This document shows, one piece after another, positions 1 to 64,000 of a stretch of DNA of 64,000 bases; position 1 is the first letter of the stretch; every line of letters begins with the position of its first letter. The notes beneath the pieces were generated by a model that was not told the DNA's origin, did not search any database, and was given only the letters and a program-made list of their open reading frames with translations. The position numbers and the translations under genes are program-made. Origin of the DNA: Fibrobacter sp. UWB5 (GTDB taxonomy: Bacteria; Fibrobacterota; Fibrobacteria; Fibrobacterales; Fibrobacteraceae); NCBI RefSeq assembly GCF_002210295.1, contig NZ_MWQH01000001.1, positions 806,001 to 870,000 on the forward strand. The letters are read 5' to 3'.

Positions 1-699
1 GGGATGGGTTCCGAGGCTACGCCTGTTTCTATCATCACGAATCACAAGATTCAGCTCAAGAAGAGTATCCCGCATGTAATTTTCCCGGTACTCGCGCTTG
101 TTGACGGAAAGTACCTTGCTTCTGCAAAGAAACAGTTGATTGTGAATACCGCTGTCGATGCGCTCGCTCACATGGTCGAAAGTATTCTTAACGTCAAGTC
201 GAATGCGTTCAACCGCATGTTTCCGGAATACGGCCTCAAGCTTTGGGGCGAATGCAAAAGCGCTTTGCTATCCGATGCCGCCGTCGATGCGAGCCTCTAC
301 GAAAAACTCATGCTCACCTCGACTATTGCGGGCATGTCCATTGCTCATACAAGTACTTCGGTACCGCACGGCATGAGCTACGATCTTACGCTCCATGCGG
401 GCGTTCCTCACGGGCCTGCGGTCGGTTACTTTCTTGCGGCCTACACCGAAGTCTGCGCGAAATTCGTGCCCGAAGATGTTCAGAAGGTTTTTTCTCTTCT
501 AGGTCTTAAGAGTGTTGATGAATTTACGGCGATGCTTCGCAAGCTTATCGGAACTTGTACCGTCTCGCGTGCCATGCGCGACCAGTTTGCCGCGGCCATG
601 AAAACAAACCGCTCTAAGCTGGATCTCGTTCCGGGTGTAATTACGGCAGCCGATGTCAATTTCATATACGAAAAGTCCCTGGTCGTTGAATCATGCTAA
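1..699 (+). CDS. Iron-containing alcohol dehydrogenase, C-terminal part
   Basis: The 5' end is cut off by the window edge; the frame is open from base 1. The visible 232 residues begin in the glycine-rich GMGSEATP stretch typical of group III (iron-dependent) alcohol dehydrogenases. Candidate metal-ligand histidines are in DALAHMVES, SVPHGMS and GVPHGPA. The family oxidises alcohols or reduces aldehydes with NAD(P) in the cytoplasm; the substrate cannot be told from this fragment. The stop overlaps the start of the PAP2 gene by 7 bases, so the two are probably cotranscribed. Family assignment is firm, specificity open. Confidence 0.9.
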   Translation, partial: GMGSEATPVSIITNHKIQLKKSIPHVIFPVLALVDGKYLASAKKQLIVNTAVDALAHMVESILNVKSNAFNRMFPEYGLKLWGECKSALLSDAAVDASLYEKLMLTSTIAGMSIAHTSTSVPHGMSYDLTLHAGVPHGPAVGYFLAAYTEVCAKFVPEDVQKVFSLLGLKSVDEFTAMLRKLIGTCTVSRAMRDQFAAAMKTNRSKLDLVPGVITAADVNFIYEKSLVVESC

Positions 700-1436
700 A
701 TCATTTGCGTAAATGCTTTTTTGTATGTGCGCTTTGGGGTGCGGCTCTTTGCTTTGCTGCCGATGACGTTAAACCGTACATGGGTGCAGAAGACCTTCCG
801 AATGCGTTGAATTTTTACCCCGCTCCGCCGGATACGGGCTCGGCCGCCTTTGCCTACGACGTGGCGCAATATAAATGGGGTAAGTCCATGCGGGCTGATT
901 CTGCCCGGGCAGCCCTTGCCATTGCCCAGGGAACTGTGGATATTGCCGAAATGATGGCCTTGTTCAGCGAAGCCTTTGGCATGGAAATTTCGGAGAAGAA
1001 AACGCCGGCGATCTTTTATGTGGTCAAGCGTGGCGTGCTGACCATGCGCCTTGCGGGTCGCGGTCCGAAAAATCATTATATGAGGCCGCGTCCCTATATG
1101 TATTTTAACGAGCCGACCCTGATGCCCAAATATGAGGAGGAGCATCGGTCCAATGGTTCTTACCCCTCGGGCCATACGATTCGCGCGTGGGCGATGGCCT
1201 TGTTGCTCGCTGAAATCAACCCCGCCGCACAGGATGCTCTCTTGAAATACGGCTATGAATGGGGCCAAAGCCGCGTGATTGCGGGCTACCACTGGCAAAG
1301 CGACATCGAAGCCTCCAAAGCGATTATTGCTGGCTGCTTTGCCCGCCTGCATGCCGACGAATCGTTCCTTGCGGACATGAAAAAAGCGAGAGCCGAATTC
1401 AAACGGCTCTCAACAGCAAAGAAAAAATCAAAGTAG
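693..1436 (+). CDS. PAP2-family (class A-like) secreted acid phosphatase
   Basis: A 247-residue protein with an N-terminal signal peptide (hydrophobic FFVCALWGAALCFA), so probably periplasmic. It carries the complete PAP2 phosphatase signature: K-x6-RP in KNHYMRPRP, PSGH in GSYPSGHT, and SR-x5-H-x3-D in SRVIAGYHWQSD. These residues bind phosphate and form the phospho-histidine intermediate in this family, including class A non-specific acid phosphatases such as PhoN. It starts inside the last codons of the upstream dehydrogenase, suggesting translational coupling. The substrate (phosphomonoester or lipid phosphate) is not determined. Confidence 0.9.
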   Translation: MLNHLRKCFFVCALWGAALCFAADDVKPYMGAEDLPNALNFYPAPPDTGSAAFAYDVAQYKWGKSMRADSARAALAIAQGTVDIAEMMALFSEAFGMEISEKKTPAIFYVVKRGVLTMRLAGRGPKNHYMRPRPYMYFNEPTLMPKYEEEHRSNGSYPSGHTIRAWAMALLLAEINPAAQDALLKYGYEWGQSRVIAGYHWQSDIEASKAIIAGCFARLHADESFLADMKKARAEFKRLSTAKKKSK

Positions 1437-1439
1437 TTT

Positions 1440-1787
1440 CTATTTCTCTAAAAAGTCAAGCGCTTCGCCGGCGAGTTCCACGCAGCGATTGCATGGAATG
1501 ACCTTGTTCGGGCGAATTTCACTGCACTTGGTGAAATTCTGGGCGCCTCGCTTGAAAAAGTCCTCAATGGCGTCGGCATGGTCCGGCTGCATCATCTTTG
1601 CCGCATAGAGCGCGCCACATGCGCCATTCGGGGCCTTGCCGCCACCGAAATTACGGAACATCTCGGCAGATGCTACTGCCTCCGCCTCGGACTTGCCCGT
1701 TGCACGAGCATAACCGTATGCCACCGACATTGCGCAATTGCCGCGATGCTCTGCGTGAAAGTTCTTCGAAATTTCTGCAATCGACAT
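1440..1787 (-). CDS. C_GCAxxG_C_C family putative redox protein
   Basis: A 115-residue cysteine-rich protein. It shows the spaced cysteines that name the C_GCAxxG_C_C family: the first in RGNCAMSVAYGYA, then NGACGALYAAKM, and a C-terminal pair in CSEIRPNKVIPCNRC. The family is thought to be redox active or to bind metal; no reaction is established. It converges on the PAP2 gene with only 3 bases between the stops, so the two transcripts may interfere or share termination. No signal peptide is seen, so it is cytoplasmic. Confidence 0.85.
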   Translation of the reverse strand: MSIAEISKNFHAEHRGNCAMSVAYGYARATGKSEAEAVASAEMFRNFGGGKAPNGACGALYAAKMMQPDHADAIEDFFKRGAQNFTKCSEIRPNKVIPCNRCVELAGEALDFLEK

Positions 1788-1901
1788 AAGATGTTCCTTT
1801 GTTAAAGACTTCTAAAACGCAATATACAAATCTTAAAACAAAAGTGTGCAATCAGAAGGTTGCAAAAAAAGAAAAAAGACAAGGGAGGGCGTAGCCCTTT
1901 G

Positions 1902-1934
1902 CAAAAAAAAAGACCCTGCAAAAATTTGCAGGGT
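1902..1934 (-). terminator. Intrinsic terminator of pgk
   Basis: On the minus strand an 11-bp stem (ACCCTGCAAAT with its complement) is followed by an uninterrupted T-run, 25 bases past the pgk stop. A smaller GGGC-GTA-GCCC hairpin lies next to it at 1886-1898. Confidence 0.9.
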
Positions 1935-1959
1935 TATAAAATCCAAAATTTGATTTGAA

Positions 1960-3216
1960 TTACTTGTCGGTGAGCACTGCAACACCGGGGAGGACTTTAC
2001 CCTCGAGCAATTCGAGAGATGCACCACCACCCGTAGAGGTGTGGGTCACCTTCTTGTCGGCGCCGTACTTCTTGGCAGCCGTAGCGGTATCGCCACCACC
2101 GATCACGGTGATTGCGCCGGCAGCGGTAGCTTCGACGATTGCGTCGGCCATAGCCTTGGTAGCCTTTTCGAAGGCTTCGAATTCGAACACGCCTGCAGGA
2201 CCGTTCCAGACGATGGTCTTTGCAGACTTGATAGCGTTCACGAAGAGCTTGGTGGATTCAGCGCCCACATCGAGACCCATCCAGCCTGCCGGAATGCCTT
2301 CGGCGTCAGAGACAGCCTTCGTGGCAGCGTCGGCAGCGAACTTGTCGGCAGCGATGTAGTCGACCGGGAGGATGATTTCCTTGCCGGCAGCCTTGGCCTT
2401 GGCCATCAGATCCGGAACGAGCTTGGCGCCTTCTTCGTCAAACAAAGAAGAACCGATTTCGATGTTGTTCAGAACCTTCTTGAAGGTGAAAGCCATGCCA
2501 CCGCCGATGATGATCTTGTCGGCCTTGTCGAGGAGGTTGTTGATGAGCTGGATCTTATCAGCGACCTTTGCACCGCCGAGGATGGCGAGGAACGGACGCG
2601 GAGGATTGTTGAGCACCTGGTCGAATGCCTTGAGTTCCTTGTTCATGAGGAAACCGGCAGCGCGCTGCGGAAGTTCAACACCAGTCATGGAGGAGTGGTC
2701 GCGGTGAGCGGTACCGAAAGCGTCGTTCACATAAACGTCAGCGAGCTTGGTGAGGCTTGCGCGGAATGCCTTCACGGCTTCCTTGTCGGCCTTTTCCTTG
2801 GTTTCGGTGCCATCGGCGTTCTTGATCTTGCGCTTGCCTTCTTCTTCGATGTGGAAGCGGAGGTTTTCGAGGAGGATGATTTCACCTGGCTTGATAGCGG
2901 CGCAGGCGGCTTCGACTTCAGGACCCACGCAGTCGGAGAGGAACTTCACCGGCTTCTTGATGAGTTCTTCGAGCTTCTTGGCAACCGGAGCGAGCGTGTA
3001 CTTCATGTTCTTTTCGCCATTCGGACGGCCGAGGTGGGAAGCGAGCACGACGGCTGCACCCTTGTCGAGAGCGTACTGGATGGTCGGGAGAGCGGCTTCG
3101 ATACGCTTGGTGTTGGTGATTTCGCCAGTCACCTTGTCCTGCGGAACGTTGAAGTCAACACGGATGAACACGCGCTTGCCGGCGAGTTCGAGATCTTCGA
3201 TAGAAAGCTTTGCCAT
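1960..3216 (-). CDS. pgk: Phosphoglycerate kinase
   Basis: A 418-residue glycolytic enzyme that interconverts 1,3-bisphosphoglycerate plus ADP and 3-phosphoglycerate plus ATP in the cytoplasm. The N-terminal signature [13 protein letters not shown], the substrate region [13 protein letters not shown], the hinge GGAKVADKI and the C-terminal nucleotide loop [11 protein letters not shown] are all present, and the length is usual for bacteria. The start is supported by AGAGGA nine bases upstream. It appears monocistronic, with its own terminator downstream and a 228-bp promoter region shared with the divergent gene at 3445. Confidence 0.98.
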
Positions 3217-3444
3217 TGTAGCAATCCTCTGTTAGGGTTAAAATTTTACGGGCTAAAATATAGTAAAAAAGAAACCCCTTTGAATTGGTGCCGCTTTGTT
3301 GCATAGACCGTGTAAATATTGCTAAACATTAGACTGGAGAGAACATTATGTGCACGGCTGTATATTACAAAACAATTATTTTCAGTACCATTATACGCAT
3401 TTTTTTATATATTTCCATCAAAAATTAGACATTTTGGAGTACAA

Positions 3445-4479
3445 ATGAAACGTTCACTTTTGATGGTCCTTTGCCTGTCTGTCGTATCCGCTTTCGCAAG
3501 CATTTACGATATCGATGAATTTACCGCCAAGGATGCTGGTGTACCCGATGACTACATCGTAGCCGAATTCGGTGGCGAACTCAAGGTCGCTCCGGCTGAC
3601 GAGGTCTCCTCTTTGCAGAGTGGCCGCTTGGTTGTGCGTCAGAAATTTGAAGACCCGTTTGGTGAATCTGAAACCTCTTACCAGCTCTACCAGGGTGGTA
3701 AAGGCGACCTTTCTTCCATGACTCCGATGACCGCCGAAGGCGTTGACTACTCCAAGCTCGTTAACGCTAAGCTCTATACTCGCCGCGGTGCCGCTGCCGA
3801 TAAGGATGTCGAAAAGGTTTACTTCGACGGTAAGGCTGTCTATGCTCCCGGCCTTTCGACCGCAGTGGTGTATATCGATGGCAAGGCTGTTGAATTGAAG
3901 GGCGAAGCTCCTGCTGCCGCTGAAGAAGAAGAGGAAGAATCTGTTGCAGCCGCTCCTGCCGTTCCGAGCAGCCAGGCTGAAGAATGTGACGAATACGATC
4001 CGGATTGCGAAGACGACGATGATGAAGACTACAGCAAATACAAGACTTCCGCTCCGGTTGAAGACGATCGTGACTACGCTGCAAGCGCTGCTGCAAGTGA
4101 CGTGGGTGACCGTTTCGGTATTGCTGACGAAGTCCGTTTCTGGACGGCCGTCGGCCTCTCTGCCTTGGCAGTCACTGCCGCCGTGGTTGGAATCATGCAG
4201 CACAGCAAGGCTAACGAAGCCAAGGATGCCTACGACAACTTGAGCGGCTTGAACAGCCAGATCCTGAGCGCTTGCCACGATCCGGGCGAAGCAAACCCGG
4301 CCAAGTGCGAAGAAATCATGGCGTCGCAGGTAAGGCAAGAAGCCTGGACCCTGCGCGATCTCCAGAGAAGAATGGAAGAAGACAAGAAGACACAGGATTC
4401 TTATACGTCTGCCCGTAACATCTGGTTCGGCGTTTCTGCAGCCGCAATCGCAGGTGCTGTCGTACTCTTCGTATGGTAG
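3445..4479 (+). CDS. Secreted or membrane-anchored acidic protein, unknown function
   Basis: I do not recognise this 344-residue protein. It starts at the ATG preceded by GGAG (3436-3439), not at an upstream in-frame ATG at 3319. A signal peptide (MKRSLLMVLCLSVVSAFA) is followed by a domain of about 170 residues, then an acidic Glu/Asp/Ala-rich linker with two Cys (EECDEYDPDCEDDDDED). The C-terminal third has two hydrophobic segments (near residues 230-250 and the last 20) flanking a charged, probably coiled segment with two Cys. It likely sits in the cell envelope. Its end overlaps folB by 7 bases, so folB may be cotranscribed. Confidence 0.75.
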   Translation: MKRSLLMVLCLSVVSAFASIYDIDEFTAKDAGVPDDYIVAEFGGELKVAPADEVSSLQSGRLVVRQKFEDPFGESETSYQLYQGGKGDLSSMTPMTAEGVDYSKLVNAKLYTRRGAAADKDVEKVYFDGKAVYAPGLSTAVVYIDGKAVELKGEAPAAAEEEEEESVAAAPAVPSSQAEECDEYDPDCEDDDDEDYSKYKTSAPVEDDRDYAASAAASDVGDRFGIADEVRFWTAVGLSALAVTAAVVGIMQHSKANEAKDAYDNLSGLNSQILSACHDPGEANPAKCEEIMASQVRQEAWTLRDLQRRMEEDKKTQDSYTSARNIWFGVSAAAIAGAVVLFVW

Positions 4480-4838
4480 TCGAAACCGGAAAAATCACGA
4501 TTCGTGATTTGGAATTCAACTGCATTATTGGAACGCTCCCTTACGAGCGCGAAAATATGCAGCCGGTTGTTCTGAATATTTCGGTGTGGCTTGATTTTAC
4601 TCTTGCCGCCCGAAATGAAGATCTTGCCCATTCTATCGATTATGTGCAACTAGCTGACGACGTGCAGGATTTTGTCTGCAGGTCGTCTTTCCAGCTAGAA
4701 GAAACCTTGGTGCTTGAAACGGCCAAGTATATCTTGAACCACTACCCGAAGACGCTTGCCGCAGAAGTCTCTGTCCGTAAGCCGTTGGCAATCCCGCAAA
4801 GCGCAGGAGCCGAATCGAGTATCAAGGTGATTCGCTAG
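4473..4838 (+). CDS. folB: Dihydroneopterin aldolase
   Basis: A 121-residue protein of normal FolB length. It cleaves 7,8-dihydroneopterin to 6-hydroxymethyl-dihydropterin and glycolaldehyde in folate synthesis. The family signatures are visible: FNCIIGTLPYERENMQP near the N-terminus with the active-site Glu, SIDYVQLADDV in the middle, and the catalytic Lys in VSVRKPLAIPQSAG. The start overlaps the preceding gene by 7 bases. No other folate genes lie nearby. The 3' end overlaps the convergent ComM-like gene by 4 bases. Confidence 0.93.
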   Translation: MVVETGKITIRDLEFNCIIGTLPYERENMQPVVLNISVWLDFTLAARNEDLAHSIDYVQLADDVQDFVCRSSFQLEETLVLETAKYILNHYPKTLAAEVSVRKPLAIPQSAGAESSIKVIR

Positions 4839-6370
4839 CTTCTGAAGGCGCGGTAGCGCAGGGCTTCAGAAAGGTCTATAATTTCAACGGAATCGGATTT
4901 TCGAAGGTCGGCGATTGTTCTGCCGACCTTTAATAGTCTGTAAAAGCCGCGGGCGCTGAGCCCCATTCTGTCGGCGGCGTTGATGGCGAACTGTTCGGTT
5001 TCTGCCGAAAGCTTGCAGCTCTTCTTGGCAAAGTCCGAAGTCATCTCGGCGTTCGTCTTGAACGGTGTCCCCTCGAATCGCTTGCGCTGGATTTCCCGGG
5101 CGCTACAGATTCGCTTGCGAATCTCGGCCGAAGACTCGGCGGTGCTCTTGCGGCCGAATTGCGAGGCTTCGACGGGCGGGACGCTCACTTGGATATCGAT
5201 GCGGTCGAGGAGCGGACCGGATATTTTTTCTTGGTAACGCTTGCGAGCCTCCGGCAGGCAAGTGCAGGCGCGTTTCGGGTCCATGGCGTACCCGCAGGGA
5301 CAGGGATTCATGGCCGCTCCCATCATGAATCTTGCGGGCCAAGTGACGGTCCCGCTAGCGCGGCTGATCGAGATTTTGCCCTCTTCCATGGGCTCGCGTA
5401 AAGCTTCCAGAACGCTGCGGTTGAATTCCGGCAGTTCGTCGAGGAACAGCACTCCGTTATGGGCAAGGCTCGCCTCACCCGGCTTTAGCCGGGTGCCACC
5501 CCCCACCAGCGACACCATGGAAGCGCTGTGGTGGGGGGTACGGAACGGGCGGACCATCACGGGCTTGAATTCCTCGGAGTCGCCCGCAGATCTTGCACAC
5601 GAATGGATTCGGGTCGTTTCCAGAATTTCAAGTTCCGTCATTTCGGGCAGAATGCCTGGCAGGCATTTTGCACACAAGGTCTTGCCCGCTCCGGGCGAGC
5701 CAACCATAAGGAAGTTGTGGGCGCCAGCGGCAGCGACTTCGAGCGCCCGCTTCACGCCTTCCATGCCGACCACATTCTTGAAGTCGGGAATATCCCGGTC
5801 GGCATGCGTTAAATACATTTGTTCTTTCAATCCGGATGCACGCTGTGCATAATTGTGGGCTTCGGCTTCTATTTTTTCAATGCATTCCATGAGTGTGTCG
5901 GCGCAGACATAGCGGATTCCTTCTACAAGCGAGGCTTCTTGCTCGTTGCCTTTCGGGATTACCAGAATGTCTTTAGACTTTTCGGACAAACTCATTGCAA
6001 TGGAAAGAACGCCCCGGACAGGCTTCAACAGGCCATCGAGTGAAAGTTCTCCGACAAAAACGAGGTGTTCCAAGTCGGGAACTTCGATCTCTCCGGCTGC
6101 AGTCAAAAGCCCAAAAGCAAGGGGCAAGTCCAGGGCGCTCCCTTCTTTCCGCAAATCCGCGGGCGACAAGTTTACCGTCGTGCGGAAACCCGTCACCACT
6201 TTGCCGGCGGAACGAATTGCAGAAACGACTCGTTCCCTGGACTCTCTTACGGCGTTGTCAGGCAAACCTACCAAGGTGAATCCGGGCAGCCCCTGCGAAG
6301 AATCGACTTCGACATTTACAGGGACAGCCTTTATTCCAAGCAAGCAGTAAGAGCGAATTCTGCGGAACAT
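4835..6370 (-). CDS. YifB/ComM-like Mg-chelatase-type AAA+ ATPase
   Basis: A 511-residue protein with the three-part YifB/ComM layout. The N-terminal Lon-protease-like fold covers about residues 1-170. The AAA+ domain has Walker A GSPGAGKTLCAK and Walker B GVLFLDELPEF, and an inserted four-Cys patch (NPCPCGYAMDPKRACTC). The C-terminal Mg-chelatase region ends near LSEALRYRA. In naturally transformable bacteria ComM is a hexameric helicase that promotes branch migration of incoming DNA; many non-competent bacteria also carry it. Eight bases separate it from spoVG upstream, so the two form an operon. Confidence 0.93.
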   Translation of the reverse strand: MFRRIRSYCLLGIKAVPVNVEVDSSQGLPGFTLVGLPDNAVRESRERVVSAIRSAGKVVTGFRTTVNLSPADLRKEGSALDLPLAFGLLTAAGEIEVPDLEHLVFVGELSLDGLLKPVRGVLSIAMSLSEKSKDILVIPKGNEQEASLVEGIRYVCADTLMECIEKIEAEAHNYAQRASGLKEQMYLTHADRDIPDFKNVVGMEGVKRALEVAAAGAHNFLMVGSPGAGKTLCAKCLPGILPEMTELEILETTRIHSCARSAGDSEEFKPVMVRPFRTPHHSASMVSLVGGGTRLKPGEASLAHNGVLFLDELPEFNRSVLEALREPMEEGKISISRASGTVTWPARFMMGAAMNPCPCGYAMDPKRACTCLPEARKRYQEKISGPLLDRIDIQVSVPPVEASQFGRKSTAESSAEIRKRICSAREIQRKRFEGTPFKTNAEMTSDFAKKSCKLSAETEQFAINAADRMGLSARGFYRLLKVGRTIADLRKSDSVEIIDLSEALRYRAFRS

Positions 6371-6378
6371 GTTGGCTC

Positions 6379-6708
6379 CTATACGATGGCGGCCTGGTAC
6401 TTTTCAAGGATGCAATTTTCGATGTGCTCGCGGAGCTGGCGCGTCACCGGATTGCAAATAGAGCGGAACGATTCGCCCTTGAAGAACGGGTCGATGGGGT
6501 AGCCCACGAAAAGCCCATTTTCGCCATCCATCACGCGGAGGCCGCGAATCATGAACTGGTCATTCAGCACGATCGACGCGATTCCCTTGGTGTGTCCCAT
6601 GGAAGGGCCTTCCTGGAAAGGGTAGACTTGTACATTGGTCACGGCGAGGCAGTCGAATGCGGAACTTGCCTCGGTTTCTTTTTCGGGCATTTTGTTTTTG
6701 GTAGCCAT
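6379..6708 (-). CDS. spoVG: SpoVG-family RNA/DNA-binding regulator
   Basis: A 109-residue protein. After a short polar N-terminal extension the SpoVG core is clear: AVTNVQVYPFQEG, then ASIVLNDQFMIRGLRVMDGENGLF with the family's I-R-V-DG-GLFV pattern, and GYPIDPFFKGESFRSICNPV. SpoVG proteins bind nucleic acids and act as global regulators in several non-sporulating bacteria. It is the first gene of a two-gene operon with the ComM-like ATPase. Its promoter must lie in 6709-6890, which also holds the 34-bp palindrome. Confidence 0.92.
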   Translation of the reverse strand: MATKNKMPEKETEASSAFDCLAVTNVQVYPFQEGPSMGHTKGIASIVLNDQFMIRGLRVMDGENGLFVGYPIDPFFKGESFRSICNPVTRQLREHIENCILEKYQAAIV

Positions 6709-6839
6709 AGAGGTCTCCTGTTTTGTTAGAGTTGTTGCTTTGTAAGCAAGCCCCTAAATGCAATTAGCATGCCAATTTTTTGAAATGGCTAAATCGGCAA
6801 AAAATCGCCATTTCTCTAAAAGTACCTATGGCGATTCAA

Positions 6840-6873
6840 GTGATTAATCACTGATTAATCAGTGATTAATCAC
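6840..6873. repeat. 34-bp perfect palindrome of three TGATTAATCA units
   Basis: Three copies of the self-complementary decamer TGATTAATCA stand head to tail; the outer copies are GTGATTAATCAC. The whole 34 bases equal their own reverse complement. It lies in the intergenic region between the divergent spoVG and the gene at 6891, only 17 bases before that ATG, so it may be a multi-site operator. The rest of 6709-6890 shows no clear gene. Confidence 0.85.
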
Positions 6874-6890
6874 TTTACTACCTTTTAATC

Positions 6891-7439
6891 ATGCTCTTGA
6901 AACCGAATATGAATTGGGTGGCAAACCAGGGGAAAGCTCTCCCGACGGTGCTTGCCGAAGTCGAAATGACGCCGGATTATTTCACGGTGAATTTTACTGT
7001 CGAAGAACCTTCGGACTGCTTCCGCGCCGAGGTCAAAGAAGATAACGGCTCCAGCTGGGAAGATTCCTGCGTCGAAATCTTCTTGCAGAATCCGGCGAAT
7101 CCTGCCGAATACTTTAACTTCGAAACGACTTGCCGCGGCTACTTGCTGGCGGCCCATGGGCCCGATCGCAATTCGCGCACCAAGCTGACGCAACCCGAAA
7201 TCGATTCGGTTATTCGCACCAAGCAACTTGCTAGCGTCGCGGGCAATCTTGTATGCTGGGGAATGACGGTCCAGATTCCGCCTTCACTCTTTGGTATGCG
7301 GACCTTTGAAGGGGTGACTCTTCGCGGAAATCTTTACAAGTGTGCCGATAAATCCAAGACGCCCCATTACTTGAGCGCCTTCCCGGTAGAAACAGAAAAG
7401 CCGGATTTTCACCGGCCTGAATTTTTCCACGAATTTTAG
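6891..7439 (+). CDS. CBM9-like carbohydrate-binding domain protein
   Basis: A 182-residue single-domain protein. The stretch SSWEDSCVEIFLQNPANPAEYFNFETTCRG matches the pattern of CBM9-like (family-9-related) domains, which bind sugar chain ends in many secreted enzymes and also occur alone. The C-terminal TLRGNLYKCADKSKTPHYLSAFPVE agrees with that family. No signal peptide is visible, so an intracellular role is possible. No strong ribosome binding site precedes the ATG; a second ATG at 6909 is an alternative start. It is monocistronic and divergent from spoVG. Confidence 0.75.
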   Translation: MLLKPNMNWVANQGKALPTVLAEVEMTPDYFTVNFTVEEPSDCFRAEVKEDNGSSWEDSCVEIFLQNPANPAEYFNFETTCRGYLLAAHGPDRNSRTKLTQPEIDSVIRTKQLASVAGNLVCWGMTVQIPPSLFGMRTFEGVTLRGNLYKCADKSKTPHYLSAFPVETEKPDFHRPEFFHEF

Positions 7440-7459
7440 TTCGACGAATTTTAATTTGG

Positions 7460-8215
7460 CTATTTCATCTTGATTTTCATTTCGAAGACTTGGCGGCCGG
7501 TGTCGTCTTCAATCTTCATGTAGGTCGCGCCCATCTTGTCGGCGCGGAAAACGGTGACTTCCTGGCCTTCGCGGGTTTCTCCCATGAAATGCAGCTCGAG
7601 CATCGCCGGAATGCAAAGTTCCAAGTCGGCGGCGCTGAATACGTTCAGGGCGAGCTTCACGTATTCGATGTTGTTCATGTGGTGCGACATGTCGATGTGC
7701 TGCGGCAACACTTTCTGGCGGTAGACTTCTTCGTATTCTTCGTTCTGTACGGGGAACTTCGAAAACTTGTTGTCCATAAAGTGCTCCGGAGCGCCTTCTG
7801 CCGGGAAGTCTACGGCTTCGAGCTTCATGGGGCGATGGCGTTCCAAGTCGAGGCAGCAGGCTTCTTGCACGGCAAAAATAATCGGTTCGCCTTCGGCCGT
7901 CGTGATGGATGTGTTCACGTAGGTGCGGATCGGAGCGTTGTCCGTGGGGAACGATGTCGTGATGACTTTGTCGCGCCAGAACGGACGCTTGAAAAACTTG
8001 AATTTCGCTTTGTAGATTGCCCAGTAGCCGCCCTTTTCGTTCACGCAGAAATTGTCCATCTTGAGTGCGCCGAAATTTTCGGTGAGGTTGTCCTGAACCA
8101 TGAGTACGGTTTGCGCAATGCCCATCTTGCCCGAGACGTCGATGTAGGCCGAAGTGATGGTGCGCTGTTTCTGGAAAACGAGCGGATTTTTAGCAAGCGA
8201 ATAAATGTCAATCAT
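7460..8215 (-). CDS. Acyl-ACP thioesterase (FatA/FatB-like)
   Basis: A 251-residue double hot-dog protein. The N-terminal half (ITSAYIDVSGKMGIAQTVLMVQDN) and the second hot-dog with DMSHHMNNIEYVKLALN correspond to the catalytic D-x-N/S-x-H-x-N region of bacterial and plant acyl-ACP thioesterases. These release free fatty acids from acyl carrier protein. Chain-length preference cannot be read. It sits between a convergent CBM9-like gene and glgE, and the glgE terminator just upstream (8231-8256) makes it a separate transcription unit. Confidence 0.88.
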   Translation of the reverse strand: MIDIYSLAKNPLVFQKQRTITSAYIDVSGKMGIAQTVLMVQDNLTENFGALKMDNFCVNEKGGYWAIYKAKFKFFKRPFWRDKVITTSFPTDNAPIRTYVNTSITTAEGEPIIFAVQEACCLDLERHRPMKLEAVDFPAEGAPEHFMDNKFSKFPVQNEEYEEVYRQKVLPQHIDMSHHMNNIEYVKLALNVFSAADLELCIPAMLELHFMGETREGQEVTVFRADKMGATYMKIEDDTGRQVFEMKIKMK

Positions 8216-8230
8216 ACTTTGAATATAAAT

Positions 8231-8256
8231 AAAAAAGGGCGGTAGTGGAACCGCCC
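8231..8256 (-). terminator. Intrinsic terminator of glgE
   Basis: On the minus strand a GGGCGGT/ACCGCCC stem with a 6-base loop is followed by six T, 28 bases after the glgE stop. Confidence 0.9.
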
Positions 8257-8283
8257 TGAAATATTTTCCATTTTTTATTCGGC

Positions 8284-10014
8284 CTAGATTTTCTTGAGCA
8301 CCAGCAAGTGGCCGGGAGCCTTGGCGGGGTCAAGTTTCACGTAGTTCTTGTTGCCACGCCAGACAAAGCTTTCGTCGGTAATCAAGTCCTTCAAGAAGTA
8401 GAAGGCGTCCTGATTCAGGCCGAGCTTGCCCATGTCGAGTTCCACCATGCCTTCCTGGACGTTATCCATGTCCATGTTGCATACGCATAAAATAACGTCT
8501 TCGCCAGCCTTCTTGGAGTAAACCATCAGCTGGTCGTTGCTGCAGTAATGGAAATCGAGGTTGTCGTATTCCTGCAGGGCGATGTGTTCCTGACGGGCGG
8601 TATTCACGCGGCGCACGAAATCCTGAATGCCCGGGCCAGTCCAGTTGTGGACCTTGTACTGGTACTTTTCGCTGTCCTGCAATTCTTCCTTGATAGGGCT
8701 CGGAATGTTTTCGCAGAGCTCGTAGCCGTTGTACATGCCCGTAAGGCTAGAAAGCGTACCGGCCAAGAAGTAACGCTGCTTGAAGGCGTTCGGGCCCTTG
8801 TAGGCGAGGTACTTCGGGAAAATGTCCGGAGTCGTCGGGAAGAAGATGCCGCGCATGTATTCCTTGGCATCGGACTGCGTCAGTTCCTTGAGGTACTGTT
8901 CGAATTCCCACTTGGCAGAGCGCCAGGCGAAATAAGTGTAGCTCATATCGAAACCGGACTTGGCCAAGCGATGCATCATCTTCGGACGGGTGAATGCTTC
9001 GGCGAGAAACACGAGTTCCGGACGCTTTTCCTTGACGTCTGCAATCAGCCATTCCCAGAACGGGAAGGGCTTGGTGTGCGGGTTGTCGATACGGAAAATT
9101 TCGATGCCCTTGTCGGCCCAGAACAGGATAATGTTTTCGATTTCCTGCCACAGGGCCTTGTAGTTCTTGTTGTAGTAGTCGAAGGGGTAAATGTCTTCGT
9201 ACTTCTTGGGCGGGTTTTCGGCGAACTTGATGCTGCCATCCGGTTCGTGGTAGAACCATTCCGGGTGGCTCTTCACGTACGGGTGGTCGGGGCTGCAGTT
9301 CAGCGCGATATCGAGAGCGAGGCGGAGACCCTTCTTGCGGGCAGCCTTGGCGAAGTGTTCGAAATCCTTCATGGAACCAAGTTCGGGATCCACGTCATAG
9401 TGGCCGCCGTTCTTGTTACCTACGGCATACGGACAACCCGGTTCCAAGGGCTTCCCCTTCTTGTCGACCTTGGCATGCAAGGCGTTGTTTGCTCCCTTGC
9501 GGTTCGTGACACCGATCGGGTGAATCGGTACCAGGTAAACGGTATCGAAGCCGAGGCCGGCAATGTAGTCGAGCTGGTTTTCGCAATCCTTCCAGGTGGC
9601 GCTCTTCTTCGGGTCGGTGCCCTGGCTCTTCGGCCACATTTCGTACCAGGTACCAATGCGGGCGTAAGAGGGATCCACGCGGAGCTTCATTACGGGGCTT
9701 TCGGTCGGTTCGTCCTTGGGCTCGATGGTCCAGGCGCAAATCTTGTATTCGTAGTAGCCGATATTGTTGACCGTGAAGGAACCTTCCCACTGGTCGTTAT
9801 CGACAAAGTGCATGGGAGCCTTTTCCCATTTCTTCTTGGAATCGTGGCGGTAGAAAATCGCCGCATCATACTTTTCGTGGCTGTGGCGGAAAATGTCCGC
9901 GGTAAGCGTAACGGTGTCGCCCGGTTCGCGCTTGAGCATAAAACGCCCACCTTCGATTTGGGGGCGAATGTTTTCAATAACGAGATTGTCTTTGCGAGTA
10001 GGAATTGTAGCCAT
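8284..10014 (-). CDS. glgE: GlgE-like maltosyltransferase (GH13_3)
   Basis: A 576-residue GH13 enzyme. GlgE transfers maltosyl units from alpha-maltose-1-phosphate to alpha-1,4-glucan. An N-terminal beta domain (about 1-115) precedes the TIM barrel. The nucleophile region reads EIFRIDNPHTKPFPFWEWLI with Asp310, and the acid/base region VFLAEAFTRP with Glu339; the DNPHTKP string is characteristic of GlgE rather than ordinary amylases. It is shorter than the roughly 660-700 residues common in actinobacterial GlgE, mainly at the N-terminus. It is monocistronic, with terminators on both sides. No treS, pep2 or glgB is in the window, so the maltose-1-phosphate source is unknown. Starch-degrading GH13 activity is the alternative. 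Confidence 0.87.
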   Translation of the reverse strand: MATIPTRKDNLVIENIRPQIEGGRFMLKREPGDTVTLTADIFRHSHEKYDAAIFYRHDSKKKWEKAPMHFVDNDQWEGSFTVNNIGYYEYKICAWTIEPKDEPTESPVMKLRVDPSYARIGTWYEMWPKSQGTDPKKSATWKDCENQLDYIAGLGFDTVYLVPIHPIGVTNRKGANNALHAKVDKKGKPLEPGCPYAVGNKNGGHYDVDPELGSMKDFEHFAKAARKKGLRLALDIALNCSPDHPYVKSHPEWFYHEPDGSIKFAENPPKKYEDIYPFDYYNKNYKALWQEIENIILFWADKGIEIFRIDNPHTKPFPFWEWLIADVKEKRPELVFLAEAFTRPKMMHRLAKSGFDMSYTYFAWRSAKWEFEQYLKELTQSDAKEYMRGIFFPTTPDIFPKYLAYKGPNAFKQRYFLAGTLSSLTGMYNGYELCENIPSPIKEELQDSEKYQYKVHNWTGPGIQDFVRRVNTARQEHIALQEYDNLDFHYCSNDQLMVYSKKAGEDVILCVCNMDMDNVQEGMVELDMGKLGLNQDAFYFLKDLITDESFVWRGNKNYVKLDPAKAPGHLLVLKKI

Positions 10015-10031
10015 AGTAACGAAAATTTAGC

Positions 10032-10055
10032 AAAAAAGGCTCGCCGTGGCGAGCC
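10032..10055 (-). terminator. Intrinsic terminator after the TIGR02147-lipoprotein operon
   Basis: A perfect GGCTCGCC/GGCGAGCC stem with a 2-base centre, followed on the minus strand by six T, shortly after the lipoprotein stop. Confidence 0.9.
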
Positions 10056-10074
10056 CTTAAAATGCGTTTTAGTT

Positions 10075-11457
10075 TTAGTTGATTCTTAATACCTTGACTT
10101 CTTTAATCCAGAAGGTTCGTTCGGAACCGCCGAGGTTCAGTTCAAAGCGGGCGAACGGATCGCTGACTTCGGGCGTGAACGTGATTCCGACCGATTGACC
10201 CGTGGTCTGCACTTGCACGTGTTCCTGGAATCCGATGGTTTCGTAGGTGTTGTACGAACCGATACGGGCCGTAATCTGACCTTCCACATCGGACCAGATG
10301 GTGAATATGCACTGGTACTGGACGCCGGCAATCAGGGCGACGTTTTCTTGAATCAGCTGCACGCTGTAGGAATGCTTGCCGCCATCCGTAACGTTCACCT
10401 GCATAATGCGTTCTTTGGACCCCTTTTCGAGCAGCACCGTCGTGTCGGAATGTCCGCCAAACTGGTTCATCAAAATCCAGTCGGTGGTAAAGGGCGAAGA
10501 GAAGTTTCCGTTGATAATCGTGTTTTCGCCCTTCTTGGCTGCAATACCCTTCCATATGTCAGCGACATATTCGAAATGTGCATCGCCAGCAACTGTGGTG
10601 TAGTCATAACGCAACGGCTGGAAACTTGTCACAAAGCGCTTGTTCATTGCGTTCCACAATTCTGAATTGTACTTGGAATCAATATGAATTACGCTGTCTT
10701 CGCCGACTTCGGCGCCCGAGAAATCAATCCCGTCTGTAAACTGCTTGACTCGGAATACTACAGACAAATTGGCCTTGCCGTTTGCGGTATCAATCTGCGA
10801 GTAGTGGTAGCGCAACATGAGCGTCTGGAAGTTCGAAAGACTGTAGACGAAGGGATGGTACTTCTTGTCGATGAGAATGCGACCGAATATGGCCATGGTT
10901 TCGTCGGGCTTGAATCCGACGCCCATTTCCTTGAGGTAGCCTTCTTCGTTCAAGTCGATGTCCTTGAAGGGATCTTCGATCAAGGAACCCTTGGTAAACG
11001 AAATCTCCAGCGACTCGTTGGGGGAATCTTCGTAAGGCCAGAGCTGGAGTCCGACAACGGGGTCGACAATCAAAGTCGTATAATAGTAACTAGAGAAGGA
11101 ACGAACTTCAGTAAGAATCAGGGAGAAGGAATCCAACAGAATCGGTTCATCCTTTTCTGCTTCCTTGGCAAGGGCCTTGAGATTCACTTCGGAATAGTCA
11201 ATAGAGAAATCGGCAACCAGCGGAAGGGCAGGTTGTTTCTTGACAGCGGTGTCCTTAGGCGTAGTATCCTTGACCGATGTGTCCTTTACAGAGGTGTCCT
11301 TTGCCGTGGTATCTCTTGCGGTTGTATCGCTGTCCGCAATGCTCGGGTTGCCAATTTCGATACCAGCAATGGACTTGTCGTTGGAACAAGCAACCAAAGA
11401 CAAAAACGCGGTGGCGTATACGGCAATCGTGGCTATGGACAAAAAGAATTTCATCAC
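10075..11457 (-). CDS. Lipoprotein with repeat linker and C-terminal CBM-like domain
   Basis: A 460-residue predicted lipoprotein: signal peptide ending in the lipobox LVAC near residue 24. The sequence after the Cys includes AGIEIGNPS, followed by five imperfect DTT-x-KD repeats (DTTAKDTSVKDTSVKDTTPK), probably a flexible spacer. Residues about 80-310 form an unrecognised domain. The last about 140 residues (GNFSSPFTTDWIL through RFELNLGGSERTFWIKEVKV) resemble CBM4/9-type carbohydrate-binding beta sandwiches. It overlaps the upstream TIGR02147 gene by 4 bases (ATGA), so the two are translationally coupled. A surface carbohydrate-binding role is an inference. Confidence 0.8.
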   Translation of the reverse strand: MMKFFLSIATIAVYATAFLSLVACSNDKSIAGIEIGNPSIADSDTTARDTTAKDTSVKDTSVKDTTPKDTAVKKQPALPLVADFSIDYSEVNLKALAKEAEKDEPILLDSFSLILTEVRSFSSYYYTTLIVDPVVGLQLWPYEDSPNESLEISFTKGSLIEDPFKDIDLNEEGYLKEMGVGFKPDETMAIFGRILIDKKYHPFVYSLSNFQTLMLRYHYSQIDTANGKANLSVVFRVKQFTDGIDFSGAEVGEDSVIHIDSKYNSELWNAMNKRFVTSFQPLRYDYTTVAGDAHFEYVADIWKGIAAKKGENTIINGNFSSPFTTDWILMNQFGGHSDTTVLLEKGSKERIMQVNVTDGGKHSYSVQLIQENVALIAGVQYQCIFTIWSDVEGQITARIGSYNTYETIGFQEHVQVQTTGQSVGITFTPEVSDPFARFELNLGGSERTFWIKEVKVLRIN

Positions 11458-12308
11458 ACTCCTCGGGTCAAGGGGAAGAGCTGAATGTTGACTTGCACAA
11501 CATCTTCTGCTTCTCCGGCTTTTGCAGAGAAATCTAGTAGTTCTTTTCGCATTAGTTGTAAATGTTTTTTCAAATTGGGAAAATCTGAGCGCTTAATCCC
11601 AAAAGTAAGCGCAGAAACGTCCCTTTCGTTGCCCGGAAGGTCTGCAAGCATGGTTGCAGACAGCTTGAGCATCTGGAAATGGTACATCTTGACCATCATA
11701 TCCTGGACTTCGTCATCGGTCGTAATCAGGGGGTCGCGTTGGCGATAGCCGTTGGCGGTCTTGACCAGGAGGCCCAGTTCCAAGAGCAATTGGAGTGATT
11801 CGGTCACCTGTGCGGGAGTCACGAGCCCGCGCAGTTTTTTAGAAATCAAGTCGGGAATGGGGCGGAAATCCTTGAGCCCTACCATCTCAAGAATCACAGA
11901 ATGGTGCCATTCCTGGAAAATACGGAACTGCGCCTTGTCCATCTTGTGCAGCTTTGAACGGGGGCTTGCCTTGATGAGCTGGGCGTAGTAGATTTGCTTG
12001 TCGGCGTCGGTTTGTGCCTGGTTAAAGAATACGAGGCTTTCGAAGTATGCGGCGCGCTGGTTTTCAAGCCCCAAGCCATGAATGAGCTTGGTGACCGTGT
12101 TTTTGGTGATGTTGCGCTTGCCGTCGATTGCGAGTTTTAAATGGGCATGGCTAGAAAGCCCTGCCTTCTCGGCAAAGAACCGCAAGCTGAACGCGGTCGA
12201 GGTTTTCTTTTTATACTCGTAATAATCACGGAGAAATACCCTGTAGTTCGTGTACTGCAGGATATCCGGTTCTACGAGTTTCTGCTTTTCTCCATTTTCC
12301 ATACTCAA
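11454..12308 (-). CDS. TIGR02147 family protein (Fibrobacter-type putative regulator)
   Basis: A 284-residue protein of the TIGR02147 family, known mainly from Fibrobacter, where many paralogues sit beside lipoprotein genes. The N-terminal region YTNYRVFLRDYYEYKKKTS followed by AFSLRFFAEKAGLSSHAHLKLAIDGKRNIT looks like a helix-turn-helix. A middle region PDLISKKLRGLVTPAQVTESLQLLLELGLL resembles a winged-helix-like segment. No signal peptide or membrane segment. Its coupling to the downstream lipoprotein suggests a matched regulator-target pair, but the function of the family is not established. Confidence 0.88.
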   Translation of the reverse strand: MSMENGEKQKLVEPDILQYTNYRVFLRDYYEYKKKTSTAFSLRFFAEKAGLSSHAHLKLAIDGKRNITKNTVTKLIHGLGLENQRAAYFESLVFFNQAQTDADKQIYYAQLIKASPRSKLHKMDKAQFRIFQEWHHSVILEMVGLKDFRPIPDLISKKLRGLVTPAQVTESLQLLLELGLLVKTANGYRQRDPLITTDDEVQDMMVKMYHFQMLKLSATMLADLPGNERDVSALTFGIKRSDFPNLKKHLQLMRKELLDFSAKAGEAEDVVQVNIQLFPLTRGV

Positions 12309-12383
12309 AAAAATAGAAGAATTAACCCCTGAAAACCATATCTAATTTAATATTCCCGTTTACCCGAGTAACCAATGTAACCA

Positions 12384-12998
12384 TTAATATACGTCTCGTG
12401 CCAGGAGCGAAAACCGTCTGTGGTCCACAAATTTGCCGTTTATGAGCTCGTAATCGCGGTTTATGCCTTCTTCCATGAACCCGCATCGTGCGGCAACGGC
12501 GGCGCTTTTCCCGTTGTATACAGAGACTAAAAGTTCCAGCCGGTTGAGCTTGAGGGTTGCAAAGGCGAAGGCCGAAAGTAGCTTTACGGCCTCTGTCATA
12601 AGGCCCTGGCCTGTATATTCCTTGTAAAGCCAGTAGCTCAGGGTCGCAGAACGATTCGAAAGCTTGACGTCCATCATGATGGCGCCTGCCATCGGGGACG
12701 AATCTCCTGCCGAAATTTCTTCGCCCGAGTTCTTGAAAATCAGCCAGCAACCGCCTTGTCCAAAGCGTTCATTCAGGATCCAGGAACGGATGCGTTTCTT
12801 GATGTCGAAAATATCGGTGTCGCGAACCCAGGGGAGGTGTTCCGAAAGGTGCTCGCGGGATTTTTCGATGGCCTGCATGATCGATTCTGCAGAAGTAGGA
12901 CCTTCGGAATTTTCTCGCAGGCCCTTGAGCGTCACTACGTTATTGGCAAGCGTAGCCGTTTCAAAAGTCGCCGTGAAAAAATCTTCGAAGTTATCCAT
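12384..12998 (-). CDS. GNAT-family N-acetyltransferase (RimJ/RimL type)
   Basis: A 204-residue acetyltransferase. The acetyl-CoA region can be read as LSYWLYKEYTGQGLMTEAVKLLSAFAF, with the Q-G-L-M-TEA pattern typical of RimJ/RimL-like GNATs, followed by LNRLELLVSVYNGKSAAVAARCGFMEEGI. Such enzymes acetylate protein N-termini or small amines. It stands alone between the TIGR02147 gene and tRNA-Leu. The extreme N-terminus (FEDFFTATFETATLANNVVTLKGLRENSEG) fits the family's first strands. Confidence 0.88.
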   Translation of the reverse strand: MDNFEDFFTATFETATLANNVVTLKGLRENSEGPTSAESIMQAIEKSREHLSEHLPWVRDTDIFDIKKRIRSWILNERFGQGGCWLIFKNSGEEISAGDSSPMAGAIMMDVKLSNRSATLSYWLYKEYTGQGLMTEAVKLLSAFAFATLKLNRLELLVSVYNGKSAAVAARCGFMEEGINRDYELINGKFVDHRRFSLLARDVY

Positions 12999-13030
12999 GA
13001 TGGGGTAAGATAGTAAAAGATGGGGATATA

Positions 13031-13060
13031 AAAAACCGCCGAATTGCTTCGACGGTTTTT
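13031..13060 (-). terminator. Terminator downstream of tRNA-Leu
   Basis: Stem ACCGTCGAA/TTCGGCGGT (one G-T pair), loop GCAA, with T-runs on both strands, directly after the tRNA; it could also work on the plus strand. Confidence 0.85.
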
Positions 13061-13063
13061 CAG

Positions 13064-13147
13064 TGCGGATGAAAGGACTTGAACCTTCATGCCCTTGCAG
13101 GCACTAGAACCTGAATCTAGCGTGTCTACCAGTTCCACCACATCCGC
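13064..13147 (-). tRNA. tRNA-Leu (anticodon CAG)
   Basis: The minus strand folds as an 84-base class II tRNA: acceptor GCGGATG pairing with CATCCGC, D arm with TGGTAGACA, anticodon stem CTAGA/TCTAG around the loop TTCAGGT (anticodon CAG), a long variable arm and the T loop GGTTCAAGTCC. The discriminator base is A, as usual for Leu. CCA is not encoded. Confidence 0.95.
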
Positions 13148-13192
13148 GTGGGGTAAGCCAAATTTTGAAAATTTTGCCCTATTTGTCAAGGG

Positions 13193-13936
13193 TTATTTAG
13201 AAAAAATCTCTAAAATCCAGTCTTTGCGGTTCTTTTCCCAATAGCTCCAGTCGTGCTCGCCCTGCGGGTCGAACTTGAGGTCGCACCCCGTGCCCACGTT
13301 TTTACAGAATTCCTGAATCCAGGGGACGGTCTTGTCGGCGGGGTAGAGTCGGTCGGAGCCGCCTTGAATGAATCGCCAGCGCCCGTTCTTGAGCGGAGCC
13401 TGTGCGGCGACTTGTGCTGCCGGTCCGAGCGCTTCGCCATAGGAACTCATGAGAATGCGGTTCTTGATTTTGCGTTTTCCCCACATGGAATAGGCGAGGA
13501 CGCCGAGCGAACCGTCCGAAATTCCGACGAGCGAGATTTCGGTAATCTCTTTCTTCTGGCGCTTGACGAGACTGTCGAGGGCGTCGTCTAGAGCTTCTAT
13601 GGTGGTGGGTTCGACCCAATGGTTTTGTTTGCAGGCAGACGCGCTGACAATGGTGTAGTCCGGCAACATTTTAGAAAGTGCTCCGCCCGCTACGAGGCCC
13701 TTCTGGCAGTTGCCGCTCGTCATGCCGCCGTGGAACCAGACGATGGTTCCGGCCGATGCTTTTTTGTTGATGTGTCGCCATACGCCTACGGGCATGTCGC
13801 TTGTAGGGCTTGTCACCGGGAGCATGATAGATCCCTTGATCGGTGGCATTTTACGGTGTATGGTAAGGGTGTCGGACGGTGCCTGCGCAAAGGCTAACGC
13901 AGTCGCAACAAGTGATAATATGACGAGACGTCTCAT
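13193..13936 (-). CDS. Secreted alpha/beta-hydrolase-like protein
   Basis: A 247-residue protein with a signal peptide (LVILSLVATALAFA). It has the look of an alpha/beta hydrolase: HGG oxyanion region in IVWFHGGMTSG, nucleophile elbow G-x-S-x-G-like in LVGISDGSLG, a candidate acid in QGGSDRLYP and a candidate His in PQGEHDWSYW. The elbow reads GISDGS, so the nucleophile is probably the first Ser. The family includes esterases and peptidases; the substrate is unknown. It shares its direction with the two small membrane proteins upstream (gap 12 bases) and may belong to their operon. Confidence 0.75.
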   Translation of the reverse strand: MRRLVILSLVATALAFAQAPSDTLTIHRKMPPIKGSIMLPVTSPTSDMPVGVWRHINKKASAGTIVWFHGGMTSGNCQKGLVAGGALSKMLPDYTIVSASACKQNHWVEPTTIEALDDALDSLVKRQKKEITEISLVGISDGSLGVLAYSMWGKRKIKNRILMSSYGEALGPAAQVAAQAPLKNGRWRFIQGGSDRLYPADKTVPWIQEFCKNVGTGCDLKFDPQGEHDWSYWEKNRKDWILEIFSK

Positions 13937-13948
13937 ACCAACGAAGTT

Positions 13949-14467
13949 CTACTTTCTCTTTTTCACAATCCAGAGAATGAATAACGCGAGCGAGGCAACC
14001 GCCAAGGCGAATACAATCGTGCAGCCGATGAATCCGTAATAGACCTGGTAGTCCATGACGAGCGCTTCGAAGTCAATTTCGCCGTCGGTCGAAGACATGC
14101 TGTGTACGATGAATGTCTTGTCGTTGATTCTGGAGGCTGAAATTTCAAGCGGAATATCACCTGCGTCGCGGCTGGCAAAGCTGTACCATTCGGCCATGTT
14201 GTTCAGCATGTCTTCCGAGGCGTACAGAATGAAGTTAGCCTGGTCGTCGCCGTTAATCTGGAAAATGGTCTTGTCGAAAAAAGGAATGTTGCTCCCGCCA
14301 AAAATGCTCGGGATGGCGGCGTGCGAAACGGTACCGTAGAACAGGTGCTCTTCTTGCATCAGGCCTTTGAGGGCTGGCATCAGGTAAGACAGGAGCCAAC
14401 CTGCCAAAAACATCAGCAGCAAGGAAAAATTCAAAAGAGCCGGTTTTCTAGAAGTATAAAATCGCAT
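13949..14467 (-). CDS. Membrane protein with two transmembrane segments, unknown
   Basis: I do not recognise this 172-residue protein. A transmembrane segment lies near residues 12-30 (LNFSLLLMFLAGWLLSYLM) and a second near 145-167 (VYYGFIGCTIVFALAVASLALFIL), followed by a basic tail (KKRK). The roughly 110 residues between them would lie in the periplasm. The next gene upstream (14475-15278) has the same plan of two membrane anchors around a large soluble loop and lies 7 bases away, so the two may form a complex. Confidence 0.7.
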   Translation of the reverse strand: MRFYTSRKPALLNFSLLLMFLAGWLLSYLMPALKGLMQEEHLFYGTVSHAAIPSIFGGSNIPFFDKTIFQINGDDQANFILYASEDMLNNMAEWYSFASRDAGDIPLEISASRINDKTFIVHSMSSTDGEIDFEALVMDYQVYYGFIGCTIVFALAVASLALFILWIVKKRK

Positions 14468-14474
14468 GTGTTCC

Positions 14475-15278
14475 TTATTGCTTGGATCTAAAAATAAAGA
14501 AGAAGGTAGAAAGCATCAGCACGAGAGTCAAGAAATAGAATGCCATGGGGATCTTGGACTTGAGCGACATTTCTTCCATGCTCTGGCTTTGGAAAAACTG
14601 GATCAGGTCCTCGCTGTACATGACAGCGAGTTCGCTGTTGAATCGGCTCCAGGCAAGCGTCTGTTCTTCGTTGTCCTGGAGCAGGGCGAATACGGCTTCC
14701 TTGGTTGAATCGGGAATGGCGTTCACGATGCTGTCGCCAAGGCCCGCGATTCCGACCAGGTAGCCGGCCCGCGCAGAATCGAGCGTGCCGCGTAACGGAA
14801 TTTGAATGCTTACGGGGAGGCCAGCCACCTGCTGGTTGACCGCCTGCAGTCTCTCGAGCCACCCATGGCGGCTTGCCGCGTAGCGGCGCATGCTCGAAAC
14901 CTTGGCCAAGACTTCGCGCTCGAATCGTTCGACTGTCGCATGCGGGGGAGCCTTGACTCCGACCCGGCTGATTTCGTCCATTTCGCGCGAGAACGAAACC
15001 GCAATTTCGCGCAGCGTCATGGTCTGCGCCTGAACAAAAACGGTGTCAATGCCAAAACCGATTCGTACGCGTTCCATTCCACGCATGGCGTAAGATTCCT
15101 GCAGCTGGTAGTCTGAAAGAGTCTTGATGTAGCGCGAATACATGATGATTTGCGGCTTTTGCGAAAAATAGAACAGGACCGTAAGCCCTATGGCAACAGC
15201 CAAAACCACCCAAGCCCAAGGGGAGCGGATTCTTGCGTTAAAGGTATCGGCAATCGATTTATTCTTTAACTCTAGCAC
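14475..15278 (-). CDS. Membrane protein with large extracytoplasmic loop, unknown
   Basis: A 267-residue protein I do not recognise. There is one transmembrane helix near residues 22-40 (WVVLAVAIGLTVLFYF) and one at the C-terminus (YFLTLVLMLSTFFFIF). The loop between them is rich in charged and helical sequence (MRGMERVRIGFGIDTV, REIAVSFSREMDEISRVG), which could act as a sensor. No kinase, phosphatase or cyclase motif is present. It is the first gene of a probable operon with the genes at 13949 and 13193, and is divergent from the MORN-repeat lipoprotein. Confidence 0.68.
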   Translation of the reverse strand: MLELKNKSIADTFNARIRSPWAWVVLAVAIGLTVLFYFSQKPQIIMYSRYIKTLSDYQLQESYAMRGMERVRIGFGIDTVFVQAQTMTLREIAVSFSREMDEISRVGVKAPPHATVERFEREVLAKVSSMRRYAASRHGWLERLQAVNQQVAGLPVSIQIPLRGTLDSARAGYLVGIAGLGDSIVNAIPDSTKEAVFALLQDNEEQTLAWSRFNSELAVMYSEDLIQFFQSQSMEEMSLKSKIPMAFYFLTLVLMLSTFFFIFRSKQ

Positions 15279-15312
15279 AATTAGAAATTACCTTTTTTCT
15301 ACTTTAATTGGT

Positions 15313-16665
15313 ATGCGTACGATTCGTTTTATACCCTTTTTCGGCCTTGTTGCGCCCATTTTGATGCTCGTTTCGGGTTGTACGGTGGAACGTGCCGAAG
15401 AAAAAGTGCTCGCCGAACATGCAAATGGGGCGAAGAAGACCTCTATCTGGGTTTACCCTGATGGCGAGATCCTGAAAAGGAACGAATGGTACACCGACGG
15501 AATCAAGGAACTGGAAATCCCGTACAAAGATGGCGTGCCGCATGGCGACTTCAAGCGTTGGACAGGCTTTGGCGATGTGGCTCTGCTCGGACATTACAAG
15601 AAAGGCCTTAAAGACGGCAAGTGGACCGCCCTTTTTAGCGACAAGAAAGTCGAAGCTTACCTCTACTACGAAAACGATCACCCCGTGGGTGACTGGGAAG
15701 GTTGGCATTATAACCGCGAGCGTTCTTTCGAAGAACATTACGACGACGAAGGTCGCGCTATAGGAATCTGGAAAAAATGGTATGATAACAGTGCCCTGCA
15801 GCAAGAGGGCAATTGCCACGCCAAGTGGGATCCCAAGCGAGAGATTGTTTCTGCCTCGGGCGATTCAGCCTACCTGAAGCGTTTTTCGAAAGACTGTCAT
15901 CTGCTCGAAGTGTTCACTTGCAAGAATGGAGAACTGGACGGACCGTTTGCGCTTTATTATGAAAGCTATGGCGAGACGGTCGATACCGCAAATTGCGGTA
16001 CCGGACGCGTCCGGGTGCAGGGCGTGCTCGGCAAAGGGACAACGGGCAAAGACAGCGCCCTTATCGGGACGGTGACGTACTTTAGGGCCGATGGCACGCG
16101 CATGAAACAGGAACACTGGAATGCCGAGGGCAAGCGCGATTCCGTATGGCGCTGGTTCGATGAACGCGGAGACCTGGTGCGTGAAGTGGACTTGAGCCAG
16201 AACGGCGTGATCTATGGCGCCTGCGAAGGCGATATGGCCAAGTTCTGCGCCGAAACTTCGTACGTGGGCGGGGTCAACGGGATTCTTGACAGCAGCAATC
16301 TTGCCCAGAGCGTGGGCTTTGTACAAAGTATCGGGAAGTTCCCTGCCACGGTTCGTTACGTAAAGCCGGGTCGATTGCTATTGTATGAGGAACTTTGGCA
16401 AGACGGTCAAATTGTAGAAAGCCGAAGCTTTTTCCCCGACAGCATGGGTGGAAAACTCGCCAGCGAAACGTTCTGGAAAGATGGCAAACGTAACGGAATT
16501 ATGCGCAACTGGTACCGGAGCGGCGTGCTCCGCGACAGCCTGACTTTTGTAAATGGTGAACGCGTGGGCGAACAGTTCAGTTATGACAGTACCGGTAAGC
16601 TCACCATCCACAAGACCGAGGCCGGCAAGAACCGCCCCGTAATCATGCATTTGCTCGGGGAATAG
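15313..16665 (+). CDS. MORN-repeat-variant lipoprotein
   Basis: A 450-residue lipoprotein. The chosen ATG gives a signal peptide with lipobox VSGC (Cys about residue 23); an upstream in-frame ATG at 15190 would bury the signal and overlap the divergent gene. The mature part contains many copies of a G-x-W/Y-x-x-x-Y-x-x-G pattern, such as HGDFKRWTGFGDVALLGHYKKGLKDGKW and GIMRNWYRSGVLRDSLTFVNGERVG. This matches the MORN-repeat variant found in YwqK-type and envelope proteins. The function is unknown; MORN-like repeats often serve in protein or membrane contacts. The start has no clear Shine-Dalgarno sequence. Confidence 0.82.
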   Translation: MRTIRFIPFFGLVAPILMLVSGCTVERAEEKVLAEHANGAKKTSIWVYPDGEILKRNEWYTDGIKELEIPYKDGVPHGDFKRWTGFGDVALLGHYKKGLKDGKWTALFSDKKVEAYLYYENDHPVGDWEGWHYNRERSFEEHYDDEGRAIGIWKKWYDNSALQQEGNCHAKWDPKREIVSASGDSAYLKRFSKDCHLLEVFTCKNGELDGPFALYYESYGETVDTANCGTGRVRVQGVLGKGTTGKDSALIGTVTYFRADGTRMKQEHWNAEGKRDSVWRWFDERGDLVREVDLSQNGVIYGACEGDMAKFCAETSYVGGVNGILDSSNLAQSVGFVQSIGKFPATVRYVKPGRLLLYEELWQDGQIVESRSFFPDSMGGKLASETFWKDGKRNGIMRNWYRSGVLRDSLTFVNGERVGEQFSYDSTGKLTIHKTEAGKNRPVIMHLLGE

Positions 16666-16780
16666 GGACCTAAACAAAAAAGACCCCATGTAGACCGCTC
16701 GGCTCATAATCATCTTGGAACTTATGATTTCGCCTCGCTCTCGCCAACACGACTCGTTAATACGAGTCGTTTATGGCTCA

Positions 16781-16813
16781 CAAATAAAAAGAAGACCCCT
16801 CAGTGAGGGGTCT
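16781..16813 (-). terminator. Terminator of tRNA-Gly(TCC)
   Basis: Minus strand: stem AGACCCCTC/GAGGGGTCT with a short central loop, then CTTCTTTTT. It lies 3 bases past the tRNA. The preceding stretch 16666-16780 holds only a second inverted repeat (ACGACTCGT/ACGAGTCGT, 16749-16770) and no gene. Confidence 0.85.
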
Positions 16814-16816
16814 AAG

Positions 16817-16888
16817 AGCGGCGGACCGGGATCGAACCGGCAACCATTAGCTTGGAAGGCTAAGGCTCTACCATTGAGCTACCGCCGC
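16817..16888 (-). tRNA. tRNA-Gly (anticodon TCC)
   Basis: The minus strand gives a 72-base cloverleaf: acceptor GCGGCGG with CCGCCGC, D arm TAGCTCAATGGTAGAGC, anticodon stem TTAGC/GCTAA around loop CTTCCAA (anticodon TCC), and T arm CCGGTTCGATCCCGG. The discriminator base is T. CCA is not encoded. Confidence 0.96.
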
Positions 16889-17013
16889 GAGCAAGTCCAA
16901 TTATACAAAAATCCGCCTATTTTCAAAGGGGTTGGTTAAAAAGTTCTTGCAATTTTTATTAAAAAAACTATATTTACCGCCACAATAACAATTTTACCTA
17001 GAGGTAGCTTAAC

Positions 17014-17640
17014 TTGGCGTTACAAAACCCCCGCGACCGTCGCATGCCGAACAGACAGAGTGATGGAACCCGCATTAACGAAGACATTCGCATTTCCCCG
17101 ATCCGTCTTGTAAAGGAAGATGGCGAGGCCGTCATCATGGATACCAAACAGGCTCTCCAGATGGCCAAGGACGCCGGACTGGACCTGGTGGAAGTGTCTC
17201 CCAATGCTAAGCCGCCTGTATGCCGTATCATCAACTACGGCAAGTTCAAGTTTGAACAGATCAAGAAGGCCAAGGCCGCAAAGGCCAAGCAGCACGTGGT
17301 GAAGCTTAAAGAAATCAAGATGCACCCGAAGACTGCCGAGAACGACTACCTGTACAGGATCAAGCAGGCCGCCGAGTTCTTGCAGGATGGCATGAAGGTC
17401 AAGCTTATTATGCAGTTCCGTGGGCGCGAAATGGCGCACATGGACTACGGCAAACGCCTGATGGAGCGCGCTAAAGAAGACTTGCTCCAGTACGGCGACT
17501 TGGAAATGGATTCGCGAGTCGAAGGCAACACAATGCTCTCGATTTACGGTCCGAAACGCGGTGCAGGTGCTGCCAAAAAGCAGCCCCAGGCACCAAAGCC
17601 CGTAACCGAGCCCATGGCAGCAGGTGAGGCTTCAACTTAA
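17014..17640 (+). CDS. infC: Translation initiation factor IF-3
   Basis: A 208-residue IF-3 that binds the 30S subunit and checks start codons. The N-domain begins at RINEDIRISPIRLV; the linker is Lys-rich (KKAKAAKAKQHVVKLKEIKM); the C-domain has VKLIMQFRGREMAHMDYG. A Pro/Ala-rich tail extends past the usual end. The likely start is TTG at 17014, with AGAGG seven bases before it; the first ATG is at 17044. Rare start codons are a known hallmark of infC, which controls itself through start-codon discrimination. It is the first gene of infC-rpmI-rplT. Confidence 0.96.
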   Translation: MALQNPRDRRMPNRQSDGTRINEDIRISPIRLVKEDGEAVIMDTKQALQMAKDAGLDLVEVSPNAKPPVCRIINYGKFKFEQIKKAKAAKAKQHVVKLKEIKMHPKTAENDYLYRIKQAAEFLQDGMKVKLIMQFRGREMAHMDYGKRLMERAKEDLLQYGDLEMDSRVEGNTMLSIYGPKRGAGAAKKQPQAPKPVTEPMAAGEAST

Positions 17641-17658
17641 TAACCTAAAGAGGTAAAA

Positions 17659-17856
17659 ATGCCTAAGATGAAAACACACAGCGGTGCTAAGAAGCGCTTC
17701 CGCCTGACTGGCTCCGGCCACGTCAAGTTCAAGCGTGCTGGCATGCGCCACATTCTTGCCAAGATGTCCACGAAGCGTAAGCGTAACCTGCGTAAGGGCG
17801 CTCTCGTTAAGAAAGTTGATGTTTACCATGTCAAGCGTCTGCTTGTCGTTGCATAA
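17659..17856 (+). CDS. rpmI: 50S ribosomal protein L35
   Basis: A 65-residue basic protein with the L35 pattern: [20 protein letters not shown] at the start and [11 protein letters not shown] before the end. It sits between infC and rplT in the order conserved across bacteria. An AGAGGT ribosome binding site precedes the ATG. Confidence 0.98.
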
Positions 17857-17867
17857 GGAGTGTAAGA

Positions 17868-18218
17868 ATGCCACGCGCTAAAACCAGAGTTCCTTCCCGC
17901 GAACGCCGCAAAAACATCCTCAAGGCCGCCAAGGGTTTCTATGGCCGTCGCAAGTCGAACCTTCGCCTTGCTATTGACGCCGTAGCCCACGCCGGTCAGT
18001 ATGCCTACGCTCACCGCCGTGACAAGAAGGGTGACTTCCGCTCTCTGTGGATCACTCGCTTGAACGCAGCTGTCCGCGAATATGGCATCAGCTACAGCCA
18101 GTTCATTTACAAGCTTTCCAAGGCCAACATCCAGATGAACCGCAAGGTTCTCGCCGATATGGCTGTTGCCGATCCGGCAGCATTTGCCAAGGTCGTGGAA
18201 ACTGTGAAGGCTGCCTAA
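17868..18218 (+). CDS. rplT: 50S ribosomal protein L20
   Basis: A 116-residue early-assembly protein of the large subunit. The N-terminal basic extension ([28 protein letters not shown]) binds 23S rRNA; the globular part contains [20 protein letters not shown], the L20 signature. In other bacteria L20 represses its own operon through the leader mRNA. It is the last gene of the operon; a strong terminator follows at 18244. Confidence 0.98.
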
Positions 18219-18243
18219 TAGCTTCATCTTCACGCGAGAAATT

Positions 18244-18275
18244 CGCCTCGTTCTTTTTGAACGAGGCGTTTTCTT
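18244..18275 (+). terminator. Terminator of infC-rpmI-rplT
   Basis: A perfect CGCCTCGTTC/GAACGAGGCG stem with a 5-T loop, followed by TTTTCTTTT, 25 bases after the rplT stop. Confidence 0.95.
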
Positions 18276-18299
18276 TTGTATGAAATGGAATGAGCAGTC

Positions 18300-18376
18300 A
18301 AAGGGACTGCGGCTGCGCCAGTCTCCGAGCGTTGCATGAGAGCGGGAAAAGGGATTGACAGCTGCGTCAGTCTCCG
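18300..18376. repeat. Imperfect direct repeat with a copy of a tRNA-Gly 3' end
   Basis: Two units, 18300-18327 and 18348-18376, share AAAGGGA(C/T)TG and CAGTCTCCG and differ at about four positions. The second unit follows AGAGCGGGAAAAGGGA (18339-18354), a 16-base match to the 3' end of tRNA-Gly(GCC) at 18550-18565. The whole stretch 18276-18510 has no credible gene; the rest is GC-rich with several short inverted repeats. Confidence 0.7.
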
Positions 18377-18518
18377 CTGCGCGGCTGACTTGCTGCCCTG
18401 ACGGGCCTCCCGCCCTTTAGGGCGTGAGTTCCTAAACAACTCGCAAGCACTTCGTGCGCCTCGTTGTTTAGTCGGCCCCTCTTCTCGTCTCCGAGTCCCG
18501 TTCACGCGAATAAAAAAG

Positions 18519-18549
18519 AACGCCACCGTTAAGGTGGCGTTTCTTTTTT
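18519..18549 (-). terminator. Bidirectional terminator after tRNA-Gly(GCC)
   Basis: Stem AACGCCACC/GGTGGCGTT with a 5-base loop and T-rich flanks on both strands. It directly follows the minus-strand tRNA. Confidence 0.9.
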
Positions 18550-18551
18550 AG

Positions 18552-18624
<73 letters not shown>

Positions 18625-18655
18625 GGGGTAGCCCAATTATAGAATAATAAATTCG

Positions 18656-19732
18656 CTATGTCAAGGGCATATGCAGAGAAAAAATCAAAATTCCGTTCTT
18701 TTTTCCCCTTAATTCGAAAAATCCGGCCTTTACGCTCAAAAAACCGTGGGGTAGTGGTAGCGGTAGCCTCAGGAACAGGTCTTCCGAGATCAAGAAATCC
18801 TGCCCGAGCTTGGAGCAAAGGGTCTGGATTCGGGAGGTGGTGTTCAGGACGTCGCCGTGGTAGGCCATTTCGCTTCCGAAGTTTCCGACTTCGGTGGAGA
18901 TGACTTTTCCGCAATGGGCGGCGGCCTTGAAGGCGGGGACAATCCCGTAGCGTTTTTTGAATTTATATGCGGTGCGTTCCAGGCATTCTGCAAAATCGTA
19001 AAAGCAGTCTAGCGGGCGGGCGGCGCGTTTGCAGTCGCTGGTTTTCCAGGTCAAGAAAACGCCATCGCCTGCAATCTGGTAGATTTCACCGTGGTTTTCT
19101 TCGCAGCAGTTCGAAAGCAGGCGGTAGTAGTCGCGAATAAAGTTGCTGTACTTTACGTGCCCGAGTTCTTCTGCAATCTCGGTAGAGTGCTTCATGTCGA
19201 TGAACATGAAAATCAGGTCTTCTTCCTTGGGGTCCTGGTTCTTGCCGAGCAGGGTGTTCATAAAGACGCGGGTCCCGAATTTCTTGTGTACAGAACGGAC
19301 AAAGGTAATCAGGTTCCCGAGCATGAACAGTTCAAAGATCAGGATATGCGTCTTGGGTTGCTTAAAGACGTTAAGCACATGCTGCAGGGCGGCTTCGTTG
19401 ATAAGGCCTTCGCTCTTGTCGATGTCCCATATCAGAATGCAGAGTGTCAGGTTGGCGCAAATACTTGCGATAAAGAACCAAGAACGGATCAAGAGGGCGG
19501 CCACAACCGGCCTTTTGTCCATTTCGTCTTGCAGAATCATCACGTCGTAAATGGCGTGCGAAAGGCCCGTCAAAAGCGACAACTGCAGCATGAACAGCAT
19601 GCGTGTTGAGTCGAACCCGTTCCCGGCGCCGTACGTCAAAAGGGCCGAGGCGCTCAAGGTAAATATCACCCAGCTCAGGATGTAGAAACCGATCGCCTTG
19701 CATTTACGTTGCGTGAGTCTGGTAATGGCCAT
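18656..19732 (-). CDS. Membrane-bound class III adenylate/guanylate cyclase
   Basis: A 358-residue protein. The N-terminal half has four predicted membrane helices (residues about 14-34, 45-65, 82-102, 128-146). The C-terminal half is a class III cyclase domain: the first metal Asp in LIFMFIDMKHSTEIAEELG, the second in IYQIAGDGVFLTW, and the Asn/Arg transition-state motif in VLNTTSRIQTL. All key residues appear present, so it probably makes cAMP or cGMP. It lies 7 bases behind a 61-residue membrane protein gene. The substrate cannot be told from the sequence by eye. Confidence 0.87.
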   Translation of the reverse strand: MAITRLTQRKCKAIGFYILSWVIFTLSASALLTYGAGNGFDSTRMLFMLQLSLLTGLSHAIYDVMILQDEMDKRPVVAALLIRSWFFIASICANLTLCILIWDIDKSEGLINEAALQHVLNVFKQPKTHILIFELFMLGNLITFVRSVHKKFGTRVFMNTLLGKNQDPKEEDLIFMFIDMKHSTEIAEELGHVKYSNFIRDYYRLLSNCCEENHGEIYQIAGDGVFLTWKTSDCKRAARPLDCFYDFAECLERTAYKFKKRYGIVPAFKAAAHCGKVISTEVGNFGSEMAYHGDVLNTTSRIQTLCSKLGQDFLISEDLFLRLPLPLPHGFLSVKAGFFELRGKKNGILIFSLHMPLT

Positions 19733-19739
19733 AGCACCT

Positions 19740-19925
19740 TCAGTGGATAAATAGAGGCAACGCCCAAATCATGGCGATAATGATGATATCTTTGTACGAT
19801 TCGTCTAGAAGCAGGGTCGATGCCAAAAAGAAGATGGCGGTGGACAACGTCAAAAAAATCAGGAGCGGAAGCCGCTTCTTCAATTTTTTCTTGAATTTAT
19901 TTAGTTGTTTGTTGTCCATATACAT
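19740..19925 (-). CDS. Small membrane protein upstream of the cyclase
   Basis: A 61-residue protein with a basic N-terminus (NKFKKKLKKRLP) and two hydrophobic segments (LLIFLTLSTAIFFLASTLLL and IIIIAMIWALPLF). It is not recognised. The stop lies 7 bases before the cyclase ATG and overlaps its likely ribosome binding site (AAGGTG), so the two are probably coupled and the small protein may tune or anchor the cyclase. An in-frame ATG two codons in (19919) is an equal start candidate; no strong ribosome binding site is seen for either. Confidence 0.55.
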   Translation of the reverse strand: MYMDNKQLNKFKKKLKKRLPLLIFLTLSTAIFFLASTLLLDESYKDIIIIAMIWALPLFIH

Positions 19926-19985
19926 TTATATAATTTAAATTTTATAAAAAAGGATTTTTGTAACATTTTTATTCGTTTGTAAAAG

Positions 19986-21155
19986 ATGTTTTGTGTTTAT
20001 CTTCACGTGCCGTTTTGCAAAAAAATTTGCGATTATTGCGATTTTCGCGTAATGCCGTCGCAGTCGAAAATTTTTGCCGAATACACGGACTTGCTGTGTA
20101 AGCAAATTGTAAGTTTTGAGGAGGCGAATCCGGGGCTTCTTGCTAATGCGAAAACGCTTTACCTGGGTGGGGGAACCCCTTCGGAATTGCCGGCGGAGTT
20201 CCTGCGCCAGGTTTTCGATTGCCTCGCTTCGGTTGGGCTCTATGTGTCCAAATTAAGCGAAGTTTCCATGGAATTTAACCCGGAATCGACTAGCCGCGAA
20301 TCCGTGCGAAATGCGATGGAACTTGGCGTAAACCGCATCAGTCTTGGGCTCCAGACGTTTGATGCGAATTTGTTGAAATTGGTCGGGCGTTCGCATTCGG
20401 TAGAGGCGGGGCTAGATGCTTTAACCTTGCTGACCTCTACGCCGAACTTGCAGGTGAATGCGGACTTGATGTTCGATTTGCCGGGGCAGACTGTGGAGGG
20501 CTTTTTGGCCGATGTAGACCGCCTTTCGGATTTTCCGCTGAATCATGTCAGCTTTTACGGGTTGAACGTTTCGCCCCGTTCTAGGCTCGGTCACCGGGTC
20601 GATCGTGGGGAACTTACGGTCAACGAAGACCTGTACGAACCCATGTACTTGGGTGGTGTCGAAATCCTGGAACGCAAGGGCTTTGAACGCTACGAGGTAT
20701 CGAACTTTGCAAGGCCCGGTTTTGAAAGCGCGCATAACCAGAATTACTGGAATCGCGGCGAATATGCGGGTTTTGGCCCTGGCGCCCATAGTTATTTGCG
20801 CTCTGTCCGCTATTATGCCCCCGAAATTTACCCCCGGTGGCGCGATTATGTTAAGTCGGGCTGCTCGGAATCGATGCTTTCGGTTGACCGGCTTGGGCGT
20901 GAAGACGAAATCATGGAACTTTTATGGCTCTCACTTCGCCAATCGAAGGGAATTTCGACTGAAGATCTCGAAAAAATGGGAATCGCTCTGGATAAATCAG
21001 TGTGCGAACGCTGGATTTCGAAGGGCTTTTTGAAACAATGTAATCTGTTAAATTTGTTACAAACTAAATCCAATTTAAGGCTTGATGGCCGTGGCTGGAT
21101 TTTTATGGACGATATTGTTACAGATTTGGCGAATTCTTATTCCAACTTGGAATAA
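19986..21155 (+). CDS. hemW: HemW-like radical SAM protein
   Basis: A 389-residue radical SAM protein. The cluster motif C-x3-C-x2-C is in HVPFCKKICDYCDFR, followed by YLGGGTPSELP and SMEFNPESTSRESVRNAMELGVNRISLGLQTFD, the HemN/HemW pattern. The length and the lack of the extra N-terminal Cys of HemN favour HemW, a haem chaperone/inserter, over coproporphyrinogen dehydrogenase. The C-terminal winged domain (LLWLSLRQSKGISTEDLEKMG) is present. It is monocistronic. Confidence 0.92.
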   Translation: MFCVYLHVPFCKKICDYCDFRVMPSQSKIFAEYTDLLCKQIVSFEEANPGLLANAKTLYLGGGTPSELPAEFLRQVFDCLASVGLYVSKLSEVSMEFNPESTSRESVRNAMELGVNRISLGLQTFDANLLKLVGRSHSVEAGLDALTLLTSTPNLQVNADLMFDLPGQTVEGFLADVDRLSDFPLNHVSFYGLNVSPRSRLGHRVDRGELTVNEDLYEPMYLGGVEILERKGFERYEVSNFARPGFESAHNQNYWNRGEYAGFGPGAHSYLRSVRYYAPEIYPRWRDYVKSGCSESMLSVDRLGREDEIMELLWLSLRQSKGISTEDLEKMGIALDKSVCERWISKGFLKQCNLLNLLQTKSNLRLDGRGWIFMDDIVTDLANSYSNLE

Positions 21156-21292
21156 TCCGCCTTGGAAATGCCTTGAGATTCCTGTCACAACGTAAATTTT
21201 TGTTGTCCGTTTTCTGAAAAAAAATCATATCTTTGGAGTATATGTTATGCAAAGTTTTCTTTGCGTAATTTGAGTCAATTGTAGAGGTCATA

Positions 21293-24007
21293 ATGCAGTC
21301 TGTAAAAAATCATATTCTTTCGCTGATGATGTTCACGTTGCTTTGTCTTGCAGCGGGTGCTTTTGCGCTTGAATCGATTGATTGCATTGACTACAGTGGT
21401 AAGCCCGATGTGCGTTGCAAGTACTACCGCATCTGGGATAACCGTGGCGCCATTCTTTACGTGGTTCCGCCCGAAGCCGACCTTGTCAAGAAAAACGCCA
21501 TCAAGGGAGCTTCGTTCTTTATCTACGCTCCGCAAGAAAAGGACTATGGCCGCGACACTTTGACTCTTGAACTTTCCGAAGATTCCTCTATCGTCAAGAA
21601 CATGAAGGCTGTAAAAGCCGATGAAGATTCCGGTCTCGTGAAGTTGCGCGTCGGAAGCCGCTATAAACTCTACAACCTTATGCTCGGTACTGCCGAAGAC
21701 GAAGCTGCGACGGACCCGATTGTGAGCTTGGTCTACAACTTCTACGTGCCGTACCTCAAGTACATTGTGAAGGGCGAAGAAGTGGCGGATGCATCCAAGC
21801 TCCAGTACGAAGTGGGCGATACCATGCATGTCGATGTCGAAGCGATTATTCCGATTGGCCCGGCCAAGGGCCGTGTCGATTCGACTCTGAAGAGGACTTT
21901 CTATTTCAAGGCTTTCGGTGAAAGCGAAAACCTCCAGTTCTTGAGCGATGGTGGAGTAAACCTGAAGCAAAGTGACAACACCATTCGCTTAAATATTGAT
22001 AACGGCAAGGGCCAGTTCCTGGTAGTTGCAACCAAGGCTGTGACCGACGGCTCGACATTCAGTATGAACGCCTTCGACGACGGAAAGGATTCCGTAGGCG
22101 ACACCAAGTTCATTCTGACGGATCCGTTCCCGGGCGAATACCAGTTCGTGAACCCCGATATGCCGACTCTCGATAACGCAGCCATTTACGATACCGATGG
22201 CGATGGTATTGGCGACAGCATTGCGACCTGGTTCGGCGGTAAGACCGATTCCATGGACGTGAAGGATTTCTTCTACAGCTGGCCGAGCGACAAGTCCCTT
22301 GAAAAGTACAGTGGCGATGTCAAGCAAGATGGCGATATCTTTGGACTGCCCGACGTCAAGGTTGAAATCCAGGGCGACGACGCGAAGGGTATCGTAAAGG
22401 CTTATGTGTGCTCGGTGGGTAATCGCTGCGACACGCTCACGACCGCTCTTGCCGATAGCATTGGCGCTGCCATTCAGACGGCCACCTTGGTCAAGGGCAA
22501 TGACGGAACGGATACTTTGATCGTACGCTTCAACAAGGACATCGATCCGTCTTGGACGAGCGGTCGTGGATTGAAACTCAACGGCGAAGCAATCGATGTG
22601 GAGGCAATCTCAAAGAAGGGAACCCAGTGGGTCTTCACTGTGGAATCGGGCGTTGTGTCTGTGGGCGACATGCTCAAGATCGAAACCATCTGCAGTAACA
22701 AGGAATGCCCCGATGGAATCCTGACAGCCGCTGACGGTGTGCCGACCAGCAAGAACAACCAGGAAGTCCCGGTGCAGAATGCCGGCCGCATTTATGTAGA
22801 CAACGACAAGAACGGTTTCTATGACCGCGACGGTGACGGCCGCATGGACTCTACCTCGCTGGGCTTTGAAACACCGATTACCGAAGAAGATCTCAAGAAG
22901 ATGGATATCACCTTCTACTGGCTCGACAATGACGGTGAACTGGTCGCCATTCATCCGAATATTGCAGACCTTACCCTTTCAGAAGACGGCACGCTGCTGG
23001 GCTATGCTCTTGATCCTGAAGAATACGATATCAAGAAATTGTTGACAGGAATTGACAAGTCCTATTCGAAGGGCGGAAAGACCGAATACGGCTACGCCTC
23101 GATTACTAACAAGGTTTCTGTTGAAGGCAAGGAATCTGAAGAAGAAATGATGTACGGAATGAACGACTACATGGCTCCGGTCATTTCGTCGACGTTCCTG
23201 TATCCGGAATCCTTCCAGATGATGGAACCGGATAAATTCAAGATTAGTTTCTCTGAAACCATGGACAAGAATGCTGTCGATCTTACTGACGACTGCCTCG
23301 CTTTCTATGTCGATGGTTCTTGGGTGCATTACAGCCTTAAGTCTTCGGAATGGAGTGAAAATGGCCGTGAATTGATTCTGTACATGGAAGCCGGCGAAGA
23401 TCTTGCAAGCCGCATGAATCCTGCTGACTCCGTGCGCTTCGATAACTTCACGAGCGGCCTTGTCGACAAGAGCGGTAACAAGGTTTCTGAACTTGCTCCG
23501 ACTGTCATGGTGGAAGGCGATCCGCGCGTGATTATGAAGACGAATTCGTTTGCGGACTTGAACAAGGCTGAAGAACTCAGTGATCGCGTGAAGCCGTTCA
23601 CGATTGAACATGTGAAGGATGCCAAGGAAGCCTCTGATCAGTCTTCGCTGGGAGTGCTCATGGATATCGGTTATTCGACCATTATGGGTAAAGATGACAA
23701 GGGCCTGGTTGTGCCGAATATGGAAGATATCGGACTCCATTGGGAACTCTATGTGTATACGAATATTGGCAACTACGTTGGAGGCGCTTCGGGCAGCATT
23801 GCTTGCGATGATTCGTTCTTCGACGGCAACTGCCTTGAAAATCCGGACAAGCTCTATGTTCGCTGGAACATGCGTGCCGACAATGGCCGCAAGGTGGGCG
23901 CCGGTATCTATCTTGCAAAATTCAGAGTAAAGGTTTACGGAGCAAAGGAAGACTTTAAGGTTGAAAGAATCTTTAGATGGGGTATCTCTTCCAAGAGGGC
24001 TAAATAA
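21293..24007 (+). CDS. Large secreted protein with Ca-binding-like repeats and beta domains
   Basis: A 904-residue protein with a signal peptide (ILSLMMFTLLCLAAGAFA) and AGAGG before the ATG. The body is beta-rich and of unknown family. Two Asp-rich loops, YDTDGDGIGDSI (near residue 300) and DNDKNGFYDRDGDGRMDS (near 505), resemble Ca-binding loops of thrombospondin type 3 or dockerin type. Stretches such as DTLIVRFNKDID and FKISFSETMDKNAVD resemble bacterial Ig-like (SbsA/CHU-type) domains. The end, LYVRWNMRADNGRKVGAGIYLAKF, resembles a FlgD-like C-terminal module. The next gene has the same end, so the two are paralogues in one operon and probably surface structural or adhesion proteins. Confidence 0.8.
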   Translation: MQSVKNHILSLMMFTLLCLAAGAFALESIDCIDYSGKPDVRCKYYRIWDNRGAILYVVPPEADLVKKNAIKGASFFIYAPQEKDYGRDTLTLELSEDSSIVKNMKAVKADEDSGLVKLRVGSRYKLYNLMLGTAEDEAATDPIVSLVYNFYVPYLKYIVKGEEVADASKLQYEVGDTMHVDVEAIIPIGPAKGRVDSTLKRTFYFKAFGESENLQFLSDGGVNLKQSDNTIRLNIDNGKGQFLVVATKAVTDGSTFSMNAFDDGKDSVGDTKFILTDPFPGEYQFVNPDMPTLDNAAIYDTDGDGIGDSIATWFGGKTDSMDVKDFFYSWPSDKSLEKYSGDVKQDGDIFGLPDVKVEIQGDDAKGIVKAYVCSVGNRCDTLTTALADSIGAAIQTATLVKGNDGTDTLIVRFNKDIDPSWTSGRGLKLNGEAIDVEAISKKGTQWVFTVESGVVSVGDMLKIETICSNKECPDGILTAADGVPTSKNNQEVPVQNAGRIYVDNDKNGFYDRDGDGRMDSTSLGFETPITEEDLKKMDITFYWLDNDGELVAIHPNIADLTLSEDGTLLGYALDPEEYDIKKLLTGIDKSYSKGGKTEYGYASITNKVSVEGKESEEEMMYGMNDYMAPVISSTFLYPESFQMMEPDKFKISFSETMDKNAVDLTDDCLAFYVDGSWVHYSLKSSEWSENGRELILYMEAGEDLASRMNPADSVRFDNFTSGLVDKSGNKVSELAPTVMVEGDPRVIMKTNSFADLNKAEELSDRVKPFTIEHVKDAKEASDQSSLGVLMDIGYSTIMGKDDKGLVVPNMEDIGLHWELYVYTNIGNYVGGASGSIACDDSFFDGNCLENPDKLYVRWNMRADNGRKVGAGIYLAKFRVKVYGAKEDFKVERIFRWGISSKRAK

Positions 24008-24030
24008 GGATTTTTTCCGAGGGTAAGAAC

Positions 24031-27000
24031 ATGAGAAACACTGCCAAATATTTTTCGTTAGTTTTATTGTCTGCGGCGGCAAGCTACGCTGCAGGCGTAG
24101 ATTACCCTACTCCGGAAAACCCGGCAACGGGTATTTGGATTCAGCAGATTGGCGATATCGTGCCGCATGCTGCTACCAAGGCCACGCTGTACTATACCAA
24201 GTACGAACAGAGCGACCGCGTCAAGAGCATTAGCTACCAGTACAATGGTGCGGGTTACTTGCTCATGAAACCCTCGGACAAGAAGACTCTTTGTACCGAA
24301 GGCGATGGCATGGAAGGTGCCGATGGTATTGTTCACCATCCGGATGGCGACCTGTTGGTGGCCGGTCAGGGCGAACGTATTTTCAAGGTGAGTAAGACCG
24401 CCAAGGAAAATGGCGGTGCATGTCGTGTCGCAAGGGCTACTCCTGCGACGCGTAAGGGCGGTTTCTGGCATTTGATGATGGACCCGAAGGGAGATAACCT
24501 TTGGGCTGCCGGTATTCCGGGTTATCTGTACCGTTTTTCGACGAAAACCGATCCTCAAAACCACAACTTTGCAACGACTGGTTATCAGGTTGAATTGAGA
24601 CCCAAGGGACCGAAGCATACCTCTGAAGAAGACAAGAAACTGGCAACCGTGATTTGGGACGGCGATGGTACGGCCTTCTTTACGCGTTCGGACTATTTCG
24701 GTGGCGGCTGCGAAGCGGGCGGCGGATATAGGGCCTGTACGGAACAGGAACGCAAGAATAAGAATAACCTCAAGGATTCGTATTTCGGCGTGTTTACCGA
24801 TACGACTTGGGTGACTGTGACCAATGCGAACCGCGGTACTTATGGCGGTAACGTTGGTGATAAGGTCATTGCTTCTGTCGGCACCAAGGTTTTGATTGAC
24901 TCCTTGGAAGGTGCTCATGGTGGCGCCTACGATACTTATTCCAAGACGATCTTTGTGTTCGGCGGTTCTCGCATTGTGCAGATCCAGCCTTATCGCGAAG
25001 GTGGCGAAGTCAAGGCGAAAGTCGTTGCAACGATTGACCTTCGTGAATATTTCTTTGAAGAATCGAAGGCGAATTTGAGCGGCCCGAGAACCAGTGGCGT
25101 GGGCTGGCGTTTGGACCAGGGTACCACGGATGGTTACGGTCACCTTTTTGTGGCATCCAATACGGGTCACATGATTTTTGTGGATTATGCCGCAAACCCC
25201 AAGAAGCTGATTAACGACAACGTCTTGATTCACGTGCAGTGGATTGACAACTACCTTGACGACTTGGCTCCGCTTTCGGGTGTGGGCGTGATTCGTGAAG
25301 GCGGTAACACGGGTGGCGATGAAGAATTTTCGAGCAGCTCGCAGAGCAGTTCTTCGCTGGTGGAATACCATGAATCTTCTAGCAGCGTAAAGTCTAGCAG
25401 CTCGAATAACGGCTCTAGCTCCGGCAACAACGGCAATTCCAGCAGCGGTACCAATTTGAGCTCTGCAGGCAATGGCAATAGCTCCGGTGGCGATGCTTCT
25501 AGCTCTGGCAGCAATGACGGAAGTTCTAATAGTAACAGCGGAAGCTCTAACAGCAATGGCGGAAGCTCCAATAGCGATGGCTCTAGCTCTAACAGCAACG
25601 GAGGCAGCTCCGGTAATGATAATGGTAGCAGTGGTAACGATGGCACCAGCAGCGCTGGCGATTCTAACCTGAGCTCTGGCGGAAACGGTGGCCACTCTAG
25701 CAGCAACAGCAATGGCAACGGTTCTAGCAGCAGCGAACAGGGCAATGGCGAGGATGTGGGCGACAAGTCCTCTTCGAGCCGCGCTATCGGAACCGGTGAA
25801 GACGAAGGTGACGGATCCAGTTCTTCGAGAGTGTATTTCGGTGCCGAAGACTACGATGAAGATCCGGGCGATGGCTTCGATGAATATCCGTCTGCCGATG
25901 ACTTTGAAAAGGGTGATTCCCTTGTTTCTAAGACCGTGGTGCTTGTTCCCACGGATCCCGATCCGAGCAACCCGAAGGTGGTGGCAATCAATGGTAACCA
26001 TTACCTGCTGACGAATGATCCCAAGGGCATTCCGATGGACTTGCACTATAATTCCGGCCTGGATTCTGCCAAGGTGGGCGATGTCGTTGCCATTACCTTG
26101 GATAAGGATAAGGTTAAGGAATATTTCGGCTCTCCGGATTCTCTCCGCATTGTTTCGAAGACAGGCGTGAAGCTGGTTGATCCGACGGACGGTTCCAAGA
26201 ACGAATCCCTGGTTGTGAACGCCGACGGCTCCGTGACGATTTTCGTGACGGCAGACGAAGTGGTTCAGGGCGGCTCGATCAAGGTGTATGGTGGCAACGA
26301 AATGGTCATCATCGACAACATCAACTTCTTCGATCCGATTCCGGATACCCGCGTCGGCTATATCAAGGATACCGATGGCGATATGGCTTTGGACTATGTG
26401 GAAATTTTGCTGGACGACACCTTGTCGCAGACTTACTACTTGGATGGTGTGAAGCTTGTGATTGGTAAGGATACGCTTGATTGCGTGGATCCGAAGCTGA
26501 ATTCTGCTCGCGACCGTATTCTGGTGGATGTCTCTAGCCTCGTGCTTCCGTCTGTCGGCGAATTCCCGAAGGATGCCAAGGCCTTGGTAACCTATGGCGA
26601 CAAGGCTAGCGATGGCGCGACCTATGTGCGTGAAACCTCCATTGTGGAAGTGGGTAGCAATGTCATTAAGGATGCCTACGCTATTCGCAATGTAAACGGT
26701 CTCGATTCCCTGTTCTTGCAGTATAACATTGACCTGTTCCCGGTAGATATCGGTACGCCCGAAATGCTGGTCATGATCAAGCAGAGTGCCGAACGCTATG
26801 GCTTCGATGTGGACCAGATCAAGAAGGTCTACATGCCTGCCAAGGATATCGTGATTCTGGTTGGCAAGAACTTCAAGTTGAAGGGTAGTGACAAGGATAG
26901 CGTGTCGCTGTATCCGGGCGCCACTTTCACGAACTTGCCGTACATTACCTCTGACGAATACGAACGTGAAGTTCCTGTCCAGGTGGTTGACAGATTCCCA

Positions 27001-28248
27001 ATGGTTCAGAACGTGGAATACTGGGATACCGATGGCGATGGCGTTCTCGACCAGGTTGTGGCCGTATTCGACAAGAAGTTGACGAAGGATGACCTTGACG
27101 AATCGCTCTACATGAGCTTCCCGTGGTACAGCTATCGTGGAATGATGATCCAGTTGCAGGCCCAGCCTGAAAACATGAAGATCGACCCGAAGGATTCGAC
27201 TCGCGTTATCTGGGATGTTATCTCGACAACAAGGCTTGCCTCTGGCGTCACGAGCATCTCTGATAAGCTGCCGCAGGCAACGGTCTATACTTACTACAAG
27301 ATCTTTGGTGAAACCTTCGTGAACGAAGACGTTGCACCGCTGGTTGACAAGATGGCTCCGGTTGTGGCAAGCGCGACGCTCAGCTACGGCAAGAAGGCCG
27401 ATACGCTTGAAATCAAGTTCTCGGAACCGATTCGCACGAAGAACCTGAAGGGTAAGGATTTCTTCTCTTATATTCATGGCGAAGAAACGATCGAGCTGAA
27501 TCCGACGAGGATCGATTGGTCTCCGGATGGCCTGACTGCAAAGCTCGTCTTTAACGGAAGCGACGGAACGATCATGCCGGGTGACTCCATTGTGGTTCAC
27601 AAGGGCCTTAAGGATGCAATCAAGGACAACTACGGTAACATCGCTGGTGAAAACCCGCAGGCTGTTGTTATCGGTGGTCTCCTGAACCACTTGGTTGAAA
27701 CAACGCAGATGGGTACGTTCGACATCAATGATGATACCCCGAAGGAAGATTCTGACGGCAAGAGCTACACGTTGCAGACGGTTAGCTCTGTGAATCTGCG
27801 CTACGTGCCGGGGTCGACCACCAAGGAAGACATGGAAAAAGAAGGTGCCCTTGGACAGTTGGTGCAGTTGGGCGAACGCTTTGTGCCGCAGCTCTTGGAC
27901 CGCGCCCAGGTATCTGCCGACGGTACGTATGATCCGTCCGTGCTTGATTCCTTGAAGCCCGAAGACGTGTACATCTCGTTCATCGTGAACTACTTCGATC
28001 ACTTGGGTCAGTACGTGAACGACACCATTATCACGGTGCCTTGCGAAAGCCCGAAGTTCGGCGGTAACTGCCTTGAAACCGACAAGAAGGTTTTTGTGAA
28101 CTGGAACTTCAAGGATAACAAGGGACGCTTTGTCGGAACGGGCGTGTACACTGTGCAGTTCAAGATGGTCGTCCGCTACGAAGACAAGAAGATTGTCGAA
28201 GAGATCAAGGACAAGTGGGGCGTCCGCCGCAAGAAACACAAGAAGTAG
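24031..28248 (+). CDS. Giant secreted protein: propeller-like head, Ser-rich linker, Ig-like tail
   Basis: A 1405-residue protein with a signal peptide and GAGGG before the ATG. Residues about 20-425 form a repeat-rich, propeller-like region (GADGIVHHPDGDLLVAGQGERIFKV; KGGFWHLMMDPKGDNLWAAGIPG). Residues about 430-610 are a Ser/Gly/Asn linker with SSSS runs, a common spacer in Fibrobacter surface proteins. The rest repeats Asp-rich loops (IKDTDGDMALDYVEIL, YWDTDGDGVLDQVVAVF) and Ig-like segments (DTLEIKFSEPIRTKNL). The end (KVFVNWNFKDNKGRFVGTGVYTVQFK) matches the end of the upstream 904-residue protein. The 23-base gap to that gene supports an operon; a terminator follows. A role in adhesion to plant fibre is possible but unproven. 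Confidence 0.82.
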   Translation: MRNTAKYFSLVLLSAAASYAAGVDYPTPENPATGIWIQQIGDIVPHAATKATLYYTKYEQSDRVKSISYQYNGAGYLLMKPSDKKTLCTEGDGMEGADGIVHHPDGDLLVAGQGERIFKVSKTAKENGGACRVARATPATRKGGFWHLMMDPKGDNLWAAGIPGYLYRFSTKTDPQNHNFATTGYQVELRPKGPKHTSEEDKKLATVIWDGDGTAFFTRSDYFGGGCEAGGGYRACTEQERKNKNNLKDSYFGVFTDTTWVTVTNANRGTYGGNVGDKVIASVGTKVLIDSLEGAHGGAYDTYSKTIFVFGGSRIVQIQPYREGGEVKAKVVATIDLREYFFEESKANLSGPRTSGVGWRLDQGTTDGYGHLFVASNTGHMIFVDYAANPKKLINDNVLIHVQWIDNYLDDLAPLSGVGVIREGGNTGGDEEFSSSSQSSSSLVEYHESSSSVKSSSSNNGSSSGNNGNSSSGTNLSSAGNGNSSGGDASSSGSNDGSSNSNSGSSNSNGGSSNSDGSSSNSNGGSSGNDNGSSGNDGTSSAGDSNLSSGGNGGHSSSNSNGNGSSSSEQGNGEDVGDKSSSSRAIGTGEDEGDGSSSSRVYFGAEDYDEDPGDGFDEYPSADDFEKGDSLVSKTVVLVPTDPDPSNPKVVAINGNHYLLTNDPKGIPMDLHYNSGLDSAKVGDVVAITLDKDKVKEYFGSPDSLRIVSKTGVKLVDPTDGSKNESLVVNADGSVTIFVTADEVVQGGSIKVYGGNEMVIIDNINFFDPIPDTRVGYIKDTDGDMALDYVEILLDDTLSQTYYLDGVKLVIGKDTLDCVDPKLNSARDRILVDVSSLVLPSVGEFPKDAKALVTYGDKASDGATYVRETSIVEVGSNVIKDAYAIRNVNGLDSLFLQYNIDLFPVDIGTPEMLVMIKQSAERYGFDVDQIKKVYMPAKDIVILVGKNFKLKGSDKDSVSLYPGATFTNLPYITSDEYEREVPVQVVDRFPMVQNVEYWDTDGDGVLDQVVAVFDKKLTKDDLDESLYMSFPWYSYRGMMIQLQAQPENMKIDPKDSTRVIWDVISTTRLASGVTSISDKLPQATVYTYYKIFGETFVNEDVAPLVDKMAPVVASATLSYGKKADTLEIKFSEPIRTKNLKGKDFFSYIHGEETIELNPTRIDWSPDGLTAKLVFNGSDGTIMPGDSIVVHKGLKDAIKDNYGNIAGENPQAVVIGGLLNHLVETTQMGTFDINDDTPKEDSDGKSYTLQTVSSVNLRYVPGSTTKEDMEKEGALGQLVQLGERFVPQLLDRAQVSADGTYDPSVLDSLKPEDVYISFIVNYFDHLGQYVNDTIITVPCESPKFGGNCLETDKKVFVNWNFKDNKGRFVGTGVYTVQFKMVVRYEDKKIVEEIKDKWGVRRKKHKK

Positions 28249-28307
28249 GGGCGGCTGCGCCGCAGTTAATAGTACTCGGTTACGAGTTCTGAGCAAAAAA
28301 ATGAAAA

Positions 28308-28334
28308 GTGATCGCCTTTGGCGGTCGCTTTTTG
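28308..28334 (+). terminator. Terminator of the large secreted-protein operon
   Basis: Stem GTGATCGCC/GGCGGTCGC (two G-T pairs), 3-T loop, then a T-run, 60 bases after the stop. Confidence 0.85.
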
Positions 28335-28342
28335 TATAAGCA

Positions 28343-28375
28343 TAAAAGAAAACGTCTGAATTATCTTCAGACGTT
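28343..28375 (-). terminator. Terminator of the sigma-factor gene
   Basis: Minus strand: perfect AACGTCTGAA/TTCAGACGTT stem followed by TTCTTTTATG. A further GGGGC-GGA-GCCCC hairpin sits at 28419-28431 between it and the gene end. Confidence 0.85.
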
Positions 28376-28453
28376 AAATGGTTTTAGATTGTTGCCCGAA
28401 TGTGGAAAAGGAGTCCAGGGGGCGGAGCCCCATGCGTCATAGGCAGCGATTAA

Positions 28454-29266
28454 TTATTTATTAATCGCTGCGAGGAACGCGTCCTTCTTGTCTTGCAAGA
28501 ATTCCTTGCTGTTGTATTTGCGGATACGGCGGAGAGCCTGGTCTCGCAACTGACGGACACGTTCGTGGGAAATGTTCATGGATTCGCCCACTTCACGAAG
28601 CGTCTGCGGAGCTTCCTGGTTGATGCCGAAGATGCCGGTAATCACCTTGGCTTCGCGTTCCGGAAGCTGTTCCATGAGGTCGCGGGCCAAAGCTTCGACG
28701 CTCTGGATTTCGGATTCGTTTTCCGGGTTCGTGGCGGTGCCGTCAGGCAACACTTCGGCGTAGGTCGCCTTGGAGTCTGCCTTGAGCGGGCTGTCGAACG
28801 AAACGCCACGCTGACCGATCTGGATAAGTTCGCGGATTTCTTCGTTGATTTCCTTACCGCGGCTCTGTTCGTGCAAAGCCTTACGCACGCGGAGGTGCTG
28901 GTTGGCCGGCAAGCGAATCAGGTTGCCCTGTTCGTTAATGGCGCGGGTAATGTAAGCCTTAATCCACCACACGCCGTAACTAATGAACTTAAGACCACGA
29001 GTATGTTCAAAGGATTCGATAGCACGTACAAGACCCATAGCGCCTTCGCTCACCAAGTCCGGCAGCGGAATCGGGCAACCACGGTATTGAATAGCGACTT
29101 TCAAAACGAAACGCATGTTGGCAGAAATAAGCTTCTTACGGGCGATCTTGTCGCCTTCTTTAGCTTTCTGGAACAGAATCTGCTCTTCTTCACGGGAGAG
29201 GGGAGCGGTGCGTCTAATATCTTCGAGGTAACGTTTTAGAGTAGTATCAGTAGAATCAATATGCAT
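28454..29266 (-). CDS. Sigma-70 family RNA polymerase sigma factor (RpoD/RpoS-like)
   Basis: A 270-residue sigma factor without region 1.1. Region 1.2 starts at TLKRYLEDIRRTAPLSREEE; region 2 has LVSEGAMGLVRAIESFEHTRGLKFISYGVWWIKAYITRAI, the -10 recognition and melting helix; region 4 ends with LREVGESMNISHERVRQLRDQALRRIRKY. The features fit the primary or group 2 class that reads TTGACA/TATAAT-like promoters, as at the tracrRNA gene in this window. Whether it is the housekeeping factor cannot be decided here. Monocistronic; divergent from the methyltransferase. Confidence 0.92.
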   Translation of the reverse strand: MHIDSTDTTLKRYLEDIRRTAPLSREEEQILFQKAKEGDKIARKKLISANMRFVLKVAIQYRGCPIPLPDLVSEGAMGLVRAIESFEHTRGLKFISYGVWWIKAYITRAINEQGNLIRLPANQHLRVRKALHEQSRGKEINEEIRELIQIGQRGVSFDSPLKADSKATYAEVLPDGTATNPENESEIQSVEALARDLMEQLPEREAKVITGIFGINQEAPQTLREVGESMNISHERVRQLRDQALRRIRKYNSKEFLQDKKDAFLAAINK

Positions 29267-29420
29267 TTTATAACCTTACATCCTTAATATCGTATTTTTT
29301 TAAGCAAGATGCGTGCCAAAAGTGTAAAAAATTTGCAAAGTGTATCAAATTTCCCTTAAATTGTCACACTTTCGTGAATCTTGTCTCTAAAAATAGAAAA
29401 ATTGTCTTTATATTTCAACT

Positions 29421-29442
29421 ATTGTCATAAATTTATGACAAT
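29421..29442. promoter_or_regulatory. 22-bp perfect palindrome, candidate operator
   Basis: ATTGTCATAAA and its exact reverse complement form a 22-bp palindrome in the 254-bp divergent region between the sigma gene and the methyltransferase, 79 bases before the latter's start. A hairpin CGCAAAC/GTTTGCG follows at 29466-29484. No gene is seen in 29267-29520. Confidence 0.65.
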
Positions 29443-29520
29443 TACTGCGCTGGGCCGGAAATGCCCGCAAACATGGCGTTTGCGAATTTGTTTTCAATAT
29501 TTTCGTATATTTTACACGCT

Positions 29521-30300
29521 ATGTCTATTAAAGAACCTGATCAGTCTGTCTGGAACAGATTTTGGCAACAGAAGAACGATATGGACAAGGTTTATCCTTC
29601 GTCCCCGTCTGTGTTGAATACGATTAAGAAGAATTTTAGGCTCGAAGGCCTCAAGGTTTTGGAAGTGGGTGCCGGTACCGGTCGCGACAGTGCTGAACTG
29701 GCCCGCCTGGGTGCTGACGTCTACGTGCTCGATTACGCTGAGAATAGTTTGAAGATTGTGGATGCCATTCGTGCCAAGGACAACCTTTACGACAATTTGA
29801 AGTTGGTCCGTGGCGATGCGTTCAAGGCTCCGTTCCCGGATTGCACTTTTGACCTGGTGTTCCATCAGGGCTTGGCCGAGCATTTTAAGGATTCGCTCCC
29901 GCTGATCAAGGAAAACTACCGCATCTTAAAGCATGGTGGCCATTGCCTGTGCGACGTGCCGCAGACCATTCACCCGTACACTGTAATCAAGCATATCCTG
30001 ATTGCGATGGACAAGTGGTTTGCCGGTTGGGAAAAACAGTTCACCATGCCGCAGCTCAAGAAGCTCATGACCGATGCGGGCTTTGAATGCGTTTATGATT
30101 ATGGCGACTGGATGCGTCCGAACCTGTTCTACCGCATTGTGCGCGAAGTGGGCTTTAAGGTGGGCGTGGAACTGCCGAAGTATCCGCTGCAGGGGACTGC
30201 TTACCAGAAGATGAAGGATGCTCTTCTGGATGCGCTCGAAAACAATTCGCTTATGCACTACACGCAGTTGTGCATTGGAGTCTTGGGCAAGAAGCCCTAG
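29521..30300 (+). CDS. SAM-dependent methyltransferase (class I)
   Basis: A 259-residue protein. Motif I is GLKVLEVGAGTGRDSAELARLG, followed by the acidic end of strand 2 (VYVLDYAENSLKIV) and motif post-I DLVFHQGLAEHF. The start at 29521 is chosen because it gives the normal N-terminus; an in-frame ATG at 29461 lies in probable promoter sequence. The gene is followed after 3 bases by a glycosyltransferase and then a flippase-like protein, so the methyl acceptor may be a glycolipid or glycan intermediate (inference). Confidence 0.87.
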   Translation: MSIKEPDQSVWNRFWQQKNDMDKVYPSSPSVLNTIKKNFRLEGLKVLEVGAGTGRDSAELARLGADVYVLDYAENSLKIVDAIRAKDNLYDNLKLVRGDAFKAPFPDCTFDLVFHQGLAEHFKDSLPLIKENYRILKHGGHCLCDVPQTIHPYTVIKHILIAMDKWFAGWEKQFTMPQLKKLMTDAGFECVYDYGDWMRPNLFYRIVREVGFKVGVELPKYPLQGTAYQKMKDALLDALENNSLMHYTQLCIGVLGKKP

Positions 30301-30303
30301 CCG

Positions 30304-31458
30304 ATGAACATCCTTGTAGTCAATTACCGCGACCGGATGCACCCTGCTGCAGGGGGCGCCGAAAAGCACCTTCACCGTATTTTTTCGCAGATTGCAGAAG
30401 CGGGGCACAAGGTTGTGCTCCTTACGACGGCGTTCGCCGGCTGCAAGGCCCGCGAAACGGTCGACGGAATCGAGGTGATTCGCAAGGGCGGTGATTTATT
30501 GTTCCAGCTTACGACGGCGATGAACATCCGTAAGCTGGACCGTGAATTCAATTTCGATGTGGTGGTCGAGGACTTGAACAAGCTTCCGCTGTTTACGCCG
30601 TTCTTGACCAAGAAACCCGTGGTGGTGCAGATGCACCACTTGTGGCGCGGCTCCATTTTCCATGAGGCGTCGTTCCCGATTGCCTTTATGGTGTGGGCGT
30701 TCGAGCGCGTTATTCCGTGGTTCTACCGCAAGCAGCCGTTTGTGGTGGTGAGCCCGAGTACCAAGTACGAACTTGAAGAAATTGGAATTGCCGAAGATCG
30801 CATCTCGGTGATTTATAATGGATCTGACGAAGCCCATGAGGCTTCTGATGTGGATCCGTCGCAGGTCGAGAAATCTGAAGAAGTGCCGAGTACGCCGTAC
30901 TTCTTGTGGCTTTCGCGCGTGCACCGCTACAAGGGAATTTGGACGGCGCTTGAAGCGTTCGAAGAATTTGCCGAGAACCATCCGGATGTGAAACTCGTGG
31001 TGGCGGGTGATGGTCCGCTCCTGAAAAAGATTCCGGCATGGCTTAAGGAACGCGGGTTTACGGAACGTGTTGATCTTTTGGGATTTGTATCGCCGTCGAA
31101 AAAGCGTGCCCTGCTGCGAAATGCGGTGGCGCTCTTGCAGACGAGCTTCAAGGAAGGCTGGGGGCTTACTGTTGTAGAAGCTGCAAGACTTGGAACGACG
31201 ACGATTGCAAGCGATGTGCCGGGACTCCGCGATAGCGTTAGGAACGGCGAAACGGGACTCTTGTTCCCGGTGGGGGATTTTCATACTTGCGCGTCCGAAA
31301 TGGACAGGCTTTATAGCGACGACGATTTGCGCACGAGACTTTCGGCGGCGGCAAAAAGCTATGCGGGCGAGTTCCGCTGGGACATTGCTGCTGAGAAGAC
31401 GCTTGATCTTTTGCAGGACGCCGTTATAGAGCGACAAGTGGGGGGAGGAAATGAGTAA
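30304..31458 (+). CDS. Glycosyltransferase family 4
   Basis: A 384-residue GT-B enzyme. The N-domain shows the loop MHPAAGGAEKHLHRIF; the C-domain shows FLWLSRVHRYKGIWTALEAF, VVAGDGPLLKKI and the E-x7-E motif in FKEGWGLTVVEAARLG, typical of GT4 retaining transferases. The donor sugar and the acceptor are unknown. It is the middle gene of a tight methyltransferase-GT4-flippase-like set: 3 bases after the former, 8-base overlap with the latter, suggesting a pathway for a surface glycan or glycolipid. Confidence 0.9.
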   Translation: MNILVVNYRDRMHPAAGGAEKHLHRIFSQIAEAGHKVVLLTTAFAGCKARETVDGIEVIRKGGDLLFQLTTAMNIRKLDREFNFDVVVEDLNKLPLFTPFLTKKPVVVQMHHLWRGSIFHEASFPIAFMVWAFERVIPWFYRKQPFVVVSPSTKYELEEIGIAEDRISVIYNGSDEAHEASDVDPSQVEKSEEVPSTPYFLWLSRVHRYKGIWTALEAFEEFAENHPDVKLVVAGDGPLLKKIPAWLKERGFTERVDLLGFVSPSKKRALLRNAVALLQTSFKEGWGLTVVEAARLGTTTIASDVPGLRDSVRNGETGLLFPVGDFHTCASEMDRLYSDDDLRTRLSAAAKSYAGEFRWDIAAEKTLDLLQDAVIERQVGGGNE

Positions 31459-32473
31459 AATGAATGGCCGACTCAAGTCGGCGTTGATTTTTTGTTTGAA
31501 GTTGGTCGTGACGGCGGTTCCGGCTTACTTTGTGTACCGCAACATTGTGATGGCTCCGGACTGGAGCGTCGATGACTTGTATACGCTGTTCAGTACGCAT
31601 AGCATTTGGCCTTTGTTTGTTGCGCTTTTGTGCCTTGGCCTTTCGAATTTTACAGCATGCTTGCAGTGGAAACTTTTGCTTGAAAAGCAGAACGTGAAGC
31701 TTGGTTACGGGCACTTGCTCAAGCTCTATTACGTGGGACTTTTCTTCAATAACTTTATGCCGGGCAATGTGGGTGGCGATGCCAAGAAGGTTTACGATAT
31801 CCGCATGCAGGGTGGCCAGGATTCCGTAGGCGCTGGGCTTACGGCGACTTTCTTTGACCGCCTTTATGGGCTGTTCTTTATTACGCTGTTTGCGCTTGCC
31901 ATGGGCTTGTTGTTCTTTATGCACGATGAAGCTCAACGCTCGTTCATGTGGCCCTCGGTCTGGATTTTCCTGGGGTTCTGTGCACTGTTTGCCGCCCTTT
32001 GCAGCCGTAGGCTCGGGCGCTTGTTGTGCAAGGTGCTTACGAAGATTTTCCCGAAAAAGATTAACGAACGTCTGATTCACATGTTTGAACGATTCCAACA
32101 CTTTCGTTCGGCGAAACTCTTGGTGTCGATCAACTTGCTTTCGGCAGTGACTCAGGGACTTCGAATTCTGGTGCATTATTTTTGCGGAATCGCGGTCGGC
32201 GTTGACCTTTCGATTTCGTGGTACTTTTACTACATCCCGTTGGTCGCGATCGTGAGTGCGCTCCCGATTTCGATTGGCGGCTTTGGCCCGCGTGAACTTC
32301 TGGCGCAGTCGCTTTTTGCACGTGCTGGAGTGCCGGGGCTTGAATCGGTGGTGATTCAGTTGCTCGCTTACTTTGTGAGCTTGTTGCTGAGCCTGTTCGG
32401 CGCATTCGTATTTTTGCTTGGCGGAACGCCTGCGACAAATACGCCTGCTAAGACTACGGGCGAGCCGAAATAA
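31451..32473 (+). CDS. Lysylphosphatidylglycerol synthase TM-region / UPF0104-type membrane protein
   Basis: A 340-residue integral membrane protein with about eight hydrophobic segments. The family signatures FFNNFMPGNVGGDAKKVYDI and ALPISIGGFGPRELLAQSLF are present. Members include the membrane half of MprF and stand-alone proteins encoded beside glycosyltransferases, where they are thought to help move or modify lipid-linked products. No C-terminal lysyl-transfer domain is attached. The overlap with the GT4 gene indicates an operon. The tail is Thr/Pro-rich. Confidence 0.88.
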   Translation: MSKMNGRLKSALIFCLKLVVTAVPAYFVYRNIVMAPDWSVDDLYTLFSTHSIWPLFVALLCLGLSNFTACLQWKLLLEKQNVKLGYGHLLKLYYVGLFFNNFMPGNVGGDAKKVYDIRMQGGQDSVGAGLTATFFDRLYGLFFITLFALAMGLLFFMHDEAQRSFMWPSVWIFLGFCALFAALCSRRLGRLLCKVLTKIFPKKINERLIHMFERFQHFRSAKLLVSINLLSAVTQGLRILVHYFCGIAVGVDLSISWYFYYIPLVAIVSALPISIGGFGPRELLAQSLFARAGVPGLESVVIQLLAYFVSLLLSLFGAFVFLLGGTPATNTPAKTTGEPK

Positions 32474-32572
32474 TTCGACGGCGCAGGCCTTGAACAGACG
32501 TTGGGGCGTGCGACGGTTTTTAGATAGCGGTGGCGATTTACATGTACTTCGCCCCAATCCATACGAGGCGTT

Positions 32573-34801
32573 ATGGACGCCGAAGAAATCCTGAAAGGGT
32601 TGAATTCTGATCAGCGTGCAGCGGTGCTGCATGACCATGAGCAAGGTGCGCAACTTTTGATTTTGGCGGGGGCCGGCTCGGGCAAGACATCCGTCTTGAC
32701 CAAGCGAATCCAGTATAGGATTCTTTGCGGTGTAGAGCCCGAAAAAATCTTGGCGCTGACTTTCACCGCAAAGGCCGCCGCCGAAATGCGGGAACGCGTG
32801 CAGAAGCTTTTCCCGAATGCGGGCGTGCGACTGTGTACGTTCCATTCGCTTGCGCTATATATGCTCAAGTGCATGATTCCATGCGGTGAAGGCGTGGGCG
32901 GCGAGTGTCCTGCCTATGAGCTCTTGGGCTTCAAGAAAATGCCGGTGCCGACAGAATCGTCGGAACGCGAATTTTCGCAGGCGCTTTCGAAGCTCAAGTT
33001 GAAAGTCAAAGTGTCGCGGGAGAACTTGTTTTCGGATTGCTACGGCGCGGCGGTTTCGGCAAAGTTGCAACCGCTTCGCGAAACGGTGCTTGAATCGGGC
33101 CAAGTCGTATTCGAAGACCTTATCTATTCGGCGATTCAATTGCTTGAAACCAACGAGGCGGCGCGGGATTACTTTCGCGGGCAATGGAAAGAAATTCTGG
33201 TCGACGAATACCAGGATATAAACCCTTCGCAGTACCGTTTGGTGAAGGGCTTGCTCGGCGAACGAAAACAACTGTTTGTCGTGGGCGATGACGACCAGGC
33301 CATTTACGGATTCCGTGGTGCCGACATCGGAAACATCGAGCGTTTTTGCGAAGATTTCAAGGAATCGACTCTGATTCGGTTGGAATGGAATTACCGCTCG
33401 GTGCCGAACGTGTTGTACCTGGCGAATGGCATTTTCAAGAACAAGCCGATTCACTTACGTAAAATGCTTCGTGCCGGTAACTTGAACGGTTCCGGCGGAA
33501 ACCCGCTCTATAAGGAAAACCGCAAGCCCGAAATCTGGGTGTCCGACAACCCTGTCGAAGAAATCCAGAAGATTGTCGTTTCGATTAAGGAACTTCGCGA
33601 GGACTATGACCTTGCCTGGAAAAACTTCGCAATCCTCGTTCGCTATAACCGCCAGCGCCTTTATTATGAGCAGGCCTTTCGGGATTACAATATTCCGATT
33701 GCTGGTGATGTGGTGACAGATGCGGGTGAGTCGGATTCTAAAGGGGGCGCAGAGGCTTCGCCCGAGGTGACGGTTGAAGACGGCGTGCATGTCGAGACGG
33801 TCCATGCCTCCAAGGGACTCCAGTATGCGGTGGTGTATTATGCGGGTCTATGCGAAAAACTCACGCCCGGGGAATGCACCGGTGACCGCCAGGCACGAAA
33901 ACGCCAGCTAGATGAGGAACGAAGGCTTTATTACGTCGGGGTGACCCGTGCCGAGGCGTACCTGATTTTGTTATATTGCAAACGTAGATTCTGGAAAGGC
34001 AAACTGCGAAAGTTTAGGCGTTCAAGGTTCTTGCCTTCTGAAACTGGCCAGAGTCGAAATATGGATTTGAGTATGCCTGTAATTTTGTTTAAAGTCTATG
34101 TCGTTGTCGCAGTGCTGGGGTATATGCTGATGTATATTCTAGCGTTACCGTATTTAAAGCTGCGCTACGGAAAAAATTTTGACGCATGGCTTGAACACAA
34201 AATCCAGGATTTCTCGAGATTCTGCATGAAGGTGCTTCGTGTGGATTTGACGATCGAAGACCAGGCTCAGCTCGGTAAAGTCGATTGGAGTCGCCCGGTA
34301 TTCGTGGTGGGTAATCATAATTCCTTTGCAGATATTCCGATTGTATTTTTGGCTCTCCAGAAGACGGTCGGTTTTGTGGCGAAGAAATCGCTCGGCCGCA
34401 TTCCGTTCTTGAATTTTTGGATGTACAAGATCGGTTGCGTTTTAGTGAACCGTGAAAAGGGCGGAGCCGCCAAGGCCGTGCGCAAGGCTGTTGCCGAAAG
34501 AGGCAGTTCCGTTCGCATCTTTATTTTCCCCGAAGGCACGCGCAGTAAGACGGGTGCTCTTGGAACGTTCAAGAGTGGCGTGTTCCGTTTTGCCTGCGAA
34601 AACGATGCCCTTATGCTCCCGCTTGTAATCAAGGGCTCGGGCCCGGTGTGGGAACGCCGTAAGGATACCAAGCGCTGCAAAGTGAACGTGAAGGTGCTTG
34701 CGCCGATTGACGTGCTGCAGTGCCGTAAGGAAAGCGAAAAGTTTGACCCGAAGGTTCACATGCTCCCCATGGTCCACAAGATGATGGAGGATGCCCTGTG
34801 A
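32573..34801 (+). CDS. UvrD-type helicase fused to PlsC-type acyltransferase
   Basis: One uninterrupted 742-codon frame holds two unrelated enzymes. Residues 1 to about 480 are a compact superfamily 1A helicase: motif I ILAGAGSGKTSVL, II LVDEYQDINPSQ, III VVGDDDQAIYGFRGAD, IV LEWNYRSVPNVL, V VETVHASKGLQYAVVYYAG, VI DEERRLYYVGVTRAEAY. Residues from about 497 have a membrane helix and then a 1-acylglycerol-3-phosphate acyltransferase: VGNHNSFADIP (NH-x4-D) and IFIFPEGTRSKTG. The helicase is shorter than the usual 650-720 residues. An in-frame ATG at 34061 lies exactly at the domain border but lacks a clear Shine-Dalgarno site, so a true fusion or an internal second start are both possible. The stop overlaps murI by 4 bases. 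Confidence 0.85.
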   Translation: MDAEEILKGLNSDQRAAVLHDHEQGAQLLILAGAGSGKTSVLTKRIQYRILCGVEPEKILALTFTAKAAAEMRERVQKLFPNAGVRLCTFHSLALYMLKCMIPCGEGVGGECPAYELLGFKKMPVPTESSEREFSQALSKLKLKVKVSRENLFSDCYGAAVSAKLQPLRETVLESGQVVFEDLIYSAIQLLETNEAARDYFRGQWKEILVDEYQDINPSQYRLVKGLLGERKQLFVVGDDDQAIYGFRGADIGNIERFCEDFKESTLIRLEWNYRSVPNVLYLANGIFKNKPIHLRKMLRAGNLNGSGGNPLYKENRKPEIWVSDNPVEEIQKIVVSIKELREDYDLAWKNFAILVRYNRQRLYYEQAFRDYNIPIAGDVVTDAGESDSKGGAEASPEVTVEDGVHVETVHASKGLQYAVVYYAGLCEKLTPGECTGDRQARKRQLDEERRLYYVGVTRAEAYLILLYCKRRFWKGKLRKFRRSRFLPSETGQSRNMDLSMPVILFKVYVVVAVLGYMLMYILALPYLKLRYGKNFDAWLEHKIQDFSRFCMKVLRVDLTIEDQAQLGKVDWSRPVFVVGNHNSFADIPIVFLALQKTVGFVAKKSLGRIPFLNFWMYKIGCVLVNREKGGAAKAVRKAVAERGSSVRIFIFPEGTRSKTGALGTFKSGVFRFACENDALMLPLVIKGSGPVWERRKDTKRCKVNVKVLAPIDVLQCRKESEKFDPKVHMLPMVHKMMEDAL

Positions 34802-35607
34802 TAGGCGTGTTCGATTCGGGCTTTGGTGGACTTACCATTCTCAGAAACCTGCAGAAGGCGCTCCCGCAGTACGACTACCTTTACCTGGGCGATAACGCCC
34901 GCGCTCCTTATGGCTCGCGTACGTTCGAAACGATTTTCCGCTATACATTGCAGGCTGTTCGCGAACTGTTCAGCCGTGGCTGCCCCTTGGTGATTCTCGC
35001 TTGCAATACGGCATCGGCCAAGGCGCTCCGGAGTATTCAGCAAGATGTGCTGCCATATGAGTTCCCGGACAAACGCGTGCTCGGCATTGTGCGACCCACC
35101 GCCGAAGAAATCGGCAAGTTCAGCAAGTCGGGCCATATCGGAATTTTCGGGACGGCGGGTACGGTTTCGTCGGGCAGTTACCTGATTGAAATCAACCATT
35201 TTTACCCCGAGCTTAAGGTGACGCAGCATGCCTGCCCCATGTGGGTGCCTCTGGTCGAATACGGCGAAAGGGAATCCGAAGGGGCCCGATTCTTTGTCAA
35301 GAAGGACGTGGACGCCTTGCTCGCCCAAGACCCGGATATCGATACGGTCTTGCTCGCCTGTACCCATTACCCGCTCCTGGAGGGGGCAATCCGTGCCGCA
35401 CTCCCCGAAAACGTGAAGCTGGTGTTTCAGGGTGACATTGTTTCCGAGAAGACGGTGGACTACCTGAAGCGTCATCCGGAGATGGATGCCCGCCTTACAA
35501 AAAATGGAAAAACCCGGTTCTTGACGACCGATACCGCGAAATTCTTCGAAAAAGGGGCGTCGCTCTTTGGAATGACCAGTTTTTCGGCAGAGTCAGTTAC
35601 CTTTTAG
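34798..35607 (+). CDS. murI: Glutamate racemase
   Basis: A 269-residue enzyme that makes D-glutamate for peptidoglycan. The N-terminus IGVFDSGFGGLTIL, the first catalytic Cys in ILACNTASAKAL and the second in VLLACTHYPLLEGAI are all present. It starts at a GTG whose last two bases form part of the previous stop codon (4-base overlap GTGA), so it is coupled to the helicase-acyltransferase gene. Confidence 0.96.
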   Translation: MIGVFDSGFGGLTILRNLQKALPQYDYLYLGDNARAPYGSRTFETIFRYTLQAVRELFSRGCPLVILACNTASAKALRSIQQDVLPYEFPDKRVLGIVRPTAEEIGKFSKSGHIGIFGTAGTVSSGSYLIEINHFYPELKVTQHACPMWVPLVEYGERESEGARFFVKKDVDALLAQDPDIDTVLLACTHYPLLEGAIRAALPENVKLVFQGDIVSEKTVDYLKRHPEMDARLTKNGKTRFLTTDTAKFFEKGASLFGMTSFSAESVTF

Positions 35608-35643
35608 CTTATAAATTTGTATCTTGCGTATTGAAAAGGGCAA

Positions 35644-35716
35644 CGGACTACCATAAGTAGTCCGATTGTAAGATTTATATAAAAAGGGGACCCCGGACCA
35701 AAAATTCGGGGTTCCC
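35644..35716 (+). other. Two hairpins in the leader before the gene at 35747
   Basis: CGGACTAC/GTAGTCCG with a 5-base loop (35644-35664) and a ten-pair stem GGGGACCCCG/CGGGGTTCCC (35686-35716). Neither has a good T-run, so they are weak terminators for murI or part of a structured leader of the next gene. Confidence 0.5.
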
Positions 35717-35746
35717 AAAGTTTAACCTAACTAGAGTGGATGACAA

Positions 35747-36385
35747 ATGCCTAAAACACAGATCAATCTCGAAGGTTGGCAGGATTACCGCGGCAACGCT
35801 GCCGGTAGCTTGCTCTACGTCGAAACCAGCCACCAGTCCGAAATGCCGGTCCGTGACCAGCTGAACGAAAACGGTAAGGGTTTCCTTTATGAACCCAACT
35901 ACGAAACCAGCACCTATGGTCTGATGAGCTGCTATAACGTGAAGGCGATTAATGCAATCCTCAAGGCAAAGAGCCGCTACATTCTGTTCGGCACCCGTTA
36001 CGAAGGCCTGAGCGATTCCGAACTCCGCAACAAGTACCTGATTATGGGTTACATGCGCATCGACAAGATCAAGGACGTGCGTACCCGCCACATCCAGCGC
36101 TACATGGCTAACCCGGAACTTGAAGAACCGGAATGCATGCAGATGGAACACAACTGGGCTGTTTATGGCCCGATGCGCTTTGTGTCCATGAACGACGCCT
36201 TTGTGGTGACCGACGAAATCCTCAAGGAATGGGGCTACAAGGGCCACGCTAGCCGTCAGCTCAAGGCCGTGTTCAAGAAGGAACATCTGGAACAGATTCT
36301 TGCTTACCTTGATTCCAAGGACGACATGATCGACGAATACATCGCGACGGTCGACGAATACAAGGAAGCTCTCGAAGAAGGCTAA
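35747..36385 (+). CDS. Unrecognised soluble protein, 212 residues
   Basis: I do not recognise this protein. It has no signal peptide or membrane helix. The middle contains AKSRYILFGTRYEGLSDSE, NKYLIMGYMRIDKIKDVRTRH and WAVYGPMRFVSMNDAFVV: a beta-rich core with many Tyr, Arg and Met residues, loosely like small nucleic-acid- or modified-base-binding folds, but this is only an impression. The C-terminus is helical and acidic (DDMIDEYIATVDEYKEALEEG). Codon use matches that of highly expressed neighbours such as pgk (few rare codons), so it may be abundant. Monocistronic, with a long leader and a strong terminator. Confidence 0.75.
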   Translation: MPKTQINLEGWQDYRGNAAGSLLYVETSHQSEMPVRDQLNENGKGFLYEPNYETSTYGLMSCYNVKAINAILKAKSRYILFGTRYEGLSDSELRNKYLIMGYMRIDKIKDVRTRHIQRYMANPELEEPECMQMEHNWAVYGPMRFVSMNDAFVVTDEILKEWGYKGHASRQLKAVFKKEHLEQILAYLDSKDDMIDEYIATVDEYKEALEEG

Positions 36386-36410
36386 TTGAGTTGCTGAAGC
36401 AACAAAAAAA

Positions 36411-36433
36411 AGCGGGCTAAAGCCCGCTTTTTT
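36411..36433 (+). terminator. Terminator of the gene at 35747
   Basis: AGCGGGCT/AGCCCGCT with a 2-base centre followed by nine T; an A-run on the other side lets it serve the convergent GH30 gene too. Confidence 0.95.
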
Positions 36434-36500
36434 TTTATGTGTGATGTGAGATGTGAAATGGATAATTAAACATTTCTCATTTCACATTCCACATTGTTCA

Positions 36501-38612
36501 TTATTTCTTGATGGCCTTTACGGTCGAGGACTTGGTCTTTACGAGGTACATGCCCTGACGGAGGTCGAGGCGCAGCGTGCCGTCGGCGTTCAGAGCCTGG
36601 CCCTTGAGGCCGCTCCACACGAGATTGCCGTTCAGGTCGAAGACTTTCGCCGGGGCGAAGCGGTCATTGACGGCGAACTTCGGAGCCTTCGTGATACCGG
36701 CCGAGGTGCAGCCCGTAGCCATAATCTTTGCAATGTAGATTCCGGTTGCGTCGCTGTTGAAGTGCAGGGCGGTAGAGCCGTTGTCGCCTTCCTTTTCGAG
36801 ATCAACGGTGGTTTCGCTCCACTTGCCTGCGGCGGCGGTGCGGCCGTACTGGTAGTCGACCCAGCTGCCACCGTTTGCGGCACCCACGTTCACGTAGGCG
36901 TTGGAATTGTCCTGGCTGCGCATGGTGATCACCAGTTCAGAGCAGTTAGCCAGTGCGGCGGCACCTTCTTCGCTGATGTTCACGAGCTGGCTCTTGTAAC
37001 CGCAATCGGCCTGTTCGCAACCGGCGAGCGGAACGTTTACATAACCGGTAATGCCATCGAGTTCGCCGGCTTCGTAGGTGACGGCGCCGAGGTTGTCGCT
37101 CATGGCCTGCCAGGTGGAAACGTCGGTGGTCTTGGAGTAGTCGAGAATGACGACATCTGCAGACGGGGTGATGACCGGTTCAGAGTAGTTCGGGTCGGTC
37201 GTTTCGTCTTGGCAGACGGCGACGGTCGGGGCGGCAGCGGTCTTGGTGAGAACAAGCGTCGTCACCGAGCGTGCGGGGAGCATGTAGCAGCTAGCGAGCG
37301 TGATGTTCTTGCTCTTGAAGCCGTTTTCCTTGGACTGTACTGCGGTTGCGACATTCATGTTGCTGATTGCCGGAGCGTCAAGCTGAATGGCGGTCTTGCC
37401 AGTGTTGATGATGATCACGGAAACGGAGTCGCCGGAGGGGCTTGCGAAAGCGACTGTCTTGAGGTCGTTTTCGGCGGTGGTGGCAGAGATGGCCTTCCAG
37501 CCCGGATTCACGAACTTGGAGTAATGACGCATGGCGTGGTATTCAGGGCCAATGACGATTTCGTCTTTTTTGCAGCTGCCCCAGCCTTCGGTGCAAACGC
37601 CGATAAGCTGGCCGCGGCCTTCGCCCCAGAAGAGCTGCCAGGCGATGTAGCCACCGAGCTGACCGTCGGTAAAGCCGACCTGCATAATGTGGGCGAGACC
37701 CACCATGTCTTCTTCGCGAGTCTTGTCGAGCATGTTGCAGAACTCGGTCATGATAATCGGCTTGCCTTTGCCGCCGTAAGTGGTACCGATAGCCTTCATG
37801 GCCTTGCGGTAGTTTTCGGGAGCGAGGTAGTTGTTGCCGGAGTTGTCGTTGCCGTCACCGGCGTGATACAGGTGGTAGGCGTAGCCGTCCAGCTTGTTGT
37901 CGTCGAGTTCCTTGGCGTACTTTTCGAAGTTGCTGTAGCCAATACCGAGCGGCTCGGGGCCCAAAATTTTGGTAGTGCCCTTCACGGCGTCATAGACTGC
38001 ATTCAAAGCTTCTTTGTAGCCGGCCGCTGTGTCTGTTTCGGTGGGGTCGAACAGGGTTTCTTCGTAGTCGGCATTCATGTCCGGTTCGTTCTGAAGGCTG
38101 ATGTAGTCCGGTGTGATACCCGCAGCCTTGTAGGTTTCGAGGCTTTTTTTCCACCAGGCGGCAAAGTCACTGTAGGCGTAAGCACCATAGGCGTCGCCAC
38201 TGACTTTTTTCAGGGAGTTGTCGGCCGAACTTGAACCATCCTTACCGTTCACGCTGCCGCTCGGCTTGAGGTTGCCCGGTGCAGACCAGCTGGACATTTC
38301 GATCTTCACGTGGTTGCCGAGGCGCTGCTTGGCTGCCTGCACGATGGCGATGTCGTCTTGGCTTACCTTGGCGGTATCGGCCTGGAGCCAGTTGCCCACG
38401 CGCAAAAGAGAAAGGTTCAAGCCAGTGAAGGCGGTGTCAAAAAGGGCTTCCTTGTTTTTGTCGGCAAGTGCCGTAATCCAGCTCTGGTAATAAACGGAAG
38501 CGCCGCCGAAACCGACAATTTCTTGCTTGGTTGCGGTCGGGTCGACGGTGATACTTGCTGCAGAAGCGATTGTGGCTGCCGCGAGGGCTGCAGTAGAAAG
38601 TTTTTTCATCAT
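36501..38612 (-). CDS. GH30 glycosidase (xylanase-like), multimodular, secreted
   Basis: A 703-residue secreted enzyme with a signal peptide (LSTAALAAATIASAA). The GH30 barrel covers about residues 21-470: QEIVGFGGASVYY at the start, acid/base Glu176 in YISLQNEPDM and nucleophile Glu290 in IIMTEFCNM. The layout is closest to subfamily 8 glucuronoxylanases, but I cannot confirm the Arg that binds the glucuronate branch. A beta-sandwich of about 140 residues with paired Cys (residues about 505-650) is probably a CBM. The last about 55 residues (KVFDLNGNLVWSG to MYLVKTKSSTVKAIKK) form a C-terminal module shared with the GH26 and GH9 enzymes. Monocistronic. Confidence 0.88.
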   Translation of the reverse strand: MMKKLSTAALAAATIASAASITVDPTATKQEIVGFGGASVYYQSWITALADKNKEALFDTAFTGLNLSLLRVGNWLQADTAKVSQDDIAIVQAAKQRLGNHVKIEMSSWSAPGNLKPSGSVNGKDGSSSADNSLKKVSGDAYGAYAYSDFAAWWKKSLETYKAAGITPDYISLQNEPDMNADYEETLFDPTETDTAAGYKEALNAVYDAVKGTTKILGPEPLGIGYSNFEKYAKELDDNKLDGYAYHLYHAGDGNDNSGNNYLAPENYRKAMKAIGTTYGGKGKPIIMTEFCNMLDKTREEDMVGLAHIMQVGFTDGQLGGYIAWQLFWGEGRGQLIGVCTEGWGSCKKDEIVIGPEYHAMRHYSKFVNPGWKAISATTAENDLKTVAFASPSGDSVSVIIINTGKTAIQLDAPAISNMNVATAVQSKENGFKSKNITLASCYMLPARSVTTLVLTKTAAAPTVAVCQDETTDPNYSEPVITPSADVVILDYSKTTDVSTWQAMSDNLGAVTYEAGELDGITGYVNVPLAGCEQADCGYKSQLVNISEEGAAALANCSELVITMRSQDNSNAYVNVGAANGGSWVDYQYGRTAAAGKWSETTVDLEKEGDNGSTALHFNSDATGIYIAKIMATGCTSAGITKAPKFAVNDRFAPAKVFDLNGNLVWSGLKGQALNADGTLRLDLRQGMYLVKTKSSTVKAIKK

Positions 38613-38765
38613 AACACAACTCCAAATTTTGGTTGAAGATAGCTTTATTTTTCGGTTCTGTTTACCCTAGAATTGTAAAAAAGAAAAAGGAATATAGGGT
38701 GCGGATGTGAACATTCTGATTTAAGGGGTGTATTGTTCCGCAATCTAGGTTTTGGGGTATGTTGG

Positions 38766-39392
38766 TTACTGCTTGCAGCCGATAACGCTGCAAATGGGAC
38801 ATTGCTCGGGCTTGTGGCCGAGGGCCTTGCAGTAAGTGCGCCCGAACAGAATGATTTGAAGGTGACGCTTTTCCCATTCATTTTCGGGGAAGATTTTCTT
38901 GAGGTCTTTTTCGGTTTGCTCTACAGAGGAACCGTCGGAAAGTCCCCAGCGCTTGGCAAGACGATGAATGTGCGTGTCCACCGGGAAGGCGGGAACATTG
39001 AACGCGTGAATCATCATAACGCTGGCTGTCTTGTGGCCTACGCCGGGGAGCGCTTCAAGTTCTTCGAAGGTCTGCGGAACCACACTGTTGTATTTTTCAA
39101 CAAGAACCTTGGACAGATTGAAAATGTTCTTGCCCTTGGTGGTTGAAAGACCGCAGGGCTTGATGATTTCGGTGATTTTCTCGACGCCGAGTTTCACCAT
39201 AGCCTTGGGCGTTTTGGCTTTCTTGTAAAGTTCCTTGGTCACCTGGTTTACGCGGAGGTCGGTGCATTGTGCGCTCAAAACGACCGCGACCAGGAGTGTG
39301 TAAGGATCGGAGTAATCAAGTGGAATCGGCGGGTTCGGAAGCAACTCGTCGAGCGTTTCGCTGATGAACTTGATTTTTTCTTTTTTATTCAC
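38766..39392 (-). CDS. nth: Endonuclease III
   Basis: A 208-residue base-excision repair glycosylase/AP lyase. The helix-hairpin-helix and catalytic Lys are in LEALPGVGHKTASVMM; the catalytic Asp is in FPVDTHIHRLAKRWG. Four C-terminal Cys (YCKALGHKPEQCPICSVIGC) should bind the 4Fe-4S cluster, though the spacing C-x9-C-x2-C-x4-C differs from the C-x6-C-x2-C-x5-C of E. coli. The start overlaps the end of cysE by 8 bases, so it belongs to the hpt-...-cysE-nth operon. Confidence 0.95.
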   Translation of the reverse strand: MNKKEKIKFISETLDELLPNPPIPLDYSDPYTLLVAVVLSAQCTDLRVNQVTKELYKKAKTPKAMVKLGVEKITEIIKPCGLSTTKGKNIFNLSKVLVEKYNSVVPQTFEELEALPGVGHKTASVMMIHAFNVPAFPVDTHIHRLAKRWGLSDGSSVEQTEKDLKKIFPENEWEKRHLQIILFGRTYCKALGHKPEQCPICSVIGCKQ

Positions 39393-40173
39393 AGTCGCGT
39401 GTGAAGTCTTGCTGCATGTTAAAGCTGGGCATTTCGTCGTGCGGCTTACCGACTTGTACGGCGGGGACGCCTGCGTAAGTCGTGTGTGCCGGAACGTCGC
39501 TCACCACCACAGCGCCTGCGCCGATTTTTGCGCCGTCGCCAATGTGAATGTTGCCGAGCAACTGGGCGTGGGCACCGAGCATCACTCCGTTTCCGATTTT
39601 CGGATGACGGTCGCCGACTTCGTTACCGGTACCGCCGAGGGTCACGCCGTGCAAGAAACTGACGTTGTTGCCGACTACGGCGGTTTCACCGATGACAATG
39701 TTGGTGGCGTGGTCAATCAAGAGACCGTGACCGATTTTGGCGGCCGGATGAATGTCCATGCCGAACTTGCGGCTGATGATGCTTTGGAGCATCTTGGCCG
39801 GGAACGAACGACCTTCAAGCCACAAGGCGTGAGCGGCGCGGTAAGCCTGCAGGCCCTGGAAACCTTTGAAGAACAGAAGCGGTTCCAAAAAACTCGTACA
39901 AGCCGGGTCACGAAGGACTGTAGCGTACAAGTCCTTGCCTGCGCAAGTGACCAGTTCAGGATACTTGAGATAAAGAATTCCGAAGACCTTTTCAAGTTCG
40001 GTGCGGTCAATAACCTCACCTGCAAGCTGACACGAAAGAGTGACCGAAAGCATCGCGGCAAAATTCTTGCTGTTAAGAATTTGTTCCGTAATCATCAGCA
40101 CCGAAAGCGGTTCGTCGTGAACCAATTTTTCGGCTTCGCAGCGGATTTTCTGTTCTATCTCTTCGACGTTCAT
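39385..40173 (-). CDS. cysE: Serine O-acetyltransferase
   Basis: A 262-residue enzyme that acetylates L-serine for cysteine synthesis. The helical N-domain (AEKLVHDEPLSVLMITEQIL) is followed by the left-handed beta-helix with hexapeptide repeats: GMDIHPAAKIGHGLLIDHATNIVIGETAVVG and GDGAKIGAGAVVVSDVP. The His of IDHATN and the Asp/His of DIHPAAKIG match catalytic residues of the family. The C-terminal tail that mediates feedback control and CysK binding is present. It overlaps nth downstream and the 168-residue gene upstream by 4 bases. Confidence 0.94.
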   Translation of the reverse strand: MNVEEIEQKIRCEAEKLVHDEPLSVLMITEQILNSKNFAAMLSVTLSCQLAGEVIDRTELEKVFGILYLKYPELVTCAGKDLYATVLRDPACTSFLEPLLFFKGFQGLQAYRAAHALWLEGRSFPAKMLQSIISRKFGMDIHPAAKIGHGLLIDHATNIVIGETAVVGNNVSFLHGVTLGGTGNEVGDRHPKIGNGVMLGAHAQLLGNIHIGDGAKIGAGAVVVSDVPAHTTYAGVPAVQVGKPHDEMPSFNMQQDFTRDCE

Positions 40174-40676
40174 TTCTTGGCCTTGTCCTTCGTATCTTCT
40201 TCTTCGTCATCCAGAGTGGGAATCACCTTGTTTTCGCGGCAAAGGTTTTCTTCGCGGATCTTGAAGGTAAAGTCTACGAGGTTGTTTTCAAACATTTTCT
40301 GGTAAGGTTTTTTCTTCTGCACACTTTCGAGCGCGCAGGTACAGTAGTTGATTCGCTGAATGAGGGACTTTTCGCTGCCGGGCGTACCCTTGCCAAAGAC
40401 GCATTCGTGCATAATGGCATATTCCATAGCGCGGTCATAGCGGTATTTGCACTTGTTCGGCATGTCGGGTTGGGCTGCCACGCGTTCGATAATGCCTTCG
40501 TTCGGAATGCTCGTGAAAACACTACAGGTAAAGATGCCCGCAATAAAGAACAGCAGGCACACGCCCAGGTTGATCAAGAATCGTTTGCCGCGACCAATCT
40601 TGTTGTAGCTGCGTTCTACAGCTTCAAAAGCTTGGGTGGCATGGAGTCGGACGTCATCTAAATCGTTATTTGCCAT
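40170..40676 (-). CDS. Single-pass membrane protein, unknown
   Basis: A 168-residue protein not recognised. A cytoplasmic N-terminus (residues 1-35) is followed by one membrane helix (FLINLGVCLLFFIAGIFTCSVF) and a largely polar periplasmic domain with six Cys in spaced positions (NKCKYRYDRAMEYAIMHECVFG, RINYCTCALE, ENLCREN), which could form disulfides or bind metal. The tail is very acidic then basic (DDEEEDTKDKAKK). It starts directly after the hpt stop, with no gap, and overlaps cysE by 4 bases, so it is in the hpt-cysE-nth operon. Confidence 0.72.
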   Translation of the reverse strand: MANNDLDDVRLHATQAFEAVERSYNKIGRGKRFLINLGVCLLFFIAGIFTCSVFTSIPNEGIIERVAAQPDMPNKCKYRYDRAMEYAIMHECVFGKGTPGSEKSLIQRINYCTCALESVQKKKPYQKMFENNLVDFTFKIREENLCRENKVIPTLDDEEEDTKDKAKK

Positions 40677-41222
40677 TTAGTTGGTCTCCTGTAGTGTCCA
40701 AATGTCCGGTAGGAATCGGTAATCGTTAGCATAGTCGAGCCCGTAACCTACCACGAATTCGTTTGCAATTTCAAAACCTACAAAATCAGCCGTAAGATCG
40801 ACTTCGCGGCGCTCTTGCTTGTTCAGCAAAACGCAAGTGCGGATCTCTTGGGCGCCCGCTTCCTGGAGCATTTTGCAAAGTCCGAGCATGGTGGTTCCCG
40901 TGTCGGCGATGTCGTCGACCATCAGGATTTTCATGCCCTTGAGGTCAATCTTTTCAAGCCCGCGGACCTGGAGCTTGCCGCTGGATTCTGTGGAATTGCC
41001 GTAGCTAGAAGCCTTAATGAAGGCTATCGTTTTTTGATAGACCTTGGCGCCTTCGGCCTTGGCGAGTTCGCGGGTCAAGTCGGCGGTAAACATGTAGGCT
41101 CCGGTGAGTGCCGAAATCAGGATGTCGTAATCGTAGGCCGCAGCGATTTCGCGGGCAAGTGTGGTTACTCGTTCGCGAATCTCGTTTGCGCTAATCAGCG
41201 GTTTTTCGGACATCCTGTACAT
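40677..41222 (-). CDS. hpt: Hypoxanthine phosphoribosyltransferase
   Basis: A 181-residue purine salvage enzyme that makes IMP or GMP from the base and PRPP. The PRPP-binding motif is ILMVDDIADTGTTML; the flexible loop region is KASSYGNSTESSGKL; the C-terminal base-binding part is VGFEIANEFVVGYGLDYANDYRFL. The start could also be the ATG three codons in. It follows the GH57/DUF3536 gene by 5 bases and is the likely head of hpt-(40170)-cysE-nth. Confidence 0.94.
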   Translation of the reverse strand: MYRMSEKPLISANEIRERVTTLAREIAAAYDYDILISALTGAYMFTADLTRELAKAEGAKVYQKTIAFIKASSYGNSTESSGKLQVRGLEKIDLKGMKILMVDDIADTGTTMLGLCKMLQEAGAQEIRTCVLLNKQERREVDLTADFVGFEIANEFVVGYGLDYANDYRFLPDIWTLQETN

Positions 41223-41227
41223 GCTTC

Positions 41228-43642
41228 TTATACCTCAAAGTTCAGCCAGCTGAACATGGGCTTGAGTGCCGCAATCTTGCTGGTCGGATACTTCACATAT
41301 TCCTGATAAGCGGGGAACACCTTGTTTTCGAGGCTCGTCTTGTCGATGCCGAGACCAAGCCAGTCGGCTACGGTAATGAGGCCTGTAATGTGCTTGACTG
41401 CAGCGGGGTCGAAACTTTCGAATACGGAATCGATTAACTTTACGAGCTTGGCGTGGAACATGCGTCCCGTACCGCCGAACGAGAAGTGGGTGTGCAATGC
41501 CTTCGCTTCTTCGATTAGGTCCTTGATTTCGTCGAAGACCTTCTGGTCATCGTTTTCCATGTAGGCGAGTGCCAGATGGTGAATCTTGGAGTTGATTTCG
41601 AGCGAAAGGATTTTGCGCATGGTGTCCGGTAGGGTGTGGTCGGGGTCGGCCAGGCTGTCGATCGAAAGCCCGTGCGAAAGGGCGAAGCTCGAGAACGATT
41701 CCGTGATTTCGTTCAAGTACTTCTTGGTCGAAATCTGGTTGATGCGCTTGATCGAGTCGCTCATGAGGTTGCGCATGCGCACCACGTAGGCGGTGGGGTA
41801 GGCGGCCTGCAATTCCTGCGTGCTCATGTTCGGGTTTTCCACGAACTTGAGACCGTTCTGTTCGTTTTCGCCATCGGCAACCACCAGGTTGATTCGGCCG
41901 AGCATGTCGGTAATGGCGAGCACCGTCGAAATGCGACGTTCGTTGATGTACTTGTCGTAATACTCGGTACGTACAAGCGTCTGGCGCCTGCGAGAAGCAA
42001 TCTTCGTGGCGACAATCTTCTTGTTCTTTTCCGAATCGTCTTCCAAGTTCAGGTGGAACATGGCGGCCTGTTCGGCTATTTCCTTCACAACCACCGGGAC
42101 CTTTTCTTCGGCGTAGTTCGTAAACACTTCGGCGCCGTTCCACTTGTGTTCGTTACTCGTGGCGCGGGCAAGAATGCTGATGACTTCGTTCTTGATATGG
42201 TGACCATACGGCAGGAACGGTTCCATGAGTTCCATGGCACGCAGGGCGTAGCGCATGTTCTGCACCGGTTCCAGGCCTTCGATGTCGTTGAAGAACCAGC
42301 CGCAGCTCGTAAAGCTGAACAGGCAGAACTTCTGGATTTCAAGCAGGCGGATAGCCTTCGCGCACATGTCCGGATCGTTCGGATCCTTGACGGTCTTGGC
42401 GAGGAACGCCTTGATGCGGGATTCGTCTTCGGGAGCGACCAGGACTTCCACAAAGTTGTTGCGGGCATCCCACGGGTTCACATCCGAAATCTTTTCGAAT
42501 TCGCGGTAGAAAATGTCGTCGGCGAGTTTTTTCAGGTGGTTGAATGCGTCGCGCAACGGGCCGCGCCATTTCTGGTTCCAACCCGGGCCACCGCCTGTCG
42601 AGCATCCGCAATCGCGGTACCAGCGACCAACGCCGTGAGCGCAGCTCCAGGCGCAACCTTCGCTGTAGAAATTCTTGAGCAACACTTCGTGCTGTGGCGG
42701 GAATTCTTCGAGGAACCAACCGTAGTTTACCGGCACCATGTTGTGGTCGGGAGCGTAGTGGTTGTAGAGCCAGGCGGCGCACATGTCGCCAAACGGTTCG
42801 TGGTGACCGTAACTTTCGCCATCGGTGCCGATACTTACTAGCTGCGGGTCGTTGCGCTTTTCGTCCCAGGCATCCCTGATGCGGCTGCCGAAGGTGCCTG
42901 CGTCGCGCAGCAAGTGCTCAAAGCCCACGGCCGAAGAAAGCCACGGGTTGTAGAAGAATACATCCAGGTAGCCGTCGCAAACGAGTACGCCGTCCTTGTT
43001 GCGTGGGTAAATGCGGTACGGGCGAGTCGTGTCGATGTCGGTGTTGCTGCAGCCGGTCCATTCGGTATCGCCCAGCTTGCGGAACTTGTCGGCCTGCGTG
43101 GGCGAAAGAATCGTGTACTTGATGCCGGCCTTGATGAGTTCCACCACCGTTTCGAAGTTGATGGCGGTTTCGGCGAGCCACATGGCTTCGGGCATGCGGC
43201 CAAAGTGGAACTTGAAATCTTCGATGCCCCAGCGGATCTGCGTCTTTTTGTCTTCGGCGCTTGCGAGCGGCATAATGATGTGGTTGTACACCTGTGCAAT
43301 CGCGTTGCCGTGACCATTCAGGCGTTCCATGCTGCGCTTGTCGGCTTCTTGAATGCGCTTGTAAGTCGCGGGCGCATTCGTGCGGATCCAACCCATGAGA
43401 GTCGGACCCATGTTAAAGCTCATAAAATCGTAGTTGTTGACAATATCGACAATGCGTCCGTTCGGGCTCAAAATACGGCTAGCGGAATTCGGACTATAAC
43501 ATTCACTCGCAATACGGTCATTCCAGTCGTGAAAGGGGCGTGCGCTCGGCTGATTCTCGATAACGCCCGTCCAAGGATTTTCACGAGGCGGCTGGTAAAA
43601 GTGACCGTGGATCGTAAAATAAAGGGGGTGCTTCTTTTCCAT
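41228..43642 (-). CDS. GH57-family protein with DUF3536 region
   Basis: An 804-residue intracellular protein (no signal peptide). The N-terminal half is a GH57 barrel: HGHFYQPPRENPW at the start, PEAMWLAETAINFETV in the middle and LVSIGTDGESYGHHEPFGD with likely catalytic Asp/Glu. The C-terminal half (from about residue 380) matches DUF3536, often fused to GH57 and rich in helices. GH57 enzymes act on alpha-glucans (amylase, branching or debranching type), so a role in glycogen turnover beside GlgE is plausible. Five bases separate it from hpt. Confidence 0.87.
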   Translation of the reverse strand: MEKKHPLYFTIHGHFYQPPRENPWTGVIENQPSARPFHDWNDRIASECYSPNSASRILSPNGRIVDIVNNYDFMSFNMGPTLMGWIRTNAPATYKRIQEADKRSMERLNGHGNAIAQVYNHIIMPLASAEDKKTQIRWGIEDFKFHFGRMPEAMWLAETAINFETVVELIKAGIKYTILSPTQADKFRKLGDTEWTGCSNTDIDTTRPYRIYPRNKDGVLVCDGYLDVFFYNPWLSSAVGFEHLLRDAGTFGSRIRDAWDEKRNDPQLVSIGTDGESYGHHEPFGDMCAAWLYNHYAPDHNMVPVNYGWFLEEFPPQHEVLLKNFYSEGCAWSCAHGVGRWYRDCGCSTGGGPGWNQKWRGPLRDAFNHLKKLADDIFYREFEKISDVNPWDARNNFVEVLVAPEDESRIKAFLAKTVKDPNDPDMCAKAIRLLEIQKFCLFSFTSCGWFFNDIEGLEPVQNMRYALRAMELMEPFLPYGHHIKNEVISILARATSNEHKWNGAEVFTNYAEEKVPVVVKEIAEQAAMFHLNLEDDSEKNKKIVATKIASRRRQTLVRTEYYDKYINERRISTVLAITDMLGRINLVVADGENEQNGLKFVENPNMSTQELQAAYPTAYVVRMRNLMSDSIKRINQISTKKYLNEITESFSSFALSHGLSIDSLADPDHTLPDTMRKILSLEINSKIHHLALAYMENDDQKVFDEIKDLIEEAKALHTHFSFGGTGRMFHAKLVKLIDSVFESFDPAAVKHITGLITVADWLGLGIDKTSLENKVFPAYQEYVKYPTSKIAALKPMFSWLNFEV

Positions 43643-43653
43643 GTTAACAAATA

Positions 43654-43678
43654 TAAAAAAAGGCTCGCATGGCGAGTC
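43654..43678 (-). terminator. Terminator of the first GH26 gene
   Basis: Minus strand: GACTCGC/GCGAGCC stem with ATG-length loop and eight T, 27 bases after the stop. Confidence 0.88.
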
Positions 43679-43704
43679 TTTTGATTATTAAATGAGGCTT
43701 GGTT

Positions 43705-45567
43705 TTACTTCACCCTGATTCTCTGCGCGTAGCCTGCAGTGCCGTTCTTGGCGCGTACGATGTAGTTGCCGCGGGCGATGCCGTCGAGGCTGAATTGCAG
43801 GGTGCCTGCGGACAGATTGCCCTTGGCGAGGTTTGCAACCTTGTGGCCGAGCATGTCAAAGAGGGCGATGTTTGTGTGGCCCGCCTGCGGAATGGTAATG
43901 CTCAGGTTGTTGCCTTGTAACGTAATATTTAATTTGTTTGAAATGCGGCTGGACGCACTTGTGGTGATTTCGGCGACGACCTTGTCCCAGCCGGGCATGT
44001 CGTTGAGAGCGATAATGCGTTCGTCGTCCAAGTTCTTTTTCCACATTTCGGTGGTCGTCTTTTCCAAGAAGTTCCCGCTCCAGGTCTGGCTCCAGGTCAT
44101 CCAGTAGCTCCAATAAGCCTTGTCTTCGGCAATGCTGTCGATGTCCGGAATAGCACCGTTTTCGCTCAAGGCAATCATCTTGCTTGTGCCCACGTCGCTC
44201 ACAATCTTGTTGTAGTAATTGGCTGCAGAATTGTGGTCGTTCAGCGGGTCATAAATGTCAACAGCGACAATGTCCACGTATTCATCGCCAGGGTACCATG
44301 CTGCATTCAGGGCGCTGTAGTCGTAACCGAATTTCGGGTCGGTATTGATGTTCCAGACCCAAATTAGATTATTGAGCTTGTTGGTCTTGACCATGCGATC
44401 GAATACCAAGCGGTACAGCTGTACATAGCATTCGGCACTTGCGGTACCCCACCAGAACCAGCCACCGCTTGCCTCGTGAAGCGGGCGCCATACGACGGCG
44501 ATTCCCTTGTCTTGCAGTTGCTTAAAATAGCCCGAAACAATGTCTACGTCGGCGACAATGTCCTTGTATTCCTGCGAGGTCTCGTCAAGTTCCTGGCATT
44601 GTTCGCCCTTGAAAGCCTTGGTGTAGTTAAAGCAGGTATTTGTGTTCGAAGTGCCCATGACGCCTTCGGTGCAGCCGGGGTTGTTAAAGCCTGCGGGAGT
44701 GCCCTGTGTGTAGAATACGGTATCTTCGCCGACTTTCCAGTGCCAAGTATAAGTCGGAATGCCGCCCATGTTCCACAAGTCTTCGGTCATGAGCAGGTTG
44801 TTTTCGGTGTAGCCCTTGAACCAGCCTTCTTCGTGGTGGCCGCCTGCGGCAAACAGCATGTCGAAGCCGCCGATAGCGGGGTAGTGGCCGCTACGCTTGT
44901 AGAATTCGGCAATGTCGGTCTGGCCCTTCCACGAGACTTCTTCGTCGCTGAACTTGCAAGAGTCCGCGGGCGTGCATTCGCCGGGGCCCAAGAGTTTCAT
45001 GTCGCCATAATTGTAGTTGAAATTCTGGTCGCTAATCATCATGCCGCTAACGGTCTTTTTGCCGAAGTTTTCGCGGAGGAAGGAATAGAGTTTCTTCGCG
45101 CTTTCGCTGGCGTTCGGCGTGACTGGTGCAGTTCCGATGTTGAATGTCGGGTCGGGGTGGCGTTCCACGGTAATGTAGTCCACGCCAAGAGCCTGGTTAC
45201 CCACGGTAATTTTGTTTTCGCCGGCCTTCATTTTGGCCGATGCCGAAACCACGTAGCTCGAATCGCAATTGCGCGGGGTGGTAAGCATGGAGCCTACATC
45301 CACACCGTTGACCGCGATTTTAGAGGTGGTCCAGTCGTATTGCTTGATTAAAACCTTGGTGGTAATATCGTAGACGGCGGTTTCTTCGACCTTGACGGTG
45401 AACGTGATGCCGCTAGGGTCTGCGGTCTTTGCGTACTTTCCGCCCGAAAATTCGGCGCCTTCGGCAACGCTAGCGCCAGGCAAATCTTCGGCTTCGTACA
45501 TGGTGGGGGCTGCAAAAGCAGACACCATAGAGAATGCGGACAGCGCCGCGAGTAATTTACATCCCAT
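43705..45567 (-). CDS. GH26 beta-mannanase, CBM35-like N-terminus, secreted
   Basis: A 620-residue secreted enzyme. Signal peptide, then a CBM35/CBM6-like domain (about 22-140: MYEAEDLPGASVAEG, GGKYAKTADP, GVDYITVERH). The GH26 barrel spans about 150-520, with acid/base Glu365 in RPLHEASGGWFWWG and nucleophile Glu469 in MIALSENGAIPD. Most GH26 members are endo-beta-1,4-mannanases. The tail (ALFDMLGHKVANL to YAQRIRVK) is the shared C-terminal module. GGAG precedes the ATG. It is the most downstream of three tandem GH26 genes, each with its own terminator. Confidence 0.93.
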   Translation of the reverse strand: MGCKLLAALSAFSMVSAFAAPTMYEAEDLPGASVAEGAEFSGGKYAKTADPSGITFTVKVEETAVYDITTKVLIKQYDWTTSKIAVNGVDVGSMLTTPRNCDSSYVVSASAKMKAGENKITVGNQALGVDYITVERHPDPTFNIGTAPVTPNASESAKKLYSFLRENFGKKTVSGMMISDQNFNYNYGDMKLLGPGECTPADSCKFSDEEVSWKGQTDIAEFYKRSGHYPAIGGFDMLFAAGGHHEEGWFKGYTENNLLMTEDLWNMGGIPTYTWHWKVGEDTVFYTQGTPAGFNNPGCTEGVMGTSNTNTCFNYTKAFKGEQCQELDETSQEYKDIVADVDIVSGYFKQLQDKGIAVVWRPLHEASGGWFWWGTASAECYVQLYRLVFDRMVKTNKLNNLIWVWNINTDPKFGYDYSALNAAWYPGDEYVDIVAVDIYDPLNDHNSAANYYNKIVSDVGTSKMIALSENGAIPDIDSIAEDKAYWSYWMTWSQTWSGNFLEKTTTEMWKKNLDDERIIALNDMPGWDKVVAEITTSASSRISNKLNITLQGNNLSITIPQAGHTNIALFDMLGHKVANLAKGNLSAGTLQFSLDGIARGNYIVRAKNGTAGYAQRIRVK

Positions 45568-45631
45568 ACAACACTCCTTAATTTATGCCTTAAATATACC
45601 TCCGAATGGCCGTGATTTTCATTTTGAAAGC

Positions 45632-45662
45632 AAAAAAGCGGAAAAGATGTTGTCTTTTCCGC
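45632..45662 (-). terminator. Terminator of the second GH26 gene
   Basis: Minus strand: ten-pair stem GCGGAAAAGA/TCTTTTCCGC, loop CAACA, then six T. Confidence 0.93.
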
Positions 45663-45697
45663 AATAATCGTTTTACGCGTTTTTTAGCGAAATTTGG

Positions 45698-47449
45698 CTA
45701 TTTTAGCGTGATTTTGAGGCTCTGAGTCAATCCGTTCGCCTGGATTTTTACTAGGTACGGTCCGCGGGCGAGGCGTGAAAGCGCAATCGTGCCGTTCTGG
45801 CTCATCTTTTTCGCGAGCACGCGGTTTCCTTGCAAATCGTAAATCGAGATTTGTGCCGTTGAGGCGTTCAAGTTCACCTGCAAATCGTGACCGACAAGCC
45901 GGATGGCGGGGGCCGCTTTCTTGGAGGTGGCGATTGCGGTCGGCTGCATTTCGTACTTGTCCCAGCCGGGCATGTCTTCGAGCGTGATAATGTAGTCGTT
46001 GTTCATCACCGTCTTCCAGCTTTCGGCGTTGTTGTCGTTGGCCCAGCCTTCCATGGCGTAGTCGCCGTACCAAGGCATGAACCAGCTCCAGTTGGCGCCA
46101 TCGGCCTTCATTTCGTCGGGGTAGGGCACGGAGCCATTTTCAGACAAGGTGACAATCTTTTTGGCGCCGTACATTTCCTTGACTTTTTCGAAGGAACTCA
46201 CGAGAGAGGCGTGGTTTGCTTCGCGGGGGTAGTAGTAATAGTCGCGGCCTACGACGTCTACGTATTCGTCGCCCGGGTACCAATCCAGTGCATCGGGGGC
46301 TTCGTCGGTGGTCCAGACCCAAATCAGGTTGTGCAGCCCCTTCTTGTTCACGAAGGTGTCGAACATGAGCTTGTACAAGGCCACGCAAGGCTTTGCGCCA
46401 TCGGTGCCCCACCAGAACCACTTTCCGCTCGCTTCATGCAGCGGGCGCCACAGCACGGCAACGCCTTCTTTCTGGAGCGTAAGCAGCGAATCGGCAATCA
46501 TTTCCATGTCGCGCATAAGGGCCTTGTATTCGTCGCTGTCGGTTTTCCACTTGCCGGTGGTGGTGTCGTAAGCAAGCCCGATGCTGAATTCCGTGTAAGG
46601 GTCGTTTCCGCTGGATTGCGTGTAGAACGCTTCTACAGTGTGCATCGGGTCTTTCCAGTGCCAGTTGAATTGCGGAATGCCGCCTTTTTTCCATACGGTC
46701 TTTGCCATTTCCAAGGAGGCATGTGTATAGCCTTGATACCACTGCTGGTCAGAACTCTTGCCGGAAGAATGCAAGAAATCGAAACCGACGAGTACCACGT
46801 TCTTGCCGCTCGCCTTGTTGATATAGCTGAGTTCGGTTTGGGTGTCAAAATCCTGCGGGGTGTACTGCCCGTTGTTTTCGAAGGGGCGTTCGGTCATCAC
46901 GCCGCTGATCGTGCGCTTGCCGAAATTGCTGTAAAGAAAGTTGTAAAGCTTCTGGGCGCTTTCGGTGGGCTCCGGAGTGACGGGCTTGGGGCTGATGTTC
47001 CAGGGGGTCGCCTCGTATTCCGAAATTTCGATGTAGTCAACGGCCACCCATCCCCAGGAATGGACAATCCCGATTGCGTTTTCACCTTTTTTTAGCTTGA
47101 TTTTACCCGCCGCCTTGAGGACCTTAAAATCATCGGAAACTCCGAAGGTCACCTGGCCGGCGGAGCTTCCGTTCAAAGTCAGATTCTGGGTCTTGCTGCC
47201 GCGATCGGTGGGGAGTTTGTAGCTTACGTACAGCGTGTAGTAGCCGTCGCTTGGCATGTTGACGGTGAATGCGAGGTCGCCATCGGCCATTTCTACGTAC
47301 TTGCCGCCCGAGGCTTTTGCGTCGGTCAATGTCTCGATTTTATGGTCGTCGGCAGGTACGGCGTCTTCGGCTTCGATGCGGATGGCCGCTGCCATGGAGT
47401 AGGTCGAAAAAGCGAGCGCTGTCGCGGTTAAAAACTTGTAGGTATTCAT
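45698..47449 (-). CDS. GH26 beta-mannanase, CBM35-like N-terminus, secreted (second copy)
   Basis: A 583-residue secreted enzyme of the same plan as its neighbours: signal peptide, CBM35-like domain (RIEAEDAVPADD, ASGGKYVEMADGDLAF, WGWVAVDYIEISEY), GH26 barrel with acid/base Glu339 in WRPLHEASGKWFWWG and nucleophile Glu437 in IVTLSENGSVPYPD, and the C-terminal module (ISIYDLQGNRVLAKK to LVKIQANGLTQSLKITLK). It is more diverged in the barrel than its similar edges suggest (PMHTVEAFYTQSSG in place of the corresponding loops), so it may prefer a different mannan. Confidence 0.92.
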   Translation of the reverse strand: MNTYKFLTATALAFSTYSMAAAIRIEAEDAVPADDHKIETLTDAKASGGKYVEMADGDLAFTVNMPSDGYYTLYVSYKLPTDRGSKTQNLTLNGSSAGQVTFGVSDDFKVLKAAGKIKLKKGENAIGIVHSWGWVAVDYIEISEYEATPWNISPKPVTPEPTESAQKLYNFLYSNFGKRTISGVMTERPFENNGQYTPQDFDTQTELSYINKASGKNVVLVGFDFLHSSGKSSDQQWYQGYTHASLEMAKTVWKKGGIPQFNWHWKDPMHTVEAFYTQSSGNDPYTEFSIGLAYDTTTGKWKTDSDEYKALMRDMEMIADSLLTLQKEGVAVLWRPLHEASGKWFWWGTDGAKPCVALYKLMFDTFVNKKGLHNLIWVWTTDEAPDALDWYPGDEYVDVVGRDYYYYPREANHASLVSSFEKVKEMYGAKKIVTLSENGSVPYPDEMKADGANWSWFMPWYGDYAMEGWANDNNAESWKTVMNNDYIITLEDMPGWDKYEMQPTAIATSKKAAPAIRLVGHDLQVNLNASTAQISIYDLQGNRVLAKKMSQNGTIALSRLARGPYLVKIQANGLTQSLKITLK

Positions 47450-47509
47450 ACAACCTCCGGTTCCATTTTAAAATACATTATTTTCCCCGAAATTGAAAAT
47501 TCATTGTTC

Positions 47510-47556
47510 AAATAGAAGAATCCCCGCGGCAAACTTGCGTCGACCACGGGGATTCT
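47510..47556 (-). terminator. Probable terminator of the third GH26 gene
   Basis: A ten-pair stem AGAATCCCCG/CGGGGATTCT with a 20-base loop; on the minus strand it is followed by TCTATTTG, a modest T-tract. Confidence 0.7.
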
Positions 47557-47575
47557 AGGAGTCATGAAGAGAAAC

Positions 47576-49882
47576 TTACTTGATTAATACCGGCTGGGTA
47601 GCGGCAATGCCTGCGCCCTTGACGCGCACGATGTAGCGGCCCTTGGGCATGTCGGCGAGGCTGAATGCGCTGGTGCCTGCGGCGAGGTTGCCCTTGTAGA
47701 GCGTTGCCACGCGCTTGCCGTTCATACCGAACACTTCGACGGCAACCATGCCAGCCTTGGCGGTAGTGAGCGAGACGGTCTTGCCCGAGACGCCGAGCTT
47801 GGCGGAGGCGCTAGCCTTGGCGACTACCGGCTTGATGGCGGCAGGTGCGCCAGATTCGTCGACGAGCTCGATCTTTGCGATGTGACCCTTGCTCTGGTCG
47901 GCGGCGGTGAAGAGTTCGGTCTTCTTGTCGAATGCGGAAATCACCTTACCGTTGTCGGCGACGAGTTCATCGAAAATCACGGTTCCTTCGAAGCCTACTG
48001 CTGCAACCATGAGCGTTACAGAGAAGAGGTTGTCGAGATCGATCGGGTGTTCTACCTTGTCATCGTCTTCGTACTTGGTGATGTCGAATTCGCAAGTAGC
48101 GGAGGCACCGTCGTTGATCCAGCAGCCGGTGGAGGTAGACATTTCCCAAGTCCAACCGTCATCTGCCATACCGTTGCGGACAAAGGCGAGACCAACCCAG
48201 ATGCCATTGTCTGCACCGCCGGAACCGTTATTCGTAATCTTCAAGGAAACTGTCGTTGCACCAGTGAGGTTCGGAACCTTTTTGAGTTCGATGTTTGCAC
48301 CGCTGTCGTTCAAGGCAGTGTAGGTCACAGCCATCATCAGGTTCTTGTAGTCTTCAGGAGTTGCTTCGCCGGCACCATACTTGGCGTTTTCGGTCGAGGT
48401 CGGGCATGCCTTTGTTGCAGAGGCTGCTTCATTATAGTTGTCCCAACCCGGCATTTCGTCGAGCGTGATGATTCGTTCGTCGGCGAGGTTCTTCTGCCAT
48501 ACGCTTGCGGCGGTTTGGCTCACGTAGCCTGCGGACCAGGAATCATACCACGGCATCCACCAGCTCCACGGGGCGTTTTCTTCGTACATTTTGTCTACAT
48601 CGGGAATCGGGCCGTTTTCGCTGAGGGCGATAATCTTGTTGGTGCCGCCCTTGTTGGCAAAGTCGATGAATGCAGCGCTGTTGCTCTGGTGATCGTTTGC
48701 CTTGTTGTAAATGTCAACGCTAAGAACGTCGTAGTAGGTTTCGCCCGGAGTCCAGGAAAGCTTGGAGGCATCTTGCGGGTTAAAGTCCCAAATCAAGTTG
48801 TTCACGCCGTTCTTGAACACCATGCGTTCATAGAGCAACTGGTAGAGGGCGATAAACTGCTTGCCCGTATTGATGCTCCACCAGAACCAGTTTCCGCCGG
48901 ATTCGTGCAACGGGCGGAAGATGGCGGCAACGCCTTCTTTCTGGAGGTCCAAGAAAATCTGGGAAACGTGGTCGATATCTCCGACAATTGCCTTGTAAGC
49001 GGCAGAAGTCGTATCCCAAGTGGTGGAACCCTTGATGAATGCTTCGGAGAAGTCGAATTCGGTGTAGGTGTCATGAGCACCCTTCACGTAGAATTCAACT
49101 TCGTCACCCGGGCGCCAGTGCCACGTGAAGGCCGGAATGCCGCCCTTCTTCCAGGTGGTTTTTGCGATATCGATAGCCTTTTCGGTGTACTGCTGGAACC
49201 AGCCTTCGTCCTTGTTGGCGCCGGTTGCGTTCATGAGGTCTGCACCGATGAGTGCCGGGTACTTGCCGCCGGCCTTGAAAACTGCTTGCACGTCTTCGTG
49301 CTGGGTGGCGTCGCCAATGGTGTAGGCATCCATGTTGCCGGTCATTACGCCAGAAATAGTCTTCTTGCCAAAGTTATTGACCAGGAAGTTGTAAAGTTTG
49401 ATTGCAGACGGGGTAGCGTTCTTGGTAACGGGAGCGTTGCAAAGGGTGAATGCCTTGGCTTCGAATTCCTTGACTTCGATGTAGTCTACATCGATCCAAC
49501 CCCAGCTATTGGTAATGGCGATCGTGTTTGCGCCTGCTGCAAGTGTAAGGACGGTTTCGACATCGACAAACTTGCCTTTGTCTGTAACCGGGAAGGAAAC
49601 CTGAGAGGTAGTACTGCCGACACCGACATAGTTGATCTTGTCGCCACCGTAGTTGTTCATGTAGTGGACCACTACGCTGTATTGGCCGGCTTTCTCGACG
49701 GTAACAGCGGGGAACGTGATGTCGCCGCCGTTCATCTTGACGTACTTGCCGCCCGATGCTTCGGTATTGGAGGCGACAGCTGCGTCTTTGGTGAGTGTTC
49801 CGTCTTCGGCTTCGTACTGCGCCGCACTTGCAGATGCTGCAGCGGCAAGGCCGAATGCGAGAAGGGTTTTAGTAAATTCCAT
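47576..49882 (-). CDS. GH26 beta-mannanase with extra C-terminal domain, secreted (third copy)
   Basis: A 768-residue secreted enzyme: signal peptide, CBM35-like domain (QYEAEDGTLTKDAAV, SGGKYVKMNGGDITF, WGWIDVDYIEVKEF), GH26 barrel with Glu327 in RPLHESGGNWFWW and nucleophile Glu422 in IIALSENGPIPD. About 180 extra residues (490-690) follow, with PNLTGATTVSLKITNNGSGG and DELVADNGK, a beta-sandwich that is probably another carbohydrate-binding module. The shared C-terminal module ends the protein (VFGMNGKRVATLYKG to PVLIK). First of the tandem GH26 set. Confidence 0.92.
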   Translation of the reverse strand: MEFTKTLLAFGLAAAASASAAQYEAEDGTLTKDAAVASNTEASGGKYVKMNGGDITFPAVTVEKAGQYSVVVHYMNNYGGDKINYVGVGSTTSQVSFPVTDKGKFVDVETVLTLAAGANTIAITNSWGWIDVDYIEVKEFEAKAFTLCNAPVTKNATPSAIKLYNFLVNNFGKKTISGVMTGNMDAYTIGDATQHEDVQAVFKAGGKYPALIGADLMNATGANKDEGWFQQYTEKAIDIAKTTWKKGGIPAFTWHWRPGDEVEFYVKGAHDTYTEFDFSEAFIKGSTTWDTTSAAYKAIVGDIDHVSQIFLDLQKEGVAAIFRPLHESGGNWFWWSINTGKQFIALYQLLYERMVFKNGVNNLIWDFNPQDASKLSWTPGETYYDVLSVDIYNKANDHQSNSAAFIDFANKGGTNKIIALSENGPIPDVDKMYEENAPWSWWMPWYDSWSAGYVSQTAASVWQKNLADERIITLDEMPGWDNYNEAASATKACPTSTENAKYGAGEATPEDYKNLMMAVTYTALNDSGANIELKKVPNLTGATTVSLKITNNGSGGADNGIWVGLAFVRNGMADDGWTWEMSTSTGCWINDGASATCEFDITKYEDDDKVEHPIDLDNLFSVTLMVAAVGFEGTVIFDELVADNGKVISAFDKKTELFTAADQSKGHIAKIELVDESGAPAAIKPVVAKASASAKLGVSGKTVSLTTAKAGMVAVEVFGMNGKRVATLYKGNLAAGTSAFSLADMPKGRYIVRVKGAGIAATQPVLIK

Positions 49883-49982
49883 AACAGACTCCTATATTGT
49901 CGTCTTGGAAAATAGGTTTTAAAAAACGCAAATCAAAGAATATTTTGAATTGTGTTGAATAAATCGTTGGGTAATTCTCAAC

Positions 49983-50011
49983 AAAAAAAATCCGCCAAAA
50001 TGGCGGATTTC
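49983..50011 (-). terminator. Terminator of the aldose epimerase gene
   Basis: AAATCCGCCA/TGGCGGATTT stem with a 2-A centre, followed on the minus strand by eight T. The remainder of 49883-50042 shows no other feature apart from the GH26 promoter region. Confidence 0.92.
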
Positions 50012-50042
50012 GTAGATTGCAGTTTACAAAAAACTTGCGTTT

Positions 50043-51068
50043 TTATAACTCGATGCCCGTTTTTTCGTGGAATCGGAACCCGAATGTAAACGTGCGTTCT
50101 TCACCGGGCGGGATCACAATGAGTCCGCGGTGGTGATTCAAGGCGTCGGGTTCTGCCGTCATGGGCTCGATGGCGATGCTCATGCGGTCAGGCGGAGTGT
50201 AAATCTGAATGGCGTTGTATTGCTCGACGCCGGCTTTCTGCCAAATATCAAGCGAATAGTTGTCGCTTTCGAGCGATACGTGAGCGTTGTTGATAAAGTC
50301 AGAACCGTTGGCCTGCAATTCGGTGACGTCTTTTTCGAGGCAGAAGCAATCGTTGATGAATTCGTCGTTGATCTTGCGGCCGTTTTCGAAACGGGTGTCT
50401 TCCTTGAATTCTCCAGTCGGAATGTCGGCCTTGTCCAACAGGGCAAGCGAGCAGCTGGGCAATTTCATGGTCAAGTTGTCAATCTTTTCGCCCAAAGTAA
50501 AGTAGGGGTGCCAGCCTTCGGAATACGGCATGTCGGTGCTGCCGATGTTCTTGACCGTCGAAGAAATCGAAACGCTTTCGCCCGTGAAGGTGATGGCGTT
50601 GGTGGCGCGATAGGGGAACGGGAAACCGGCAAATGCGCCCGGCCAGTCACAAGTGAAAATGGCGGTGCAGCTGTCGTTTTCGCTTTCAAAGGATTCGAAT
50701 TCCCATTCCTTGTCTTGCAGGAATCCGTGCAGGGCGTGCGGAGCCCAGCTTACGTTGTTCACAAGTTCGTAGGTCTTGCCCTGCCAGGTGAATTTGGCGT
50801 AGGCCGTGCGGCCGGGGAAGGGGGTAAGCCTGCAACCGGCGTTGGTGTCTGGCGAAATTTTTCTAAGGGTAGGTTCGTCCTTGTAGCCGTAGAGCAAATC
50901 GAGCATGGTCGAGGTGCGGGTATTTTGCTGATTTTCTACGGGGACTCGCCAACCGTTGAGTCCGCAGCCAAAGCCGTTCAGGATTTCAAATTCGGCTCCG
51001 TCATCGCGTTGTAAAACAAAACAGGGAATGGCGCCCAGGGGGCGGAAAATTAGTTTGAACTGACTCAT
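50043..51068 (-). CDS. Aldose 1-epimerase-like protein
   Basis: A 341-residue GalM-fold protein without a signal peptide. It shows NTNAGCR-type region PDTNAGCRLTPFPGRTAYA, the HALHG motif in WAPHALHGFLQDKEWEF, and GWHPYFTLG with the second candidate His. The Glu base is expected in the C-terminal IEPMTAEPDALN. These enzymes interconvert alpha and beta anomers of sugars. The position beside three mannanases suggests use in hexose intake, but this is only context. Confidence 0.88.
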   Translation of the reverse strand: MSQFKLIFRPLGAIPCFVLQRDDGAEFEILNGFGCGLNGWRVPVENQQNTRTSTMLDLLYGYKDEPTLRKISPDTNAGCRLTPFPGRTAYAKFTWQGKTYELVNNVSWAPHALHGFLQDKEWEFESFESENDSCTAIFTCDWPGAFAGFPFPYRATNAITFTGESVSISSTVKNIGSTDMPYSEGWHPYFTLGEKIDNLTMKLPSCSLALLDKADIPTGEFKEDTRFENGRKINDEFINDCFCLEKDVTELQANGSDFINNAHVSLESDNYSLDIWQKAGVEQYNAIQIYTPPDRMSIAIEPMTAEPDALNHHRGLIVIPPGEERTFTFGFRFHEKTGIEL

Positions 51069-51200
51069 AGGCTAATAAATGTACAATAAATCGCGAGAAA
51101 ATGCCCTATTGCAATAATCAAATAAGAAAATATTAAAATACAATGTGTCAATTTTCGTACATAAATGAAGGTCTCGGGCGCTTTTGCTATCTTTGCCGCC

Positions 51201-52517
51201 ATGGATTCCCAGACGATTGTAGCTCCGATGACGCCTGCAGGCGTGAGTGCCGTGGCGGCCCTCCGAGTGAGCGGTACGCAGGTGCGTCTGGTGGTGGAAC
51301 GCCTGTTTGGAACAAAGGCGGCCAAGGGGTTAAAGCCCCGCATGGCAAATCTCGGCACGGCCCGCGATCCCGAATCGGGCAAGGTGCTCGATAGCCTTCT
51401 GTACATTTATTTTGAATCGCCGAATTCCTACACCGGCGAAGACGTGCTGGAACTTTACCCCCACGGAAACCCGCTGATCGTGCGCGACTTGCTGCAGGCA
51501 ATTCGCAGCATCGAGGGGGTACGCCTGGCCGAACCCGGCGAATACACGCGCCGCGCCTTCTTGAACGGCAAGATGGACTTGACGCAGGCCGAATCGGTGG
51601 CCGACGTGATTCACAGCGCGAACCGCGCGGAACTGGAAAATGCCCACCGCCTGCTTTCGGGCGCGCTTTCGAAAAAGATTGCAACGCTCACGGCGCAGGT
51701 GAAAGATATCTCGGCCCGCCTCGAGCTTGATGTGGACTTTGCCGAAGAAGAAGCCGACCCCGATTTTGCGGGCTGGCAAGAAAGGTTTGAAAACATCCGC
51801 ACGACAATCCTGCAGATTTTGAATAGTTTCCGCGGCAAGGCGAACCTGAGCAGGCTCCCGCTGGCCGTTCTTTACGGCGCTCCGAATGCGGGCAAGTCAA
51901 GCCTGGTGAATGCGCTCCTCGGCGAAGACCGCGTGCTCGTGAGCAATGTTCCGGGCACCACGCGCGACTTTGTCGAAGTCCGCCTGTTTCTAGATGGCGG
52001 TGAAATCCGACTGGTCGATACTGCGGGCATCGCAGAGCATGCCACCGACGAACTCGATGCGCTCAGCATGAAAAAGTCCCGCGAGATTCTGGAAGAAGCG
52101 GACCTCAAGATTTTGGTCCTCGATGGAACCGATTCAAGCGAACCGGTTGTTCCGCCCGATTTTATAGTCCACTCCAAGTGCGACGTGCGCGAGTCCCTCC
52201 CGAAAACTGGATTCTGCATTTCTTCGAAAACGGGTGCGGGCCTTGCCGAACTCAAGAGCGTCATGAACGCCGCCTTGTTCAAAAAGTCCGACAACGCCGA
52301 AGACCTCTGGATTACCAGCGAGCGCGAAAAGGCTTGCCTCGAAGACGCCTACGCCGGCGTGAACCGCGTGCTCGACCTGCTCCGTAGAAATCCGGCGGTA
52401 GAACTGCTCGCCTTTGAAATGCAGCTTGTCCGTAGGTCGCTCCAGAGCATAACGGGCGAAATTTCGTCCGAAGACATTTTACAATCTATTTTCGCGGGGT
52501 TCTGCATTGGAAAGTAG
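51201..52517 (+). CDS. mnmE: tRNA modification GTPase MnmE
   Basis: A 438-residue GTPase that, with MnmG, modifies U34 of tRNAs. The N-terminal folate-binding part starts IVAPMTPAGVSAVAALRVSG; G1 is YGAPNAGKSSLVNAL, G3 VDTAGIAEHA, G4 HSKCD; the C-terminal CIGK is the conserved catalytic Cys motif. The start is set at 51201 because the family begins with a few residues before TIVA; the upstream in-frame ATG at 51165 adds 12 unusual residues. No ribosome binding site is visible for 51201. The end overlaps the transporter gene by 11 bases. Confidence 0.94.
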   Translation: MDSQTIVAPMTPAGVSAVAALRVSGTQVRLVVERLFGTKAAKGLKPRMANLGTARDPESGKVLDSLLYIYFESPNSYTGEDVLELYPHGNPLIVRDLLQAIRSIEGVRLAEPGEYTRRAFLNGKMDLTQAESVADVIHSANRAELENAHRLLSGALSKKIATLTAQVKDISARLELDVDFAEEEADPDFAGWQERFENIRTTILQILNSFRGKANLSRLPLAVLYGAPNAGKSSLVNALLGEDRVLVSNVPGTTRDFVEVRLFLDGGEIRLVDTAGIAEHATDELDALSMKKSREILEEADLKILVLDGTDSSEPVVPPDFIVHSKCDVRESLPKTGFCISSKTGAGLAELKSVMNAALFKKSDNAEDLWITSEREKACLEDAYAGVNRVLDLLRRNPAVELLAFEMQLVRRSLQSITGEISSEDILQSIFAGFCIGK

Positions 52518-53379
52518 TTACATCGGTGCTTTGCTTGCCATTTTCATGTTCGGCTCCTACATGGTGCCCCTTAAAAAATGGCCGAATTATTCCAGCTGGG
52601 CCTACCTTTCGATGATGACCTTGGGCGCGCTTCTGAGTGCGCTTGTCGTTGCGTTCTATACGGGAACCTTCAATGTGCACCCGATTGGCGTGCTTTGCGG
52701 CCTCATGTGGGTCGTGGGTGGCGCCTTCTGTTTCTGGGCGGTGCAGGCCGAAGCCGACCTCGCGGGCGCCGGCGTGCGTTCCATGGGCGTGAGTATTCTG
52801 GCTTCGTTCCTTTCGGGCGTGCTCTTGTTCGGCGAACAGTCCAAATTCTTCCTCTCGATTCCGGCCATTGCGTGCTTCTTGATTGGGCTTTCGCGTTTGT
52901 CGCCGTCGCATGGCGGCTCCGTATTCAAGAACTGGCGTTCCCTTTTGGGCGGCTTTGCCTTCGGTACCTACCTGATTCCCTATAAGCTTGCAGTTCAGTC
53001 GGGCCTCTCGATGACCGATGTCGAATTCCTCTGCCCGTTTACCATCGGCCTTTTTATTGGCAGCCAGGCTCTGATTGCCGTGCTTGAAATCCGCCGCAAA
53101 AAAATGTTCGAATACAAACTCGTGCCGAGTCTAGTCACCATTGTGATGGGCGTGCTCTGGATGGTCGGCATGCACGGCTGCTTCTGGGCTATCGATGTGA
53201 ACGGCGCGCTCGGCTATGCTATCGGTTACCCGCTTACGCAGCTGAACTTGCTGGTGAACCTCGGCTGGGGCGTCTTCGTTTTTGGCGAATACAAAACGGC
53301 CCGCGAACGAATCAAGCTGCTCTTGGCGACCTTCATCATTCTCGCGGGCGCTGTGTTGCTGACCCTTTCGAAGGGCTAG
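52507..53379 (+). CDS. GRP/RhaT-type sugar transporter (DMT superfamily)
   Basis: A 290-residue protein with ten membrane segments, of the glucose/ribose porter-like (GRP) family in the drug/metabolite superfamily. The sequence shows VGGAFCFWAVQAEADLAGAGVRSMGVSILASFLSGVLLFGE in the first half and MHGCFWAIDVNGALGYAIGYPLTQLNLLVNLGWGVFVFGEYK in the second. The likely start is TTG at 52507 after GGGG; an ATG at 52546 would lose part of the first helix. It overlaps mnmE. The substrate sugar is unknown. A GGGGC/GCCCC terminator follows. Confidence 0.85.
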   Translation: MESSYIGALLAIFMFGSYMVPLKKWPNYSSWAYLSMMTLGALLSALVVAFYTGTFNVHPIGVLCGLMWVVGGAFCFWAVQAEADLAGAGVRSMGVSILASFLSGVLLFGEQSKFFLSIPAIACFLIGLSRLSPSHGGSVFKNWRSLLGGFAFGTYLIPYKLAVQSGLSMTDVEFLCPFTIGLFIGSQALIAVLEIRRKKMFEYKLVPSLVTIVMGVLWMVGMHGCFWAIDVNGALGYAIGYPLTQLNLLVNLGWGVFVFGEYKTARERIKLLLATFIILAGAVLLTLSKG

Positions 53380-53380
53380 C

Positions 53381-53400
53381 GGGGCGTTTGCCCCTCTTTT
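53381..53400 (+). terminator. Terminator of the mnmE-transporter operon
   Basis: Stem GGGGC/GCCCC with a 4-base loop, then TCTTTT. It overlaps the end of the convergent GH9 gene by two bases. Confidence 0.75.
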
Positions 53401-55489
53401 ACTTTATCGCGATCTTCTTTGCGGCAAGGCCGTTGACTTTGACCATGTAGATTCCGCTCTGCACGTTGTCGAGCTTGAGCGTTGCCTTGCCGGCGGTCAG
53501 CGGGCTGCTTGCGATTTTGGAACCGTTCAGCGTGAAGAGTTCTACGCTTGAGGCTCGTACGCCTGCGGCGTTAACTGCGAGTGTGCGGCCCTGCAAACGA
53601 ACATCGAATGACTGCGCCTTTGCAATATTGGACTTGGGAATGGCGCTTCCAAAGGTGTCAATTTCAATCGATTTTTCGTCATAACGGGTGGCGAGGGCCA
53701 TCAGGTACCAGGTGCTGTGCGGCAGCCACTGTTCCACCCAGCGCCAGTTGTGCCAAGGTTCGTCGTAAGGGAAACCCACATATTCAACGCCGTCGTCATC
53801 CCAAGCGATTTCCGAGCCGTCCTTGTTCTTGCCGGTAATGCCGTTTGCGATACCGCCCTCGAGGGTGGCGTCGTAATCGGAGGTGCCGTCGTACTTGGCC
53901 GGGTTCTTCTTGCCGATGCCGTACATCATGCTCACGCCGTAGGGGTTCTTGCCTAAAATCCAGTCGAGCTGGTTTGCTGCATACTTGTCTCCGCCATCGT
54001 GGCCTTCGATTTTGTGCATCGAGTGGGTGGCGTATGCTACAGCGGCCGCAAGACTTGCGATACGGGCGTCTTCGCCCTGCCACCAGTAGCCACTCTCGTT
54101 ATCGTGCGGAATAAAGAATCCTTCCTTGATCTCTCCGCCAGTCTTGTATGCCTGGCGAGCGTAACCGAACGGGTTCTCGACCTTGTCCGTAATGCTGAGT
54201 AGCCAGTCGTAGTGCTTTTTGATGGTGTCGCCGACATCCAGGGAATTGCAACGTCCTCCGGTACAGAACAGCAATCCGACTTCGGCATATCGGATGAGGG
54301 CGATGAGCGGAAGTCCCGCATCGCTCGCGTGCCAGAACGGGCGCGTCTTGTCGTCGTCGCTCCAGAAATAGCCATCTTTGCTCAGGCGTCCCGAGAGGCT
54401 TTCGGCGCGCTTGTCCGCGTCGAGCAAATATTCGCTTTTTCCCGTTGTCGCATACAGTTCGGTTGCCGCAAGGAGTGCCGTGTAGTCGTCGATGATATTT
54501 TCCTTGCCGTCGTCACAGTAGGCACAGTTTCCGCCGATGCTCTGTTTTTCGGACAGGTGGGCGTAGGCTTTTTCGGCTGCTTCAAGGTATTGTTCGCTGG
54601 TGTAGTCGCCATTTACTCGGAGAGCTGCCACACGGGCAAGGCCTGCAATTGCCATGCCGCCGCCTTCGCGGAATGCCGTCTGGTAATTGCTGCTCTTTTT
54701 GCCGTCGTCGCCGCTAAAGGCACACAGGTAGCGGCTCCCCATGCCCCAGTTGTCGAACACCGTCATGTAGAAGAATCCCTGTTCGTCCAGCATGCGTACC
54801 AAGAAGTCCGCGCCGTAGGCGGCTTCTTCTGCGGTCTTTGCCTTGGTGCTTGTCGATGCCAGCAGCGTCGGAATGCGTTCTGCTGCGAATGCGAGCGACC
54901 ACACCGTCAAGGGAATCTGCTGCGGGTTCAGGTAGTTTGCGTAAGAAAGGTGACTCAGGTACTTGCTCACGTCGCCGCTTGCGTCATACCAACCGCCGTG
55001 AACATCGCGCGTGACGTTGTCTTTGCCGTAAACGGGAACCTTCTGGTCCCATTCGTTAATGGGGGCCTTGTCGGCGCGATCGTTGTAGAAGTAGTCGAGC
55101 ACCTTGCCCAGCGTGTTCTTGGCGAGCGCCTTGTCGTCAACGGTGAATTCTGCCGAAGTCGAGGGACTGCCCGCGGTGAGGCTCAGGTAGAACTTGCCGG
55201 TGTGGGGGAGCGAATCCCCTAAGTTAACCGTGTAGAACTTGCCGCTTCTGGCCCAGTTGTCCGGGTTTTCGCCTTTCTTGAACGTTCCGCTCTTGACCGT
55301 TGCTCCGGTCGTGCCGCCGTCGGGAGCGTAGAAAAGCGTCCATTCGGTGCCTTCGAGTTCCTCAGTGCTCTGCACCACAATCGAAATCGGCTGGCCCTGA
55401 TCGTAGCCCGCTTCGTTAAAGAAAAACGTGTTGTCAGCGAATGCGGAAACCGCAAGCGCAAAGGGGAGAAGTTTGCAAACTGTATTCAT
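53399..55489 (-). CDS. GH9 cellulase, secreted, with N-terminal Ig-like domain
   Basis: A 696-residue secreted enzyme. Signal peptide, an Ig-like CelD-N-type domain (about 20-115: FFFNEAGYDQGQPISIVV), then the GH9 alpha/alpha barrel. Catalytic-type Asp169 and Asp173 are in HGGWYDASGDVSKY, and later GH9 features are WILGKNPYGVSMMYG, YDEPWHNWRWVEQWLPHS. GH9 enzymes hydrolyse beta-1,4-glucan. No N-terminal CBM is seen. The last about 55 residues (VELFTLNGSKIASS to GIYMVKVNGLAAKKIAIK) are the shared C-terminal module. Monocistronic; its promoter would lie in 55490-55640. Confidence 0.92.
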   Translation of the reverse strand: MNTVCKLLPFALAVSAFADNTFFFNEAGYDQGQPISIVVQSTEELEGTEWTLFYAPDGGTTGATVKSGTFKKGENPDNWARSGKFYTVNLGDSLPHTGKFYLSLTAGSPSTSAEFTVDDKALAKNTLGKVLDYFYNDRADKAPINEWDQKVPVYGKDNVTRDVHGGWYDASGDVSKYLSHLSYANYLNPQQIPLTVWSLAFAAERIPTLLASTSTKAKTAEEAAYGADFLVRMLDEQGFFYMTVFDNWGMGSRYLCAFSGDDGKKSSNYQTAFREGGGMAIAGLARVAALRVNGDYTSEQYLEAAEKAYAHLSEKQSIGGNCAYCDDGKENIIDDYTALLAATELYATTGKSEYLLDADKRAESLSGRLSKDGYFWSDDDKTRPFWHASDAGLPLIALIRYAEVGLLFCTGGRCNSLDVGDTIKKHYDWLLSITDKVENPFGYARQAYKTGGEIKEGFFIPHDNESGYWWQGEDARIASLAAAVAYATHSMHKIEGHDGGDKYAANQLDWILGKNPYGVSMMYGIGKKNPAKYDGTSDYDATLEGGIANGITGKNKDGSEIAWDDDGVEYVGFPYDEPWHNWRWVEQWLPHSTWYLMALATRYDEKSIEIDTFGSAIPKSNIAKAQSFDVRLQGRTLAVNAAGVRASSVELFTLNGSKIASSPLTAGKATLKLDNVQSGIYMVKVNGLAAKKIAIK

Positions 55490-55641
55490 AGGCTTGAATA
55501 TAATTTATTGCCCCCCGAATATCAACAACCCGGCGTAAAAGTGTGTTTTCAGTCAAAACAACACCCCCTAGGAACACCTTGTGCGAAAAGATATTTTTAC
55601 GTGACTGTACCCATGGCTTGCGGACAAGCTGTTTTTGTGAT

Positions 55642-55710
55642 GGGGGAGGCCTCCCCCTCGGCAAAGCCTGTAGTCTTTGCCGACCCCCTCGCCTAGGGGC
55701 ACTGCCCCTA
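55642..55710. repeat. Three successive GC-rich hairpins
   Basis: Perfect palindrome GGGGGAGGCCTCCCCC (55642-55657), stem CGGCAAAG/CTTTGCCG (55659-55682) and TAGGGGC/GCCCCTA (55694-55710), followed by AAAACCCTCTTTTT. They lie between the GH9 gene and the CRISPR locus in a gene-free stretch 55490-55814. They may terminate transcription rightwards or be an intergenic repeat element. Confidence 0.6.
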
Positions 55711-55814
55711 AAACCCTCTTTTTAAAATAAAAAGGAACAAGATAAACTATTATGTCAATATTTGTCTCTCAAAAAAGTATATATTTCAAAGTATGGGAAA
55801 TGCTGCGCTGACAT

Positions 55815-55904
55815 ATAAAACGAGGGTTCCCTTGCGGGAACCCTATTTAGTGCTAGTTTTTCAGCTTATTACTGGCGAAAAACCTCATTTCCTAAGTCAC
55901 TAAT
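55815..55904 (-). ncRNA. tracrRNA
   Basis: Read on the minus strand. The plus strand at 55872-55897 carries CTGGCGAAA, a 2-base insertion, then CCTCATTTCCTAAGT. This equals the 5' 24 bases of the crRNA repeat apart from the 2-base bulge. On the minus RNA the anti-repeat thus comes first, then a weak nexus-like hairpin (GCT...AGC), then GGGTTCCC-GCAA-GGGAACCC and CGTTTTAT, a terminator. The predicted transcript is about 90 bases. A consensus promoter lies upstream (55911-55939). It is transcribed away from cas9. Confidence 0.88.
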
Positions 55905-55910
55905 GACCAT

Positions 55911-55939
55911 ATTATAATATTTTTATTTGCAAAAGTCAA
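55911..55939 (-). promoter_or_regulatory. Sigma-70 promoter of the tracrRNA gene
   Basis: Minus strand: -35 TTGACT (55934-55939), 17-base spacer, -10 TATAAT (55911-55916), predicted start near 55904. The -10 is part of the palindrome ATATTATAATAT, so the plus strand also has TATAAT (55913-55918) that may serve cas9, but without a good -35. Confidence 0.82.
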
Positions 55940-55956
55940 TAGAAGGAGCAAATATA

Positions 55957-58900
55957 ATGGAGAAAAAACGTTATCGTTTAGGAATAGATCTCGGAACGGC
56001 CAGTATTGGAACGGCCCTTGTCGAATTAGACGGTCCTGTAGATCATCCCTATCCCAAAAGCATCCTTCATATGGGCGTTCGCATTTTTGATGATGGTCGT
56101 GACCCCAAAACAAAAGTTCCGCTCGGTGTCGCTCGTAGAATGGCGAAACAGAACCGAAAAATGCTTGATCGTTATTTAAGGCGTCGCAAACGCCTTATCG
56201 ATGCGCTTATCAAATTTAAAATTTGGCCGGCAGACGAAACTCAGCGTAAGTCGCTCTGTCTTTTAAATCCGTACGATATTAGGACTCGTGCTCTAGATGA
56301 AAAGATTTCTCTTGCTGAACTCGGAAGAGCAATTTTTCACCTAAACCAAAGACGCGGTTTTAAGAGCAATAGAAAAACAGATGGTGGAGAAGATGGAAAA
56401 ATCAGGCAAGCCGTAGCCAAACTCGAAGAAGTCTTCCAAAAAGAAGGTTGCCGCACATTAGGCGAATTTTATCAAAAAAGACTTGAAAAGGGACAATCTG
56501 TTCGAGCAAGGCTAGAAGGCGCTGGAGCAAAAGCGTCTTATCCGTTTTATCCATCTCGTCAAATGATTGAATGTGAATTTGATAAAATATGGGATAAACA
56601 AGTAGAATTTTATCCAGATGTTTTGACGGATGCCGCTAAAAAAGAAATTCGCTCGACACTCCTTTATCAGCGTCCGCTTAAACCCGCCAAACCGGGAAAA
56701 TGCTTCTTAGAACCTAGTGAAGATCGCGCCCCCATAGCAAGTCCTTATTTCCAACGCTTCCGGATTTTGCAAACTGTAAATGAATTAAGAATTATTAATC
56801 GCTATGGAGACCAGAGACCGCTTTCGCTTGATGAAAGAAATATTCTTTTAGAGGTTCTGTCTCAAAAGAAAGAACTGAAGTTCTCTGCTGCAAAGAAATT
56901 GCTGTCTTTGTCCAATTATGACCGATTTAGCATTCAAGACGAGCGACGCGACAAATTCCAAGGAGACCAAATTGCGGTTTTACTTGGCAACAAGAAATAT
57001 TTCGGCAAGAATTGGAAATTGCTGCCGCTAGAAAACCAAAATGCAGTGGTTGCAGAACTCATCAGCCAAGATGATTCTGAAGAACTCATTAAAACATTAT
57101 GTGCCTTCGGGCTTTCCAAAGAAGCCGCAGCGCAGTTGTCCGAAGAAACGCTTCCTACTGGATATGGTAGGCTTTCCGTTGCAGCCTTAAAGAAAATTGT
57201 CCCCTACCTTGAAGAATCTGTCATTACTTATTCTGAAGCGGCAACAAAAGCGGGCTATAACCACAGCGATAATTACACAGGTGAAATTTTCCATTATTTA
57301 CCATACTACGGAAAAGTTCTTGAAAATCGCGTAATGCGTGGTAGTGGCAACGAAGCAGACAATGATGAAGATCGATATGGCAAAGTTGGCAATCCTACGG
57401 TTCACATCGCGTTGAATCAGCTTCGCCGTGTTGTAAACTGCGTTATAAAACATTTTGGAGCACCGGAACAGATTGTCATTGAAGTTGCTCGCGATCTTAA
57501 GATGACGCAAGATGAGATAAAAGACTATAAAAAACATCTTGCTGAAAATGAAGAACGTAATGCACGTATAGACAAAGAATTGGAAAAACTAGGTCAAGCC
57601 ACTAACCGCGAAAATCGCGAACGCTATAAATTATGGGAAGAGTTGGCCGACAACCCGATGGATCGTTGCTGTCCTTATACAGGAGAGCGCATCGGTATCG
57701 AAAGACTCTTTACTGAAGAAGTGGAAATTGAACACATTCTGCCTTTTGCGCAGACCTATGACAATTCGCTTGCAAACAAGACCCTTTCGATGCGATTCGC
57801 CAATAGGCTTAAGCAAAATAGATCCCCGTATGAAGCGTTTGCAGAGCATTCCTACAATGGCGTTCTTCCATATCAAGAAATGCTGGATAGGCTTCCTCAA
57901 GATAAAGCTTGGATGAACAAGCGTTGGCGATTTGAAAAGGGCGCTTTAGATAGATACAACGAGGACGGTGATTTCCAAGCAAGGCAGTTAACAGATACTG
58001 CTTATGCTTCTCGCTTGGCGCTTGAATATCTCAAGTTTGTATGTCCCAAGGATTCTGTTTGGGCGATTCCGGGGCGACTGACATCTATGCTTAGGCGCCA
58101 ATGGGGTTTGAATGATATTATCGGCAGGGAATTGCCTGACGGCACTTTTGAAAAGAGTCGCGACCATCATGGACATCACGCTATAGATGCACTTGTCGTT
58201 GCAACGACAGATAGATCTCTATTGCAAAAAATGTCCAAAGCGACACAAGTTAATTGGGAACATCAGGAACGTGTCCTATCGCATATAGAACCGCCCTTCT
58301 TCGACATTTTCGATCAAGCCAGCGAAAGACTTTCCCGTTTAGTTGTTTCCCATAGGAAAGATCATGGGTTAGGTGGGGCCTTGCACAATGATACAGCCTA
58401 TGGAATTATAGGCGAATACAAGGATGGCGTAGTTTCTACGGTAAAGCACAAGGTTCCGATAACCGCTATCACGGGTTCCAATATTAACCAAATCCAAAAC
58501 GACTTTATCCGGAACAGCATTCAAAATTTGATTGCCGAATCGTCTTCTAAATCTTCTTTAGAAAACGCCATCAACGAGTACTCTAACAAAACTGGTATTC
58601 GTAGGGTAACTCTTGTAGAAAAGCTTTCTGTCGTGCCCATAAAAAATAAAAAGGGCCAAATATATAAGGCTTTCAAACCCGATGGTAATTACTGCTATGA
58701 TATTTGGGCTAACGGAGATAAGTGGGACGGTAAAATTGTCAGTAGGTTTGAGGCCAACAATAATGGCGCGAAGAAACATGATAATCTGCTAATGAGAATT
58801 TTTGTAGGGGACACTCTTTGCTGTGAAATAGAGAATAAGAAAAAGCTGTACCATATCCTTGGGATAACCGATGGAAAAATCACGATGGTTGAACATTTTG

Positions 58901-59052
58901 AAGCCGGAAACTTAAGAGAACGAGACCGTGATAAGAAAGATTATCTCAAATATGTCTTTAAAACACCAAATACATTAAAGCCTCTAAAAGCCCGAATCGT
59001 TCATGTAGATGAATGTGGCTTTGTGTACGACCCTGGATTTAAGGAAAAATGA
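55957..59052 (+). CDS. cas9: CRISPR-associated endonuclease Cas9 (compact, type II-C-like)
   Basis: A 1031-residue Cas9, RNA-guided DNA nuclease. Start at 55957 with AGAAGGAG eight bases before. RuvC-I: YRLGIDLGTASIG with Asp11; bridge helix ARRMAKQNRKMLDRYLRRRK; RuvC-II: IVIEVARDLKM with Glu509; HNH: EVEIEHILPFAQTYDNSLANKT with His593 and Asn607; RuvC-III: HHGHHAIDALVV with His741 and Asp744. All catalytic residues are present, so both strands should be cut. The size, short REC lobe and lack of csn2/cas4 fit type II-C. There is no cas1 or cas2 on either side. The PAM-interacting C-terminal part (from about 830) is present to a normal end (YDPGFKEK). A+T content and codon use are richer in A/T than neighbours, consistent with horizontal gain. 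Confidence 0.97.
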   Translation: MEKKRYRLGIDLGTASIGTALVELDGPVDHPYPKSILHMGVRIFDDGRDPKTKVPLGVARRMAKQNRKMLDRYLRRRKRLIDALIKFKIWPADETQRKSLCLLNPYDIRTRALDEKISLAELGRAIFHLNQRRGFKSNRKTDGGEDGKIRQAVAKLEEVFQKEGCRTLGEFYQKRLEKGQSVRARLEGAGAKASYPFYPSRQMIECEFDKIWDKQVEFYPDVLTDAAKKEIRSTLLYQRPLKPAKPGKCFLEPSEDRAPIASPYFQRFRILQTVNELRIINRYGDQRPLSLDERNILLEVLSQKKELKFSAAKKLLSLSNYDRFSIQDERRDKFQGDQIAVLLGNKKYFGKNWKLLPLENQNAVVAELISQDDSEELIKTLCAFGLSKEAAAQLSEETLPTGYGRLSVAALKKIVPYLEESVITYSEAATKAGYNHSDNYTGEIFHYLPYYGKVLENRVMRGSGNEADNDEDRYGKVGNPTVHIALNQLRRVVNCVIKHFGAPEQIVIEVARDLKMTQDEIKDYKKHLAENEERNARIDKELEKLGQATNRENRERYKLWEELADNPMDRCCPYTGERIGIERLFTEEVEIEHILPFAQTYDNSLANKTLSMRFANRLKQNRSPYEAFAEHSYNGVLPYQEMLDRLPQDKAWMNKRWRFEKGALDRYNEDGDFQARQLTDTAYASRLALEYLKFVCPKDSVWAIPGRLTSMLRRQWGLNDIIGRELPDGTFEKSRDHHGHHAIDALVVATTDRSLLQKMSKATQVNWEHQERVLSHIEPPFFDIFDQASERLSRLVVSHRKDHGLGGALHNDTAYGIIGEYKDGVVSTVKHKVPITAITGSNINQIQNDFIRNSIQNLIAESSSKSSLENAINEYSNKTGIRRVTLVEKLSVVPIKNKKGQIYKAFKPDGNYCYDIWANGDKWDGKIVSRFEANNNGAKKHDNLLMRIFVGDTLCCEIENKKKLYHILGITDGKITMVEHFEAGNLRERDRDKKDYLKYVFKTPNTLKPLKARIVHVDECGFVYDPGFKEK

Positions 59053-59149
59053 TTGGCAGAATTCTAGAAATAGGAACTCCAGGAAAGTTTTTAAAACTTT
59101 TTCGTGGGTTCTGCATTATACCTTAGCCAGTGGGGCGGTGCGACAACCC

Positions 59150-59779
59150 AATATAGAAACTTAGGAAAAGAGGTTTCGCCAGAACATGTTCGGCAAGTCC
59201 GCACGGTGGGCCGAAAATATAGAAACTTAGGAAATGAGGTTTCGCCAGAACCAGCGTCTTGAGCGTGCGGTCAACGGCCTTAATATAGAAACTTAGGAAA
59301 AGAGGCTTCGCCAGAACCCGTGTGTTCGCCTGCAAGGGCCGTGGCAAAATATAGAAACTTAGGAAAAGAGGTTTCGCCAGAACTCCAGCGTGTTCTTCCT
59401 CGGCGGGGGTTCTAATATAGAAACTTAGGAAATGAGGTTTCGCCAGAACGAAGTCTTGCCATTTGTCATATTCGGCTGCAATATAGAAACTTAGGAAATG
59501 AGGTTTCGCCAGAACCCTACTTCTCAAGGTCGTATGACTGTCAAGAATATAGAAACTTAGGAAATGAGGTTTCGCCAGAACAGGTATTCCATCACCTTGA
59601 TGGTTTCAAGCAATATAGAAACTTAGGAAATGAGGTTTCGCCAGAACGACAATCCGTTCCAATCGCAGCGTGCTATTAATATAGAAACTTAGGAAATGAG
59701 GTTTCGCCAGAACGTTGTACATTACGCCACGTATGCTATGCCGAATATAGAAACTTAGGAAATAAAGTTTATTTATATG
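59150..59779 (-). CRISPR. CRISPR array: 10 repeats of 36 bp, 9 spacers of 30 bp
   Basis: Repeats begin at 59150, 59216, 59282, 59348, 59414, 59480, 59546, 59612, 59678 and 59744; all spacers are exactly 30 bp. The repeat in the crRNA sense (minus) begins GTTCTGGCGAAACC and ends TTCCTAAGTTTCTATATT. Repeats at 59150, 59282 and 59348 carry A for T at position 20 on the plus strand (GGAAAAGAGG), and 59282 has one more change. The last repeat (59744) keeps the first 20 bases of the plus-strand consensus and diverges beyond. Strand is set by pairing with the tracrRNA. No leader is seen at either end. Between cas9 and the array (59053-59149) there is only a weak AAAGTTTT/AAAACTTT hairpin. Confidence 0.97.
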
Positions 59780-59895
59780 CGACGAAATTGTCGGCTATTG
59801 TAAAATTTCATTACGCCCCTTGCCAGCTTTTTGAATGTTAGGTACATTCATGCCCGACGCGATTCTCTGTTGAATGGAGAACCGCGTCTTTTTTA
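59780..59895 (+). ncRNA. Possible structured small RNA ending in a strong terminator
   Basis: Directly after the array: hairpin CGAC/GTCG (59782-59794), hairpin GAATGT/ACATTC (59833-59849), then a 12-position stem GACGCGATTCTC/GAGAACCGCGTC with one mismatch and T6 (59856-59894). No ORF ends shortly before this terminator on the plus strand, so it must end either a small RNA or read-through of the array. No clear promoter was found. Confidence 0.35.
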
Positions 59896-59905
59896 TTCTG
59901 AGATT

Positions 59906-59974
59906 TCAGGATAATAGGACGCCTCTAACATCAATCAGTCGCAAATTGCGGCTAATGGAGGCTGAAAATCCTGA
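59906..59974 (+). promoter_or_regulatory. Nested stems enclosing the ribosome binding site of the XRE gene
   Basis: Three nested inverted repeats: TCAGGAT/ATCCTGA (59906-59912 with 59968-59974), GCCTC/GAGGC (59921-59925 with 59958-59962) and CGCAA/TTGCG (59940-59944 with 59946-59950). The second stem contains the GGAGG that is the only good ribosome binding site before the ATG at 59977. Confidence 0.55.
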
Positions 59975-59976
59975 TT

Positions 59977-60354
59977 ATGAAAGAAAAAATTGACAAGTTT
60001 GAAGGCGAACAGATTCCTGATTTCGTTTTAGGGATGCTCAAGTACATGTTTCCGAAATGCGTCAAGGTTTACGATACTCCGACCAAGAAGCGTCATGATA
60101 AGGATGAAGAGTCGGTTGAGCTTGAAAGCTCCGATTGGTACAAGAAGATGTCTGCGGAGATGACTCCGGGCAAGGCAATTCGTGCCGATCGTGGACTCCG
60201 CGGCTGGACACAGAATGTCCTCGCGCAAAAGCTCGGTATCTCTATTCAGAATCTATCGGCGATGGAACATGACCGCCGCCCAGTATCTAAGAAAATGGCT
60301 GCGAAGCTGTCTCTGGTTTTCGGAGTCCCGCCCGAAACGTATTTCAAATTTTGA
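59977..60354 (+). CDS. XRE-family helix-turn-helix regulator
   Basis: A 125-residue protein. The C-terminal 65 residues are an HTH_3 domain: GKAIRADRGLRGWTQNVLAQKLGISIQNLSAMEHDRRPVSKKMAAKLSLVFG. The N-terminal about 55 residues (EGEQIPDFVLGMLKYMFPKCVKVYDT) are not recognised and could contact a partner. No toxin gene lies next to it, so a complete toxin-antitoxin pair is not seen; some XRE antitoxins are encoded alone. It follows the CRISPR array by 200 bases. The distance from GGAGG to ATG is long (15 bases). Confidence 0.82.
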   Translation: MKEKIDKFEGEQIPDFVLGMLKYMFPKCVKVYDTPTKKRHDKDEESVELESSDWYKKMSAEMTPGKAIRADRGLRGWTQNVLAQKLGISIQNLSAMEHDRRPVSKKMAAKLSLVFGVPPETYFKF

Positions 60355-60368
60355 TTTAATGAGGTTTA

Positions 60369-62000
60369 TTATTCCTTAATGCATCTGACGGGGACGTATT
60401 CGCCGTTTTCGCGGGGGTCGACTTTTTCGTAATGAGCGAAGAAGTCGCTGTTCATTGCGTATTCGCCTTCTTCGACCCAGAACAGGTTGTAGCCAGATAG
60501 AGTCATGTCCATGCCGTAGGGGTCTACGCCGCCGTTTTTTCTGAGCGACAGGCCGAATTCATCGGTGACGACTCTGGTGTTGCCTTGAATGTGGGTGCCT
60601 ATCGCGTACAGCTTGGGGTAGTATTTATCCGCTTCGGAGTAAGACATTTCTGTGATGTGGTTCCAGTCTTCTTTGGTGGGTAAGCGCCAGCCGGTGGGGC
60701 AAACTTTCTTGATTACGTTGACGGTGTAGAATCGGCTGGCTCCGTCGCAATAGGCGTTTTCGCTGGGGTCGTGCTTTTTGTGTTCTGCGACCTTGGCGCA
60801 TTTGCTCTGGTTCACGAAAAGAGGATCGTCTTTGTCGTAGTAGTCGATGTCTTGCGCAAGCCAGGTTTTGCCTTCGTACACGGTTGTCTTGTACACATGC
60901 CCGTCGCGAGGGTCTTCGAAGGTGCCGTATTCAAAGTCCGGGTTCAAGAAATATTCTGCGGGTAACGATGCCGTGTTCGATATGGCGCGCCAGAAACTGT
61001 CGAGGCAGATGTAGGTCATGTCGTTGTTGTCGTTTCCCCTGACGACGACTCGGTCTCCGTTGTTGGTGCAAATCACGCCGTTCTTTTCTTTGCCGAGCAT
61101 TTCGAGCGTGACCCACGAACCTTCCTCGCATACAAAATGGTCTTTGTCCAAGGTAATCATGGTGTCGCCGACGCTTGCGTTGCAGTAGGGCATGCCGGCG
61201 CACTTTCGCCAGATGTTGCGCATGATGGCCAAGGGGTTGTTGATTTCGCTCATGCTGATGGCGCAGCCCAGGGGCATAAACAACATTGGGTAACCGTCCA
61301 AGGCGGCGTATGGGACTTGGTTGATGCAGTAGTTGTCCGCTTCTAGCGTGCCGTCGGCAAAGTCGTCGACCAAATCTTGATTCAGCGTGTTCTCGCTTTT
61401 GTTTCCGTAAAGGAAGAATAGCGTGTATTCCAGTTGATATTCCGCGATGTAGGGGTTCTCCTGGAATAGGGTGTCTAGGCCGAGTTCGCGCTGGAGTTCT
61501 TCGATGGCGATGTCTCTTGCGGAGTCGTTGCTTAAGCCTTGCTGTACGAGGACCTCGACTCGTTTCTGGATAAAGGCGTCGACCACGCCGAAGGTTTCGC
61601 TTTCTACGGGGGCGGTGGGCCTACAGCCTCTTTCTTGCGGAAAACTGATTCCGCCTGCTGGGCCGGAACCTGATTGCGTGGCGCTTGAAGATGATGTGGT
61701 TGACGCGGCGGCGCTTGAAGAAGACTGTGTGCCTGTAACTGTGCCGCTTGACAGCGGAGCGTCCGAAGCGGTGTCGCTAGATTGTGTCTCGGCTGCGGAG
61801 CTCGACGACAAGGCGCTTTTGCCGGACGATGGCGATTCCTTGTCTGGAGTTGCGTTGCTTTCGCTGGAATATGAGATTTCGGATGATGAAATCTCCGAAA
61901 CCAGTGGTTCGGTTTCGGGCGAGTTGGCGTTACTGCCGGAATCGTTTCCGCAGGCGCACAGAAAGAATGAAACTAATCCCCAAAAAATTTTCTTCTTCAT
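60369..62000 (-). CDS. Lipoprotein with FISUMP (Fibrobacter succinogenes major paralogous) domain
   Basis: A 543-residue protein with a short lipoprotein signal (FWGLVSFFLCAC). A Ser-rich spacer (about 20-120, SSSS and SSGT runs) precedes an unrecognised region with several Cys. The last about 180 residues match the FISUMP domain TIGR02145: DPRDGHVYKTTVYEGKTWLAQDIDY, KVCPTGWRLPTKEDWNHIT, GYNLFWVEEGEYA. Many copies of this domain occur in Fibrobacter surface proteins of unknown role. It is convergent with the XRE gene and divergent from the aldolase. Confidence 0.88.
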   Translation of the reverse strand: MKKKIFWGLVSFFLCACGNDSGSNANSPETEPLVSEISSSEISYSSESNATPDKESPSSGKSALSSSSAAETQSSDTASDAPLSSGTVTGTQSSSSAAASTTSSSSATQSGSGPAGGISFPQERGCRPTAPVESETFGVVDAFIQKRVEVLVQQGLSNDSARDIAIEELQRELGLDTLFQENPYIAEYQLEYTLFFLYGNKSENTLNQDLVDDFADGTLEADNYCINQVPYAALDGYPMLFMPLGCAISMSEINNPLAIMRNIWRKCAGMPYCNASVGDTMITLDKDHFVCEEGSWVTLEMLGKEKNGVICTNNGDRVVVRGNDNNDMTYICLDSFWRAISNTASLPAEYFLNPDFEYGTFEDPRDGHVYKTTVYEGKTWLAQDIDYYDKDDPLFVNQSKCAKVAEHKKHDPSENAYCDGASRFYTVNVIKKVCPTGWRLPTKEDWNHITEMSYSEADKYYPKLYAIGTHIQGNTRVVTDEFGLSLRKNGGVDPYGMDMTLSGYNLFWVEEGEYAMNSDFFAHYEKVDPRENGEYVPVRCIKE

Positions 62001-62057
62001 AGTGTATAAAATAACTTTAAATTGCGGGAATGGCTTGGATTTTCTTTGATTTTATAT

Positions 62058-62242
62058 ACGCAAAATATGCGTAAAATAAAAATTGCGCGAACAGCCTTCG
62101 CCTGCTTGGTTATGAAGATTCTTATTCAAATGTCGGGCGTTTTTCGTTTCTGGAGGTCTGTTTTTCGGTTTTGGGGAATTTCTAACCCATTGATTTTGAT
62201 AGAATTATAAACTTTTTGTTAAAAATAACGCAAAATATGCGT
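62058..62242. promoter_or_regulatory. Two identical 15-bp imperfect palindromes, candidate operators
   Basis: ACGCAAAATATGCGT occurs at 62058-62072 and again at 62228-62242, each with arms ACGCA/TGCGT around a 5-base centre. They lie in the divergent intergenic region 62001-62345 between the FISUMP lipoprotein and the aldolase gene, at the end near each gene. No credible gene lies between them. Confidence 0.65.
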
Positions 62243-62345
62243 TGAAAATGTTCTTTTTTGAACGAAATGTTTTAAGGCTCTTGACCGGTGTCTTCGTAGA
62301 ACCTATCTTTGCCTGCGAAAGAAAAACAATCCGAAAAGGTAAAAC

Positions 62346-63287
62346 ATGTACTACGAAAGCATCAAAGTTTTGGACTGCACCATCCGCGATGGTGGCTTGG
62401 TCAACAAGCACGACTTCTCTCTCGAATTTGTGCGTCGCCTTTACACCCTCCTGTCTGCCGCCGGTGTGGACTATATGGAAATGGGCTACAAGAACTCTCC
62501 GGATCTCTTTGACCCCAAGGAATACGGTCCGTGGAAGTTCTGCGATGACGATCTGCTCTGGAAGGTGAAAGACGGTATCGATTCCAAGATCAAGATGGCT
62601 GTGATGGCTGATGTGGGCCGCGTGAACATGGATGCCGTGAAGCCCGCTAGCGAAAGCCCGTACCAGATGTTCCGCGTGGCTAGCTACGTGAAGAACATCG
62701 ACAAGGGTATCGAAATGGTGAACGCCTTCCACGAAATGGGTTACGAAACCACCCTCAATATCATGGCTGTGAGCCGTGACCGTGGTCCGGAACTGGACGA
62801 AGCCCTGCACCAGGTGAACGAAGAGTGCAAGGCCGACGTGCTTTACCTCGTGGACAGCTTCGGCGCCTTCTACCAGGAAGACATCGATAAGGAAATTACC
62901 CGCTACCGCGGTATCGTGAAGGGCAAGAAGTTCGGCTTCCATGGTCACAACAACCAGCAGCTCGCCTTCTCCAACACGATTCAGGCTATCATCGACCACG
63001 TGGATTACCTCGATGGTTCCGTGTCCGGTATGGGCCGTGGCGCCGGTAACTGCACCACCGAACTGTTGCTCGGTTTCTTGAAGAACCCGAAGTACGACCT
63101 GCGTCCGGTACTCGATGCCTACCAGGAACTGTTCTTGCCGCTCAAGGAAAAGTACGAATGGGGTTACATCATTCCGCAGATGATTACGGGTATGCTGAAC
63201 CGCCACCCGCAAGACGCCATCGCCGTCCGCAAGACCGAAGACCGCGACAATTACACGAAATTCTATAACCACATGATGAACGATTAG
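62346..63287 (+). CDS. HMGL-like (DRE-TIM) aldolase-type protein
   Basis: A 313-residue TIM-barrel protein. VLDCTIRDGGLVNKHDF is the D-x-R-D-G metal/substrate motif of the HMGL-like (DRE-TIM) metallolyases, VDSFGAFYQEDIDKEI and FGFHGHNNQQLAFSN hold the second part of the site (H-x-H-N). The family includes 4-hydroxy-2-oxovalerate aldolase, citramalate and isopropylmalate synthases; the lack of a long C-terminal regulatory domain and the short length favour a lyase or aldolase. Such genes sometimes accompany sugar-nucleotide pathways. The substrate is unknown. Preceded by the palindrome pair; the reading frame begins MYYESIKV. Confidence 0.85.
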   Translation: MYYESIKVLDCTIRDGGLVNKHDFSLEFVRRLYTLLSAAGVDYMEMGYKNSPDLFDPKEYGPWKFCDDDLLWKVKDGIDSKIKMAVMADVGRVNMDAVKPASESPYQMFRVASYVKNIDKGIEMVNAFHEMGYETTLNIMAVSRDRGPELDEALHQVNEECKADVLYLVDSFGAFYQEDIDKEITRYRGIVKGKKFGFHGHNNQQLAFSNTIQAIIDHVDYLDGSVSGMGRGAGNCTTELLLGFLKNPKYDLRPVLDAYQELFLPLKEKYEWGYIIPQMITGMLNRHPQDAIAVRKTEDRDNYTKFYNHMMND

Positions 63288-63498
63288 GAGGCGAATCCAG
63301 CACGAAAGTGCTCGCACTTTCGTATTGGTGAGCCGACGAATCGTGGACTTGAGCCCGTAGGGCGAAAGGCCAACGACTAATAAGCCTAGCATTGCGATAA
63401 GCTATCCAGGTCTTAGGGCGGAGCCCTAGGAGAAGGGGTAGTGGAAAACGCAGCAGGGCTGCGATTGTAACGAGGGGGATTCTTCCCCCTTTGTTTTT
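63288..63498 (+). other. Gene-free stretch with four hairpins and a terminator
   Basis: After the aldolase stop: ACGAAAGTGC/GCACTTTCGT (63302-63323), GCCC-GTA-GGGC (63353-63363), TAGGGC-GGA-GCCCTA (63414-63428) and GGGGGATTCTTCCCCC followed by TTTGTTTTTTT (63473-63498), a clear plus-strand terminator. It could be a long 3' untranslated region or a structured RNA. I see no tmRNA, RNase P or known riboswitch pattern. Confidence 0.55.
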
Positions 63499-63514
63499 TT
63501 ACTAGCTTATACAT

Positions 63515-64000
63515 GTGCGTTACTTATTCCTGCTGATTGCATTTGTGTTTGGGTGGTCTGCCTCGTTTGCGGCAGACGCCGTAGACTCGCTTGCGTCAGA
63601 GAATAAGTTGTCCGAAATCAGTACGGTCCCTTTGCCGGGGCAGACCGCCTACATGGAACAGGGGCTTTCGTTCGGTATGGGTTTCGGTGTTTACGACCCG
63701 CTGGACGAGTGCGACTGCATGGGTGCCTGGCAGGTGCAGCTGGAGTATTTCTATTCCGACTGGATTAGCGGCGGTGCCGATGTCCGCTTTTTCGGGGGCG
63801 ACCTGGACCGCGATGCGATGATCATGTACCAGCGCTACCGCTTGAATGTGCGCCTCCATAAGGCTTCCGATGATTTCGACCTGTACGTGGAGCCGTTCCT
63901 GGGCCTTGAAAACACGAGTATTTCGGCCTTCAGAAAGCAGGTGCGCGGCAAAAAGACCCCGTCGAAACAGCAACATTATTGGTGGGACGACGATGACGAG
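63515..64000 (+). CDS. Outer-membrane-type secreted protein, N-terminal part
   Basis: The frame starting at GTG 63515 (an ATG overlaps it at 63513 but is in another frame that stops at once) stays open for 162 codons to the window edge. A signal peptide (RYLFLLIAFVFGWSASFA) is followed by alternating hydrophobic/polar strands (YMEQGLSFGMGFGVYDPL, WQVQLEYFYSDWISGGADVRFFGG, YRLNVRLHK, FDLYVEPFLGLENTS), as in outer-membrane beta-barrels. No specific family is recognised. No good ribosome binding site is seen before the GTG, so the exact start is uncertain. Confidence 0.7.
   Translation, partial: MRYLFLLIAFVFGWSASFAADAVDSLASENKLSEISTVPLPGQTAYMEQGLSFGMGFGVYDPLDECDCMGAWQVQLEYFYSDWISGGADVRFFGGDLDRDAMIMYQRYRLNVRLHKASDDFDLYVEPFLGLENTSISAFRKQVRGKKTPSKQQHYWWDDDDE

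Follow-up and report, generated by a model that had tools for sequence, protein, structure and literature searches.

The window, by which we mean the whole 64,000-nucleotide stretch of the Fibrobacter sp. UWB5 genome (G000) that was analysed, contains a compact CRISPR-Cas9 locus. Its nearest relative by Cas9 (83% identity) is the locus of a Fibrobacter succinogenes MAG, RUG10752 (G087), on a contig of 85,837 bp. The features of the window locus are as follows.

55815 to 55905, minus strand: tracrRNA gene, with the anti-repeat at its 5' end, then a tail and a terminator hairpin; divergent from cas9.
55957 (ATG) to 59052 (stop), plus strand: cas9 (type II), 1031 amino acids; TIGR01865 (cas_Csn1), 630.7 bits, E 5.9e-189; 83% identical to the G087 Cas9.
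59049 to 59120, plus strand: cas1 stub, the first 24 codons; 24 of 24 amino acids identical to the G087 Cas1; overlaps the cas9 stop.
59119 to 59120, no strand: deletion junction, where the cas1 interior is joined to the border of W0; at most one shared base (A).
59120 to 59149, minus strand: W0, read as the tenth and newest spacer and as self-targeting; 30 nt, without a 3' repeat; 30 of 30 positions match the cell's own chromosome.
59150 to 59743, minus strand: array proper, repeats R1 to R9 and spacers W1 to W9, each spacer 30 nt long; minus-strand crRNAs; repeat-tracrRNA duplex of -39 to -43 kcal/mol.
59186 to 59215, minus strand: spacer W1; 30 of 30 positions match a ParB-like gene in G088.
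59744 to 59779, minus strand: R10, the oldest repeat, degenerate; the half adjoining W9 is kept and the crRNA handle half is lost; duplex of -26.4 kcal/mol.

A sequence-only reading had placed a full-length Cas9, a tracrRNA gene and a ten-repeat array together at this locus, and the TIGR01865 match, the anti-repeat and the 66-nt spacing of the repeats bear this out. The six RuvC and HNH catalytic residues that it reported are intact; motif positions and alignment to solved Cas9s place them at D11, E509, H593, N616, H741 and D744. The residue before the HNH histidine is a glutamate (E592) in place of aspartate. The anti-repeat (55880 to 55902, minus strand) is complementary to the array repeats. 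The tracrRNA, which is conserved in G087, ends in the hairpin GGGTTCCCGCAAGGGAACCC followed by a T run (a U run in the RNA), with a fold z of -4.2. A Cas9 with RuvC and HNH residues and a tracrRNA complementary to the repeat identify the locus as type II, and the Cas9 system can probably still cut.

Several properties assign the locus to subtype II-C. The Cas9 is compact (1031 amino acids), and the G087 operon consists of cas9, cas1 and cas2 only; the absence of csn2 (II-A) and cas4 (II-B) was judged from this operon content. The best models for the G087 Cas1 and Cas2 are Cas1_II and Cas2_II. Transcription of a II-C array runs towards the leader and begins with the oldest repeat, which is often mutated. 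The polarity predicted from the tracrRNA orientation is also that of II-C, with crRNAs on the minus strand and degenerate repeats at the far end in both the window and G087. A II-C locus normally has cas1 and cas2 adjoining cas9; the sister locus has both, and the window has only the 24-codon cas1 stub. Judged from its sequence, the locus is thus II-C by descent and incomplete by content.

The array consists of ten 36-nt repeats at an exact spacing of 66 nt from 59150 to 59779, a regularity far beyond chance. R1, R3 and R4 each depart from the repeat consensus by a single base. The anti-repeat lies on the minus strand, so the crRNAs are read on the minus strand, towards cas9; array transcription is predicted to be convergent with cas9, with crRNAs and tracrRNA both on the minus strand. 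The spacers are strictly 30 bp long, as had been noticed before; those of G087 are 29 to 31 nt. The earlier suggestion that a proper integrase made them is right for the past, and the sister locus keeps both cas1 and cas2.

A family survey of 111 genomes gave a Cas9 match in 17. A cas1 match shares the contig with cas9 in all 16 of the other Cas9-bearing genomes, and UWB5 is the only one without. In G087 the order is cas9-cas1-cas2-leader-array, with a Cas1 of 306 and a Cas2 of 110 amino acids and an array of 30 repeats (28 identical, 2 degenerate) whose consensus is that of the window. The two loci are alike in repeat, tracrRNA and gene order up to cas1. They differ in that G087 retains cas1, cas2, the leader and 30 repeats, and its neighbours are other chromosomal genes.

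A profile search of the whole UWB5 genome (3.36 Mb in 17 contigs, rated 100% complete) found no cas1 (PF01867) or cas2 (PF09827) above threshold, and control genomes gave cas1 and cas2 matches in the same search. The earlier statement that the window has neither gene stands for intact genes but overlooked the plus-strand cas1 fragment at 59049 to 59120, which is the sole cas1 homology in the genome. No intact cas1-cas2 pair lies just outside the window either. The leader is also missing from the array. The array had been described as either fed by adaptation genes elsewhere or frozen. The lack of adaptation genes in the genome, the stub as the mark of a deletion in place and the loss of the leader support the second alternative and not the first: the array is almost certainly frozen and no longer able to take up new spacers.

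In G087, as here, the cas1 start falls within the stop codon of cas9. The stub keeps its reading frame, MIGRILEIGTPGKFLKLFRGFCII, and cas1 homology then stops at the spacer border; the stub is followed by ACCTTAGCCAGTGGGGCGGTGCGACAACCC and then by R1. In G087 coordinates the deleted span is 1251 bp; it ends at the first repeat and takes in the remainder of cas1, cas2 and the leader. The species is represented by one genome and its state before the deletion is taken from G087; on that basis the alignment shows that one deletion took cas1 from codon 25 onwards together with the whole of cas2 and the leader, and that W0 has no leader-side repeat left beside it. The stub differs from G087 at 4 synonymous positions and at none of 55.7 nonsynonymous sites, for which we calculate a 95% upper bound of about 0.054 changes per site. 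Synonymous sites of cas9 are saturated between the two loci (p = 0.76), with a dN of 0.11. A stub long free of selection would be expected to show changes. Since the stub has no nonsynonymous change even though the synonymous sites of cas9 are saturated, the deletion appears recent compared with the divergence of the window and G087 loci; some repeat drift in the array makes its age uncertain.

The nine spacers counted previously are in fact ten, the additional one (W0, 59120 to 59149) lying outside the first repeat. New spacers enter II-C arrays at the cas2 end, and transcription proceeds from the opposite end (PMC12080349). W0 has the exact length of a spacer, meets R1 without a gap and sits on the cas2 side of the array, and we therefore read it as the newest spacer. 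Its exact length and the intact repeat border that it abuts were the grounds for rejecting templated filler DNA at a random deletion. W0 matches its own chromosome in full (30 of 30; contig C4, 16179 to 16208, minus strand) over exactly 30 positions, as a self-targeting spacer does. The target is unmutated and lies inside a gene for a 781-amino-acid protein with a Big_7 domain, in a sequence common to many relatives. The sequence-only reading had noticed neither the stub nor the tenth spacer with its self-match, nor that the handle repeat is missing; together these form the main finding.

The position of W0 bears on its function. A type II crRNA consists of a spacer followed by its repeat. The repeat of W0 would occupy 59084 to 59119, where the cas1 stub stands. 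Pairing of the RNA 3' of W0 with the anti-repeat reaches -8.6 kcal/mol (shuffled mean, -9.2), compared with -39 to -43 kcal/mol for R1 to R9. As the leader-side repeat is gone, W0 would have no tracrRNA handle and would yield no working crRNA, whereas W1 to W9 keep their handles. From this pairing and the known II-C polarity, we infer that W0 is disarmed and that W1 to W9 are usable.

Protospacer flanks, which the earlier reading had proposed as a source for the PAM, gave a candidate motif. The 3' flanks are CGCGGCCC for W0, CGCGCCGA for W1, CGGAGTTT and GGGCCCGG for two G087 spacers, AGGAGTCC for one G068 spacer and GGCAGCTA for one G106 spacer (4 mismatches). The targets of W0 and W1 have the flank CGCG in common. 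In all six protospacers, few as they are, G occupies position 2 and either G or C occupies position 3, which suggests that the PAM is N-G-S; five of the protospacers are independent of W0, one of them with the 4 mismatches. The flank of the W0 target fits this motif, and within this small sample the self-target looks like a legitimate target.

Among the older spacers, the W1 target in G088 adjoins phage-type ssb and exonuclease genes. Phage and plasmid databases, against which the earlier reading had proposed to compare the spacers, gave no convincing match to the array spacers. The IMG/VR scan used the PAM-proximal 20-mers of W2 to W8, and its single match, to W7, extends hardly beyond the 20 nt themselves and was put down to chance. 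A match of W3 in its own genome (contig C5) has 5 mismatches and was judged too weak.

It is likely that this is a II-C CRISPR-Cas9 locus turned interference-only, in which adaptation and the W0 handle were lost in a deletion linked to the self-spacer. Sequence comparison shows that the ancestor was an ordinary cas9-cas1-cas2-leader-array locus. W0 is copied from the cell's own chromosome, where the target flank is PAM-like, and a single deletion removed adaptation and would have disarmed the self-targeting guide at the same time. As a result, old invaders could still be cut, as the match of W1 to a phage-like region suggests, new ones would not be recorded, and self would not be attacked. In our view the presence of a self-spacer at the deletion reflects a link between the two rather than coincidence. 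The opposite view, an ordinary illegitimate deletion beside a self-spacer that is harmless (through a wrong PAM or a silent Cas9) and played no role, is unlikely. It draws on a second deletion 0.9 kb away, that of a HigB-like toxin gene, which shows that unrelated deletions do happen at this spot, and on cases described in PMC8743540 where cas1-cas2 were lost without loss of cas9, but it requires both the exact border and the self-matching newest spacer to arise by chance. An assembly artefact, in which reads collapsed over the array and cas1-cas2 were dropped, is very improbable. The genome is a draft of 17 contigs and the array is repetitive; however, cas1 and cas2 are unique sequences that would turn up elsewhere in the assembly, and the junction joins two different sequences within a 1.03-Mb contig. 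Most improbable of all is an array that is still active, its spacers supplied in trans from a different CRISPR system. In-trans adaptation exists (PMC8092290), but the genome has no cas1 or cas2 and the array has no leader, which contradicts this reading unless the genes lie in assembly gaps.

Two origins of a linked deletion deserve serious weight, and the self-match of W0 is expected under both. The leading one, held tentatively, is a failed integration. Cas1-Cas2 would have attached W0 to one edge of the first repeat, the leader-side one, and left the other side unjoined; repair of the free end onto a break in cas1 would then have deleted cas1, cas2 and the leader. This accounts for a joint exactly at the spacer border, a W0 of the full 30 nt with no further repeat fragment, and a correct W0-R1 joint. 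Most insertions that type II Cas1-Cas2 makes in vitro are one-ended (PMC8390005). By our estimate, a random break would fall on the border in about 2 of 66 cases. Against it, the cas1 side of the joint is not strikingly repeat-like: it resembles a repeat border at 5 to 6 of 12 bases, a level reached by 7 to 21% of regional sites, and such a deletion was not found among published cases. The second origin, plausible but somewhat less probable, is escape from autoimmunity. W0 would have been inserted normally and would have sent Cas9 to the chromosome with lethal effect, and the survivors' deletion would have happened to take the handle repeat, leader, cas2 and cas1. The 30 of 30 chromosomal match with its PAM-like flank and unmutated target agrees with this, and escape by deletion within the array or the cas genes is documented (PMC6990116). 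A break at any point of the repeat or of the spacer's PAM-proximal part would nevertheless satisfy selection, which makes the exact border a coincidence, and losing Cas9 function would be easier. The joint exactly on the spacer border therefore favours failed integration over escape.

If the integration did fail in this way, the CRISPR integrase brought about the loss of its own genes, in that the repair of a one-sided insertion onto cas1 ended adaptation and left the self-spacer without a handle. We offer this as a possibility short of even probability. Were it true, leader damage in II-C systems would selectively disarm the newest memory and, like a safety valve, guard against autoimmunity. 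II-C geometry itself predicts that leader-side damage silences the newest spacer alone and spares older immunity. To our knowledge, it is rarely clear how Cas9 loci lost cas1-cas2. The scar here is fresh enough to be legible. Since the joint borders a self-derived spacer, an acquisition event prone to autoimmunity, and not slow decay, can account for the loss of adaptation. The junction signature, a cas1 or leader fragment joined straight to a full-length spacer without an intervening repeat, is searchable in other genomes.

II-C Cas9 loci without cas1-cas2 are already known (PMC8743540, PMC8092290). CampyICE1 and the environmental Campylobacter coli Cas9 likewise lack adaptation genes; CampyICE1 is an integrative element with three plasmid-aimed arrays, the other case is an orphan cas9, and a fusion of a cas1 stub to a self-spacer was not found in the part of that report consulted (PMC8743540). 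The Flavobacterium branchiophilum II-C locus also misses cas1, but is cited merely as an exclusion, and the way of loss is not given (PMC8092290). Self-targeting escape mutants resemble the window in having a self-matching spacer made harmless by array or cas deletion. In contrast to those described, which lose the spacer, the target or cas function (PMC6990116), the window keeps effector, target and spacer and has lost the handle repeat, leader and adaptation genes alone. Campylobacter jejuni PT14 also has self-derived new spacers in a II-C array, but there adaptation is active and the spacers lie between repeats (PMC4283603). The open-access subset of the literature that was searched yielded no account in which a cas1 stub is joined to a self-derived spacer without a handle.

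The surroundings of the locus are variable. The right flank in G056 is 95% identical to that of the window over 2.9 kb. There the two flanks (left up to window position 55716, right from 59793) are separated by about 680 bp that contain no CRISPR locus, so the window locus forms a cassette at a variable site. The CRISPR locus of G087 occupies a different chromosomal place. The HigB-like toxin gene was lost at about position 59994.

The repeats of the window array, numbered R1 to R10 from the cas9 side, are not uniform. An identical base change is present in R1, R3 and R4 (at 59150, 59282 and 59348) and is absent from R2, which lies between R1 and R3; R3 carries a second base change besides the common one. 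This variant pattern of R1, R3 and R4 against R2 is a mosaic, which is odd if the array grew from one end. In the Cas9 encoded at 55957-59052, beside the array, residue 592 is Glu, as it is in the sister Cas9 of the Fibrobacter succinogenes MAG G087, whereas solved Cas9s have Asp before the HNH catalytic His.

The following features concern related arrays and the genes beside them.

G068:C35 (L100), 17800-19903: array in a third genome, with the same repeat as the window and G087
G106:C9 (L101), 170-4362: 52-repeat array, its repeat a 2-nt variant of the window repeat
Window, 59977-60354: HTH (antitoxin-like) gene without a partner

The G068 array adjoins the same gene that comes after the G087 array, and this therefore suggests a site common to both genomes. 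A HigB-like/HTH pair also comes after the 52-repeat array in G106, which belongs to a different genus of the same family; therefore, the CRISPR array and the toxin-antitoxin pair may travel jointly. In G037 (L160), a HigB-like toxin gene precedes the same HTH gene as in the window. Compared with G037, a stretch of about 313 bp that takes in the greater part of this toxin gene is absent from the window, and the first toxin codons continue into the antitoxin frame. On the right flank, 59793-59861 is 94% shared with the empty, CRISPR-free site of G056. This segment and its neighbourhood (the 59793-60000 region) are found again in contigs C2 and C14 of the window's own genome and in many relatives.

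Two different G087 spacers match contig C32 of another genome, G081 (L111 and L115), at sites about 7 kb apart. The region hit by both spacers is probably a prophage; a minor-tail-like gene lies near the matches.
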